33,934 nucleotides of DNA, taken from a virus. How positions within the stretch are numbered: position 1 is the first letter of the stretch; every line of letters starts with the position of its first letter. The stretch covers positions 1 to 33,934 of the IMG/VR virus record IMGVR_UViG_3300035190_000295; one strand, 5' to 3'. The position numbers were made by a program, and so were the translations under genes. The notes under the pieces are model-generated. The model was not told the DNA's origin. It searched no databases and saw only the letters and a list, made by a program, of their open reading frames with translations. Positions 1-33,934 of the stretch are shown here, piece after piece.

Positions 1-127
1 CACGGGTTGTCCAGTGCATTCCAGACACACTCAAATATGTGCATGGCGGATGGGCCACCATCAAATCCCATTTGTCGTGCATCACATCGCGCACATCCCC
101 TTGGTAGTGCGGCCCAAGCTGATCTGT
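1..127. repeat. Terminal direct repeat, left copy (circular-contig overlap)
   Basis: This stretch is identical to 33808-33934. An exact 127-base overlap between contig ends matches a common assembler k-mer length, so it most likely marks a circular molecule counted twice rather than a biological terminal repeat. Joining the ends restores one intact reading frame across the junction. Confidence 0.95.
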
Positions 128-220
128 TGGCAGCAGGTCACAGCTCATGGCCTCATGGCCTTCACGGATGAAGGCATCACGCACTCGGCCAGAATATTCA
201 CAGGCGACAAGAACTCTCAT
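1..220 (-). CDS. DNA cytosine methyltransferase-like protein, 5' part (continues at 33807 on the circle)
   Basis: Reading leftward from ATG at 220-218, the frame begins MRVLVACEYSGRVRDAFI and runs off the window's left edge. It continues in frame into the segment ending at 33359, giving 222 residues in total. The N-terminal ACEYSGRVRDAF stretch resembles the SAM-binding start of C5-cytosine methyltransferase-like phage proteins. The catalytic-type PPC motif (about residues 58-60) and IENP (101-104) follow. The ATG overlaps the TGA of the upstream nuclease gene (ATGA), so translation is probably coupled. Likely role: modification of phage DNA against restriction. The protein is shorter than standalone host Dcm-type enzymes, and its target sequence cannot be read from the DNA. 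Confidence 0.85.
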   Translation of the reverse strand, partial: MRVLVACEYSGRVRDAFIREGHEAMSCDLLPTDQLGPHYQGDVRDVMHDKWDLMVAHPPCTYLSVSGMHWTTR

Positions 221-1245
221 GCAACCACCCTTCCACCAAACTGCTTGCGCATGTCGTGCAGTTGCGTCCAGCCCTTGTCCGCGCATGCGGAGGCATTGGC
301 CAGCAACTCCTTGGACCCAAACACGCCATCAATTTCAGGGTCGCCATTGGCTACATTCGTGCCATTGATCTCATACACGGCGGTGTAATCATCCGGCCCA
401 TCCTTGCGCTGCCACGGCACCAGATCAGGGTGCAGGACATGGCCCTCGCAGCCGGTGCGTTGGGCCTCCACCGGAATCACGTCATCCCACTTCGCACAGT
501 GCCAAGTTGAATCAGAAAGTGGGGTCGACATTGCGCAGGTGCGGCAATTGACGTGCTTGGTTATTTTGGTCTGGTGGCAAAACTCATGCGCGTCGCAGAA
601 CTTGCACTGATACCAACTCGGGTCAGCGTTCAGCGGCTCAGGCATCCGGTCAGTCATGGCAATGCGCTGGCCCCGCTCGATGGCCTTGCCTGCCACATCC
701 TTGTCGAACTTCACGCGCTCGGTGTGGATGCGGTCATCATCTTTGCAGACAGCCAGGTACAAAGCACGGTCAATCTGTGTGCCGGCCATGTAAACCTGCA
801 TCTGCACAAAATGCTCAGGCTTCGACTTCTCCACGCCATGCTTCACCAGGTCATCAAAAGACTTTTTACTATGCGTTTTGAACTCGGCCACATGCTTGGT
901 CTTCGGGGCATCAGGTACGCCAGAATCGATAATGGCGTCCAAACTCCCAGACACATGACTGCCAAAGTCAACCCGATGTTGGCTTGACACATTGCGCACA
1001 TCCATGCCAATCGCACGCAGGTCAGAAATAATATTCGGTTCCTCCTGATGCCCCCGGCGAAACAATCGCAGGATGCGGCCAGGAAATGTTGGTTGCACAG
1101 CCCAGCGAAACGATAGCCACAGTTTGCGGTCACAAGGGTGGCCCAGGCCACTGGCCCCCATGTGAGGGCGTGGCACCTCGGCCTGCTTCTCGTGGTGCTT
1201 GTCAATTAAAGACTGGATGGTATACTCTGACTCGGGAATCTTCAT
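217..1245 (-). CDS. Cas4-like PD-(D/E)XK exonuclease with Fe-S type cysteines
   Basis: This 342-residue protein looks like a RecB/Cas4-type nuclease. Visible nuclease core: Asp103 in GSLDAII, then Glu121-Phe-Lys123 (the E-x-K of PD-(D/E)XK). One cysteine before the core (Cys38 in HPCDRKLW) and three after it (Cys214, Cys217, Cys223) match the 4Fe-4S layout of Cas4/AddB nucleases. Two more cysteines at about 234 and 237 follow. The start at 1245 has AAAGGAG about 9 bases upstream; a 16-residue in-frame extension would run through a hairpin and is rejected. Its neighbours are a DUF669 ssDNA-binding-like protein and a Sak4-like ATPase, so its likely job is to resect DNA ends for recombination. 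The stop overlaps the methyltransferase start as ATGA. Confidence 0.85.
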   Translation of the reverse strand: MKIPESEYTIQSLIDKHHEKQAEVPRPHMGASGLGHPCDRKLWLSFRWAVQPTFPGRILRLFRRGHQEEPNIISDLRAIGMDVRNVSSQHRVDFGSHVSGSLDAIIDSGVPDAPKTKHVAEFKTHSKKSFDDLVKHGVEKSKPEHFVQMQVYMAGTQIDRALYLAVCKDDDRIHTERVKFDKDVAGKAIERGQRIAMTDRMPEPLNADPSWYQCKFCDAHEFCHQTKITKHVNCRTCAMSTPLSDSTWHCAKWDDVIPVEAQRTGCEGHVLHPDLVPWQRKDGPDDYTAVYEINGTNVANGDPEIDGVFGSKELLANASACADKGWTQLHDMRKQFGGRVVA

Positions 1246-1267
1246 GTTGTCTCTCCTTTGAGAATTT

Positions 1268-1299
1268 GCCCAGGCCTTCAACAGCCTGGGCATTTTTTT
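1268..1299 (+). terminator. Rho-independent terminator-like hairpin, rightward orientation
   Basis: An 8-bp perfect stem, GCCCAGGC (1268-1275) and GCCTGGGC (1284-1291), with an 8-base loop is followed by A and seven Ts on the + strand. All flanking genes run leftward, so the T-tract faces against their transcription. It may stop antisense transcripts, or act as an mRNA hairpin between the DUF669 and nuclease genes. Confidence 0.6.
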
Positions 1300-1302
1300 C
1301 GC

Positions 1303-1803
1303 TTACTTCTTAGCCCAAGGCGGTGCGGCCTTGGCAGGCGCTGCCGGAGCAGCCTCGGCCTGCTTTACAAATGGCGGTGCGCTGGCAGTAGGAGCTGCAC
1401 TGCCCGAGATTGACTTAAACGCCTTCACCTCGTTGCTCGCCCCGTACTGCGCGTCTTTCTTCACTTCCAGCTTAATGCTCAACTGCCCACCGATCAACTG
1501 GTCAGTGTCCGTCACCTTTGCCAGCCCAATCGCACGCATGATGTCTCCTAGCTGCTGGCGGCCGATCTCCTCGGCCTTGGGGTTGGCGTTCTTGATGTTC
1601 AGATTGCCAAACACCACACGACCTTGATGGCTCGGGCCGGTGATGTCATAGCGCAGTTTGATGTACTGGCCATTGCCAGCCTTAGTTGCCTTCAACTCAG
1701 ACTGAGAGATGGTGGCGGTGTACCAGCCAGCAGGCAGAGGCTCAAAGTTGCCATTGCCTTGAGGCAGTTCGTTGACGTTGAATTCTTCGTTTAAAAAAGC
1801 CAT
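1303..1803 (-). CDS. DUF669 family protein, probable single-stranded-DNA-binding protein
   Basis: This 166-residue protein has the DUF669 pattern: an N-terminal FEPLPAGWYTATI segment, a beta-rich core with YIKLRYDITGP and GRVVFGNLNI, then a Pro/Ala-rich tail ending PPWAKK. DUF669 proteins occur in phage recombination operons and are often treated as ssDNA-binding proteins; that role is inferred from context and was not shown here. The start has TTGGAGT upstream at good spacing. It sits between a Gly-rich repeat gene and the Cas4-like nuclease, downstream of the Sak4-like ATPase, a typical annealing/resection set. Confidence 0.8.
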   Translation of the reverse strand: MAFLNEEFNVNELPQGNGNFEPLPAGWYTATISQSELKATKAGNGQYIKLRYDITGPSHQGRVVFGNLNIKNANPKAEEIGRQQLGDIMRAIGLAKVTDTDQLIGGQLSIKLEVKKDAQYGASNEVKAFKSISGSAAPTASAPPFVKQAEAAPAAPAKAAPPWAKK

Positions 1804-1826
1804 GATTTACTCCAAAAAAAATTAAC

Positions 1827-2166
<340 letters not shown>

Positions 2167-2174
<8 letters not shown>

Positions 2175-2523
2175 TGATTGATGCCTTTGAAATATCACTG
2201 CAAACAATCAATTCACAAACACCAGTCAACGAAATGAGCGGGTTCATGGTGTCAACTTTACTGTCTGACTTGATGCCATTTTGAGCTACGCCAGAAAGGG
2301 CAATACCATCTTTGGCTTTCCAAGACCACAAACGGCGGGAATCTTTGAGGATGACTTCTTCGCCATCTGCTGAAACGACTTCGCCAGCATGAACGCCAGC
2401 GGAATAGCAACGGGCGATGACGTATTTGCCAACAAAAGGATGATCTTTCTTGGCGGGTTGTTGGTTGGAAAACATGGCCGCGATTTCTTTGAGTTGGCCA
2501 AAAGTCAAATTGTCAATGTTCAT
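2167..2523 (-). CDS. DUF6948-like phage protein
   Basis: This 118-residue protein starts MNIDNLTFGQLKEIAAMF (an amphipathic helix). It continues with a beta-rich domain carrying HPFVGKYVIARCYSAGVHAGEV, SRRLWSWKAKDGIALSGVAQNG and a C-terminal LTGVCELIVC. This matches my memory of the DUF6948 family, known only from phages and phage-like regions. Function is unknown. AAGGAGT lies upstream of the start. Its stop overlaps the Gly-rich repeat gene, suggesting the two are co-produced. Confidence 0.75.
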
Positions 2524-2526
2524 GAT

Positions 2527-2919
2527 TTACTCCTTGGGGATGATTTTGAAAGATGGGCGGCCAGGCTTTGCCGTAATTGCACCGGCCAGAGGCCCAGTGA
2601 TCGTTGCGTCGGCAGCTTTCCACGCCGTCATGTTTATTTCAGGCTTCCAGCGAAACAGCTTGGCCAAGTGGTCTGTCAAACCAAACTCGGCGGCCAGCTC
2701 CTGCACCTTTTCACCATCGACCTTGCGGTCAATGCGGCCAGAGATTTTCACCACAAAGCCCTCGGGCTCCGCAGTCTCAGTATCCTCGAAGTTCTCGGCC
2801 ACAGCCAACAGCTTGACAATCTGGTCCTCGATCTTGCGGCGCTCAGTCGTGGCCAGCTCCTCGTCAAACTTGTGCTGCAACCACTGGCGCGACAGTTCTT
2901 TCAGGTCGGGCTGCATCAT
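2527..2919 (-). CDS. Hypothetical phage protein, DUF7173-like
   Basis: 130 residues. The N-terminal half is helical and charged (LKELSRQWLQHKFDEELATTERRKIEDQIVKLL), followed by a small domain with EGFVVKISGRIDRKVDGEKV and LAKLFRWKPEIN. The helix-then-VKISG layout resembles the DUF7173 family found beside phage exonuclease and ssDNA-binding genes, but this is from memory. The ATG at 2919 overlaps the upstream TGA (ATGA). A second ATG follows directly at 2916. It is probably an accessory of the recombination module. Confidence 0.65.
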   Translation of the reverse strand: MMQPDLKELSRQWLQHKFDEELATTERRKIEDQIVKLLAVAENFEDTETAEPEGFVVKISGRIDRKVDGEKVQELAAEFGLTDHLAKLFRWKPEINMTAWKAADATITGPLAGAITAKPGRPSFKIIPKE

Positions 2920-3197
2920 GCTGTGTACTCCAGTGCTTGCAATTTGCTGATTTTTTCGTTGATGCCATCCACAGATCTTTGAAAGTCGGCCATCACCTTT
3001 TGCTTGTGCTTTTTCAGCGCGGCAATTTGCTGTGCGCGTGGGTCGTAGTTGTCTGGCACTTCGACCTCGATCTCTTGCTCTCCGACGTAAGTGCCGAAGT
3101 CGTCGTCGTCAGACTTAAAACTAAAAACCGTGAACTTGCCCTCGTCGTCCCACGAGTATTTGATGTAGTGGATGTATGCTGTGATTTTGACTTTCAT
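2916..3197 (-). CDS. Hypothetical protein, 93 residues
   Basis: No family recognised. The N-terminus (MKVKITAYIHYIKYSW) is beta-like, followed by an acidic patch with four consecutive Asp (DDDDFGTYVGEQEIEVEV). A helical, possibly coiled-coil C-terminus runs from AALKKHKQKVM to ISKLQALEYTA. The start at 3197 overlaps the TGA of the Sak4-like gene (ATGA) with a GGGGGC ribosome-binding region; a longer in-frame extension lies inside the upstream gene and is rejected. Confidence 0.7.
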   Translation of the reverse strand: MKVKITAYIHYIKYSWDDEGKFTVFSFKSDDDDFGTYVGEQEIEVEVPDNYDPRAQQIAALKKHKQKVMADFQRSVDGINEKISKLQALEYTA

Positions 3198-3871
3198 GCT
3201 TTGCCCCCGATCTTGGCAATAATCGCGCCCAGGTCTGGGGCTTCCCAGCCAGACAGCTTGCCCGAGCGATCCTTGGCCAGCCACAGGCCATCCGAGTCGC
3301 ACATCAGCGCACGCTGGGTCACACCCTCGGCATCACGCTCAACACGCAGCGCCAGCACTTCATCAAAGAAGTAAGGCAGGCCTTGGGTCAGGCTTTTGCC
3401 AGGCATGCCTGGGTTGTAAAGCATCTTGCCCATTTCGTCGGTGGACTTCTCCAGCTTGGCGCTCATGAACACATGCTTGCCAGGCAGATCACGGAAGGCC
3501 CGAATCAGCTCTTGCATGGTGCTGTTCATTTCACCATAGGCAGCGCGGCCATCCTTGGACTTCTTCATTTCGTGGTGCAGTACAACTTCGGCCACTTCCG
3601 AAATGCTGTCCAGCGCTACCGACTCAAAGCCTGCGGCCTCTTTGGAATCCTTGCACCAGCTAAACGCCTCGCGCAGATCGTCCATGCTTGTAATTTCGAT
3701 GTAAGGCAGGTCAGCATCCTGGATGGACAGCAGGCCACCCTCGGCTGAAAGCACAATCACGTTGGGCAACGTCTGCACCAGCGTGGTCTTGCCTGCACCC
3801 GCTGCGCCGTACACCAACAACTTCACACCATTGGCAGACAAGCTGCCTGTCGATTTCAAATTGATAGCCAT
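3194..3871 (-). CDS. Sak4-like AAA ATPase (RecA-fold recombinase)
   Basis: 225 residues with a Walker A motif YGAAGAGKTTL (about 21-31) and a Walker B-like VALDS (85-89). It fits the AAA_24/Sak4 group of short RecA/Rad51-like phage ATPases, thought to promote ssDNA annealing together with a phage ssDNA-binding protein. The nearby DUF669 and Cas4-like genes fit that pathway. It is the first gene of the leftward operon, with AAGGAGAG upstream and a promoter at about 3928-3957. Confidence in the fold is high; the exact recombinase class is inferred. Confidence 0.85.
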   Translation of the reverse strand: MAINLKSTGSLSANGVKLLVYGAAGAGKTTLVQTLPNVIVLSAEGGLLSIQDADLPYIEITSMDDLREAFSWCKDSKEAAGFESVALDSISEVAEVVLHHEMKKSKDGRAAYGEMNSTMQELIRAFRDLPGKHVFMSAKLEKSTDEMGKMLYNPGMPGKSLTQGLPYFFDEVLALRVERDAEGVTQRALMCDSDGLWLAKDRSGKLSGWEAPDLGAIIAKIGGKA

Positions 3872-3923
3872 TTGGCTCTCCTTTTTTTTTGCACCTCCGT
3901 CTGGGAATCAGTTCGAGGTGTGC

Positions 3924-3953
3924 TTGCATCATAAACCAAAAATAAGGTATAGT
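3924..3953 (+). promoter_or_regulatory. Rightward promoter (early/replication operon)
   Basis: TTGCAT (3924-3929), an 18-base spacer and TATAGT (3948-3953) resemble a sigma-70 promoter. It would start transcripts near 3960, just upstream of the HTH gene. Its -35 overlaps the -10 of the opposing promoter. Confidence 0.6.
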
Positions 3954-3957
3954 GCAA
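3928..3957 (-). promoter_or_regulatory. Leftward promoter (recombination/small-gene operon)
   Basis: Reading the minus strand: TTGCAC (3957-3952), an 18-base spacer and TATGAT (3933-3928). This is a good sigma-70 match and the only strong promoter seen upstream of the Sak4-like gene. It is interleaved with the rightward promoter in mirror-image fashion. Confidence 0.65.
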
Positions 3958-3992
3958 GCACTTCCGCAAATATTTTTTCTAAGGTGCAAATT

Positions 3993-4175
3993 ATGATGAC
4001 TGTTGAGCAAATCAAAAAACGGCTGAAAGATGCCAATCTAAAGCGAGTGGCCGAGAATGCCGGTGTCCATCCGGCTACGGTTTATAGGTTCATGCAAGAG
4101 GAATCAAAGCCCCTGTATGAGACGGTCAAAGCCCTGAGCGACTATCTCATCAGGCAGGCGGCATCACATGGCTGA
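3993..4175 (+). CDS. Small helix-turn-helix regulator (Cro-like)
   Basis: 60 residues (ATG 3993; a second ATG at 3996 is possible). The segment LKRVAENAGVHPATVYRFM (about 16-34) is a helix-turn-helix of the lambda-repressor/Cro type, followed by YETVKALSDYLIRQ. AAGGTG precedes the start. It is encoded immediately downstream of the symmetric promoter pair and is probably the protein that binds there, acting as the switch between leftward and rightward transcription. A longer in-frame extension starting at 3723 runs through the promoter and the opposite gene and is rejected. Its stop overlaps the primase start by 8 bases (ATGGCTGA). Confidence 0.75.
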   Translation: MMTVEQIKKRLKDANLKRVAENAGVHPATVYRFMQEESKPLYETVKALSDYLIRQAASHG

Positions 4176-6186
4176 CCTCTCAAACATCCTCGGCGGCCCA
4201 TGGGCTCCACCACCAGAGAAACTTGTAGCGCCACCAGAAGCACAGCTCCTAGATGCCATGCGTGCAGCAGGCCTTGAACCACCAGACGAGATACACATGG
4301 ACGGGAAAATCCATCGTTTCAAGTCAGGCACCAAAGGCTCACCAGGACACGGCGACAAGCCCGGCTGGTATTTGGTGTTTGGAGATGGCATTCCAGCCGG
4401 TCGGTTTGGCTGCTGGCGCGCAGGCATGGAAGTGACCTGGCGTGCAGACGTAGGACGCAAACTTAACCAGGCCGAAGAAATGTCCCATGCCCGGCGCCTC
4501 AGCGAGTCCAAGGCCATGCGCGATGCAGCCCTGGAGCGTCAACACCAGCTGGCCAGCGACACAGTGGAGAAAATCTGGACAGGCGCTCAGGCAGCTTTGC
4601 CAGATCACCCCTACTTGGCCAAAAAGGGCATCGGCGTTCACGGCGCCAGGGCCACAGGAGACGGTCGGCTTGTCGTCCCCCTCTACGATTCAGACGGCAC
4701 AATCTCCAGCCTCCAATACATCGACCACCAAGGCGGAAAGCTCTACCACCCAGGTGGCCAGACAGGCGGCAAGTTTTGGATGCTAGGCACCACAGACGAG
4801 CCCGGCACCCTATACGTTGCCGAAGGCTTCGCAACCGCGGCCACCATCCATGAGACCACAGGCAGGCCAGTCGTGGTGGCCTACAGCGCCAGCAACTTGG
4901 TGCCAGTCACAGGCACACTCCGAGAAATGCACGGCGCAACCCAGGACATCGTTATCGTGGCAGACAATGACAGCTCAGGCGTTGGCCAACGCTACGCAGA
5001 ACAGGCCAGCGCCAAGTTTGGGGCCAGGATGGTCATGCCACCCATCCAAGGCGATGCCAACGATTACGCCAAAGCAGGCAACGACCTGGCCAGCCTTCTC
5101 ATGCCCTCCCACGATGACTGGCTCATCCCTGCGGATGACTTCTGCTCTCAGCCATCCCCCATCAGCTGGCTCGTCAAGCGATGGATTCAATCCCAAGCAT
5201 TGGTGATGGTGCATGGCCCAAGCGGTGGCGGAAAGACATTCGTGGTGCTCGACTGGTGCCTGCGCATGGCCAGCGGAACAGAAGACTGGGCAGGCCACAA
5301 GGTCAGGAACGGCAACGTGGTGTATCTGGCCGGTGAAGGCCACCACGGTTTGCGCGGCAGGGTGGCAGCTTGGAAGCACCACCACAAAGCAGGCAAACTG
5401 GACATGTGGCTCTCCAAAGATGGCTGCGACCTCAACACCCCGACCGGATACCTCAAAGTGGTCGAGCAGGTCAGGATGCTGAAAGACAGACCTAGCGTGA
5501 TCGTGGTCGATACCCTGCACCGATTCTTGGCTGGAGACGAAAACAGCGCTCAAGATGCCAAGACCATGCTGGACGCATGCAATGCTCTCATGATGGAATT
5601 CAACTGCTCGGTGATCTTGGTGCACCACACAGGCGTGTCAGACGAAGCCCAGCACCGGGCACGCGGATCCAGCGCTTGGCGCGGCGCTCTCGACATCGAG
5701 ATTAGCATCGTGCCAGGCAAGGACGACCAGCCAATGCAGATCGTCCAGCGCAAGTCCAAAGACGCAGAACTGGCCGAGACCGTTTTCGTGGAACTTCACA
5801 CAGTCGAGATCCCAGGCTGGCGCGATGAAGACGACCAGCAAGTCACCAGCGCAGTCGTTGTGGAGGCCTCAGCACCCGCTCAGGCCAGCAAAAAGGACAG
5901 CAAGATCGACACCCACCGCAAGACATTTGAAAACGCATGGTGGGCATCAGGAGCCGAAGAGCGTAATGGTTTACCCTACCTCAGCCGCTCGGCAATGACA
6001 GACTATTTGGTGCAAAAACTTGCCCTCAGCAAGGCTTCGGCCAAGCAATACATCAAGCCAAGCGTGCCAGGAAAACCCATCGCAGATCTTCTCACAGCAC
6101 AAATTATCGAGGCCTTTGAGCATGGCTGGATTGTCATCGACCAAGTTCAGGCCAGCGCAATGCTGATCCGAAAATCAATGCCATGA
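4168..6186 (+). CDS. Toprim primase / RepA-like hexameric helicase
   Basis: This 672-residue fusion has a Toprim domain with YVAEGFATAATI (about 215-226) and VIVADNDSSGVG (263-274) after a poorly conserved N-terminus. A RecA-fold helicase follows: Walker A HGPSGGGKTF (about 349-358), Walker B VIVVDTLHRF (444-453) and a sensor-like VILVHHTG (481-488), resembling AAA_25/RepA helicases. It should prime and unwind phage DNA at the replication fork. A candidate origin lies about 1 kb downstream. No N-terminal zinc finger is obvious. The C-terminal 100 residues may be a separate winged domain. Confidence 0.88.
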   Translation: MADLSNILGGPWAPPPEKLVAPPEAQLLDAMRAAGLEPPDEIHMDGKIHRFKSGTKGSPGHGDKPGWYLVFGDGIPAGRFGCWRAGMEVTWRADVGRKLNQAEEMSHARRLSESKAMRDAALERQHQLASDTVEKIWTGAQAALPDHPYLAKKGIGVHGARATGDGRLVVPLYDSDGTISSLQYIDHQGGKLYHPGGQTGGKFWMLGTTDEPGTLYVAEGFATAATIHETTGRPVVVAYSASNLVPVTGTLREMHGATQDIVIVADNDSSGVGQRYAEQASAKFGARMVMPPIQGDANDYAKAGNDLASLLMPSHDDWLIPADDFCSQPSPISWLVKRWIQSQALVMVHGPSGGGKTFVVLDWCLRMASGTEDWAGHKVRNGNVVYLAGEGHHGLRGRVAAWKHHHKAGKLDMWLSKDGCDLNTPTGYLKVVEQVRMLKDRPSVIVVDTLHRFLAGDENSAQDAKTMLDACNALMMEFNCSVILVHHTGVSDEAQHRARGSSAWRGALDIEISIVPGKDDQPMQIVQRKSKDAELAETVFVELHTVEIPGWRDEDDQQVTSAVVVEASAPAQASKKDSKIDTHRKTFENAWWASGAEERNGLPYLSRSAMTDYLVQKLALSKASAKQYIKPSVPGKPIADLLTAQIIEAFEHGWIVIDQVQASAMLIRKSMP

Positions 6187-6300
6187 TCAAAGGCCACACA
6201 ACGCCGCCAACCGGGTCGTTCACCCTGTTGTTTTATTGGCCAAATATGCCTGAAACCCGCATGGATATTGCGCAAGCAGCTACTTAATTGATAGCACGTC
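6187..6300. other. Intergenic segment with chromosome-like repeat (left flank of captured DNA)
   Basis: These 114 bases contain no gene. The part from about 6249 to 6297 (from CCTGAAACCCGCATGG to AATTGATAGCA) resembles, from memory, a short palindromic repeat common between genes of Comamonadaceae chromosomes: an AGCTA...TAGC core preceded by TTGCGCAAGCAGC in this orientation. That would mark bacterial DNA imported with the acyltransferase gene. No convincing promoter or ribosome-binding site for the next gene is visible. Confidence 0.4.
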
Positions 6301-7194
6301 ATGCTTAACTTTTTACCCTCCCCCCTGATCAGCCTGCTCGCTGGTTTGCTCATGGTGCTCAACGCCCTGTTCTGGGTGCCCATTCTGTTGGTGTTTGCAT
6401 CGCTCAAGCTGGTGCTGCCCTTTAAGGCGTTGCGCCTGCGCATTGACCCCGTGTTGCTGTTCATTGCCGAGGCCTGGATTTCGGGCAACAGCGCCTGGAT
6501 GGGCTTGACGCAGCGCACGGTGTGGGACGTGCAAGGCGTCGACGGGCTTGACCCGCACAGTTGGTACCTGGTCAACAGCAACCACCAGTCCTGGGTGGAC
6601 ATTCTGGTGCTCCAGCACCTGCTGAACCGGCGCATCCCCCTGCTCAAGTTTTTTATCAAGCAGCAACTCATCTGGGTGCCGGTGATGGGCTTGGCCTGGT
6701 GGGCGCTGGATTTTCCGTTCATGCGCCGCCACAGCGAGGAATTTCTAAAAAAGCACCCCGAGTTGCGCGGCAAAGACCAGGAAACCACCCGCAAAGCCTG
6801 CGAGAAATTTGCCCTGATTCCCACCAGCGTCATGAGTTTTATGGAGGGCACACGTTTTACGCCCGCCAAACACGCCAAACAGAAGTCGCCCTACCAGCAC
6901 CTGCTCAAACCCAAGGCGGGCGGCATGGCCATGGCGCTGAACGCCATGGGCGACAAGTTTCAAGCCATTCTGGACGTGACCATCGTCTACCCCGACGGAG
7001 CCCCCACATTTGCCGAATTTTTGGGCGGCAAAATGCGCCGGGTGGTGGTGCGGGTGCGTTCCCTGCCGATTCCGGCGCACCTGCTGCAGGGCGACTATGC
7101 GCAAGACCCCGCATTTCGCGAAGCGTTCTCGCAGTGGGTGCAACAGCTCTGTTATCCACAAGTTATCCACAGGCAGTATTGCGGTAACTGGTAA
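6301..7194 (+). CDS. PlsC-family 1-acylglycerol-3-phosphate acyltransferase (YihG-like), probable host-derived cargo gene
   Basis: 297 residues. A hydrophobic N-terminal anchor (about 5-35) precedes the acyltransferase motifs: NHQSWVD (94-100, the HX4D catalytic motif) and FMEGTRF (180-186, the glycerophosphate-binding EGTR type). Known family members transfer an acyl group to lysophosphatidic acid at the inner membrane; the YihG branch is a lipid-remodelling form. It is unlike any neighbour: a bacterial membrane-lipid gene between a primase and an origin. The last 14 residues, after WVQQL, are read from two DnaA boxes and an iteron, so the original C-terminus was cut and replaced. The catalytic core is intact, so the enzyme may still work. 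The ribosome-binding site is poor. Confidence 0.85.
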   Translation: MLNFLPSPLISLLAGLLMVLNALFWVPILLVFASLKLVLPFKALRLRIDPVLLFIAEAWISGNSAWMGLTQRTVWDVQGVDGLDPHSWYLVNSNHQSWVDILVLQHLLNRRIPLLKFFIKQQLIWVPVMGLAWWALDFPFMRRHSEEFLKKHPELRGKDQETTRKACEKFALIPTSVMSFMEGTRFTPAKHAKQKSPYQHLLKPKAGGMAMALNAMGDKFQAILDVTIVYPDGAPTFAEFLGGKMRRVVVRVRSLPIPAHLLQGDYAQDPAFREAFSQWVQQLCYPQVIHRQYCGNW

Positions 7195-7351
7195 CCGCAA
7201 CGTAAAAAAACGTAATTGTTACCAGGGGCAAAAACAGCGATTTATGGTAACTTTTGGTAACACCCCCCTTTAGGGGGGTTACCTGTTACCTATCGATGCA
7301 GCGAGAACTGACACTAACCAACCAAGCTAACCATCAAAAAAGTTATCCACA
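7152..7351. other. Candidate replication origin: three DnaA boxes, seven GGTAAC iterons and a large hairpin
   Basis: TTATCCACA DnaA boxes occur at 7152-7160, 7163-7171 and 7343-7351, all in one orientation. The second and third lie within a 16-base direct repeat, AGTTATCCACAGGCAG (7161-7176 and 7341-7356). Between them are GGTAAC at 7183, 7190, 7246 and 7256 and the reverse GTTACC at 7218, 7278 and 7285. Two convergent pairs form an imperfect hairpin at 7256-7283 with a C6/G6 stem and a TTTA loop. An A-run (7204-7210) adds AT-rich DNA. It is the longest non-coding stretch in the genome, downstream of the primase-helicase gene. Confidence 0.6.
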
Positions 7352-7362
7352 GGCAGATTTAA

Positions 7363-7545
7363 ATGACCAAACAAAGAGAAACCCCAGACTTCAAGACCTG
7401 GCAGCTTGACACCCTGGCCAAGTTTGCGACCGAGTGCTATCTTCGGCTGCAAGACGAGCAAGCCGCAAACGAGCAACTCCGCCTCGACCTCAAAGATGCC
7501 ATGAAACTGGCGCGAATCCAAAACATGAAGGACAATGCAGCATGA
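7363..7545 (+). CDS. Hypothetical protein, 60 residues, coiled-coil-like
   Basis: No family recognised. The sequence is largely helical and charged, with FATECYLRLQDEQAANEQLRLDLKDAMKLARI suggesting one coiled-coil helix. The ribosome-binding site is weak (AGGCAG at the last DnaA box). The stop overlaps the terminase small subunit start (ATGA), which supports a real gene. The position just before the terminase resembles small packaging accessory genes, but this is only context. Confidence 0.6.
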   Translation: MTKQRETPDFKTWQLDTLAKFATECYLRLQDEQAANEQLRLDLKDAMKLARIQNMKDNAA

Positions 7546-8045
7546 CCACGAAAACACACAAAACGAAAGCAGCAAAGCCCACCAAGCCAGGCAGTGAAGA
7601 CCGGGCCAAGGTCAGTGCATTGGTGCTGCAAGGGATGCGCAGTGGCTTGAGTGCTTTTAAGGCGTGCAAGGCCGCAGGCGTCAATCAAAGCACCTTCAAC
7701 GATTGGCTCAACGCTGACGCCGCCTTGGCCGCAGACTATGCGCGTGCGCGGGAAGACCTGCTTGAGATGATGGCAAGCGATTTGCTCGACATTGCCGACC
7801 GTCCAGTGGGCTCGACCGAATCAGGCGCGACAGACTCGGGCGCAGTGGCTGATAAAAAGGTGCAAATTGACACCCGCAAATGGCTGTTGTCCAAGCTGGC
7901 TCCCAAGAAGTACGGGGACAGGCTTGAGTTGGCTGGAGACAAAGAAAATCCATTGCACGTAAAACAGACAATTGATGCCAGCAAATTGTCAACAGATGTT
8001 TTGGCGCAAATCATGGCCGCAAAAGATGCAACTGACGCAAGCTGA
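7542..8045 (+). CDS. Terminase small subunit
   Basis: 167 residues, close to P22 gp3 (162). An N-terminal Lys-rich stretch is followed by a helix-turn-helix-like region (MRSGLSAFKACKAAGVNQSTFNDWLNAD, about 31-58), helices, then RKWLLSKLAPKKYGDR near residue 109, a motif shared by many small terminases. It should recognise the packaging site and load the large subunit. The start at 7542 overlaps the upstream stop as ATGA; a 36-residue upstream extension in the same frame is rejected as it lies within the upstream gene. In P22 the pac site lies in this gene; it was not located here. Confidence 0.85.
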   Translation: MTTKTHKTKAAKPTKPGSEDRAKVSALVLQGMRSGLSAFKACKAAGVNQSTFNDWLNADAALAADYARAREDLLEMMASDLLDIADRPVGSTESGATDSGAVADKKVQIDTRKWLLSKLAPKKYGDRLELAGDKENPLHVKQTIDASKLSTDVLAQIMAAKDATDAS

Positions 8046-9492
8046 CCTGCTGGCCATTGAGCGCGAGCTGTGCAGGAGAAGCCTGGCCGAGTTTGCTAAG
8101 CGAGCTTGGCGCGTGCTTGAACCGGCTGCCGAGCTGAAGTGGGGATGGGCGCTGGACGCCATCTGCCTGCACTTGGAGGCCGTGACCAAGGGTGAAATCA
8201 CCCGCCTTCTGATGAACGTGCCACCCGGGTCCATGAAGTCCCTTCTGACCGGCGTGATCTGGCCAGCATGGGAATGGGGGCCAAGAAACCTGCCCGAGAT
8301 GCGCTTTGTCGGAACTGCCCACGAAGAACAACTGGCTATCCGAGATAGCCGACGATGCCGAGATCTGATCAAGTCAGAGTGGTTTCAGAAGCTCTGGCCT
8401 CTTGACTTGCTGGCCGACTTAGACGGGAAGCGCGAGTTCGGAAACACCAGCAAGGGCGTGCGCCAAGCTCGTTCATTCACCAGCATGACCGGCGTTCGTG
8501 GCGACAGGGTGATTTTGGATGACCCGATCAGCGCCGACAATGCCAACAGCACAGCAAAGCTAGAAGCCGCACGGGTTTCCTTCACCGAAACCCTTCCAAC
8601 CCGAGTCAACTCCGACAAGTCTGCCATTGTGGTCATCATGCAACGCCTGAACGAGAAAGACATCTCCGGCGTCATCAAGGAGATGGGCCTGCATTACATT
8701 CACCTGTGCATCCCGATGCGCTTTGAGGCAGCCTTCCGCTGCACCACCAGCATAGGCTGGACAGATCCGCGCACTCATGATGGTGAATTGATGTTCCCCG
8801 AGCGTTTCGGCGAGGCCCAGGTGGCCGAACTGGAGAAAACATTGGGCACCTACGGAACAGCCGGACAGCTTCAGCAACGGCCAGCACCCCGAGGCGGCGG
8901 CATCATCAACACCGAATGGTTCAAGTACTGGTCAAGCATTCCTCAGCTTGAGTTCCGCTTCCTGACCGTGGACACAGCTCAAAAAACAGCCGACCACAAC
9001 GACTGGACGGTGTTGCAGTGCTGGGCACGCTCGACTGTTGGTCAAGCCGTGAAGCTCGATCAGATTCGAGGCAAGTGGGAGGCTCCAGAGCTGCTGGTGC
9101 AGGCCAGGGCTTTTTGGCTAAAGCACCTGAACGACCAGCGCCCCGTGGCCCTAGGCTCTGTCATGCGCGGCATGTACGTCGAAGACAAGGTTTCTGGCAC
9201 AGGCTTGATCCAGACCTTCCGGCGCGAGGGAATCCCCGTGGTGGCCGTGCAGCGCAACAAGGACAAAATCAGCCGAGGCTATGACGCAGCCCCGTTCATC
9301 GAGGTTGGCAACGTCCTGTTGCCGAACGATGCGCCATGGCTGTCTGAATTCCTGGCCGAGGTGGCCGCTTTCCCTTCTGGTGCACACGATGATCAACTCG
9401 ACCCCATGTTTGACGCAATCAACTTGGTACAAAGAATGCCGGCCAATAGACAGCAAACAGTCATCCCATTGCCAAATGTAAAAAAGTGGTGA
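8026..9492 (+). CDS. Terminase large subunit
   Basis: 488 residues (P22 gp2 is 499). The ATPase domain shows Walker A NVPPGSMKSLL (about 64-74) and Walker B RVILDDPIS (160-168). The C-terminal RNase H-like nuclease has FLTVDTAQKTADHNDWTV (about 312-329) and a conserved acidic GAHDDQLD (452-459). It cuts concatemers and pumps DNA into the procapsid. The start at 8026 overlaps the small subunit by 20 bases; an 18-residue longer start at 7972 is possible but less likely. P22-like gene order implies headful packaging, consistent with a circularly permuted assembly. Confidence 0.93.
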   Translation: MQLTQADLLAIERELCRRSLAEFAKRAWRVLEPAAELKWGWALDAICLHLEAVTKGEITRLLMNVPPGSMKSLLTGVIWPAWEWGPRNLPEMRFVGTAHEEQLAIRDSRRCRDLIKSEWFQKLWPLDLLADLDGKREFGNTSKGVRQARSFTSMTGVRGDRVILDDPISADNANSTAKLEAARVSFTETLPTRVNSDKSAIVVIMQRLNEKDISGVIKEMGLHYIHLCIPMRFEAAFRCTTSIGWTDPRTHDGELMFPERFGEAQVAELEKTLGTYGTAGQLQQRPAPRGGGIINTEWFKYWSSIPQLEFRFLTVDTAQKTADHNDWTVLQCWARSTVGQAVKLDQIRGKWEAPELLVQARAFWLKHLNDQRPVALGSVMRGMYVEDKVSGTGLIQTFRREGIPVVAVQRNKDKISRGYDAAPFIEVGNVLLPNDAPWLSEFLAEVAAFPSGAHDDQLDPMFDAINLVQRMPANRQQTVIPLPNVKKW

Positions 9493-9541
9493 TTTTTAAG
9501 AGCTGGTGAGACAATCGCACAATTCACAAGGACACCCGACC

Positions 9542-11584
9542 ATGGCCCGACTATCCACAGAACAACGCCTCGCCAACCTGCACCAGGAAGCACTGGAGCA
9601 ATTCGACGACGTGCAAAGCGCCCTGCGTGACGAGCGTTTGCAATGCCTGCAAGACCGGCGCTTCTACTCCCTAGCAGGCGCTCAGTGGGAAGGCCCACTC
9701 TTGGATCAGTACGAGAACAAACCCAAGTTCGAGGTGAACAAGATCATGCTGGCCGTGATCCGAGTTGTGAATGAATACAGGAATAACAGAATTACGGTGG
9801 ACTACGTGTCCAAAGACGGCCAAGAAAACGACAAGCTGGCCGAGGTCTGCGACGGTCTGTATCGTGCAGATGAGCAGGCATCCGTCGCAGATGAGGCCTA
9901 CGACAACGCATTCGAGGAAGCAGTCGGCGGCGGCATCGGCGCATGGCGTTTGCGTACAGTCTACGAAGACGAAGAGAACGACGAAGACGACCGCCAGCGC
10001 ATCAGGATAGAACCCATCTTCGACGCTGACAGCTCCGTGTTCTTTGACCTCGGGGCCAAGCGCCAAGACAAGTCCGACGCCAAGTATTGCTACGTCGTCA
10101 CCAGCATGACCCGCCAGGCCTACAAAGACACCTGGGAAGACGACCCGGCAAGCTGGCCCAAGATCATCCACCAGTACGAGTTTGACTGGTGCACCCCTGA
10201 CGTCGTGTTCGTGGCTGAGTATTACAAGGTCGAGGAAAAGACCGAGACCATCCGCATCTTCCAGAACATCGCAGGCGAGGAAGAACGCTACACCCAGGCC
10301 GATTTCGCCAACGATGAAACCCTAGAAGAAACCCTTGCGGCCATCGGCAGCCGGGAAGTCCGTCAAAAGAAGGTCAAGCGCAAACGCGTGCGCAAGTACG
10401 TCCTAAGCGGTGGAAGGGTCTTGGAGGATGCAGGCTACATCGCAGGCAAGTGCATCCCCATCGTGGTCGTGTACGGCAAGCGTTGGTTTGTGGACAACAT
10501 CGAGCGTTGCATGGGTCACGTCCGCTTGGCCAAAGATGCCCAGCGCCTCAAGAACATGCAGCTCTCCAAGCTGGGCGAGATCTCCGCACTGTCGTCGGTG
10601 GAAAAGCCCATCCTGACCCCCGAGCAGGTCGCAGGCCACCAGGTTATGTGGTCCGAAGACAACCTCAAGGACTACCCGTATCTGCTCATCAACCCGATCA
10701 CCGACCAGAACGGAAATCAGGCAGTCAGCGGCCCGGTGGCCTACACCCGCGCCCCCAACATCCCTCCGGCCATGGCCGCGCTCTTGCAGATCACCGAGAC
10801 CGACATGCAAGACATTTTGGGCAACCCAGCCGGGGCTGACAAGATGGTCAGCGGAATGTCAGGCAAAGCCGTCGAGATGATCCAGACTCGCGTGGACATG
10901 CAGGCCTTTATTTACATGAGCAACTTCGCCAAGGGCATGAAACGCTGCGGCGAGATCTGGCTCTCCATGGCCAAAGAGGTCTACATCGAAGACAAGCGCA
11001 AAATGAAGACCATCGCCCCAACTGGCCAAGCCGGGATGGTCGAACTCATGCAGCCCAGCATCGACCAGGAAACAGGCGAAGTCGTCATGCAAAACGACCT
11101 CAGCTCCGCCACCTTTGACGTCGTGGCCGAGGTCGGCCCATCCAGCACCAGCAAGCGCGAGGCCACAGTCCGCGCCCTGACCGGAATGCTCCAGATCACA
11201 GCAGACCCAGAGACCCAGCAAGTGATCACGGCCATGGCCATGATGAACATGGAGGGCGAGGGCATCAGCGACGCCAACGCCTACTTCCGCAAGAAGCTCC
11301 TGCGCATGGGTGTGGTCAAGCCCACCGACGACGAGGCCCAAGAACTCATGGCCGAAATGCAAGGCCAGCCGCAAGACCCCAACGCCGTCTACCTGCAAGC
11401 CGCCGCCGAGGAAGCCACAGCCAAAGCAGCCCAGGCCCGCGCCAGCACCGTCAAGACCGTAGCCGACGCCGAACTAAGCCGCGCCAAAACGGTCGAGACC
11501 CTGGCCAACATCGACATGGATTCCCAAGACCATGCGATAAACCTGGCCAAGGAAATCGGCGGCGCCGTTCAGCAACAGATTTAG
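9542..11584 (+). CDS. Portal protein, P22 gp1-like
   Basis: 680 residues, near P22 gp1 (725). The N-terminal part (RLANLHQEALEQFDDVQSALRDERLQCLQDRRFYSLAGAQWEG) and the conserved EVNKIMLAVIRVVNEYRNNRI match the P22 portal family. The C-terminus (AAAEEATAKAAQARASTVK...) is a long helix, like the P22 barrel. It forms the dodecameric ring for DNA entry and tail attachment. The ATG at 9542 has AAGGACA upstream and is preferred over a start 12 codons earlier that lacks a ribosome-binding site. Confidence 0.9.
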   Translation: MARLSTEQRLANLHQEALEQFDDVQSALRDERLQCLQDRRFYSLAGAQWEGPLLDQYENKPKFEVNKIMLAVIRVVNEYRNNRITVDYVSKDGQENDKLAEVCDGLYRADEQASVADEAYDNAFEEAVGGGIGAWRLRTVYEDEENDEDDRQRIRIEPIFDADSSVFFDLGAKRQDKSDAKYCYVVTSMTRQAYKDTWEDDPASWPKIIHQYEFDWCTPDVVFVAEYYKVEEKTETIRIFQNIAGEEERYTQADFANDETLEETLAAIGSREVRQKKVKRKRVRKYVLSGGRVLEDAGYIAGKCIPIVVVYGKRWFVDNIERCMGHVRLAKDAQRLKNMQLSKLGEISALSSVEKPILTPEQVAGHQVMWSEDNLKDYPYLLINPITDQNGNQAVSGPVAYTRAPNIPPAMAALLQITETDMQDILGNPAGADKMVSGMSGKAVEMIQTRVDMQAFIYMSNFAKGMKRCGEIWLSMAKEVYIEDKRKMKTIAPTGQAGMVELMQPSIDQETGEVVMQNDLSSATFDVVAEVGPSSTSKREATVRALTGMLQITADPETQQVITAMAMMNMEGEGISDANAYFRKKLLRMGVVKPTDDEAQELMAEMQGQPQDPNAVYLQAAAEEATAKAAQARASTVKTVADAELSRAKTVETLANIDMDSQDHAINLAKEIGGAVQQQI

Positions 11585-11672
11585 TCTGTTGTAAGTTAAA
11601 CGAAAACGGGCGACAATGTAATCAACGGTATCCACCCAGCCGTTTCAATGGGTGAGTTTGACAGGGTCAACG

Positions 11673-12545
11673 ATGAACACACAGGCAGAACAGGAACACG
11701 AAACCACAAACGACGACACCGCAGTCCTTGAGGACGAGGCCACCGAGCAACCCGAAGCACAAGCCGAAGGCGATCAGGCCGAGACCCCACAAGACGACGG
11801 CGAATCCGACGAGGTTGTTGTCTCCATTGGTGAGGACGCGCCACCTCCCGAAGAACCAGCACACGCGCCCGAATGGGTCCGAGAGCTACGCAAGACGAAC
11901 CGAGAACTCCAGCGCCAAAACCGCGAACTCCAAACCAAGCTGCAAACCACCGCACAGACTGAGACCAAGCCGGTCGTGCTAGGGGCCAAGCCCAAGTTAG
12001 AAGATCACGACTACGACGCCGACAGATTCGAGGAAGCATTGGCCACTTGGTTTGAGCGCAAGCGACAAGCCGACGACGCCAACGCCAAGCAAGAAGCTGA
12101 AGTTATGAATCAGCAGAAAGCCTGGCAAGCCAAACTGGATGGCTACGGCAAGGCGAAAGCCGAGCTGCGAGTCAAAGACTTTGACGACGCCGAGGCCGTG
12201 GCCCAGGAGCTGTTCAACGTCACCCAGCAAGGCATCATGCTGCAAGGTGCGGATAACCCCGCCCTCGTCGTCTACGCACTCGGAAAGAACTCCAAGAAGG
12301 CGCAAGAGCTGGCCGCCATCAAAGACCCCGTAAAGTTTGCCTTTGCGGTAGCGAAACTGGAGAAAGAATTGAAAGTTACCAACCGCAAGGCAGCCCCGCC
12401 GCCCGAAAGAATCGTGTCAGGAACTGGCCGAGTCTCTGGGGCGGTGGACTCAACCCTCGAACGGCTGCGCGAAGAAGCGTCGCGTACTGGCAACATGACC
12501 AAGGTCATCCAGTACAAGGCGCAAAAGCGTGCAGCATCCAAATGA
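11673..12545 (+). CDS. Scaffolding protein, P22 gp8-like by position
   Basis: 290 residues (P22 gp8 is 303), between portal and coat as in P22. The first 70 residues are very acidic (EQEHETTNDDTAVLEDEATEQ). A coiled-coil stretch with ELRKTNRELQRQNRELQTKL (about 68-87) follows, then more helix. The C-terminus is basic (RLREEASRTGNMTKVIQYKAQKRAASK), the kind of tail that binds coat protein. The start at 11673 has AGGGTC upstream; an in-frame GTG at 11652 is the alternative. The 88 bases before it carry no convincing promoter. Confidence 0.8.
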   Translation: MNTQAEQEHETTNDDTAVLEDEATEQPEAQAEGDQAETPQDDGESDEVVVSIGEDAPPPEEPAHAPEWVRELRKTNRELQRQNRELQTKLQTTAQTETKPVVLGAKPKLEDHDYDADRFEEALATWFERKRQADDANAKQEAEVMNQQKAWQAKLDGYGKAKAELRVKDFDDAEAVAQELFNVTQQGIMLQGADNPALVVYALGKNSKKAQELAAIKDPVKFAFAVAKLEKELKVTNRKAAPPPERIVSGTGRVSGAVDSTLERLREEASRTGNMTKVIQYKAQKRAASK

Positions 12546-12562
12546 TTTTTTAAGGAAATACC

Positions 12563-13831
12563 ATGGCAAATGCATTTTCAAAAGAAGAACGCGTCGCGTT
12601 CGAAAACATCCTTGAAGGCTTTCAGGATGCTTTGGTGCTGTCCCGTAATGTGTCGATCTATAACACCGATCAGACCATGATGGAACGCACAAATAACGTC
12701 ATCTGGCGTCCTATGCCGTACATCGCGCAGTCGTTTAGCGGTACTGATATGACGTCCAACTTTAAAGATTTTATCCAGCTTTCTGTTCCTGCGTCTATTG
12801 GTTTCAGTCGTTCGGTTCCTTGGGTTCTGACAGCTTCCGAGCTGCGCGACAGTCTGCAAGAAGGTCGTCTCGGCGACTCGGCAACACAAAAGCTCGCTAG
12901 CGATATCAATACCTCGCTGATGACCGTCGCCGCCAATCAGGGTACATTGGTTGTGAAGCGTACCGCAGCAGCTTCCGGCTTTGATGACGTTGCACTTGCT
13001 GAATCATCCATGAACGAAATTGGTGTTCAGCCATTTGATCGTTATCTCGCTCTGTCAACTCGTGATTACAACGGCATGGCGTCTAATCTTGCCGGTCGTC
13101 AGACCATGCAGGGCAAGCCTGTCACCGCCTACGAAAAAGCGTTTGTCGGCACCGTGGCCAGCTTTGATACATTCAAGATGGATTACGCCCCCCGCCTTAC
13201 CGCTGCTGCTGGCGTTAGCGTTACTGTCAATGGCGCAAACCAGTATTTCACGCCGCGCGCAACCTCGACCGCTGGCACCGGCGAGGTGGCGAACGTCGAT
13301 AACCGCTATCAAAACCTTACCATTGCAGTAGGTTCTGGCACCGTTAAAGTCGGCGATGCATTCACCATTCTTGGAGTCAATGCAGTTCATGCCATCACTA
13401 AGCAGGACACCGGGCAGCTCAAGACTTTCCGTATCACTGCAATCGTGTCTGGCGCGGGCGGCTCTGGCGTTGTTACCATCTCCCCGCCGATCATTTCAGG
13501 CGGCGGATCAACTGATGCGGAACTTCAGTACAAGAACGTAACTGCCACGCCCGCAAACGGCGCAGCAATTACCTTCCTGAATACTGCTGCCGCTTACGTT
13601 AATCCGTTCTGGCAAAAAGACGCGCTGGAGATTCTGCCGGGTCGTTATGCAGTCCCTACGGACGCTGGTGCGGCTGTCATGCGTGCAACTACTGATCAGG
13701 GTATTGAGCTGGTCATGCAGAAGCAATACGACATCAACACCATGCGCGTTAAGTACCGTCTGGATACCCTGTTCGGCGTTGTGAATAAGCAGCCCGAAAT
13801 GTCCGGAATTATCCTATTCGGTCAGTCGTAA
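12563..13831 (+). CDS. Major coat protein, P22 gp5-like
   Basis: 422 residues (P22 gp5 is 430). P22-family features: the N-terminal EERVAFENILEGFQDALVLSRNVSIYNTDQTMMERTNN, an insertion-domain-like middle with VGDAFTILGVNAVHAITKQDTGQLKTFRI (about 272-300), and a C-terminus with YDINTMRVKYRLDTLFGV. It forms the HK97-fold icosahedral shell. AAGGAAAT precedes the start. Codons shift here to more T- and A-ending choices than in terminase and portal, a sign of exchange of the coat module. A strong terminator follows immediately. Confidence 0.92.
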   Translation: MANAFSKEERVAFENILEGFQDALVLSRNVSIYNTDQTMMERTNNVIWRPMPYIAQSFSGTDMTSNFKDFIQLSVPASIGFSRSVPWVLTASELRDSLQEGRLGDSATQKLASDINTSLMTVAANQGTLVVKRTAAASGFDDVALAESSMNEIGVQPFDRYLALSTRDYNGMASNLAGRQTMQGKPVTAYEKAFVGTVASFDTFKMDYAPRLTAAAGVSVTVNGANQYFTPRATSTAGTGEVANVDNRYQNLTIAVGSGTVKVGDAFTILGVNAVHAITKQDTGQLKTFRITAIVSGAGGSGVVTISPPIISGGGSTDAELQYKNVTATPANGAAITFLNTAAAYVNPFWQKDALEILPGRYAVPTDAGAAVMRATTDQGIELVMQKQYDINTMRVKYRLDTLFGVVNKQPEMSGIILFGQS

Positions 13832-13840
13832 AAACTAAGT

Positions 13841-13867
13841 GAGGAGGGGAAACCCTCCTCATTTTTT
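13841..13867 (+). terminator. Rho-independent terminator after the coat gene
   Basis: The perfect 8-bp stem GAGGAGGG (13841-13848) and CCCTCCTC (13853-13860) with a GAAA tetraloop is followed by ATTTTTTG. It is ideally formed. Probably it lowers read-through so that coat mRNA, needed in largest amount, exceeds that of the downstream genes. Confidence 0.9.
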
Positions 13868-13882
13868 GTTTAGGGGGTAAGC

Positions 13883-14056
13883 ATGCCATTGAAAAAAGGT
13901 TATTCTCAAAAGACAATCTCGGCTAACATTAGCAAAGAGATGAAAAGCGGCATGCCTCAAAAGCAGGCAATTGCCGTTGCGTTAAGCACTGCAAGAACTG
14001 CGGCATTGAAAGCCGGAAAGCCAAGCAAGGCACCGGCCAAGAAAGGTAAGAAATGA
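13883..14056 (+). CDS. Small basic virion-region protein, 57 residues
   Basis: Lys/Ala-rich (MPLKKGYSQKTISANISKEM, then SGMPQKQAIAVALSTARTAALKAGKPSKAPAKKGKK). The KGYSQKTISANI...PQKQAIAVALS pattern is a small family seen in phage structural regions, similar in style to DUF6496; function unknown. A positive C-terminal tail suggests DNA contact. GGGGGTAAGC precedes the ATG. Its stop overlaps the next ATG (ATGA). Confidence 0.75.
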   Translation: MPLKKGYSQKTISANISKEMKSGMPQKQAIAVALSTARTAALKAGKPSKAPAKKGKK

Positions 14057-14340
14057 AGTCTCCAACAATGCTGTATAAGCACCCAGGACAACACGAGATT
14101 CACGGCTCTACTTTTGCTTTCATCATTGTTGATGAGTGCGAGATTGCGCAGGCAATTAAAGACGGCTGGCATCTGACTACAGACGAAGCAAAAAGCGAAG
14201 TTTCGGAGGTTTCAGATTATACTGATGCAACGAAAGAAGCCCTGACGCAAAAGGCTGAAGCACTAGGAATTAAAGTCGACAAGCGGTGGAGCTTAGAAAC
14301 TTTGCTTGAGAAAATCAAGCAAGTAGACACTGGAGAATAA
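14053..14340 (+). CDS. Hypothetical virion-region protein with HeH/SAP-like C-terminus
   Basis: 95 residues. The N-terminal part (LYKHPGQHEIHGSTFAFIIVDECEIAQAIKDGWHLTTDEA) is a small domain found in similar phage proteins near coat genes. After a linker, the C-terminus (ALTQKAEALGIKVDKRWSLETLLEKI) resembles a helix-extended-loop-helix (HeH/LEM/SAP) nucleic-acid-binding fold. It may be a capsid or portal-vertex accessory; the role is inferred from position. It overlaps the previous gene by ATGA. Confidence 0.7.
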   Translation: MKSPTMLYKHPGQHEIHGSTFAFIIVDECEIAQAIKDGWHLTTDEAKSEVSEVSDYTDATKEALTQKAEALGIKVDKRWSLETLLEKIKQVDTGE

Positions 14341-14341
14341 A

Positions 14342-14644
14342 ATGGCTGTTCAAGCATCTTTTGAGCCAAGTTACACACGTGGTATTACAGTTGAGCCAAG
14401 CACTGCCAGCGCATCTAGCGTTATTGGTGTTAAAAGCAAGGCGCTAGTATTCACTAATTTGTCCGCATCGGTTATTGCTTACGTTCGTGTAGGTAATGCT
14501 GGCATTACTGCATCAACCGCAGATTATCCGTTGCTGCCTAACTCTCAAATTAGCGTTAGCAAGTGCCAAGACGATACGCACGTCGCGTATATCACTGCGT
14601 CTGGCACTGGATCCGTACACATTATTCCCGGAGAGGGTTATTAA
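14342..14644 (+). CDS. Hypothetical virion-region protein, 100 residues
   Basis: Beta-rich, Ser/Thr/Ala-rich sequence (VQASFEPSYTRGITVEPSTASASSVIGV, then KALVFTNLSASVIAYVRVGNAG) without charged clusters, consistent with a small beta-sandwich. No family is securely recognised. It follows the HeH-like gene closely, and its stop shares a base with the lectin-fold gene (TAATG). A head-decoration or vertex protein is a reasonable guess. Confidence 0.65.
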   Translation: MAVQASFEPSYTRGITVEPSTASASSVIGVKSKALVFTNLSASVIAYVRVGNAGITASTADYPLLPNSQISVSKCQDDTHVAYITASGTGSVHIIPGEGY

Positions 14645-15438
14645 TGTTTCCGGTGTCGCGCTCTCGAAGCCGATTTAGATATAAATCAAGCGCAGTAAGT
14701 GCGGGAGATTTATGGACCCCCGCACAGATCACTACGGCCCTATGGCTCGACGCTGCTGACGCGGGCACGATCACGCTCAACGGCTCCACGGTTAGTCAGT
14801 GGAACGATAAGTCTGGGAATTCTCGGAACTTTGCACAAGCGACTGCGGCCAACCAACCCGGGTACTCAAACCCAAACATTACGTTTGATGGCGCAAACGA
14901 CGTACTTACTCGCAGCACTGGAAGTTTTGGGTACGGAACTGGCGATTTTGCAATACTTGCAGTAGTAGCGCCGACAGCAAGAACTTCGACATTTGGTTCT
15001 GAAATTATTTCTCAGCACCTTTATGGAGTATCGGCTGATTTTATTTTTCAAATAAGCACGGCTGGAAACTTGCGGTATTATGGGATTCATGGCGCTAATT
15101 TTGTTGCGTCATCTACAACGGTTCCGCTAAACACGCGCAGCATTGTTGAAGTTACGCGCACCAGTAACAATCACGTTCTCTACATTAACGCCAGTAGTGT
15201 CGGTTCTGCCATAATAGCGGCGTCAATTACAAATATCAGCCCACCTGCAATTGGCGGATCAGCTAACAGTAACAACAACTCCGCTTTTGCTGGCGCTATA
15301 AACGAAGTGTTAGTCGTGCCGACCACGCTATCCACCACAGACCGCCAGAAACTAGAAGGCTACCTAGCCTGGAAGTGGGGCACACAGGCCGACCTGCCAG
15401 TGGGCCATCCGTACAAAAACACACCGCCAACAGTATGA
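14644..15438 (+). CDS. LamG/concanavalin-like lectin-fold protein
   Basis: 264 residues. After a short basic N-terminus and AGDLWTPAQITTALWLDAADAGTIT, the pattern VSQWNDKSGN...ITFDGANDVL and NHVLYINASSVGSA followed by a C-terminal NEVLVVPTTLSTTDRQKLEGYLAWKWG is typical of LamG-like jelly-roll domains on phage and bacterial surfaces. The YLAWKWG ending is common in this group. It may bind glycans and decorate the capsid or tail. The start at 14644 (TAATG overlap, GGAGAGGG upstream) replaces a longer frame that begins inside the previous gene. Confidence 0.75.
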   Translation: MFPVSRSRSRFRYKSSAVSAGDLWTPAQITTALWLDAADAGTITLNGSTVSQWNDKSGNSRNFAQATAANQPGYSNPNITFDGANDVLTRSTGSFGYGTGDFAILAVVAPTARTSTFGSEIISQHLYGVSADFIFQISTAGNLRYYGIHGANFVASSTTVPLNTRSIVEVTRTSNNHVLYINASSVGSAIIAASITNISPPAIGGSANSNNNSAFAGAINEVLVVPTTLSTTDRQKLEGYLAWKWGTQADLPVGHPYKNTPPTV

Positions 15439-15827
15439 CCGACTACCTAGTTTTTAGTACAGAGGCCGCTGCTAACACAGCGCTTGAGACGATCTATGCC
15501 AACATGGTTGGGGCCGTTAATGCACCTGACCTGCTGAATATGAAGACGGGCCAAGTGGTGCAGAAAGACGATCTAACCACCGATGAGGCGGTGAAAACTA
15601 GCGCTGATGACCGTCATTTCCCTGTGTTTGGAGTTAATGCTGCAACTGGCATAAAAGATTATGAACATGGCTATACAACCGCGTGGGCAGTTGCGCAGGA
15701 AACTGTTTCCGGCTCATGGGTGTTCGTAAAACCTGATGACTCACTTATGGGTGACGTTGTGGATTACACAGTCGCGCCGTATGACCCGGCGTGGTTTCCA
15801 TCGGAGGTTGTAGATTATGGGATATAG
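15435..15827 (+). CDS. Hypothetical protein after lectin gene, 130 residues
   Basis: No named family. The sequence begins MTDYLVFSTEAAANTALETIYANMV and includes an acidic, aromatic C-terminus (YTVAPYDPAWFPSEVVDYGI). Similar small proteins accompany lectin-domain fibre genes in other phages, where they may aid assembly. It overlaps the lectin gene by ATGA and the gp4-like gene by 11 bases, so all three are translated as one unit. Confidence 0.65.
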   Translation: MTDYLVFSTEAAANTALETIYANMVGAVNAPDLLNMKTGQVVQKDDLTTDEAVKTSADDRHFPVFGVNAATGIKDYEHGYTTAWAVAQETVSGSWVFVKPDDSLMGDVVDYTVAPYDPAWFPSEVVDYGI

Positions 15828-16299
15828 CAAGCGCCAATTTATCGAGCAGGCCTTCGACGAGATCGGACTGGCCTCCTACGCCTTTGACCTCGGGCCAGAG
15901 CAAATGCAATCTGCCCTTCGGCGCTTGGACACCATGATGGCCGCATGGAACGCCCTCGGCATCCGCCTCGGCTATCCTCTGCCGTCAAGTCCGCAAGACA
16001 GTGACCTGGATGAGCAGACCAACGTGCCCGACAGCGCCAACGAAGCCATTTACTCCAACCTGGCGATTAAGCTGGCCCCGAGCTACGGCAAGCAGGTGAT
16101 GCCCGACACCAAGGCTACTGCCAAAGAGTCCTACAACACGCTCCTGTCACGCGCAGCCATGCCAGTGCAGCAACAACTGCCCAGCACCATGCCGAGTGGG
16201 TCTGGAAACAAGCCATGGCGCGTCTATGACAACCCATTCATCCGTCCGCCCGTCGATCCGCTGTTAGCTGGCCAAGATGGGCCAATTGAATTCAATTAA
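15817..16299 (+). CDS. Tail accessory factor, P22 gp4-like
   Basis: 160 residues (P22 gp4 is 166). The sequence YSKRQFIEQAFDEIGLASYAFDLGPEQMQSALRRLDTMMAAWNALGIRLGY and EAIYSNLAIKLAPSYGK match the P22 tail-accessory factor family, which forms the first ring below the portal and keeps DNA in the head. GGAGG precedes the start. From here onward codon use returns to the C/G-ending style of the main genome. Confidence 0.88.
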   Translation: MGYSKRQFIEQAFDEIGLASYAFDLGPEQMQSALRRLDTMMAAWNALGIRLGYPLPSSPQDSDLDEQTNVPDSANEAIYSNLAIKLAPSYGKQVMPDTKATAKESYNTLLSRAAMPVQQQLPSTMPSGSGNKPWRVYDNPFIRPPVDPLLAGQDGPIEFN

Positions 16300-16308
16300 G
16301 GAAAAACA

Positions 16309-16764
16309 ATGCCAACCATCAACCAGCTCTCGGGCATCAGCCAAGTCTCTGGCGGCGATCTCTTGCCGGTCTATGTCTCCAACAACGGCGACGCACGCAA
16401 GGTATCGATCACGCAGTTGCTGCAATACTTCCAGCAGACGTTCGCAGCCCCGACCGTGGCCACCAACCTGTACACGCCAGGCACCGGCTTCAATATCACA
16501 GTGCCAACGCCCACCACAGAGCAACAGTGGATGGTCATCCAGCCTGCCGGCACTCTGGCCGCAGGCACGATCACGCTGCCACTGAATACTGGCGTCCCTG
16601 ATGGCACACAAGTGCTGGTTACGACAACTCAAATCATTACTGCTTTCACGCTGGCCTTGAACGGCGCAGCAGCAGCCTTCGGCGCACCGACCGCATTGGC
16701 AGCAAATGGGTTTTTCACAATGCGCTTTTATCAAGCCACAAATTCCTGGTATCGGATTGGATAA
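16309..16764 (+). CDS. Hypothetical virion protein, 151 residues
   Basis: The N-terminus (MPTINQLSGISQVSGGDLLPVYVSNNGDARKVSITQLLQYFQQTF) is a recurrent opening module in phage fibre-like and tail proteins. The C-terminal half is beta-rich (QQWMVIQPAGTLAAGTITLPLNT, FTMRFYQATNSWYRIG). It lies between the gp4 and gp10 homologues and is probably a tail or vertex protein. Function is not established. Confidence 0.7.
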   Translation: MPTINQLSGISQVSGGDLLPVYVSNNGDARKVSITQLLQYFQQTFAAPTVATNLYTPGTGFNITVPTPTTEQQWMVIQPAGTLAAGTITLPLNTGVPDGTQVLVTTTQIITAFTLALNGAAAAFGAPTALAANGFFTMRFYQATNSWYRIG

Positions 16765-17051
16765 TGTCAGCCTACGCCAGAAAAGAAGGCCAGAACCCTA
16801 AAGGTGGATTGAACGCAAAGGGAAGGGCCGCTGCAAAGGCCGAGGGCATGAATCTGAAGCCTCCTGTCAAGTCTGGTGACAATCCGCGCAGGGCGTCGTT
16901 CCTGGCCCGTATGGGTGGCAATGCTGGCCCTGAGTACAAAGATGGTGAACCAACCCGGCTGCTGTTGAGTCTGAGGGCATGGGGCGCATCGAGCAAGGCT
17001 GACGCACAAGCCAAGGCAAAGAAAATCTCCGCACGGAACAAGGCGAAGTAA
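16764..17051 (+). CDS. DUF6321-like protein
   Basis: 95 residues, strongly basic. The string YARKEGQNPKGGLNAKGRAAA, then PPVKSGDNPRRASFLARMGG and RLLLSLRAWGASSKADA, is the characteristic pattern of DUF6321, a phage family of unknown function found in virion gene blocks. It shares one base with the next gene (TAATG). DNA contact is plausible from the charge. Confidence 0.8.
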   Translation: MSAYARKEGQNPKGGLNAKGRAAAKAEGMNLKPPVKSGDNPRRASFLARMGGNAGPEYKDGEPTRLLLSLRAWGASSKADAQAKAKKISARNKAK

Positions 17052-18463
17052 TGCAAATTCAGATATTGAACGGCATCTATGCTGACTCCACCCCAGAGTT
17101 GCGCACCTCCTACCCGGTCAACATGGTGCCAGTCCCAAAGCAGTCAGGCATCAGTAACGGCTTCTTGCGCCCTGGTGACGGCATCGTCGCCAACGGCACA
17201 GGCCCAGGCACAGACCGTGGCGGCATCAACTGGAACGGCATCTGTTACCGGGTCATGGGCACCAAGCTGGTGTCCGTGGCCAGCAACGGGGCGGTGACAG
17301 TCTTGGGCGATGTGGGTGGCCCGGTCAACACGCTGGTGACGATGGACTACAGCTTCGACCTACTGGCCATTGCATCTGGTGGCCGCCTGTATTTCTGGGA
17401 TCCGGTCGCATCCACACTCACACAAAATACCGATCCAGATCTTGGAGTTGTGCTGGACGTGGCATGGGTGGACGGTTACTTCATGACCACCGACGGGGCC
17501 AATTTGGTTGTCACCGAACTCTCAGACCCCACCCAGGTCAACCCTCTGAAATACGGCAGCTCAGAGATCGACCCAGATCCAGTGGTGGCTTTGCTCAAGC
17601 TCCGCAACGAGGTCTACGCACTGAACCGCAACACCATCGAGGTGTTCGACAACGTGGGCGGCGAGCTGTTTCCCTTCGAACGCATCGACGGCGCTCAAGT
17701 CCAAAAGGGCGTCATTGGAACCCACGGTTGTTGCGTCTACTTGGAGCGCATCGCCTTCTTGGGCGGTGGCCGCAATGAAGCCCCAGGCATCTACATCGGC
17801 GCAGCCGCCACCACACAAAAGATCAGCACGCAGGAAATCGACAACCTGCTTCTGACCTACACCGAGGCTCAGCTGGCTTTGGTCAAGCTCGAAGCACGCA
17901 ACGACAAAAACCACCAGCACCTCTACGTCCACCTGCCAGACCGTACCGTGGTCTATGATGCATCGGCATCAGAGGCACTTGGAGATCAGGTCTGGTTTAC
18001 CCTCACTAGCACCACTGTAGGCTTCAGCCAGTACCGCGCCAAGAACATGGTCTGGGCCTACGACAAGTGGCTGGTGGGCGACCCACAGAGCAGCGCCATC
18101 GGCTACCTGGTGCAAGACACCGGCCACCATTGGGGCCAGCAAGTACGATGGGAATTTGGCACCATCATTGCCTACAACGAAGGCAACGGCGCAATCTTCA
18201 ACCGCCTGGAGCTTGTCAGTTTGACCGGCAGCGTGGCGCTTGGCAAGAATCCCCAGATCAGCACCAGTTACAGCGTCAACGGCATTGCATGGAGTCAAGA
18301 TCGCAGCATTGCAGTTGGCACCACAGGCAACACCGCCAAGCGCCTCGCGTGGTTTCAGCAGGGCCACATGCGCAACTGGCGCATCCAGCGCTTCACGGGT
18401 GACAGTGACGCTCACATCTCCTTTGTTCGCCTTGAGGCACAGATCGAGGCGCTAACATACTGA
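17051..18463 (+). CDS. Packaged-DNA stabilisation protein, P22 gp10-like
   Basis: 470 residues, essentially the length of P22 gp10 (472). The start MQIQILNGIYADSTPELRTSYPVNMVPVP is a signature of the family. The rest is a beta-propeller-like chain with NEVYALNRNTIEVFDNVG and FQQGHMRNWRIQRFTG. It forms the tail hub below gp4, where tailspikes and needle attach. It overlaps both neighbours by one base. Confidence 0.9.
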   Translation: MQIQILNGIYADSTPELRTSYPVNMVPVPKQSGISNGFLRPGDGIVANGTGPGTDRGGINWNGICYRVMGTKLVSVASNGAVTVLGDVGGPVNTLVTMDYSFDLLAIASGGRLYFWDPVASTLTQNTDPDLGVVLDVAWVDGYFMTTDGANLVVTELSDPTQVNPLKYGSSEIDPDPVVALLKLRNEVYALNRNTIEVFDNVGGELFPFERIDGAQVQKGVIGTHGCCVYLERIAFLGGGRNEAPGIYIGAAATTQKISTQEIDNLLLTYTEAQLALVKLEARNDKNHQHLYVHLPDRTVVYDASASEALGDQVWFTLTSTTVGFSQYRAKNMVWAYDKWLVGDPQSSAIGYLVQDTGHHWGQQVRWEFGTIIAYNEGNGAIFNRLELVSLTGSVALGKNPQISTSYSVNGIAWSQDRSIAVGTTGNTAKRLAWFQQGHMRNWRIQRFTGDSDAHISFVRLEAQIEALTY

Positions 18464-19698
18464 TGGCAACCGCACCATATTCACGCAAACTCAATCTGAC
18501 CCGCGACCAGCTCGCGCAGTTCTTGACCGATCAGCAACAGATCCGCCAGTTCGAATTGCTTTTCTCTGCCGTTGATCAACTCCAGGTCATCGTCGGAACC
18601 GACTTTGAATATCAGGCAGACACAGCAGCAGCCACCGCAAACGAGGCCTTAGCCCAGATCAGCAGGCTTGCTCAGTCTTTGGAGTTGCTTGCCACTGCGC
18701 CAGCCATCCAGAACAACAACTCGGTGGTGACGGATTACATTGACCTCAGCGAAAGCCCTGCACCAACCAGCAAGACCAGACGTTTGTCCTGGAATACCAC
18801 AGACCAGACCGTAAACCTTGGCATGGAATACGACGTGGTGCAGCAGGTCGGACTGGAGACATACGCTCGCGTGGCTAACTTCACCGGCATTACCATACCA
18901 AATGGCACCGTGGTAGGGTTTACCGGGGCCATACCAGACAGCGCACTGTCAGTGGCACCTTACCTAGCCAATGGAGCAACAAACACGCTGTACGTCGTTG
19001 GGGTGATGACGCACGACCTGCCAGACACAGGGCAAAAAGGCTACTGCACCGTCTGGGGTTTTGTGCGTGACGTAGACACCAGCGGGTTTACCCTTGGTGA
19101 CATCCTGTACGCCAGCCCAACAGTGGCGGGTAAGCTTACCAACGTCAAGCCAACCGCGCCGAATAACGTGGTGCCCATCGCAGCCGTGCTGCAAGTGGGT
19201 ACGACTGATGGCGTGATCTTTGTCCGGCCCACCATCGAGCAACAGATTTACTATGGCGAGTTCACCAAGACAAACAGCCAAAGCCCTGTTGCGGCCAATA
19301 CAGCCTACCCATTACTGTTCACCAACACAGAGATCGCCAATGGCGTATCCATTGGCACGACAACCTCTGAAATTTACGTAGCTCAAGCTGGCTTATACAA
19401 CATTGACGCTTCTGTACAGATTACTTCTAACAACAGCGCACAAAAATCTATTTGGGTCTGGTTGCGAAAAAACGGTACGACAGATTTTCCCAATTCAGCA
19501 CGAGTCGCGTCTATTGCGTTGAACAACGGCTATTTGGTTGTGACATTGAATGAAGTTGCATCCTTACTTGCCGGTGATTTCATCGAAGTTATGTACGCTG
19601 CCGACAATACCAACGTCAGCATCGCCACTGTTGCGGCCACAGCCTTTGCGCCAGCAGCACCAGCGGTTATTCTTGCCGTCACCCAGACCGAACAATAA
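18463..19698 (+). CDS. Candidate tail needle/knob protein with C1q/TNF-like C-terminus
   Basis: 411 residues at the position of P22 gp26 (tail needle), directly after the gp10 homologue. N-terminal helices (LTRDQLAQFLTDQQQIRQFELLFSAVDQLQ, then a heptad-like ANEALAQISRLAQSLELLA) precede a beta-rich middle. The final 150 residues (from YYGEFTKTNSQSPVAANTAY to the end, with AGLYNIDASVQI and IWVWLRKNG) look like a C1q/TNF jelly-roll. Phage Sf6 needles end in a TNF-like knob, which supports a needle or plug role. The coiled coil is short compared with P22, so a fibre protein remains possible. Confidence 0.65.
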   Translation: MATAPYSRKLNLTRDQLAQFLTDQQQIRQFELLFSAVDQLQVIVGTDFEYQADTAAATANEALAQISRLAQSLELLATAPAIQNNNSVVTDYIDLSESPAPTSKTRRLSWNTTDQTVNLGMEYDVVQQVGLETYARVANFTGITIPNGTVVGFTGAIPDSALSVAPYLANGATNTLYVVGVMTHDLPDTGQKGYCTVWGFVRDVDTSGFTLGDILYASPTVAGKLTNVKPTAPNNVVPIAAVLQVGTTDGVIFVRPTIEQQIYYGEFTKTNSQSPVAANTAYPLLFTNTEIANGVSIGTTTSEIYVAQAGLYNIDASVQITSNNSAQKSIWVWLRKNGTTDFPNSARVASIALNNGYLVVTLNEVASLLAGDFIEVMYAADNTNVSIATVAATAFAPAAPAVILAVTQTEQ

Positions 19699-19710
19699 GG
19701 AAACCACCCC

Positions 19711-20046
19711 ATGACCGTATCCATTAAAGTTCTGATCCCAGCAAAGCAGGCCGAGAATGCACAAACGACACAATACACCGCCACCAACTGCAAGGCCATC
19801 ATCGACAAGTTCACCGTGACCAACACCAGCGCAGGCAACGTCACCATTAGCGTCAACCTAGTGACCAGCGGCGGCAGTCCAGGCGCTTCCAACTTGATCA
19901 TGGACACCCGTGCCATCGCACCCGATGAAACCTACACCTGCCCCGAGCTGGTTGGCCAAGCACTCGAACCTGGCGGCTTCATCAGCACCATCGCCAGCGC
20001 AGCCACCTCGCTGACTATTCGCGCCTCGGGCCGCGAAATCACTTAA
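19711..20046 (+). CDS. Hypothetical virion protein, 111 residues
   Basis: Beta-sandwich-like sequence (MTVSIKVLIPAKQAE, KFTVTNTSAGNVTISVNLV, AATSLTIRASGREIT) with few charges. No named family is recognised. AAGGAAACC lies upstream. Position after the needle-type gene suggests a tail or head accessory. Confidence 0.65.
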   Translation: MTVSIKVLIPAKQAENAQTTQYTATNCKAIIDKFTVTNTSAGNVTISVNLVTSGGSPGASNLIMDTRAIAPDETYTCPELVGQALEPGGFISTIASAATSLTIRASGREIT

Positions 20047-20058
20047 AGGAGAAACAGC

Positions 20059-20457
20059 ATGGACAAATTCATGATGATGCCCAAGGGCTTTATGGGCCTG
20101 CCGGTCGCAGAGGAATTCATCACCGCATCCGAAAACAAAAAGAACACCCAAATGGTCATCGACGACTGGATGCTTGGTCCCGAGAAACCAAGCAACGAGC
20201 CCACAGCCAACAAGGTCTATTGGGTCGCGCTGGGCAACGCCATGCAAGTGGACGAGAAAGAAGCCCGTCGCCGTCGTTGCTCAAACTGTGAGTATTACGA
20301 CAACAGCACCATGACACAGGCCAAGATGGAGCGCATCCCGCGCAACGATTGGGACACCGATGCCGGTTCCCGTGGCTACTGCACCAAATTCGACTTCATT
20401 TGCCACGACCTGCGCTCCTGCCAGGCCTGGGAAGAGCGCGAATATGAGATTGATTGA
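20059..20457 (+). CDS. Hypothetical cysteine-containing phage protein
   Basis: 132 residues. A Met-rich N-terminus (MDKFMMMPKGFMGLPVAEEF) is followed by a cysteine set: RRRRCSNCEYYDN, RGYCTKF and ICHDLRSCQAWEE, i.e. CxxC then three spaced cysteines, consistent with a metal or Fe-S site. AAAGGAG precedes the start. Related proteins are found in the same slot of other P22-like betaproteobacterial phages (memory only). Function unknown. Confidence 0.7.
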   Translation: MDKFMMMPKGFMGLPVAEEFITASENKKNTQMVIDDWMLGPEKPSNEPTANKVYWVALGNAMQVDEKEARRRRCSNCEYYDNSTMTQAKMERIPRNDWDTDAGSRGYCTKFDFICHDLRSCQAWEEREYEID

Positions 20458-20536
20458 ACAGGCCATTCAAATGTGGGACAATCGCCGCACTGAGCTGATC
20501 GAGCTGCCAGTGGCTCACCCTTCACAGGAGTGCCCA

Positions 20537-20995
20537 ATGATCAACATCACGACTCAGGAAATTGAAAAGCAAGTACCAGCCGCGCACCTGCCAATCTATC
20601 GCCTCGAAGCCGAGCTGCTCAAGCTCCCACAGGTTGAGATGCCGGTCGATCATGCCTTCTGCAATGGCCTCTACGCTCGCACCATGCACATCCCAGCAGG
20701 CACAGTCCTGACTGGCGCAGTGCACAAAGAGGAATCATTCTTTTTGGTGCGCAAAGGCCAACTGATCGTAAGCACAGACAACGGCCCACGCACCCTTGGC
20801 CCAGGCGACATGAGCGTCTCCAAGATCAACACCAAGCGTGCTGGCATTGCCCTGACTGATGTTGAAGTGACCACTTTTCACGCAAACCCAAGCAACGAGC
20901 AAGACCCGCAAGCCTTGTGGGATATGTTCACAATTCCAGCGCCAGCACCAGCCCTCGGGGTTGTCCAAACAGCGCACCTGGAGGAATCAAAATGA
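20537..20995 (+). CDS. Cupin-fold protein
   Basis: 152 residues from ATG 20537, which has ACAGGAG at 7 bases. The core has HIPAGTVLTGAVHKEESFFLVRKGQLIVSTDNGPRTLGPGDMSV followed by GIALTDVEVTTFHANP, a single cupin beta-barrel with His and Glu residues that could hold a metal. An upstream in-frame ATG at 20444 would add 31 residues and overlap the previous gene by 14 bases; its ribosome-binding site is weaker. A cupin inside a virion block is unusual; it may be structural rather than enzymatic. Confidence 0.75.
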   Translation: MINITTQEIEKQVPAAHLPIYRLEAELLKLPQVEMPVDHAFCNGLYARTMHIPAGTVLTGAVHKEESFFLVRKGQLIVSTDNGPRTLGPGDMSVSKINTKRAGIALTDVEVTTFHANPSNEQDPQALWDMFTIPAPAPALGVVQTAHLEESK

Positions 20996-21639
20996 CATTC
21001 GGACTATCTGGCGCAGCACTGGCAGGCATTGCCGTCGGCGGCGCGACTCTCGTTTCTGGTTACATGCAAGGCGAAGCATCCCAAGACGCAGCAGCAGTCC
21101 AGGGTGCAGCATCAGAGGCAGGCATCCAAGAACAGCGTCGCCAGTTTGACAAAGTTCAAGAGCTGCTAAAGCCATACGCAGAAGCAGGCACAGGCGCACT
21201 CTCAGCGCAGCAAGCCTTCTTGGGTCTGCAAGGCCCAGAGGCAGAGCGTGCAGCCATCGAGCGCATCCAAGGCGGTCAAACCTTCCAGGCCTTGCAACAG
21301 CAAGGTGAAAACGCCCTTCTGCAAAGCGCATCGGCCACTGGTGGCCTGCGAGGTGGCAACATCCAGGGCGCACTGGCTCAGTTTCGTCCTGCCCTGCTTT
21401 CCAACTTGATCGAGCAGCAATATGGGCGACTTGGTGGTCTTACCACCCTTGGCCAAAACGCAGCAACAGGCACTGGAGCAGCAGCACAGACCATGGGCAC
21501 AAACGTGACCAACCTGCTCGGGCAACAAGGCGCAGCAGCAGCTGGCGCTGAGATCGCCCAGGGCAGAGCATTCGGCGCAATTCCATCGGCAATTTCAGGC
21601 GGCCTCGGATTATTCAGTGGCCTTGGAGGTAAATTCTGA
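20992..21639 (+). CDS. Ejection (DNA transfer) protein, P22 gp7-like
   Basis: 215 residues (P22 gp7 is 229). A hydrophobic N-terminus (LSGAALAGIAVGGATLVSGYM, about 4-24), the RRQFDKVQELLKPYAEAGTGALSAQQAFLGLQG segment and a Gly/Ala-rich C-terminus are typical of short ejection proteins that leave the virion with the DNA. GGAGG precedes ATG 20992, which overlaps the previous stop (ATGA). Confidence 0.8.
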   Translation: MTFGLSGAALAGIAVGGATLVSGYMQGEASQDAAAVQGAASEAGIQEQRRQFDKVQELLKPYAEAGTGALSAQQAFLGLQGPEAERAAIERIQGGQTFQALQQQGENALLQSASATGGLRGGNIQGALAQFRPALLSNLIEQQYGRLGGLTTLGQNAATGTGAAAQTMGTNVTNLLGQQGAAAAGAEIAQGRAFGAIPSAISGGLGLFSGLGGKF

Positions 21640-22928
21640 TGCAACCCATCAACTACGGTGTCGAGATCCAAGACCCAACGCAATCGTTTTTGAGCGCCTT
21701 CCAAACTGGCGCGGCCATCCAGGACACTAGGCTCAAGCAAGAGCAGCAACAGCAGCAGATGGCCAATCAGAAGCTGATCCAAGAAGGCTTTGCAAAGCTG
21801 CGCCAGCCAGGTGCAACAGCAGCCGATTACGCCAACCTTGCCATGGTCTTGCCAGAGACACAGGCCAAAGCTGTGCGCGAGAGTTTCAGCATGTTGTCTG
21901 GCGAGCGCCAGCAAAACGCACTGCAACAATCTGGCCAGGTTTTTTCTGCCTTCAAAGCAGGCAAGCCGGAGATCGCCATCGGCCTTCTTGAGCGCCAGAT
22001 CGAAGCCAAGCGCAACAGCGGCGACAACGAAGGGGCTATGTTCTTGGAGACCTGGCGCGACGTGGCCAAGGAAAACCCAAAGGCGACTGAGGATTATTTC
22101 GGCTTCACCATCTCGCAAATGCCTGGCGGTGACAAGGTAATCGAAAGCGCAGTCAAGTTGAGTGGCGAGCGCAGGGACGAAGCGCTGGCCCCGTTCAAGC
22201 TCCGCGAACAAACCGCCAAAGCAGGCGAAGCCGAAAGCAGCGCCCAAAAATCCGCCGTAGCCGCCAAGTTCGCAGAGTCCGACGCCGCCCTCGACCTGCA
22301 AAAGAAAGGTTGGGACATAACCAAGATTCAAAGCGACATCAACATTGCCAAGCAAAACGCCCGCATTGCCGCCATGAATGCAGCTACGGCCCGTGAAGGA
22401 AACCAGATCAAACGAGAAGAGAACCAACTCAAACTTCAAGACATGGTTCAGAAGCGCGATGAGGCCGTGCGCACAAAAGCTGCCGACCTTGAGTCTGCCC
22501 GCACGAACATGGACAACATGCTTAACACAGCCGACCGCATCTTGAAGACGCCAATCGGCGTGATTGGTTCAGCTGCCGGTCCGGTGTCGTCGCGCATGCC
22601 CACTCTCAGTCAGGATACAGCTGATTTCGAAGCTCTGGTCGAAACGCTTGGCTCGCAGTCGTTTATGGCCCAAATCCCCAACATCAAGGGCATGGGTGCC
22701 TTGTCCAATGCTGAAGGTGAGAAGCTCCAAGCCGCTCTGCAGAACTTTAGCCTCAAGCAGTCACCAGAACGCCTGCTCGAAAACGTCAAAGAAGCCCAGC
22801 GCCTCATCATGAAAGGCCGCGCCAACCTGGTTCGCAAGTCCGGCCTACCCGAGTCCATCCCCGACACCCCAGCCGTCCAGACAAGCCCCAGCGATATCGA
22901 CGCCTTGGTCAAGAAGTACGGGGGCTAA
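21639..22928 (+). CDS. Ejection protein, P22 gp20-like by position
   Basis: 429 residues (P22 gp20 is 471). Predominantly helical and Gln/Lys/Ala-rich. A long coiled-coil region (about 180-285) includes REQTAKAGEAESSAQKSAVAAKFAES and NAATAREGNQIKREENQLKLQDMVQKRDEAV. The C-terminus ends SDIDALVKKYGG, a motif common in phage ejection proteins. It shares a base with gp7-like and abuts the next gene. Role assigned from gene order and composition. Confidence 0.75.
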   Translation: MQPINYGVEIQDPTQSFLSAFQTGAAIQDTRLKQEQQQQQMANQKLIQEGFAKLRQPGATAADYANLAMVLPETQAKAVRESFSMLSGERQQNALQQSGQVFSAFKAGKPEIAIGLLERQIEAKRNSGDNEGAMFLETWRDVAKENPKATEDYFGFTISQMPGGDKVIESAVKLSGERRDEALAPFKLREQTAKAGEAESSAQKSAVAAKFAESDAALDLQKKGWDITKIQSDINIAKQNARIAAMNAATAREGNQIKREENQLKLQDMVQKRDEAVRTKAADLESARTNMDNMLNTADRILKTPIGVIGSAAGPVSSRMPTLSQDTADFEALVETLGSQSFMAQIPNIKGMGALSNAEGEKLQAALQNFSLKQSPERLLENVKEAQRLIMKGRANLVRKSGLPESIPDTPAVQTSPSDIDALVKKYGG

Positions 22929-24869
22929 ATGGCAACACTCCAGCAACTCGAAACCGCGCTGCGCAACGCCGACAAAGCGGGAGACATGGAAGCGGCTCGC
23001 CGCTTGGCCCAAGCCGTGGTGCAGGCCCGTGGCGAATCCGCCAACCTGATCCCCGGCACAATCGTCCCAGGCACCGAAGCGCAAGCACCCGAGCCCAGCA
23101 TCGGCCAGCAACTCATTGGCGCTGGTGAAACTGCGTTGACCTTGGGCACGGCGGCCACAGGTGGCACGCTTGGCACGCTGGCCGGAACTCTTCAGGGCTT
23201 GTCCCAGCAGATCCTCTCGGGTCAGTTCGGCACACCAGAAGCCATGCGTGCGGTCGAACAAGCCGCAGCAAAAGGCGCACAGGCGCTCACCTACCAGCCA
23301 CGCACCCAAGCTGGCCAAGAACAGGTGCAAGCCGTGGGCCAAGTCCTAGCCAACGTCCTGCCACCAGTCCTGCCCATGATTGCGGCCCCTGGTGCTGTTT
23401 TGCAAGCAGCACGCACCGCAGCCCCAACCGTAGGCGCAGCCCGTCAGATCGGGACAGCAGCAGGCCAGCGTGCGGCCACAGCAACAGGCCAGGCCATCGC
23501 CAGACCAATGCAAGCGGCCACCACAGCCGTGCGCGAGACCTTGGGCATGGAGACCCCAGCCGTGGCCACCACAGCCCCAGCAACCGGTGCGCGTGTCTCA
23601 GGCGGTGCAGCGGCCACACCAGAGGCCATGCGACGCACCACCACGGCGGAAAGCCTGCCCGTGCCCGTCACCCTAACCAAAGGCGCGGCCACCCGCGAAG
23701 CACAGCAACTGGCCTTTGAGAAAGAGCAGATCAAAAGCGATCTGGGCGGCCCTCTGCGCCAGCGCGCCGAGGAAAACAATCTGCAAGCCTTGCAGAACTT
23801 CGACGCCTTGGTCGATATGACAGACGCCCAGCTCATGGACTTGTCCAGCACTGGCGGCGCTGTCGTCAAGTCTTTGACAGAAGGCCTCACAGCAGCCAAG
23901 AACCGCACCCGCGCCGCATACAAAGCAGCCGAGAACGCTGGCGAACTGGAGAACAACGTCACCCTCACATCGGTGGTGGACTACATCAACGAGAACATCC
24001 CAGAGGGCGATCTGGCCCCGGTACTCAAGGCAGCCCAGCAGAAAGCCATCGCAATCGGTGCAGCAGCTCCAGACGCAGACGGGAGACTGGTGGCCCAGCC
24101 CATCACTCTCAAGCAGGCCGAAAGCCTGCGCCAGACCTTTCAGCGTGCTGGCTTTGAAGGTGCAGACCAATTCCACGGCGGCAGCCTCAAACGTGCATTC
24201 GACGTTGAAACCGAAGGCATGGGCGGCGACCTCTACAAAAAGGCCCGTCAGACCCGCATCGACCAAGCACGCAAGTTCGAGAACCGCGCCATCGTTGCCC
24301 GTCTCATCAAAAACCGCAAAGGCATGGAAGATCCCCAGGTTGCAGCCGACCAGGTTTTCCGGAAGTCAATTTTGAACGGGTCTCCTGAAGAAATAACTTT
24401 CTTGAAGCGCGTCCTGGTCACCAGTGGCAAAGATGGCCAGCAAGCCCTCAAAGAGCTGCAAGGCGCTACCGTGCGCCACCTCAGAGATGAGGCCACCAAG
24501 GGCATGGGCATGGACTCACAAGACCGCCCTTTGATCTCACCAGCCAAGCTGCACCAGTCCGTGCAAGCCCTCGACGCTAATGGTCGCCTCGATGTCATTC
24601 TTGGCAAGAAGAATGCACAGATCGTGCGCGATCTCGACGACGTGGTGCGCTACGTCACCACAGTGCCACCAGGCACGCTGGTCAACAGCTCCGGCACAGC
24701 AGGCACGCTGCTCGCGGCCATGGCAGAAGCTGGGGCCACAGGCGCACTCACAGGCCTGCCATTGCCGGTGGCCTCTGGCCTGCGCCAGATCATCAAGATG
24801 CGCCAGGAAGGGCGCATTAAGGCCAAAATCAACGAGGCTCTTAATGCATTGCCACCCGTGCAACCTTGA
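22929..24869 (+). CDS. Ejection protein, P22 gp16-like by position
   Basis: 646 residues (P22 gp16 is 609). It starts MATLQQLETALRNADKAGDMEAARRLAQ, a helical N-terminal repeat often found in large phage ejection proteins. A hydrophobic/Ala-Gly-rich zone (about 55-150) follows, which could insert in or cross membranes, then a mostly helical remainder. It begins directly after the previous stop. It likely forms part of the transenvelope conduit for DNA. Confidence 0.78.
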   Translation: MATLQQLETALRNADKAGDMEAARRLAQAVVQARGESANLIPGTIVPGTEAQAPEPSIGQQLIGAGETALTLGTAATGGTLGTLAGTLQGLSQQILSGQFGTPEAMRAVEQAAAKGAQALTYQPRTQAGQEQVQAVGQVLANVLPPVLPMIAAPGAVLQAARTAAPTVGAARQIGTAAGQRAATATGQAIARPMQAATTAVRETLGMETPAVATTAPATGARVSGGAAATPEAMRRTTTAESLPVPVTLTKGAATREAQQLAFEKEQIKSDLGGPLRQRAEENNLQALQNFDALVDMTDAQLMDLSSTGGAVVKSLTEGLTAAKNRTRAAYKAAENAGELENNVTLTSVVDYINENIPEGDLAPVLKAAQQKAIAIGAAAPDADGRLVAQPITLKQAESLRQTFQRAGFEGADQFHGGSLKRAFDVETEGMGGDLYKKARQTRIDQARKFENRAIVARLIKNRKGMEDPQVAADQVFRKSILNGSPEEITFLKRVLVTSGKDGQQALKELQGATVRHLRDEATKGMGMDSQDRPLISPAKLHQSVQALDANGRLDVILGKKNAQIVRDLDDVVRYVTTVPPGTLVNSSGTAGTLLAAMAEAGATGALTGLPLPVASGLRQIIKMRQEGRIKAKINEALNALPPVQP

Positions 24870-24900
24870 GCGACAATCCACCATCCAGGAGAACCAGTAA

Positions 24901-26163
24901 ATGTCCGCACTCTCGATCCAGCCAACCTATCCGATCTTTCAAGGCCGTGATGGGCAGCCACTGGAGAACGGTTACGTTTGGATAGGCGAGCCGAATCTAA
25001 ACCCACAGACCAACCCAGTCGTGGTGTATTTCGATGCAGCCCTCACCATCCCAGCACCACAGCCACTGCGCACGCTTAACGGCTATATCTCACGCGCAGG
25101 CACACCAGCCCAGATCTACGTCAATGCCGTGAATTTCAGCATCTTGGTGCAGGACGGCAATGGCTCGATGGTCTACAACTTTCCAGAAGGCGCAGGCGCA
25201 GCCCCATTCGCACTGAAGGGTGCTAATAGCGACATCACCAGCTTAAGCGGACTTACTACGGCGTTGTCTGTCCTGCAAGGCGGCACGGGTGCAACAACCG
25301 CAGGCGCAGCCCCATTCGCACTAAAGGGTGCTAATAGCGACATCACCAGCTTAAGCGGACTTACTACGGCGTTGTCTGTCCTGCAAGGCGGCACAGGCAC
25401 TACGGGTGGTGTACCAGACAAAATCCAGACCATCGGCGGCTCGGTAGCAGCGTCGGCGCTCACGGTCACGGCGGGCGCATTGGCTCTGGATTTTCGCAGT
25501 GCTACGCTCACCAGCGGCACGATCACCACCGTAAGCGGCACGCCCGCGAGTCTGGTTGTACCCAGCGGTGCAACGCTTGGCACAGTCAACGCGGTGCAAT
25601 CCCGTATCGTGGTGCTGGCCCTCAACAACGCGGGCACGATAGAGCTGGCAGTCGTCAATATCAGCGGCGGCAACGACCTGACAGAGACAGGCGTAATCAG
25701 CACCACGGCAATCAGCGCGGCGGCTGACGTTGCCAACGTGATTTACTCCACCACGGCGCGAACATCGGTTGCTTACCGCGTAGTTGGATACGTGGAAAGT
25801 ACACAAGCCACTGCGGGGACTTGGACCACTACGCCAAGCACGATTCAAGGACAAGGTGGGCAGGCTCTAGCGGCTATGAGTTCGCTGGGGTATGGGCAGA
25901 CTTGGCAGAACGTCACAGGGTCTAGAACAGTAGGAACAACCTACTACAACACCACAGGAAAACCGATACAACTCCAGTTATCAGGGAACAACGCAACGGT
26001 TTCAACACTAACAATAACTGTCAACGGCGTGGCGGCGGTATCTGCGGGGCTAGGCGCAACGTTCCTTGCAAGCTACTCGGTGGCAATCCCGCCAACAGCT
26101 ACTTACGTCGTTGCCGTCACAGCGGGTTCATTGGCAAATGTTACATGGACAGAACTTCGCTAA
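24901..26163 (+). CDS. Tailspike/tail fibre with P22 head-binding domain
   Basis: 420 residues. The first 100 residues (IQPTYPIFQGRDGQPLENGYVWIGEPNLNPQTNPVVVYFD...ISRAGTPAQIYVN...FSILVQDGNGSMVYN) match the P22 gp9 head-binding domain. A tandem 36-residue repeat follows (about 98-169) with the fibre-type LQGGTGATT motif, then a beta-rich C-terminus without a recognisable polysaccharide-depolymerising domain. It is much shorter than P22 gp9 (667), so it may bind rather than cut its receptor. This is the probable host-range determinant. Confidence 0.87.
   Translation: MSALSIQPTYPIFQGRDGQPLENGYVWIGEPNLNPQTNPVVVYFDAALTIPAPQPLRTLNGYISRAGTPAQIYVNAVNFSILVQDGNGSMVYNFPEGAGAAPFALKGANSDITSLSGLTTALSVLQGGTGATTAGAAPFALKGANSDITSLSGLTTALSVLQGGTGTTGGVPDKIQTIGGSVAASALTVTAGALALDFRSATLTSGTITTVSGTPASLVVPSGATLGTVNAVQSRIVVLALNNAGTIELAVVNISGGNDLTETGVISTTAISAAADVANVIYSTTARTSVAYRVVGYVESTQATAGTWTTTPSTIQGQGGQALAAMSSLGYGQTWQNVTGSRTVGTTYYNTTGKPIQLQLSGNNATVSTLTITVNGVAAVSAGLGATFLASYSVAIPPTATYVVAVTAGSLANVTWTELR
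25193..25396. repeat. Tandem 108-bp direct repeat inside the tailspike gene
   Basis: Copy one spans 25193-25300 and copy two 25301-25396, the second cut short where the sequences diverge. They differ only at a silent CTG/CTA codon before diverging. Near identity shows a recent duplication, in frame (36 codons). Confidence 0.92.
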
Positions 26164-26172
26164 AGGCACCAC

Positions 26173-26508
26173 ATGAACTACAAAGCCCCCGACAACTCCC
26201 TGCACGTCATCGAGCCTGAGTACGCTCACCTGCTACCTGTTGGCGCAGTCCAGATCACGGACGAAGAAGCCGAGGCCCTGCGCCTTGCGGCTATCCCCGC
26301 ACCCGTGCCCCCCACAACGCAAGAGAAGCTCGCCCAACTCGACGCGGACAACACGCTCACGCAGCGCAATCTCCGCAACACCATCATACTCATGGCTGAG
26401 GCGTTTAAGTCCGTCACGGGTGGCGCGGTAGACCTGTCCGCGATACCCGGTGTGGCGAAAGTTTATGCCGTAGAGGCCGAGGCCGCAGCACTGAGAGCTC
26501 AACTGTGA
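26173..26508 (+). CDS. Tail-fibre-associated small protein (assembly chaperone-like)
   Basis: 111 residues after the tailspike. The opening MNYKAPDNSLHVIEPEYAHLLPVGAVQITDEEAEALR resembles tail-fibre assembly proteins that start with a short beta segment and 'ITDEEA'. The rest is Pro-rich then helical (TTQEKLAQLDADNTLTQRNLRNTIILMAEAF). AAAGGCACC precedes the ATG. It probably aids folding or attachment of the tailspike; assignment by position and style only. Confidence 0.65.
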   Translation: MNYKAPDNSLHVIEPEYAHLLPVGAVQITDEEAEALRLAAIPAPVPPTTQEKLAQLDADNTLTQRNLRNTIILMAEAFKSVTGGAVDLSAIPGVAKVYAVEAEAAALRAQL

Positions 26509-26570
26509 TCGACCTGCTGATCCTACTGCTACGCCCTGCCGTGGCCTGTGCAGACGACCCCAAGCGCTAA
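26505..26570 (+). CDS. Possible 21-residue hydrophobic peptide gene
   Basis: A GTG at 26505 overlaps the previous TGA (GTGA) and opens a 21-codon frame: a Leu-rich run (IDLLILLLRP) then AVACADDPKR, reminiscent of a minimal lipoprotein signal (AVAC). It lies just before the lysis genes where spanin or leader peptides occur. There is no separate ribosome-binding site. It may be chance. Confidence 0.25.
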   Translation: MIDLLILLLRPAVACADDPKR

Positions 26571-26574
26571 TCTG

Positions 26575-26602
26575 TTGCAGACAAAAACAAAATGCTTAAA
26601 AT
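26575..26602 (+). promoter_or_regulatory. Candidate lysis-module promoter
   Basis: TTGCAG (26575-26580), a 16-base A-rich spacer ending TGCT, and TAAAAT (26597-26602) lie 16 bases before the holin-like gene. The fit to sigma-70 is good for a gene-dense genome. Confidence 0.45.
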
Positions 26603-26617
26603 CAGGTGACTTAAATC

Positions 26618-26857
26618 ATGGACGCAGTTATGGCCAATGAGATCGACCCAGTGAAATATGGAGTGCTCTGGGAGCGTGTGCAGAACTATGAGCGCAGGTT
26701 CGATGAGATGAGCGCCAAGATGGACAAGATGGAAAACAACGTCGAGAAGCTGGTGGCGATGGCCAACCAAGGGCGCGGCGGGTTTTGGATGGGCATGGCC
26801 TTCGTTTCATTCATTTCCAGCGGCGTAGGCTTCGCCCTGAGCTGGCTCAATAGATAA
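26618..26857 (+). CDS. Holin-like protein, XhlA type (coiled coil plus one TM)
   Basis: 79 residues. The N-terminal two thirds form a coiled coil (YGVLWERVQNYERRFDEMSAKMDKMENNVEKLVAM). One transmembrane segment follows (FWMGMAFVSFISSGVGFALSWL), ending in a short Asn-Arg tail. The architecture matches XhlA-like membrane proteins encoded beside endolysins. CAGGTGAC precedes the ATG. It would lie in the inner membrane and assist lysis with the second, two-TM membrane protein at 27234. Confidence 0.75.
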   Translation: MDAVMANEIDPVKYGVLWERVQNYERRFDEMSAKMDKMENNVEKLVAMANQGRGGFWMGMAFVSFISSGVGFALSWLNR

Positions 26858-26859
26858 CC

Positions 26860-27237
26860 ATGTACAAGCTCGGCATACGCTCTAAGCAGCGGCTCAAAGG
26901 CCTGCACCCAGACCTGGTAAAAGTCGTCGAGCGTGCCATTGAAATCAGCACGGTTGACTTCACAGTTCTGGAAGGCCTGCGCACACCAGAGCGCCAAAAA
27001 ACGCTTATGGAGGCAGGAGCAAGCCAGATCCTCAACTCACGCCACATCACCGGCCATGCCGTGGATCTGGGCGCTTGGATTGAGGATGAAGTGCGCTGGG
27101 ACTGGCCTCTGTACCATAAGCTGGCGGCAGCCATGAAAGAAGCAGCCAAGCAAGTCAATGTGCCAATCGAGTGGGGCGGCGATTGGCGCAATTTCAAAGA
27201 CGGCCCACATTTTCAACTACCAAGGAAATACCTATGA
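26860..27237 (+). CDS. Endolysin, M15 peptidase (L-alanyl-D-glutamate / VanY-like)
   Basis: 125 residues. Zinc-peptidase motifs of family M15: SRHITGHAVDL gives His62 and Asp69, IEWGGDW gives the catalytic Glu104, and DGPHFQL gives the third ligand His117. It cleaves peptide stems of peptidoglycan. There is no signal peptide, so export depends on a holin. It follows the XhlA-like gene by two bases and overlaps the next gene (ATGA). Confidence 0.92.
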   Translation: MYKLGIRSKQRLKGLHPDLVKVVERAIEISTVDFTVLEGLRTPERQKTLMEAGASQILNSRHITGHAVDLGAWIEDEVRWDWPLYHKLAAAMKEAAKQVNVPIEWGGDWRNFKDGPHFQLPRKYL

Positions 27238-27401
27238 ACTCAACTATCATCCAAGCCATTGTTCGCCACCTCATGACAACCGTTGGCGGCGGCTTTCTTG
27301 TGTCATTTGGAATCACCGGAACAGCGCTTGATGCCGTAGTCGGCGCAGTCACAACGCTGGCCGGTGTTGCTTGGTCCCTCTACGACAAGCGCAGCACCTA
27401 A
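27234..27401 (+). CDS. Small two-TM membrane protein, Pam3-gp28-like putative holin
   Basis: 55 residues. Two hydrophobic stretches, HLMTTVGGGFLVSFGITGTAL and DAVVGAVTTLAGVAWSLY, with a basic DKRST end match the Pam3_gp28-type putative holins as I remember them. ATG 27234 overlaps the endolysin stop (ATGA). It is the last rightward gene; its 3' end is overlapped by a leftward gene, and no terminator is visible after it. Confidence 0.8.
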   Translation: MNSTIIQAIVRHLMTTVGGGFLVSFGITGTALDAVVGAVTTLAGVAWSLYDKRST

Positions 27402-27477
27402 CCTGCTGGTTTTCCGAGAGTTGTACGGCTGTGGACGCATATGCATATGCCAGCATCATCAGGGTTTCGTGGGTCAT
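27349..27477 (-). CDS. Small hypothetical protein, 42 residues (last gene of leftward operon)
   Basis: ATG 27477-27475 overlaps the TGA of the upstream leftward gene (ATGA) and is preceded by AAAGGAGCCAAC, exactly the ribosome-binding sequence used by that upstream gene. The product starts MTHETLMMLAYAYASTAVQ and ends with a basic RCCACRRG stretch. Within it is a 14-bp palindrome, GCATATGCATATGC (27437-27450). It overlaps the holin gene tail to tail by 53 bases. No family known. Confidence 0.5.
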   Translation of the reverse strand: MTHETLMMLAYAYASTAVQLSENQQVRCCACRRGTKQHRPAL

Positions 27478-27785
27478 GTTGGCTCCTTTGGTGCGAATAG
27501 AGGGCGGACTTCGTACACTGCTTTCCCCATGTAGCGATACGCTTGTAGTTCCCGCACTATTTCATTCACGGTTGACCCAATACGCGCCTCAATAGGCGTC
27601 CATTTTTGTGCGCCCGCATCTGGGTTGCCTCCGGGATTTGTCCAGCGAAATTCGTAGCCAGCAGGCTCAAGTGCCTCCGCGAGCGCATCGGACAGGGCTG
27701 CGCGAGCATCCTCTTGTTTCGTCTGGTGGTTCAAGGCTGCTCGCGCAAGCACATCTGCCAGCGCCATAAATTCATCGTGTTTCAT
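27474..27785 (-). CDS. Hypothetical protein, 103 residues
   Basis: The sequence MKHDEFMALADVLARAALNHQTKQEDARAALSDALAEALEPAGYEFRW, then PIEARIGSTVNEIVRELQAYRYMGKAVYEVRPLFAP, has a helical N-terminus and a small beta-containing C-terminus. No named family. ATG 27785 has AAAGGAGCC upstream. An in-frame ATG at 27806 (7 codons longer) also has a good AAAGGAGG and is a real alternative. The longer open frame upstream is the shadow of the Ala-rich gene. Confidence 0.7.
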   Translation of the reverse strand: MKHDEFMALADVLARAALNHQTKQEDARAALSDALAEALEPAGYEFRWTNPGGNPDAGAQKWTPIEARIGSTVNEIVRELQAYRYMGKAVYEVRPLFAPKEPT

Positions 27786-27807
27786 GTTGGCTCCTTTGTC
27801 GTTCATT

Positions 27808-28368
27808 TCACGCGCCTCCTTTGCATTGCTCACAAATAAATAGCAAATACATGGCTTGCTGGTCCCTCGAAGCATCCCACGCAGCAGCCGACGCAGCAGC
27901 AGAAGCATCCCACGCAGTATCCCTCGCAGCAGCCGCCGCAGCAGCCCACGCAGTATCCCTCGCAGCATCCGCAGCAGCAGCAGCAGAAGCAGCCCACGCA
28001 CCCCCCGCAGCTCTCGCAGCAGCTCTCGCAGCAGCTTTCGCAGCAGCTTTCGCATCATCCAATTCCGCTTGTGTTGCTTGGCCGCGCGCAAACTTCTCGG
28101 CGACATCTATGATCTTTATACTCCTTGGGTCAGTCATCAAATGCTGCACGCTGCGGGCGCACTCCACTGCAAAAAGTCTGATCTCTTTGTCGCGCCCATC
28201 TACTGCACTCAGGCACCATAAGGCATAGTCCAACCCATTGCTCTCAAGTATCACGGGTATATCCAACGGCTCGTCGTCTGCTTGGGTCTTGCCGAGGTTT
28301 TTGAGCAGCTTCTGCCAGCCCGCAGTGCACGGCAAATTAGCTCTGATTTTGTTTAGTGTTGTGTGCAT
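27808..28368 (-). CDS. Alanine-rich repeat protein (A-W-D repeats), unknown function
   Basis: 186 residues. The N-terminal domain (about 1-95) includes DYALWCLSAVDGRDKEIRLFAVECARSVQHLMTDPRSIKIIDVAEKFARGQAT, a module I remember from many phage and bacterial proteins. A low-complexity helix follows (about 100-165), built from Ala with periodic Trp, Arg and Asp (DAARDTAWAAAAAA...ARDTAWDASAAA). The C-terminus is MYLLFICEQCKGGA. It is predicted to be a long amphipathic helix. AAAGGAGGTGCGTA before the ATG is a near-perfect ribosome-binding site. Confidence 0.75.
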   Translation of the reverse strand: MHTTLNKIRANLPCTAGWQKLLKNLGKTQADDEPLDIPVILESNGLDYALWCLSAVDGRDKEIRLFAVECARSVQHLMTDPRSIKIIDVAEKFARGQATQAELDDAKAAAKAAARAAARAAGGAWAASAAAAADAARDTAWAAAAAAARDTAWDASAAASAAAWDASRDQQAMYLLFICEQCKGGA

Positions 28369-28841
28369 TACGCACCTCCTTTGATGTTGTGGCGGCGCTC
28401 TGCAAACTTCACGCCGAGTTCAAAAACTTCAATGAAGCAAACGCTGTCGGCAATCCATACCTCTTTGCACCCTTGAAGAATCTCAGAGTTCATCAGTGGG
28501 CTAGCGCTTGGAGCGGCCCACGCCTCCATCATCTCAGCCTCTTTGGACCACGGTGCAAACGGTAGGCTGGTGCTTGGAGCGGCCTGTGGTTGCACTTCGA
28601 TTAGTGTCCCATCAGGTTGTTCCTCCATGTGTCTAGTGCTTGGAGCGGCCATCTTGCAAACCAAACAATCTTCGCCAGGAAAGATTCCCTTCCAGCCGCA
28701 GACATTGCACAAATCCATTGCCTGCTGGTCGTAGGTGCTTGGAGCGGCCAGATCCAAAACTGCGTGTAGTCCGTCAATAACCTTTTCGCAGCCATTGAAA
28801 GCGGCGAGCAGTTCTTTGTCTGTTGGGGTTGTTGTGTGCAT
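28368..28841 (-). CDS. Modular hypothetical protein with four AAPS(T/A) linkers and a CxxC
   Basis: 157 residues. Short segments are separated by AAPST, AAPST, AAPST and AAPSA linkers. One segment carries DLCNVCGWKGIFPGEDCLVCKM, a probable four-Cys zinc ribbon. The C-terminal part (VWIADSVCFIEVFELGVKFAERRHNIKGGA) is conserved-looking. The ribosome-binding site AAAGGAGGTGCGTA is identical to that of the downstream Ala-rich gene. The linkers come from a 13-bp DNA repeat at spacings that are multiples of 33 bp. Function unknown. Confidence 0.7.
   Translation of the reverse strand: MHTTTPTDKELLAAFNGCEKVIDGLHAVLDLAAPSTYDQQAMDLCNVCGWKGIFPGEDCLVCKMAAPSTRHMEEQPDGTLIEVQPQAAPSTSLPFAPWSKEAEMMEAWAAPSASPLMNSEILQGCKEVWIADSVCFIEVFELGVKFAERRHNIKGGA
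28506..28749. repeat. Four dispersed copies of GCTTGGAGCGGCC within one gene
   Basis: Exact copies begin at 28506, 28572, 28638 and 28737, i.e. spacings 66, 66 and 99, all multiples of 33. On the minus strand each encodes the AAPS linker. They look like recombination joints between protein segments. Confidence 0.9.
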
Positions 28842-28936
28842 TACGCACCTCCTTTGACGGCTTCTGTTGCTTCCCGCTCGGTGTGGTTATCGTCGGCCTG
28901 GCGCTGGCCCATCATTGATGTGTTCATGCAGTTCAT
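28841..28936 (-). CDS. Very small hypothetical protein, 31 residues
   Basis: ATG 28936 overlaps the upstream stop (ATGA) and the TAA shares a base with the next ATG (TAATG). The product is hydrophilic (MNCMNTSMMGQRQADDNHTE, then REATEAVKGGA). Its last codons AAA GGA GGT GCG double as the ribosome-binding site of the next gene. It may chiefly act as a coupling peptide. Confidence 0.5.
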   Translation of the reverse strand: MNCMNTSMMGQRQADDNHTEREATEAVKGGA

Positions 28937-29115
28937 GCTTCGATCTCAAGAGTGCATTCCTCTTTTGAGAAAATTTTGATCTCGGTCGGATTGCCGTGAT
29001 CGTCTGTCACAGTGATCGTCTGGCACACGAACCCCAGCATCCCTTTTTCGTCTTCGAAGCGTTTAGGCTTGCCAATTGCAACCGCTTGCGTGTTGTGCAT
29101 GTTGATAACAATCAT
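28933..29115 (-). CDS. Hypothetical protein, 60 residues
   Basis: The small beta-rich sequence (NTQAVAIGKPKRFEDEKGMLGFVCQTITVTDDHGNPTEIKIFSKEE) resembles an OB- or SH3-like barrel; no family is recognised. The start at 29115 is chosen because it overlaps the TGA of the 52-residue membrane protein gene (ATGA); longer frames would run into that gene. Confidence 0.65.
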   Translation of the reverse strand: MIVINMHNTQAVAIGKPKRFEDEKGMLGFVCQTITVTDDHGNPTEIKIFSKEECTLEIEA

Positions 29116-29270
29116 GACGACCACCATGCGACCAGCAAAGCAGCCATGCCAACACCAATTGCGAAAGCCAAGGCATAACCAGCCACGCGCTCCCAAAGCG
29201 GCTCTGCGCGGCCGTAGCCCTGCACCCAGGTGCAGTCGGCGTAGTTGCGGGGGGTTTTGTAGTTTTTCAT
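29112..29270 (-). CDS. Small membrane protein, 52 residues
   Basis: A soluble N-terminal half (MKNYKTPRNYADCTWVQGYG, then RAEPLWERVAG) is followed by one transmembrane helix (YALAFAIGVGMAALLVAWW) and ends SS. AGGAGAACGAC precedes the ATG. It overlaps the next gene (ATGA). It is the only single-TM protein seen in the leftward operon; an inner-membrane role such as superinfection exclusion is possible but unproven. Confidence 0.65.
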   Translation of the reverse strand: MKNYKTPRNYADCTWVQGYGRAEPLWERVAGYALAFAIGVGMAALLVAWWSS

Positions 29271-29309
29271 GTCGTTCTCCTAAAAGGTGGGGCCAGTGGC
29301 CCCGGTTGA

Positions 29310-29513
29310 TTAAGCTGCGGCCTTGCGTGCGTCCATGCGCGTGTTGACTTCAAACTGCTTGCTTGCAACGCACTTGATGCAGCGGTATGCAGGCGCTTCC
29401 ATCTTGAAGTTTTCCCAATCGGTACTCATCGGGGTGCGCAGAATGTTGCGGCCACAAGCGGTGCGGCTTGTAAAGCCAGCGCCTGATTTGTTTAAGTGCA
29501 TTTGGTGTGCCAT
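29310..29513 (-). CDS. Hypothetical phage protein with CxxC
   Basis: 67 residues (MAHQMHLNKSGAGFTSRTAC, then GRNILRTP and an AYRCIKCVASKQFEV segment). The Cys-x2-Cys with an earlier Cys suggests metal binding. AAGGAGCTGAC precedes the start at 29513; the longer frame begins in the intergenic region. A candidate promoter lies just upstream. Confidence 0.65.
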   Translation of the reverse strand: MAHQMHLNKSGAGFTSRTACGRNILRTPMSTDWENFKMEAPAYRCIKCVASKQFEVNTRMDARKAAA

Positions 29514-29550
29514 GTCAGCTCCTTGCTGGTTTGGTTGTTGCGATACCCAC

Positions 29551-29580
29551 ATCTTACCACAATATCTCACAGTGCAATCA
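29551..29580 (-). promoter_or_regulatory. Possible internal leftward promoter
   Basis: The largest gap in the leftward operon (29514-29595) holds TGGTAAGAT, an extended -10 element (TAAGAT at 29556-29551), with TTGATT or TTGCAC upstream at imperfect spacing (19 or 15 bases). It could boost expression of the downstream small genes. Confidence 0.3.
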
Positions 29581-29595
29581 ACCTAGGATAAACCC

Positions 29596-30078
29596 TTATA
29601 TCGCAGTGATCTCCACATCATGCGGTTTACGCTTCCCATCCAGCAGCTCATGCAGGCGTTTCTCGGTCAGGCGGTGGCAGCGAATCATGGTGCGTGCAGG
29701 CAGCAAATCCAACAGCGCGGCGTAATCCTCCAGCACAGCACGCACGGCTTGAATCCCAGCACCGTCCAGCCGGATCGCGCCCCCAGCAGTGTTGCGGCGG
29801 CCAGCATGGGCCATCGCGGTGATGGCATCCATCAGCAAGCCAGAACTGTCCTCGCACACTTGCATGGTCTCGATCAGGGTCTCCATCAGGTTGACCGCAT
29901 CCGATACCACCCGCCAGTCGTCTGTCGTTGGGCTTGGCGCTTTTTCCATGGCGGCCAGGCCTTCGTACATCCTGGTGAGCTGGTACGTTTTCCAGGCCAA
30001 CGGCAGCGGCTCAGTCGGGCTGGCCATCATCTCATCGAGGATGGTGTAGTGCTTGGGCCTTGGCTTGCGCTTTCGCAT
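29596..30078 (-). CDS. Hypothetical protein, 160 residues, all-helical
   Basis: A basic start (MRKRKPRPKHYTILDEMMAS) is followed by helices (TYQLTRMYEGLAAMEKAPSPTTDDWRVVSDAVNLMETLIE, QAVRAVLEDYAALLDLLPARTMIRCHRLTEKRLHELLDGK). It belongs to a group of phage proteins I recognise by pattern but which carries no functional name. GGAGGGGGTACTG precedes ATG 30078; the longer frame overlaps a separate 45-residue gene. Confidence 0.7.
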   Translation of the reverse strand: MRKRKPRPKHYTILDEMMASPTEPLPLAWKTYQLTRMYEGLAAMEKAPSPTTDDWRVVSDAVNLMETLIETMQVCEDSSGLLMDAITAMAHAGRRNTAGGAIRLDGAGIQAVRAVLEDYAALLDLLPARTMIRCHRLTEKRLHELLDGKRKPHDVEITAI

Positions 30079-30215
30079 CAGTACCCCCTCCAGATGCGCA
30101 CATCCACCAGCCACAGGGATAAGAAGAACTCGCCATCGGTAAAACCAATGCCGAACACCGGCCACTTGTGCATCAGCGTCTCAATGCTGATCTTGATCTG
30201 CTTTCTCAACGGCAT
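30078..30215 (-). CDS. Small hypothetical protein, 45 residues
   Basis: ATG 30215 lies inside the end of the RHH gene (10-base overlap) and the TGA shares a base with the next ATG (TGATG). The product starts MPLRKQIKISIETLMHKWPV and has an aromatic C-terminus (FFLSLWLVDVRIWRGY). The final RGY* codons contain GGAGGGGG, the ribosome-binding site of the next gene. No family known. Confidence 0.5.
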   Translation of the reverse strand: MPLRKQIKISIETLMHKWPVFGIGFTDGEFFLSLWLVDVRIWRGY

Positions 30216-30409
30216 ACAGTTTTGGTAATCGAGTTGTCACGTGCTTTGGCCTCCAGCGCCTGCTGGCGTGCCATCTCCAACTTGATGCAGTGCAGGATCT
30301 GCGCGGCCAAGGTGCGGGTGTCCGCCTCGGCCATTTTGCGAAGATCACGCTCCACATCAGCAGGCAGCCGCAACGTCATGTAGCGGTCTTTGATCTTGTC
30401 AGTGGGCAT
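30206..30409 (-). CDS. Arc-like ribbon-helix-helix DNA-binding protein
   Basis: 67 residues. RYMTLRLPADVERDLRKMAEADTRTLAAQILHCIKLEM (about 9-46) is the Arc/MetJ ribbon-helix-helix pattern: a beta strand with alternating Thr/Arg, then two helices. Such dimers bind operator DNA. GGAGGG precedes the start, which shares a base with the upstream stop. It is the second DNA-binding regulator found, possibly controlling late or leftward transcription. Confidence 0.75.
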   Translation of the reverse strand: MPTDKIKDRYMTLRLPADVERDLRKMAEADTRTLAAQILHCIKLEMARQQALEAKARDNSITKTVCR

Positions 30410-30645
30410 CAGTCAGTCCCTCCAGCGTTGATCACTTCCTCGAACATTTCAATGGTTGCACCAGCGCCAGCCAGCTCAACGGCCGTGCCACCGGTGAGCA
30501 GGCTCACTAGATCACCCTGGCCAGCCACCTTGATGTTAAAGCGGGTCTGGGCAGCATGGCGAATGGCCTGCGCCTGGTTGTTTGCGTGAATCAAGCGGTG
30601 GCGATTGGTCTCCACATCCGTGACCAGATAAATGCGTGTGCTCAT
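30409..30645 (-). CDS. Hypothetical phage protein, 78 residues
   Basis: MSTRIYLVTDVETNRHRLIHANNQAQAIRHAAQ followed by FNIKVAGQGDLVSLLTGG is a small conserved phage pattern (RIYLVTD...LI.A.N.AQAIRH), remembered from betaproteobacterial phages, function unknown. The start overlaps the upstream nuclease stop (ATGA). Confidence 0.7.
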   Translation of the reverse strand: MSTRIYLVTDVETNRHRLIHANNQAQAIRHAAQTRFNIKVAGQGDLVSLLTGGTAVELAGAGATIEMFEEVINAGGTD

Positions 30646-31031
30646 GGTATAAATTTTCCTTCGTTAAAAAAGGCCTGAATCTGCCCTTTTGCAGCCTCAG
30701 CACCTTTGCACACTTTAACACAATAACCCACTTCTTCGAGGTATTTGATCCAGTCCTTTTGCTCGGCACTGACCGCCCCACCCTTGGTGCGCTTCATCTC
30801 CACCCACAAGCGCCAGGCAGGAATGAACAGATCAGGCACACCAGAAGACACACCCTCGGCCTTGAGTCGGCCAGCGGTGGCAGGGCTTCGCGCCCCACCG
30901 TTCGGGATCGCAAAGATCCGCACCCCTTTGTAATTCTGGCGAAACCAGCGCACCACCTCGCGCTGCTCCTCATGCTCGGTCGGTATGCGCTCGGCGGTCA
31001 AAACGGAATCTCCAGCATCCACTTTGGGCAT
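30642..31031 (-). CDS. VRR-NUC domain nuclease
   Basis: 129 residues. EHEEQREVVRWFRQN, FAIPNGGARSPATAGRLKAEGVSSGVPDLFIP and LWVEMKRTKGGAVSAEQKDWIKYLEEVGYCVKVCKG match the VRR-NUC fold, a PD-(D/E)XK nuclease (Asp in VPDL, Glu and Lys in VEMK). Family members act on branched DNA such as junctions and flaps. The ATG at 31031 has no clear ribosome-binding site. A TTG at 31001 overlaps the upstream TGA (TTGA) and has GGAG at proper distance, so the true protein may be 119 residues. Confidence 0.85.
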   Translation of the reverse strand: MPKVDAGDSVLTAERIPTEHEEQREVVRWFRQNYKGVRIFAIPNGGARSPATAGRLKAEGVSSGVPDLFIPAWRLWVEMKRTKGGAVSAEQKDWIKYLEEVGYCVKVCKGAEAAKGQIQAFFNEGKFIP

Positions 31032-31192
31032 TCGCCCACAGCCTCGGCAAACTCGGGCGGTGGCTTCATGAAGAACTCAACACACAGCCCATCGGTGCCG
31101 TAGTTCTCGCACGTGTGGCAGCAGCGCGGTGGGCCAGCGCGATCCCACTCGCGCCACTGGACCAGGAACTCTGGCTCTGGTGGTCGGCTCAT
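30998..31192 (-). CDS. Hypothetical cysteine-containing protein, 64 residues
   Basis: Cys-rich centre, RCCHTCENYGTDGLCVEFF, then EFAEAVGECPKWMLEIPF; four or five cysteines could bind zinc. TTGGAGAAATC precedes the ATG, which overlaps the upstream stop (ATGA). Function unknown; similar small Cys proteins are frequent in phage early operons. Confidence 0.65.
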   Translation of the reverse strand: MSRPPEPEFLVQWREWDRAGPPRCCHTCENYGTDGLCVEFFMKPPPEFAEAVGECPKWMLEIPF

Positions 31193-31437
31193 GATTTCTC
31201 CAATCGTTTGGCAATTTCATTTGCTATTTCATAGCATCGTGTCATAGCAATCCGCTTAGGGTGAGTGGCATCTATTGGCACCCCATCGTGCAGCATCTGA
31301 CTTCCAATTTCTTCAAGACAAAGCCATGCTGATTGCAGCAAGTATTCATCAGGAGTGAAGTCCTCCACATTCGCACATTCACATCCAGACTTCTTACAAA
31401 AGCCACCACAAGACGAACATTGGCGTACTTCTTTCAT
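31189..31437 (-). CDS. Hypothetical cysteine-containing protein, 82 residues
   Basis: The N-terminal MKEVRQCSSCGGFCKKSGCECAN has six cysteines in CxxCxxxC...CxC form, a likely zinc site. A helical C-terminus follows (DEYLLQSAWLCLEEIGSQML, MTRCYEIANEIAKRLEKS). The start at 31437 overlaps the upstream TGA (ATGA); an eight-codon longer frame is rejected. Confidence 0.65.
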   Translation of the reverse strand: MKEVRQCSSCGGFCKKSGCECANVEDFTPDEYLLQSAWLCLEEIGSQMLHDGVPIDATHPKRIAMTRCYEIANEIAKRLEKS

Positions 31438-31658
31438 TCCACACCACCGTTCTGCGCCCACAGTGCAGCCTTGCTTGCCAGGAAGAATGCCTCTGAGCAG
31501 GTCAGTCTAGATGACCGGATGTAAAGCACACCGCCTTCGGTGTATCCACAGATCAGCACGTCGGTCAGGTGGTCGCATTCGGCATCGACAAGTGCTGACT
31601 CGATGGCTTGCTGCGCAGTCATATTTGTGCTTGGTGGTAGGCGTATTATGTTGCTCAT
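31434..31658 (-). CDS. Hypothetical protein, 74 residues
   Basis: MSNIIRLPPSTNMTAQQAIESALVDAEC, then LTDVLICGYTEGGVLYIRSSRLTCSEAFFLASKAALW. It has an alpha/beta feel and recalls a group of phage proteins with an 'MTAxQAL' helix and 'V.I..Y.E.G.LYIRSS' strands, unknown function. GAGGTACTTTA precedes ATG 31658, which shares a base with the upstream stop (TAATG). Confidence 0.65.
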   Translation of the reverse strand: MSNIIRLPPSTNMTAQQAIESALVDAECDHLTDVLICGYTEGGVLYIRSSRLTCSEAFFLASKAALWAQNGGVE

Positions 31659-31783
31659 TAAAGTACCTCGTAATCGTGAAAAATAACTCCAATCGATGCG
31701 TCTCCTACTTTGCAATCCCTGACCCACATTGCGGTCTCAGGATCAGGAGCAAGCCTGACAGCTTGCTGAATAAGTGGTGTCAT
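31658..31783 (-). CDS. Small hypothetical protein, 41 residues
   Basis: ATG 31783 overlaps the helicase TGA (ATGA) with AAGGAGCTGGG upstream; the TAA shares a base with the next ATG. The product starts MTPLIQQAVRLAPDPETAMW and ends VIFHDYEVL. Its final codons (GAG GTA) supply the next ribosome-binding site. No family known; the exact fit between neighbours is the main support. Confidence 0.55.
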   Translation of the reverse strand: MTPLIQQAVRLAPDPETAMWVRDCKVGDASIGVIFHDYEVL

Positions 31784-33369
31784 TCCCAGCTCCTTTTCAT
31801 CACTCTAAAAAATTTCCCGTCCTTGCGATACTCGATCAGCTTCGGCGGCGTGGCGTTATTCATGTTCTGCACCATCTCGATCATGCTTTGCACATTCAAA
31901 CCACCAGGCACAATGCTGGCGCTGTTCGCAATACTCAGCAGCAGGCCCATCGCTCTCTGGCCAGCGTAACCCTCGTGCATGATCGGCAAGTATTCAGTGA
32001 TCGGCGGGTCACTCAGCCCCCCGTAATAAGTCACCGCCAGCATCTTGATGCCAGACGCCCTGCTCGTATGCTCACGCCAGGCCCAGCTTCTCACCTCCAG
32101 CTCTTGGCCCTCTAGCCCCATTATGTCGTCATTTCGCAACACCATCGCCTTCTTCACAGGCTCAGGGAAAGCCGCACCGCACGCAGGGCAGACCTGAACC
32201 GAAATCGGGCACAGCTCCCCGCACTCGTCGCAAACCTTTATCGGTGCCTCGCCATCGCCAGAACTCCCCTTCTTGGGTGGCTGGACCGCCGTAATCGGCC
32301 CGTGCATTTCCACCACTCCAGCAAAGTCCAGGACTAGGCAGTGATCGGTATGACTCTTAACCCTCATGCCCCGGCCAGCCATCTGCACATACAGGCTGGC
32401 GCTCATGGTCGGCCTTAGCATGGCCACCAGGTCAATGTCGGGGTAGTCAAACCCGGTCGTCAACACGTTGGCATTCGTCAGCGCGCGCAAGCGCCCAGCC
32501 TTAAAGTCGGTCAGGATGCGCTCGCGCTCCTTCTTCGGGGTTTCCCCGGTCACACACTCAGCGGTGATTCCCTGCTGGCGCAGGGCTTCGGCAACGTGCT
32601 GCGCGTGCTGCACACCAGCACAGAAAAACAGCCACGCCTTGCGCTCTCCAGCCAGGGCCATTACCTCGCGCACCACAGCATGGTTCTTGTCGTCCGTGTC
32701 CACGGCGGCCTGTAGCTCGGATTCGATGAATTCTCCTCCGCGCTTCTTCACCCCGGTCGTGTCCAGCTTGGCCTTGGTGACTTTTGAGCGCAGGGTTGAC
32801 AGATAGCCTTTGAAGATCAGCTCCTCGATGCTCACAGGCGTCAGCAGGTCATCAAACATCGCAGGCTTTTCAGTTATCAGGCCATGCCCCAAGCGGTACG
32901 GCGTGGCCGTCAGGCCAATCACGCGCAGGCTCGGGTTGATCGCTTTCAGCTCGGCCAGCAGCTTGCGATAACCGCCCTCGTCTTTGTGGTTGACCAAGTG
33001 GCACTCGTCGATGATCACCAGATCAATGTGGCCAAGCTCTCGCGCCTTGCTCCGCACCGACTGAATGCCAGCAAACGTGATCGGCTCCCCCAAGTCCTTG
33101 CGGTCAATGCTCGCGCTGTAGATCCCCATCGGCGCCCCAGGCCAGTGCTGGCGCATCTTCTCAGCGTTCTGCTCAATCAGCTCCTTGACATGGGTCAGCA
33201 TCAGCACACGGGTTTCGGGCCAGTTCTGCAAAGCATCCTTGCACAGCGCGGCCACAATGTGGCTCTTGCCAGATCCAGTCGGCAGCACCAGGCAGGGATT
33301 GCCCAGGCCACCGGCCTCGAACCAGGCATACAGCTGGTCGATGGTGCGCTGTTGGTATTCACGCAGCAT
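31780..33369 (-). CDS. DEAD/DEAH-type SF2 helicase with C-terminal zinc ribbon
   Basis: 529 residues. Motifs: I LPTGSGKSH (29-37), II IDECH (121-125), III LTATPYR (154-160), motifs IV-V in the second RecA lobe (ALTNANVLTTGFDYP, about 297-311) and VI QMAGRGMR (330-337). A four-Cys ribbon CDECGELC...CPACG follows (381-399), then about 130 residues of own character. It resembles phage-encoded UvsW/RadD-like helicases that remodel branched DNA. ATG 33369 has GGGGAAGCC upstream and overlaps the methyltransferase end by 11 bases; a 65-residue upstream extension is out-of-frame overlap with that gene and is rejected. Confidence 0.9.
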   Translation of the reverse strand: MLREYQQRTIDQLYAWFEAGGLGNPCLVLPTGSGKSHIVAALCKDALQNWPETRVLMLTHVKELIEQNAEKMRQHWPGAPMGIYSASIDRKDLGEPITFAGIQSVRSKARELGHIDLVIIDECHLVNHKDEGGYRKLLAELKAINPSLRVIGLTATPYRLGHGLITEKPAMFDDLLTPVSIEELIFKGYLSTLRSKVTKAKLDTTGVKKRGGEFIESELQAAVDTDDKNHAVVREVMALAGERKAWLFFCAGVQHAQHVAEALRQQGITAECVTGETPKKERERILTDFKAGRLRALTNANVLTTGFDYPDIDLVAMLRPTMSASLYVQMAGRGMRVKSHTDHCLVLDFAGVVEMHGPITAVQPPKKGSSGDGEAPIKVCDECGELCPISVQVCPACGAAFPEPVKKAMVLRNDDIMGLEGQELEVRSWAWREHTSRASGIKMLAVTYYGGLSDPPITEYLPIMHEGYAGQRAMGLLLSIANSASIVPGGLNVQSMIEMVQNMNNATPPKLIEYRKDGKFFRVMKRSWE

Positions 33370-33934
33370 GGCTTCCCCACTGTTTCGCCATCGCGTCAGC
33401 AATGCCTTGATAAGTCTCGCTGCGGATCTTCCAGCGGTCGGCGCTCGGGGCCAGCTTGTTTTGTCCACTGGAGGTCTGGTTGCCCCAGCGCGGTCTGGCC
33501 TTCTTCTCGCCATTACAGTTTGCGCACCCATACTTTCCAGCACCATCAGGCAATTCGATGCCACAGCACACCCAGCGCGGATCGACCAGCTCGGAGGCCA
33601 CCAACTTCGGCAGACCCTTCAACCACAAGCACGTTTTCTTGCTGGCGTCGTGGCCAAACTCGTAAGGGTTGATGATCTGGTCTGGTGGCCGGATACGACT
33701 GGAAATCACGCTGACAGGATTCTCGATTGCGATGCGCTCGATAGGTGCATCCATCAGCAGGCGCACAAAAGCCAAGGCATCCTCAGTCAATTGCGGGTCA
33801 CGCAGACCACGGGTTGTCCAGTGCATTCCAGACACACTCAAATATGTGCATGGCGGATGGGCCACCATCAAATCCCATTTGTCGTGCATCACATCGCGCA
33901 CATCCCCTTGGTAGTGCGGCCCAAGCTGATCTGT
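33359..33934 (-). CDS. DNA cytosine methyltransferase-like protein, main part (5' end at 220 across the circle)
   Basis: This segment encodes residues 32-222 of the protein starting at 220. It shows HPPCTYLSVSG (57-67, with the Pro-Cys pair used for catalysis in C5 methyltransferases) and IAIENPVSVI (99-108). A Cys4-like region (WVCCGIELPDGAGKYGCANC) precedes the C-terminal SETYQGIADAMAKQWG. If the molecule is treated as linear, the first start here would be GTG 33901, but the circular reading is clearly better. It overlaps the helicase start by 11 bases. Confidence 0.85.
   Translation of the reverse strand, partial: TDQLGPHYQGDVRDVMHDKWDLMVAHPPCTYLSVSGMHWTTRGLRDPQLTEDALAFVRLLMDAPIERIAIENPVSVISSRIRPPDQIINPYEFGHDASKKTCLWLKGLPKLVASELVDPRWVCCGIELPDGAGKYGCANCNGEKKARPRWGNQTSSGQNKLAPSADRWKIRSETYQGIADAMAKQWGSHAA
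33808..33934. repeat. Terminal direct repeat, right copy
   Basis: Exact copy of bases 1-127; see the left copy. Only one of the two belongs to the real circle. Confidence 0.95.

Follow-up and report, generated by a model that had tools for sequence, protein, structure and literature searches.

Well-supported capture of a Rhodoferax-type acyltransferase gene by a P22-like phage, with truncation at the border of the origin

How does a phage genome come to carry the gene for a bacterial membrane-lipid acyltransferase, and would the enzyme still work there? This question is raised by the IMG/VR record IMGVR_UViG_3300035190_000295, whose full 33,934 bp form the window analysed here. The record has a perfect 127-bp direct terminal repeat at its ends, so the assembly closes on itself. 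A first-pass annotation, made from the sequence alone, had described a small P22-like phage, and we agree: because it contains a P22-type portal gene (PF16510, E=6.5e-154) and coat gene (PF11651, E=9e-99), both from profile searches, an Sf6-type small terminase gene (PF20901), and the stabilisation and gp7 genes (PF11134, PF25688), the record is, by its gene content, a P22-like phage. It also codes for a Cas4-type exonuclease, a Sak4-like annealing protein and an SSB-like protein.

Repetitive stretches occur elsewhere in the window. At 1851-2148 there are approximately 50 copies of the hexamer GCCAGA, giving two long overlapping minus-strand frames, one (MALA)n-like and the other (GSGYG)n-like. 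Related 12-bp units rich in CGCAGCAGC occupy 27863-28054 within a minus-strand ORF, where they encode Ala/Trp-rich repeats, and a 108-bp tandem duplication (98% identical) lies at 25191-25394, within a likely tail-fibre gene (24901-26163). The features of the acyltransferase locus are these:

4168-6186, + strand: phage primase-helicase (Toprim + AAA_25), directly upstream of the insert
6193-7151, + strand: bacterial (Rhodoferax-clade) insert of 959 bp, with a one-base (G) ambiguity at its borders
about 6232-6297, + strand: Rhodoferax dispersed intergenic repeat of about 66 bp before the ATG (approximately positions 40-105 of the insert used as query)
6301-7194, + strand: ORF of a YihG-type 1-acylglycerol-3-phosphate acyltransferase, 297 aa, ATG at 6301, stop at 7194
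6583-6600, + strand: catalytic motif I region, H95-x4-D100 of NHQSWVD, near-invariant in 26 homologues
6844-6855, + strand: EGTR motif, residues 182-185, invariant in 26 homologues
7150-7194, + strand: new C-terminus CYPQVIHRQYCGNW and stop, from DnaA boxes and a GTAAC repeat, replacing the W-x2-KD-x2-I helix
7152-7361, + strand: candidate phage origin, with DnaA boxes at 7152, 7163 and 7343 and seven GTAAC/GTTAC pentamers, its layout conserved in relatives
7434-8045, + strand: Sf6-type small terminase, phage flank

By sequence, the ORF is a member of the YihG-type LPAAT family. It scores 411 bits against the NCBIfam equivalog NF058536 (cut-off 260), in a match that reaches only position 278 of 290, and it matches PF01553 at E=1.3e-13. 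The HX4D motif, EGTR motif and N-terminal anchor proposed at the outset are all there, as NHQSWVD, EGTR and long N-terminal helices. A PDB sequence search with the product gave zero matches, but a fold search did find PlsC of Thermotoga maritima (5kym; E=1.2e-6, probability 1.00, TM 0.55/0.67), and none of the PHROG families matches the ORF. E. coli YihG is a genuine LPAAT which transfers cis-vaccenoyl groups and, when overproduced, rescues a plsC-ts strain (PMC7277886).

The gene does lie between the primase and the candidate origin, as first described, with the Toprim/AAA_25 gene upstream and the DnaA-box/iteron region downstream. The original start of the region at 6187, however, falls in phage sequence just past the primase stop: foreign DNA begins at 6193. 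The gene had also been said to have no phage-type ribosome-binding site, and no Shine-Dalgarno sequence precedes the ATG, but chromosomal relatives lack one too, so its absence is a property of the source gene.

We compared the locus with 160 loci from related phages, chosen by primase or TerL. In the closest relative, L083 (flank identity 99% on the left and 97% on the right), ...ATGCCATGATCAAAG continues directly as TTATCCACAAGTTATCCACAGG, while in our record 959 bp separate the same two bases. The same zero-gap site is found in L082, L084-L088, L090, L092, L094, L101-103, L106-109, L111, L126, L130 and others, so that L083 and more than 20 further relatives have the exact empty site, which is identical across relatives with 72-99% flank identity. 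It reads G/TTATCCACA (the slash marks the insertion point) and sets the right border at 7151/7152; measured against it, the insert borders have no target-site duplication and no lost target base. The acyltransferase is present in 0/160 of these loci, none of which matches the insert DNA either, and the gene is thus not a core gene of related phages; this check, named in the first-pass annotation, speaks in favour of its reading. As relatives share the exact empty site and none has the gene, the insertion is derived and private to this phage's lineage.

Two insertion mechanisms were rejected. For an integron cassette, the target G/TT is suggestive, but the insert starts with GCCACAC where a cassette would have TTRRRY, and its end lies within a coding sequence instead of an attC. 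Transposition would leave a target-site duplication, which is missing, as is any IS gene. An Rfam search of the insert gave no above-threshold match to a known RNA.

The insert has a recognisable chromosomal source. Its best relatives are in the Rhodoferax chromosomal MAG loci L002 and L003, with 86% amino-acid identity in a match that covers residues 1-283 only, i.e., the donor-derived part of the ORF, residues 284-297 being phage-encoded. At the DNA level, homology extends upstream to 6221 (L004) or 6242 (L003) and stops at 7151 in all donors; because it is contiguous, the gene and its upstream region arrived as one piece. The upstream DNA had been likened to a Comamonadaceae-type intergenic repeat, and it is indeed a dispersed Rhodoferax repeat: genome G002 by itself has about 25 more copies, others occur in G001, G003 and G004, and the same repeat directly precedes the gene in L003-L005. 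A 40-gene tree places the insert gene within the Rhodoferax clade (support 98/96), on an end branch like those of its neighbours.

No donor above 83% DNA identity was found among 103 genus genomes and 401 family genomes, so the capture cannot be dated. The phage gene has eight private amino-acid replacements, mostly conservative, and no stops or frameshifts. Compared with the nearest chromosomal genes, it has a dN/dS of 0.09-0.13 (0.05-0.09 among chromosomal genes), which mostly reflects chromosomal evolution, since the nearest sampled donor is just 83% identical in DNA, and which fits a constrained gene captured recently. As the sampled donors are distant and the phage copy is the only one found, a value of approximately 0.1 does not show selection in the phage.

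The gene did not arrive whole. Every chromosomal relative with a readable full ORF is at least 296 aa long (64/64), and these relatives have a C-terminal helix with W-x2-KD-x2-I, a block that is nearly invariant in our 26-sequence alignment. The phage ORF is cut just before the conserved W and continues as CYPQVIHRQYCGNW, read from two DnaA boxes and a GTAAC repeat. The enzyme had been called intact, which the loss of this conserved C-terminal helix contradicts. The accompanying claim, that the last 14 residues are encoded by DnaA boxes and an iteron, is correct for the last 14 codons from 7150, and the proposal that the origin border truncated the gene and supplied its new end agrees with the empty sites and with donor homology, both of which place the border at 7151.

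Structure prediction raises the same concern. For the intact L003 protein, AlphaFold2 gave a mean pLDDT of 88.9, with helix 270-300 at 92-96; for the phage protein, run with the same sequence set as alignment, the mean was 74.3, and residues 285-297 and 181-204 (including EGTR) fell under 50. This comparison does not measure stability, and the tail of the query itself alters the alignment columns used, so the low confidence at EGTR and the tail is a warning of possible damage, not proof of it.

That a P22-like phage captured a Rhodoferax-type acyltransferase gene, truncated where the origin begins, is well supported: relatives have exact empty sites, the donor clade is chromosomal, and homology ends at 7151 in every donor. 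The data show the capture, its donor clade and exact borders, the rarity of the gene and its truncation, whereas expression, activity and any benefit to the phage are inferences. In our preferred reading, a P22-like lineage would recently have taken up a 959-bp fragment of a Rhodoferax-like chromosome, in which the intergenic repeat is followed by a yihG-type LPAAT gene that breaks off after codon 283; the joining was probably illegitimate, at one base of microhomology. The fragment would have come to lie after the stop codon of the primase and before the first DnaA box, in a module that these phages often swap. The captured gene points the same way as the phage genes on either side and is thus probably co-transcribed with them; a consensus scan of 5900-7600 for sigma-70-like promoters, the one promoter type within its scope, found none. 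Translation would continue for 14 codons into the origin, and the product, if it folds, would be an inner-membrane LPAAT acylating lysophosphatidic acid at the sn-2 position in infected cells. To this whole reading, i.e., a recent, private, illegitimate capture whose product may be active, we give a probability of approximately 85%; impaired or absent activity is about as likely as activity, because the conserved C-terminal helix is lost.

An assembly or amplification chimera of phage and bacterium could in principle produce such a locus, and the metagenomic origin of a single record, together with junction strings that are absent from other viral contigs, would be in keeping with one. We nevertheless consider it improbable: both phage sides meet at the same base pair as in dozens of relatives, so two independent false joins would need to strike adjacent bases, one shared base at the borders is too little for a graph error, and the contig is closed. 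There is next to no chance that this is an old phage gene lost by relatives, for which nothing speaks beyond its presence in the record; that history is contradicted by the identical empty site in relatives across the whole range of flank identity, and by a gene inside the Rhodoferax clade with a bacterial intergenic repeat still attached.

The captured gene could be a neutral passenger, i.e., a host fragment caught by chance and not yet lost, whose protein is inactive or irrelevant, and we put the chances of this at even. An insert carried by one genome only, with no recurrence, no promoter of its own found, a truncated conserved tail and nothing to date the capture as old is what one would expect of a passenger, but the frame remains open with every motif in place, and phage genomes usually shed useless DNA. 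It is also possible, though we hold this more tentatively, that the truncated enzyme is active and selected for altering membrane phospholipids during infection, as a functional auxiliary metabolic gene. The kept catalytic residues, the open frame with its conservative replacements and the demonstrated LPAAT activity and plsC-ts rescue of overproduced E. coli YihG (PMC7277886) argue for activity, while the missing W-x2-KD-x2-I helix, the collapse of AlphaFold confidence at 181-204 and 285-297 where the intact homologue is confident, and the restriction of the gene to a single genome argue against it.

The neighbouring DnaA boxes invite a further idea. According to the account in PMC7277886 of earlier work (Babu et al. 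2017), overproduction of YihG in E. coli suppresses DnaA-dependent hyperinitiation. A captured YihG might then shift the lipids that set the DnaA-ATP level, tune initiation at the phage's DnaA-box origin and so help the phage. The nearness of the boxes makes this link tempting, but it is speculation, and we think it very unlikely.

The site of insertion has a history of its own. Downstream of the primase, these phages carry one of three repeat types: GTAAC (our record, L083 and others), GGAAC (L089, L171, L224 and others) or (T)AGGGGGC (L097, L099, L121 and others). Each of these iteron types (at 7152-7361 in our record) goes with its own version of the C-terminal domain of the primase (at 5930-6186). 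Only three columns of the 672-residue primase separate GTAAC from GGAAC phages with an overlap of 0.1 or less: 633, 634 and 627, the last being Q in the former and V/T in the latter (27 and 22 distinct sequences, respectively). AGGGGGC-type phages have a different primase sequence around 627-634. Mapped onto a tree built from primase residues 1-560, the iteron types need at least 19 changes. For example, L082 and L097 are identical over these residues yet differ in iteron type; their DNA is 99.7% identical over the 4,693 bp that end near codon 588-608, then unlike over approximately 400 bp (L082:6315-6731 versus L097:4694-5063), then 99.5% identical, which, from the alignment, is a recent, clean swap of the primase C-terminal domain and origin.

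Because of this covariation, primase residues ~590-672 are likely an origin-recognition domain that reads the iterons; an upstream HTH regulator, also tested as the reader, does not vary with iteron type. In satellites such as P4, replication proteins are known to bind the origin through a C-terminal domain. By its coordinates, the acyltransferase insert sits inside this exchanging primase-C-terminus/origin module, which is possibly of greater interest than the capture itself. Within the candidate origin there is also an inverted repeat, ACCCCCCTTTAGGGGGGT, at 7261-7278, whose arms vary among relatives (e.g., CCCCATCTTTAGATGGGG, ACACACCTTTAGGTGTGT) with pairing kept and the CTTTAG centre constant. 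L160 and L210 carry other cargo between primase and terminase, downstream of the origin, including DNA-methyltransferase-like genes.

The phage, a virus of freshwater bacteria, belongs to an uncultured and widespread group, and the captured host DNA suggests contact with Rhodoferax-like bacteria. A search for prophage or host evidence found no relative of the phage coat in 401 genomes of the donor's family; one of them gave just a partial hit of marginal strength (E=7.5e-4), which lay in an unrelated frame of 1370 aa. Within the genus Rhodoferax, genome G080 has a primase relative (62-63% identity) on an 18.9-kb contig, but this does not settle the phage host because 0/12 of the other phage proteins tested are on that contig.

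Among viruses, the gene appears to be rare. Pattern scans of 2.9 million viral contigs, using the single protein and the 26-sequence alignment, found no relatives, although such scans need exact short peptide matches and could miss distant members. Seven "phage" records (including OQ658364 and CAKLQH020000030) gave tblastn YihG matches at 45-54% identity, two of which were inspected. In an Acinetobacter phage-collection record, yihG lies beside minCDE and algC and is therefore bacterial chromosome; in a Pseudomonas phage-collection record, the match is in an unannotated stretch near the attR end, probably flanking chromosome. A limited literature search found no earlier phage-borne YihG-type LPAAT, so this one, if active, would be the first to our knowledge. 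The locus also records, to the exact base, a phage's acquisition of a membrane-lipid gene from a host: the donor clade, both borders and the empty site can all be seen. It is, in addition, a case of a gene gaining a new end from regulatory DNA.

Compared with known systems, the viral enzymes nearest in fold (by Foldseek) are acyltransferases of eukaryotic giant viruses and ascoviruses (Tupanvirus, Heliothis virescens ascovirus 3h), which are distant in sequence (10-18% identity); in BFVD, no phage protein of this fold scored at E<=0.001. Like phage morons and auxiliary metabolic genes, ours is a host metabolic gene between two co-directional phage genes and is missing from sister phages, but unlike typical examples it has no promoter or terminator of its own that we could find, occurs once and is truncated. 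The Rhodoferax chromosomal yihG genes (L003/G002, L002/G001, L004/G003, L005/G004) share approximately 83-86% amino-acid identity with it over residues 1-283 and, in L003-L005, the preceding repeat, but they are chromosomal, 300-312 aa long and intact in the tail. With YihG-family LPAATs more broadly (E. coli YihG, NF058536, PlsC4 of Shewanella livingstonensis), it shares the full-length family match, HX4D, EGTR and N-terminal membrane helices; unlike them, it is phage-borne, has lost the conserved C-terminal helix and ends in 14 residues taken from an origin.

Follow-up and report, generated by a model that had tools for sequence, protein, structure and literature searches.

A gene on the minus strand of this virus sequence (28368-28841) encodes a 157-aa protein made of five short segments, or beads, joined by four linkers, and our overall reading is that such beads are likely shuffled in frame by recombination at conserved linker DNA, by an enzyme that is only inferred. 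The identity of the linkers is shown, as is the same bead and linker pattern with another word in relatives; that the linkers act as ready-made splice points for protein parts is likely. The window, by which we mean the whole stretch of DNA analysed, is 33,934 nt long (the 33.9-kb virus record IMGVR_UViG_3300035190_000295, positions 1 to 33,934). It encodes a P22-like portal (phrog_156), a major head protein, a terminase and a primase/helicase, together with three minus-strand genes for a Cas4-domain exonuclease (phrog_1990; 217-1293), a single-strand DNA binding protein (SSB, with phrog_6015 and phrog_378 among its hits; 1303-1803) and a Sak4-like annealing protein (phrog_124; 3194-3871), the candidate recombination enzyme. 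Upstream of the bead gene are genes for a helicase, a VRR-NUC protein and an Arc-like repressor, and a convergent endolysin gene comes just after it. Two other repeats were seen in the window: an array of about 50 hexamer copies (80% matches) at 1851-2148, beside the start of the SSB gene, which encodes an Ala/Met/Leu run on the minus strand, and a 108-bp near-perfect (98%) tandem duplication at 25191-25394 within a tail-like gene (24901-26163).

The 13-mer GCTTGGAGCGGCC occurs exactly four times, at 28506, 28572, 28638 and 28737 (spacing 66, 66 and 99), and no further mismatch-free copy is present anywhere else in the window. Read on the minus strand as G GCC GCT CCA AGC, all four copies lie in one frame of the 157-aa ORF. 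In protein order, linker 1 (28737-28749), linker 2 (28638-28650) and linker 3 (28572-28584) encode AAPST and linker 4 (28506-28518) encodes AAPSA, each from GGCCGCTCCAAGC on the minus strand. The segments between them, 17-44 aa long and mutually unlike, are MHTTTPTDKELLAAFNGCEKVIDGLHAVLDL (segment 1, 28749-28841), a Cys4 ribbon, YDQQAMDLCNVCGWKGIFPGEDCLVCKM, with the spacing CNVC-x10-CLVC (segment 2, 28650-28733), the short acidic RHMEEQPDGTLIEVQPQ (segment 3, 28584-28634), SLPFAPWSKEAEMMEAW, the PFAPWSKEAEMMEAW piece (segment 4, 28518-28568) and a longer C-terminal piece, PLMNSEILQGCKEVW...KGGA (segment 5, 28371-28502), all on the minus strand. The first-pass annotation, made from the sequence alone, had described four in-frame 13-bp copies encoding AAPS linkers between unlike segments, one of them a Cys4 ribbon, in a phage with an annealing recombinase. 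All of this held, with the role of the Sak4-like protein in shuffling only inferred. The bead protein had no fitting family in the Pfam or PHROGs results, and its structure model (AlphaFold on two sequences, pLDDT 43) was uninformative.

We asked how often the repeat would arise if the same protein were recoded, using 20,000 synonymous versions drawn with the codon usage of the window. A 13-mer occurred four times in 0/20,000 recodings, three times in 1 and two times in 662. As no recoding produced any four-copy 13-mer, linker identity is at the DNA level.

A single close relative was found, the contig IMGVR 3300032046_000322 (L124, also indexed as L128, L133 and L156). It carries the same bead gene (4443-4946), with common beads about 97% identical in DNA to those of the window, segment 3 being identical. 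Its five linkers differ from the 13-mer by 2, 0, 2, 0 and 1 mismatches, so linker identity decays; the counterpart of linker 1 encodes AALST, and linker 2 is unchanged. Between its linkers 3 and 4, L124 has an extra 87-bp unit consisting of a segment plus a linker (AAPNT-GPEPQSQFGSSDLQALILANLTRQ), which is missing at linker 3 of the window. The window joint, CCACAGGCCGCTCCAAGCACCAG, combines the left flank of L124 linker 3 with the right flank of L124 linker 4, and the crossover point falls inside CAGGCCGCTCC, 11 bp of exact homology. Linker 3 of the window is, in other words, exactly the recombinant expected between L124 linkers 3 and 4. The C-terminal segment differs as well: homology to L124 stops just past linker 4, beyond which L124 has LATENAALRAGVDISTLCAPKEPT in place of segment 5 and the gene ends are unrelated. 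Comparison of the window with L124 thus shows the gain or loss of one bead and the replacement of another, both at linkers, although whether the 87-bp change was a loss in the window or a gain in L124 is undecidable from two sequences. The first-pass annotation had proposed module shuffling at the linker DNA, to be checked in relatives for gain, loss or reordering of segments at the 13-mers; that check was run and was positive in L124, which shows both segment gain or loss and a swap. It had also pointed to spacings in multiples of 33. The spacings are true, but their meaning failed: a structural period of 33 was rejected as coincidence, given the 87-bp unit of L124.

Of the relatives, only L124 carried the exact 13-mer (among 80 related loci, its sole occurrence, L156, is the same contig), matches of the 15-base linker word in viral contigs were mostly single and chance-like, and no viral contig had two linker copies 50-80 bp apart in a scan that left out the window's own record. 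A tblastn search of bead proteins against isolated phages gave no match, and a first scan of bacterial genomes gave no relative.

The 80 loci, from the same P22-like phage group, were gathered using the neighbouring gene at 29596-30090 as query, and several of them have bead genes with another repeated linker, AAPVQEPVA. In an unbiased screen, all 15-mers in these loci and a few added loci were ranked by their unlike flanks. The top 15-mer was an in-frame linker, GCACCTGTGCAGGAG (APVQE), with 16 upstream and 20 downstream flanks in 18 loci; next came a gene junction (Shine-Dalgarno plus overlapping stop/start) and then an LYTTPPAA linker. When sites were picked by peptide rather than DNA, one 15-mer was used at 19/20 APVQE sites (expected 0.6%, at most 1.5%) and one word at 14/18 YTTPP sites (expected 0.4%). 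Linkers with unrelated DNA, which would have counted against shuffling, were therefore not what we saw, the linker DNA being conserved beyond codon usage in both the window and its relatives.

At least 120 viral stretches carried a 20-base version of the APVQEPVA word. Among 84,980 bacterial and archaeal genomes, it occurred in one contig only, a Rhodoferax metagenome contig (L338) on which the surrounding genes are what we take to be phage-like. A small bead gene at 2359-2676 of this contig combines the APVQE linker with the junction word AAACTCAAGGAGAAGAACACATGA, which hints at a possible Comamonadaceae host for this phage pool. All 129 copies of the 20-base word that were inspected lie in frame, in ORFs of at least 60 aa. 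Its 147 distinct contexts join 117 upstream clusters to 133 downstream clusters; 10 downstream beads occur with 2-3 different upstream partners, and 12 upstream clusters are each joined to more than one downstream cluster, with no complete four-combination set among the 147 contexts. The word crosses phage types, since the long carriers that were tested measure 33 to 99 kb and a P22-like portal is present in only some of them. Pairwise alignment ends in the relatives' bead genes fell near the two linker words in 25/92 cases (15 expected, 1.7 times), a positive result but a modest one, given that there are other joints and that alignment ends are not independent of each other.

Could this be an ordinary flexible-linker architecture, in which identical linker DNA reflects recent intragenic duplication plus codon bias and has no recombination role? 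Four copies in one gene could stem from duplication, and Ala/Pro-rich linkers are common. However, the segments are unlike, no tandem duplication is visible and codon bias cannot yield the identity; related contigs break at linkers; and a single linker DNA has 117 x 133 unlike flanks. Plain duplication and codon bias were both rejected as the source of the identity, on the recoding result and the uniformity of APVQE DNA in relatives. This explanation is unlikely, being already largely refuted by the gain or loss of a bead at a linker.

Individual beads also recur in other phages. Segment 1 is related to the bead SDEQMLAAFNSADSVIDGLHEVL within unlike bead proteins of L129 and L130, and segment 4 recurs as PFVPWSKEAEM or QRWSKEAEMMESW in unlike bead proteins of L125, L127, L131 and L132. 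These matches of window segments to unlike proteins are about 20-35 aa long, apart from one gapped alignment of 51. In L129, the long protein has, besides its segment-1 bead, a Lar restriction-alleviation Zn-ribbon (PF14354) as first bead. In another pair of contigs (L167 and L169), a bead is 98.4% identical over 128 bp, from the linker to an RQWVGL joint.

Conserved DNA marks gene borders too. A perfect 28-bp repeat on the minus strand, with the Shine-Dalgarno word AAAGGAGG and an overlapping stop/start, TAATG, sits at two gene starts (28830-28857, with its second copy at 28357-28384). The junction word AAACTCAAGGAGAAGAACACATGA behaves in relatives like this repeat. A further gene-junction word is seen in L124, where APKEPT ends three successive genes (4926-4946, 5234-5254 and 5623-5643), encoded each time by GCACCAAAGGAACCAACATGA or a close variant of it. 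A 64-nt direct repeat (70%) at 27427-27490 and 27735-27798, at two minus-strand gene starts (MTHETL... and MKHDEF...), suggests duplicated gene starts. An Ala-rich gene (phrog_18326; 27808-28368, minus strand) is missing at the corresponding place in L124, where the bead gene is followed immediately by the next gene (27474-27785, minus strand; protein 97% identical). In the relatives, the region downstream of 29596-30090, the query gene, is also mosaic at the gene level. A homologue of the Ala-rich repeat gene in another contig (L204, 7503-8279) has a longer repeat and a different tail, the window's tail DQQAMYLLFICEQCKGGA not being common to it. As the first-pass annotation had claimed, the DNA for DQQAM in the bead gene (28710-28730) matches the end of the Ala-rich gene (27844-27864) at 18/21 bases in the same frame. 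No other 21-mer matches better between these genes, but the cysteine spacing after DQQAM differs, and a link between them remains only possible, since one short match proves little by itself.

These junctions bear on a second alternative, that linker DNA is kept as a regulatory or internal translation signal and that shuffling is secondary. In its favour, GCACCTGTGCAGGAG holds a Shine-Dalgarno-like AGGAG, and Shine-Dalgarno words are also the joints of genuine gene junctions in these phages. Against it, the window word GGCCGCTCCAAGC lacks any such motif, and no start codon is suitably spaced from it; we consider this explanation very unlikely. We give as little credence to a third, that the linker word is a small mobile or site-specific element (a recombinase site, or an in-frame insertion like the Rickettsia palindromic elements) spreading between proteins. 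In its favour, a single word is widespread among phages and almost missing from bacterial genomes. However, the observed event removes a bead plus one linker rather than a linker by itself; the words, of 13-15 bp, show no clear dyad symmetry, and two unrelated words occur in related phages; and the scan of neighbouring genes turned up no recognisable recombinase gene.

Returning to shuffling at the linkers, the gene product would be a string of short independent beads of 17-44 aa, and the linkers, conserved as DNA beyond their amino acids, would serve as short homology at which beads are joined, deleted or replaced in frame. Exchange may occur by annealing or copy-choice recombination at the linkers, possibly assisted by phage recombinases (Sak4, SSB and the exonuclease in the window, ERF in relatives), with selection presumably retaining the shuffled products; each of these steps is inferred. 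Phage recombinases tolerate diverged homology (PMC3945230). Among the P22-like contigs tested, Sak4 was found in the window, L165, L148 and L162, and ERF in L151, L172 and L168. None of Sak4, ERF and RecT was found in the L273 contig, and all three were undetected in several bead-carrying contigs, many of them incomplete. A strict link to Sak4 as a general rule was rejected, as other bead carriers have ERF or none of the three families. That units move with borders at linkers is shown; the enzyme is not, as only gene content was surveyed. A bolder reading, against which we lean slightly, is that in-frame linker words serve as common adapters among phages of different kinds that share hosts, and that recombination can thereby plug short peptide beads from a community-wide pool into accessory proteins. 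This would amount to an intragenic cassette system with no integrase.

Mosaicism of phage proteins is already known. Phage proteins that are otherwise unrelated share fragments through shuffling (Smug et al, 2023; PMC10684548), and those authors expect more mosaicism in accessory proteins of unknown function. Segments 1 and 4 meet this description as fragments common to otherwise unrelated proteins. In contrast, the sequence criterion used there, common fragments of at least 50 aa, is not met by beads mostly of 17-44 aa with DNA-conserved linkers, and the word 'linker' is absent from its main text. Boundary sequences occur at module borders in lambdoid phages, and relaxed homologous recombination has been described in these phages (De Paepe et al, 2014; PMC3945230). 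As there, where short or imperfect homology at module borders lets phage recombinases make mosaics, conserved short DNA is present here at the joints of exchanged units (linkers and gene junctions), but the joints in the window are also intragenic and in frame, with homology of 11-20 bp, not hundreds. The lambda Ea22 and exo-xis proteins (PMC10834534, PMC7093339) are likewise early-region accessory proteins, variable between phages and with several parts per chain. Ea22 differs in its coiled coil and its folded C-terminal domain; linker DNA is not discussed in either paper, and the window protein had no match to the Ea22 family in the Pfam or PHROGs results. Lar restriction-alleviation proteins are connected through L129, where the Lar Zn-ribbon shares a chain with the segment-1 bead, although the PF14354 profile did not match the window protein, its Cys4 segment included. 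Variation by whole segments does not fit the adenine mutagenesis of a diversity-generating retroelement target. Bead strings with conserved linker DNA were not described in the open-access literature searched; beads so short with DNA-conserved linkers appear undescribed there, though absence is not proof of novelty.

The early-type gene neighbours, the ribbon and the Lar bead of L129 suggest host takeover or anti-defence, and our best guess is that bead proteins are accessory adaptors for one of these, each bead binding something different; both function and binding are inferred. The origin of new phage accessory proteins is an unsolved question. Should linker words prove to be recombination joints, they would offer a route visible in sequence data: beads could be catalogued, metagenomes could be used to measure their exchange, and both the required enzyme and the homology length would become testable. 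If true, this would also account for the many small phage proteins that are hard to place in families, because whole-protein families do not exist for them.
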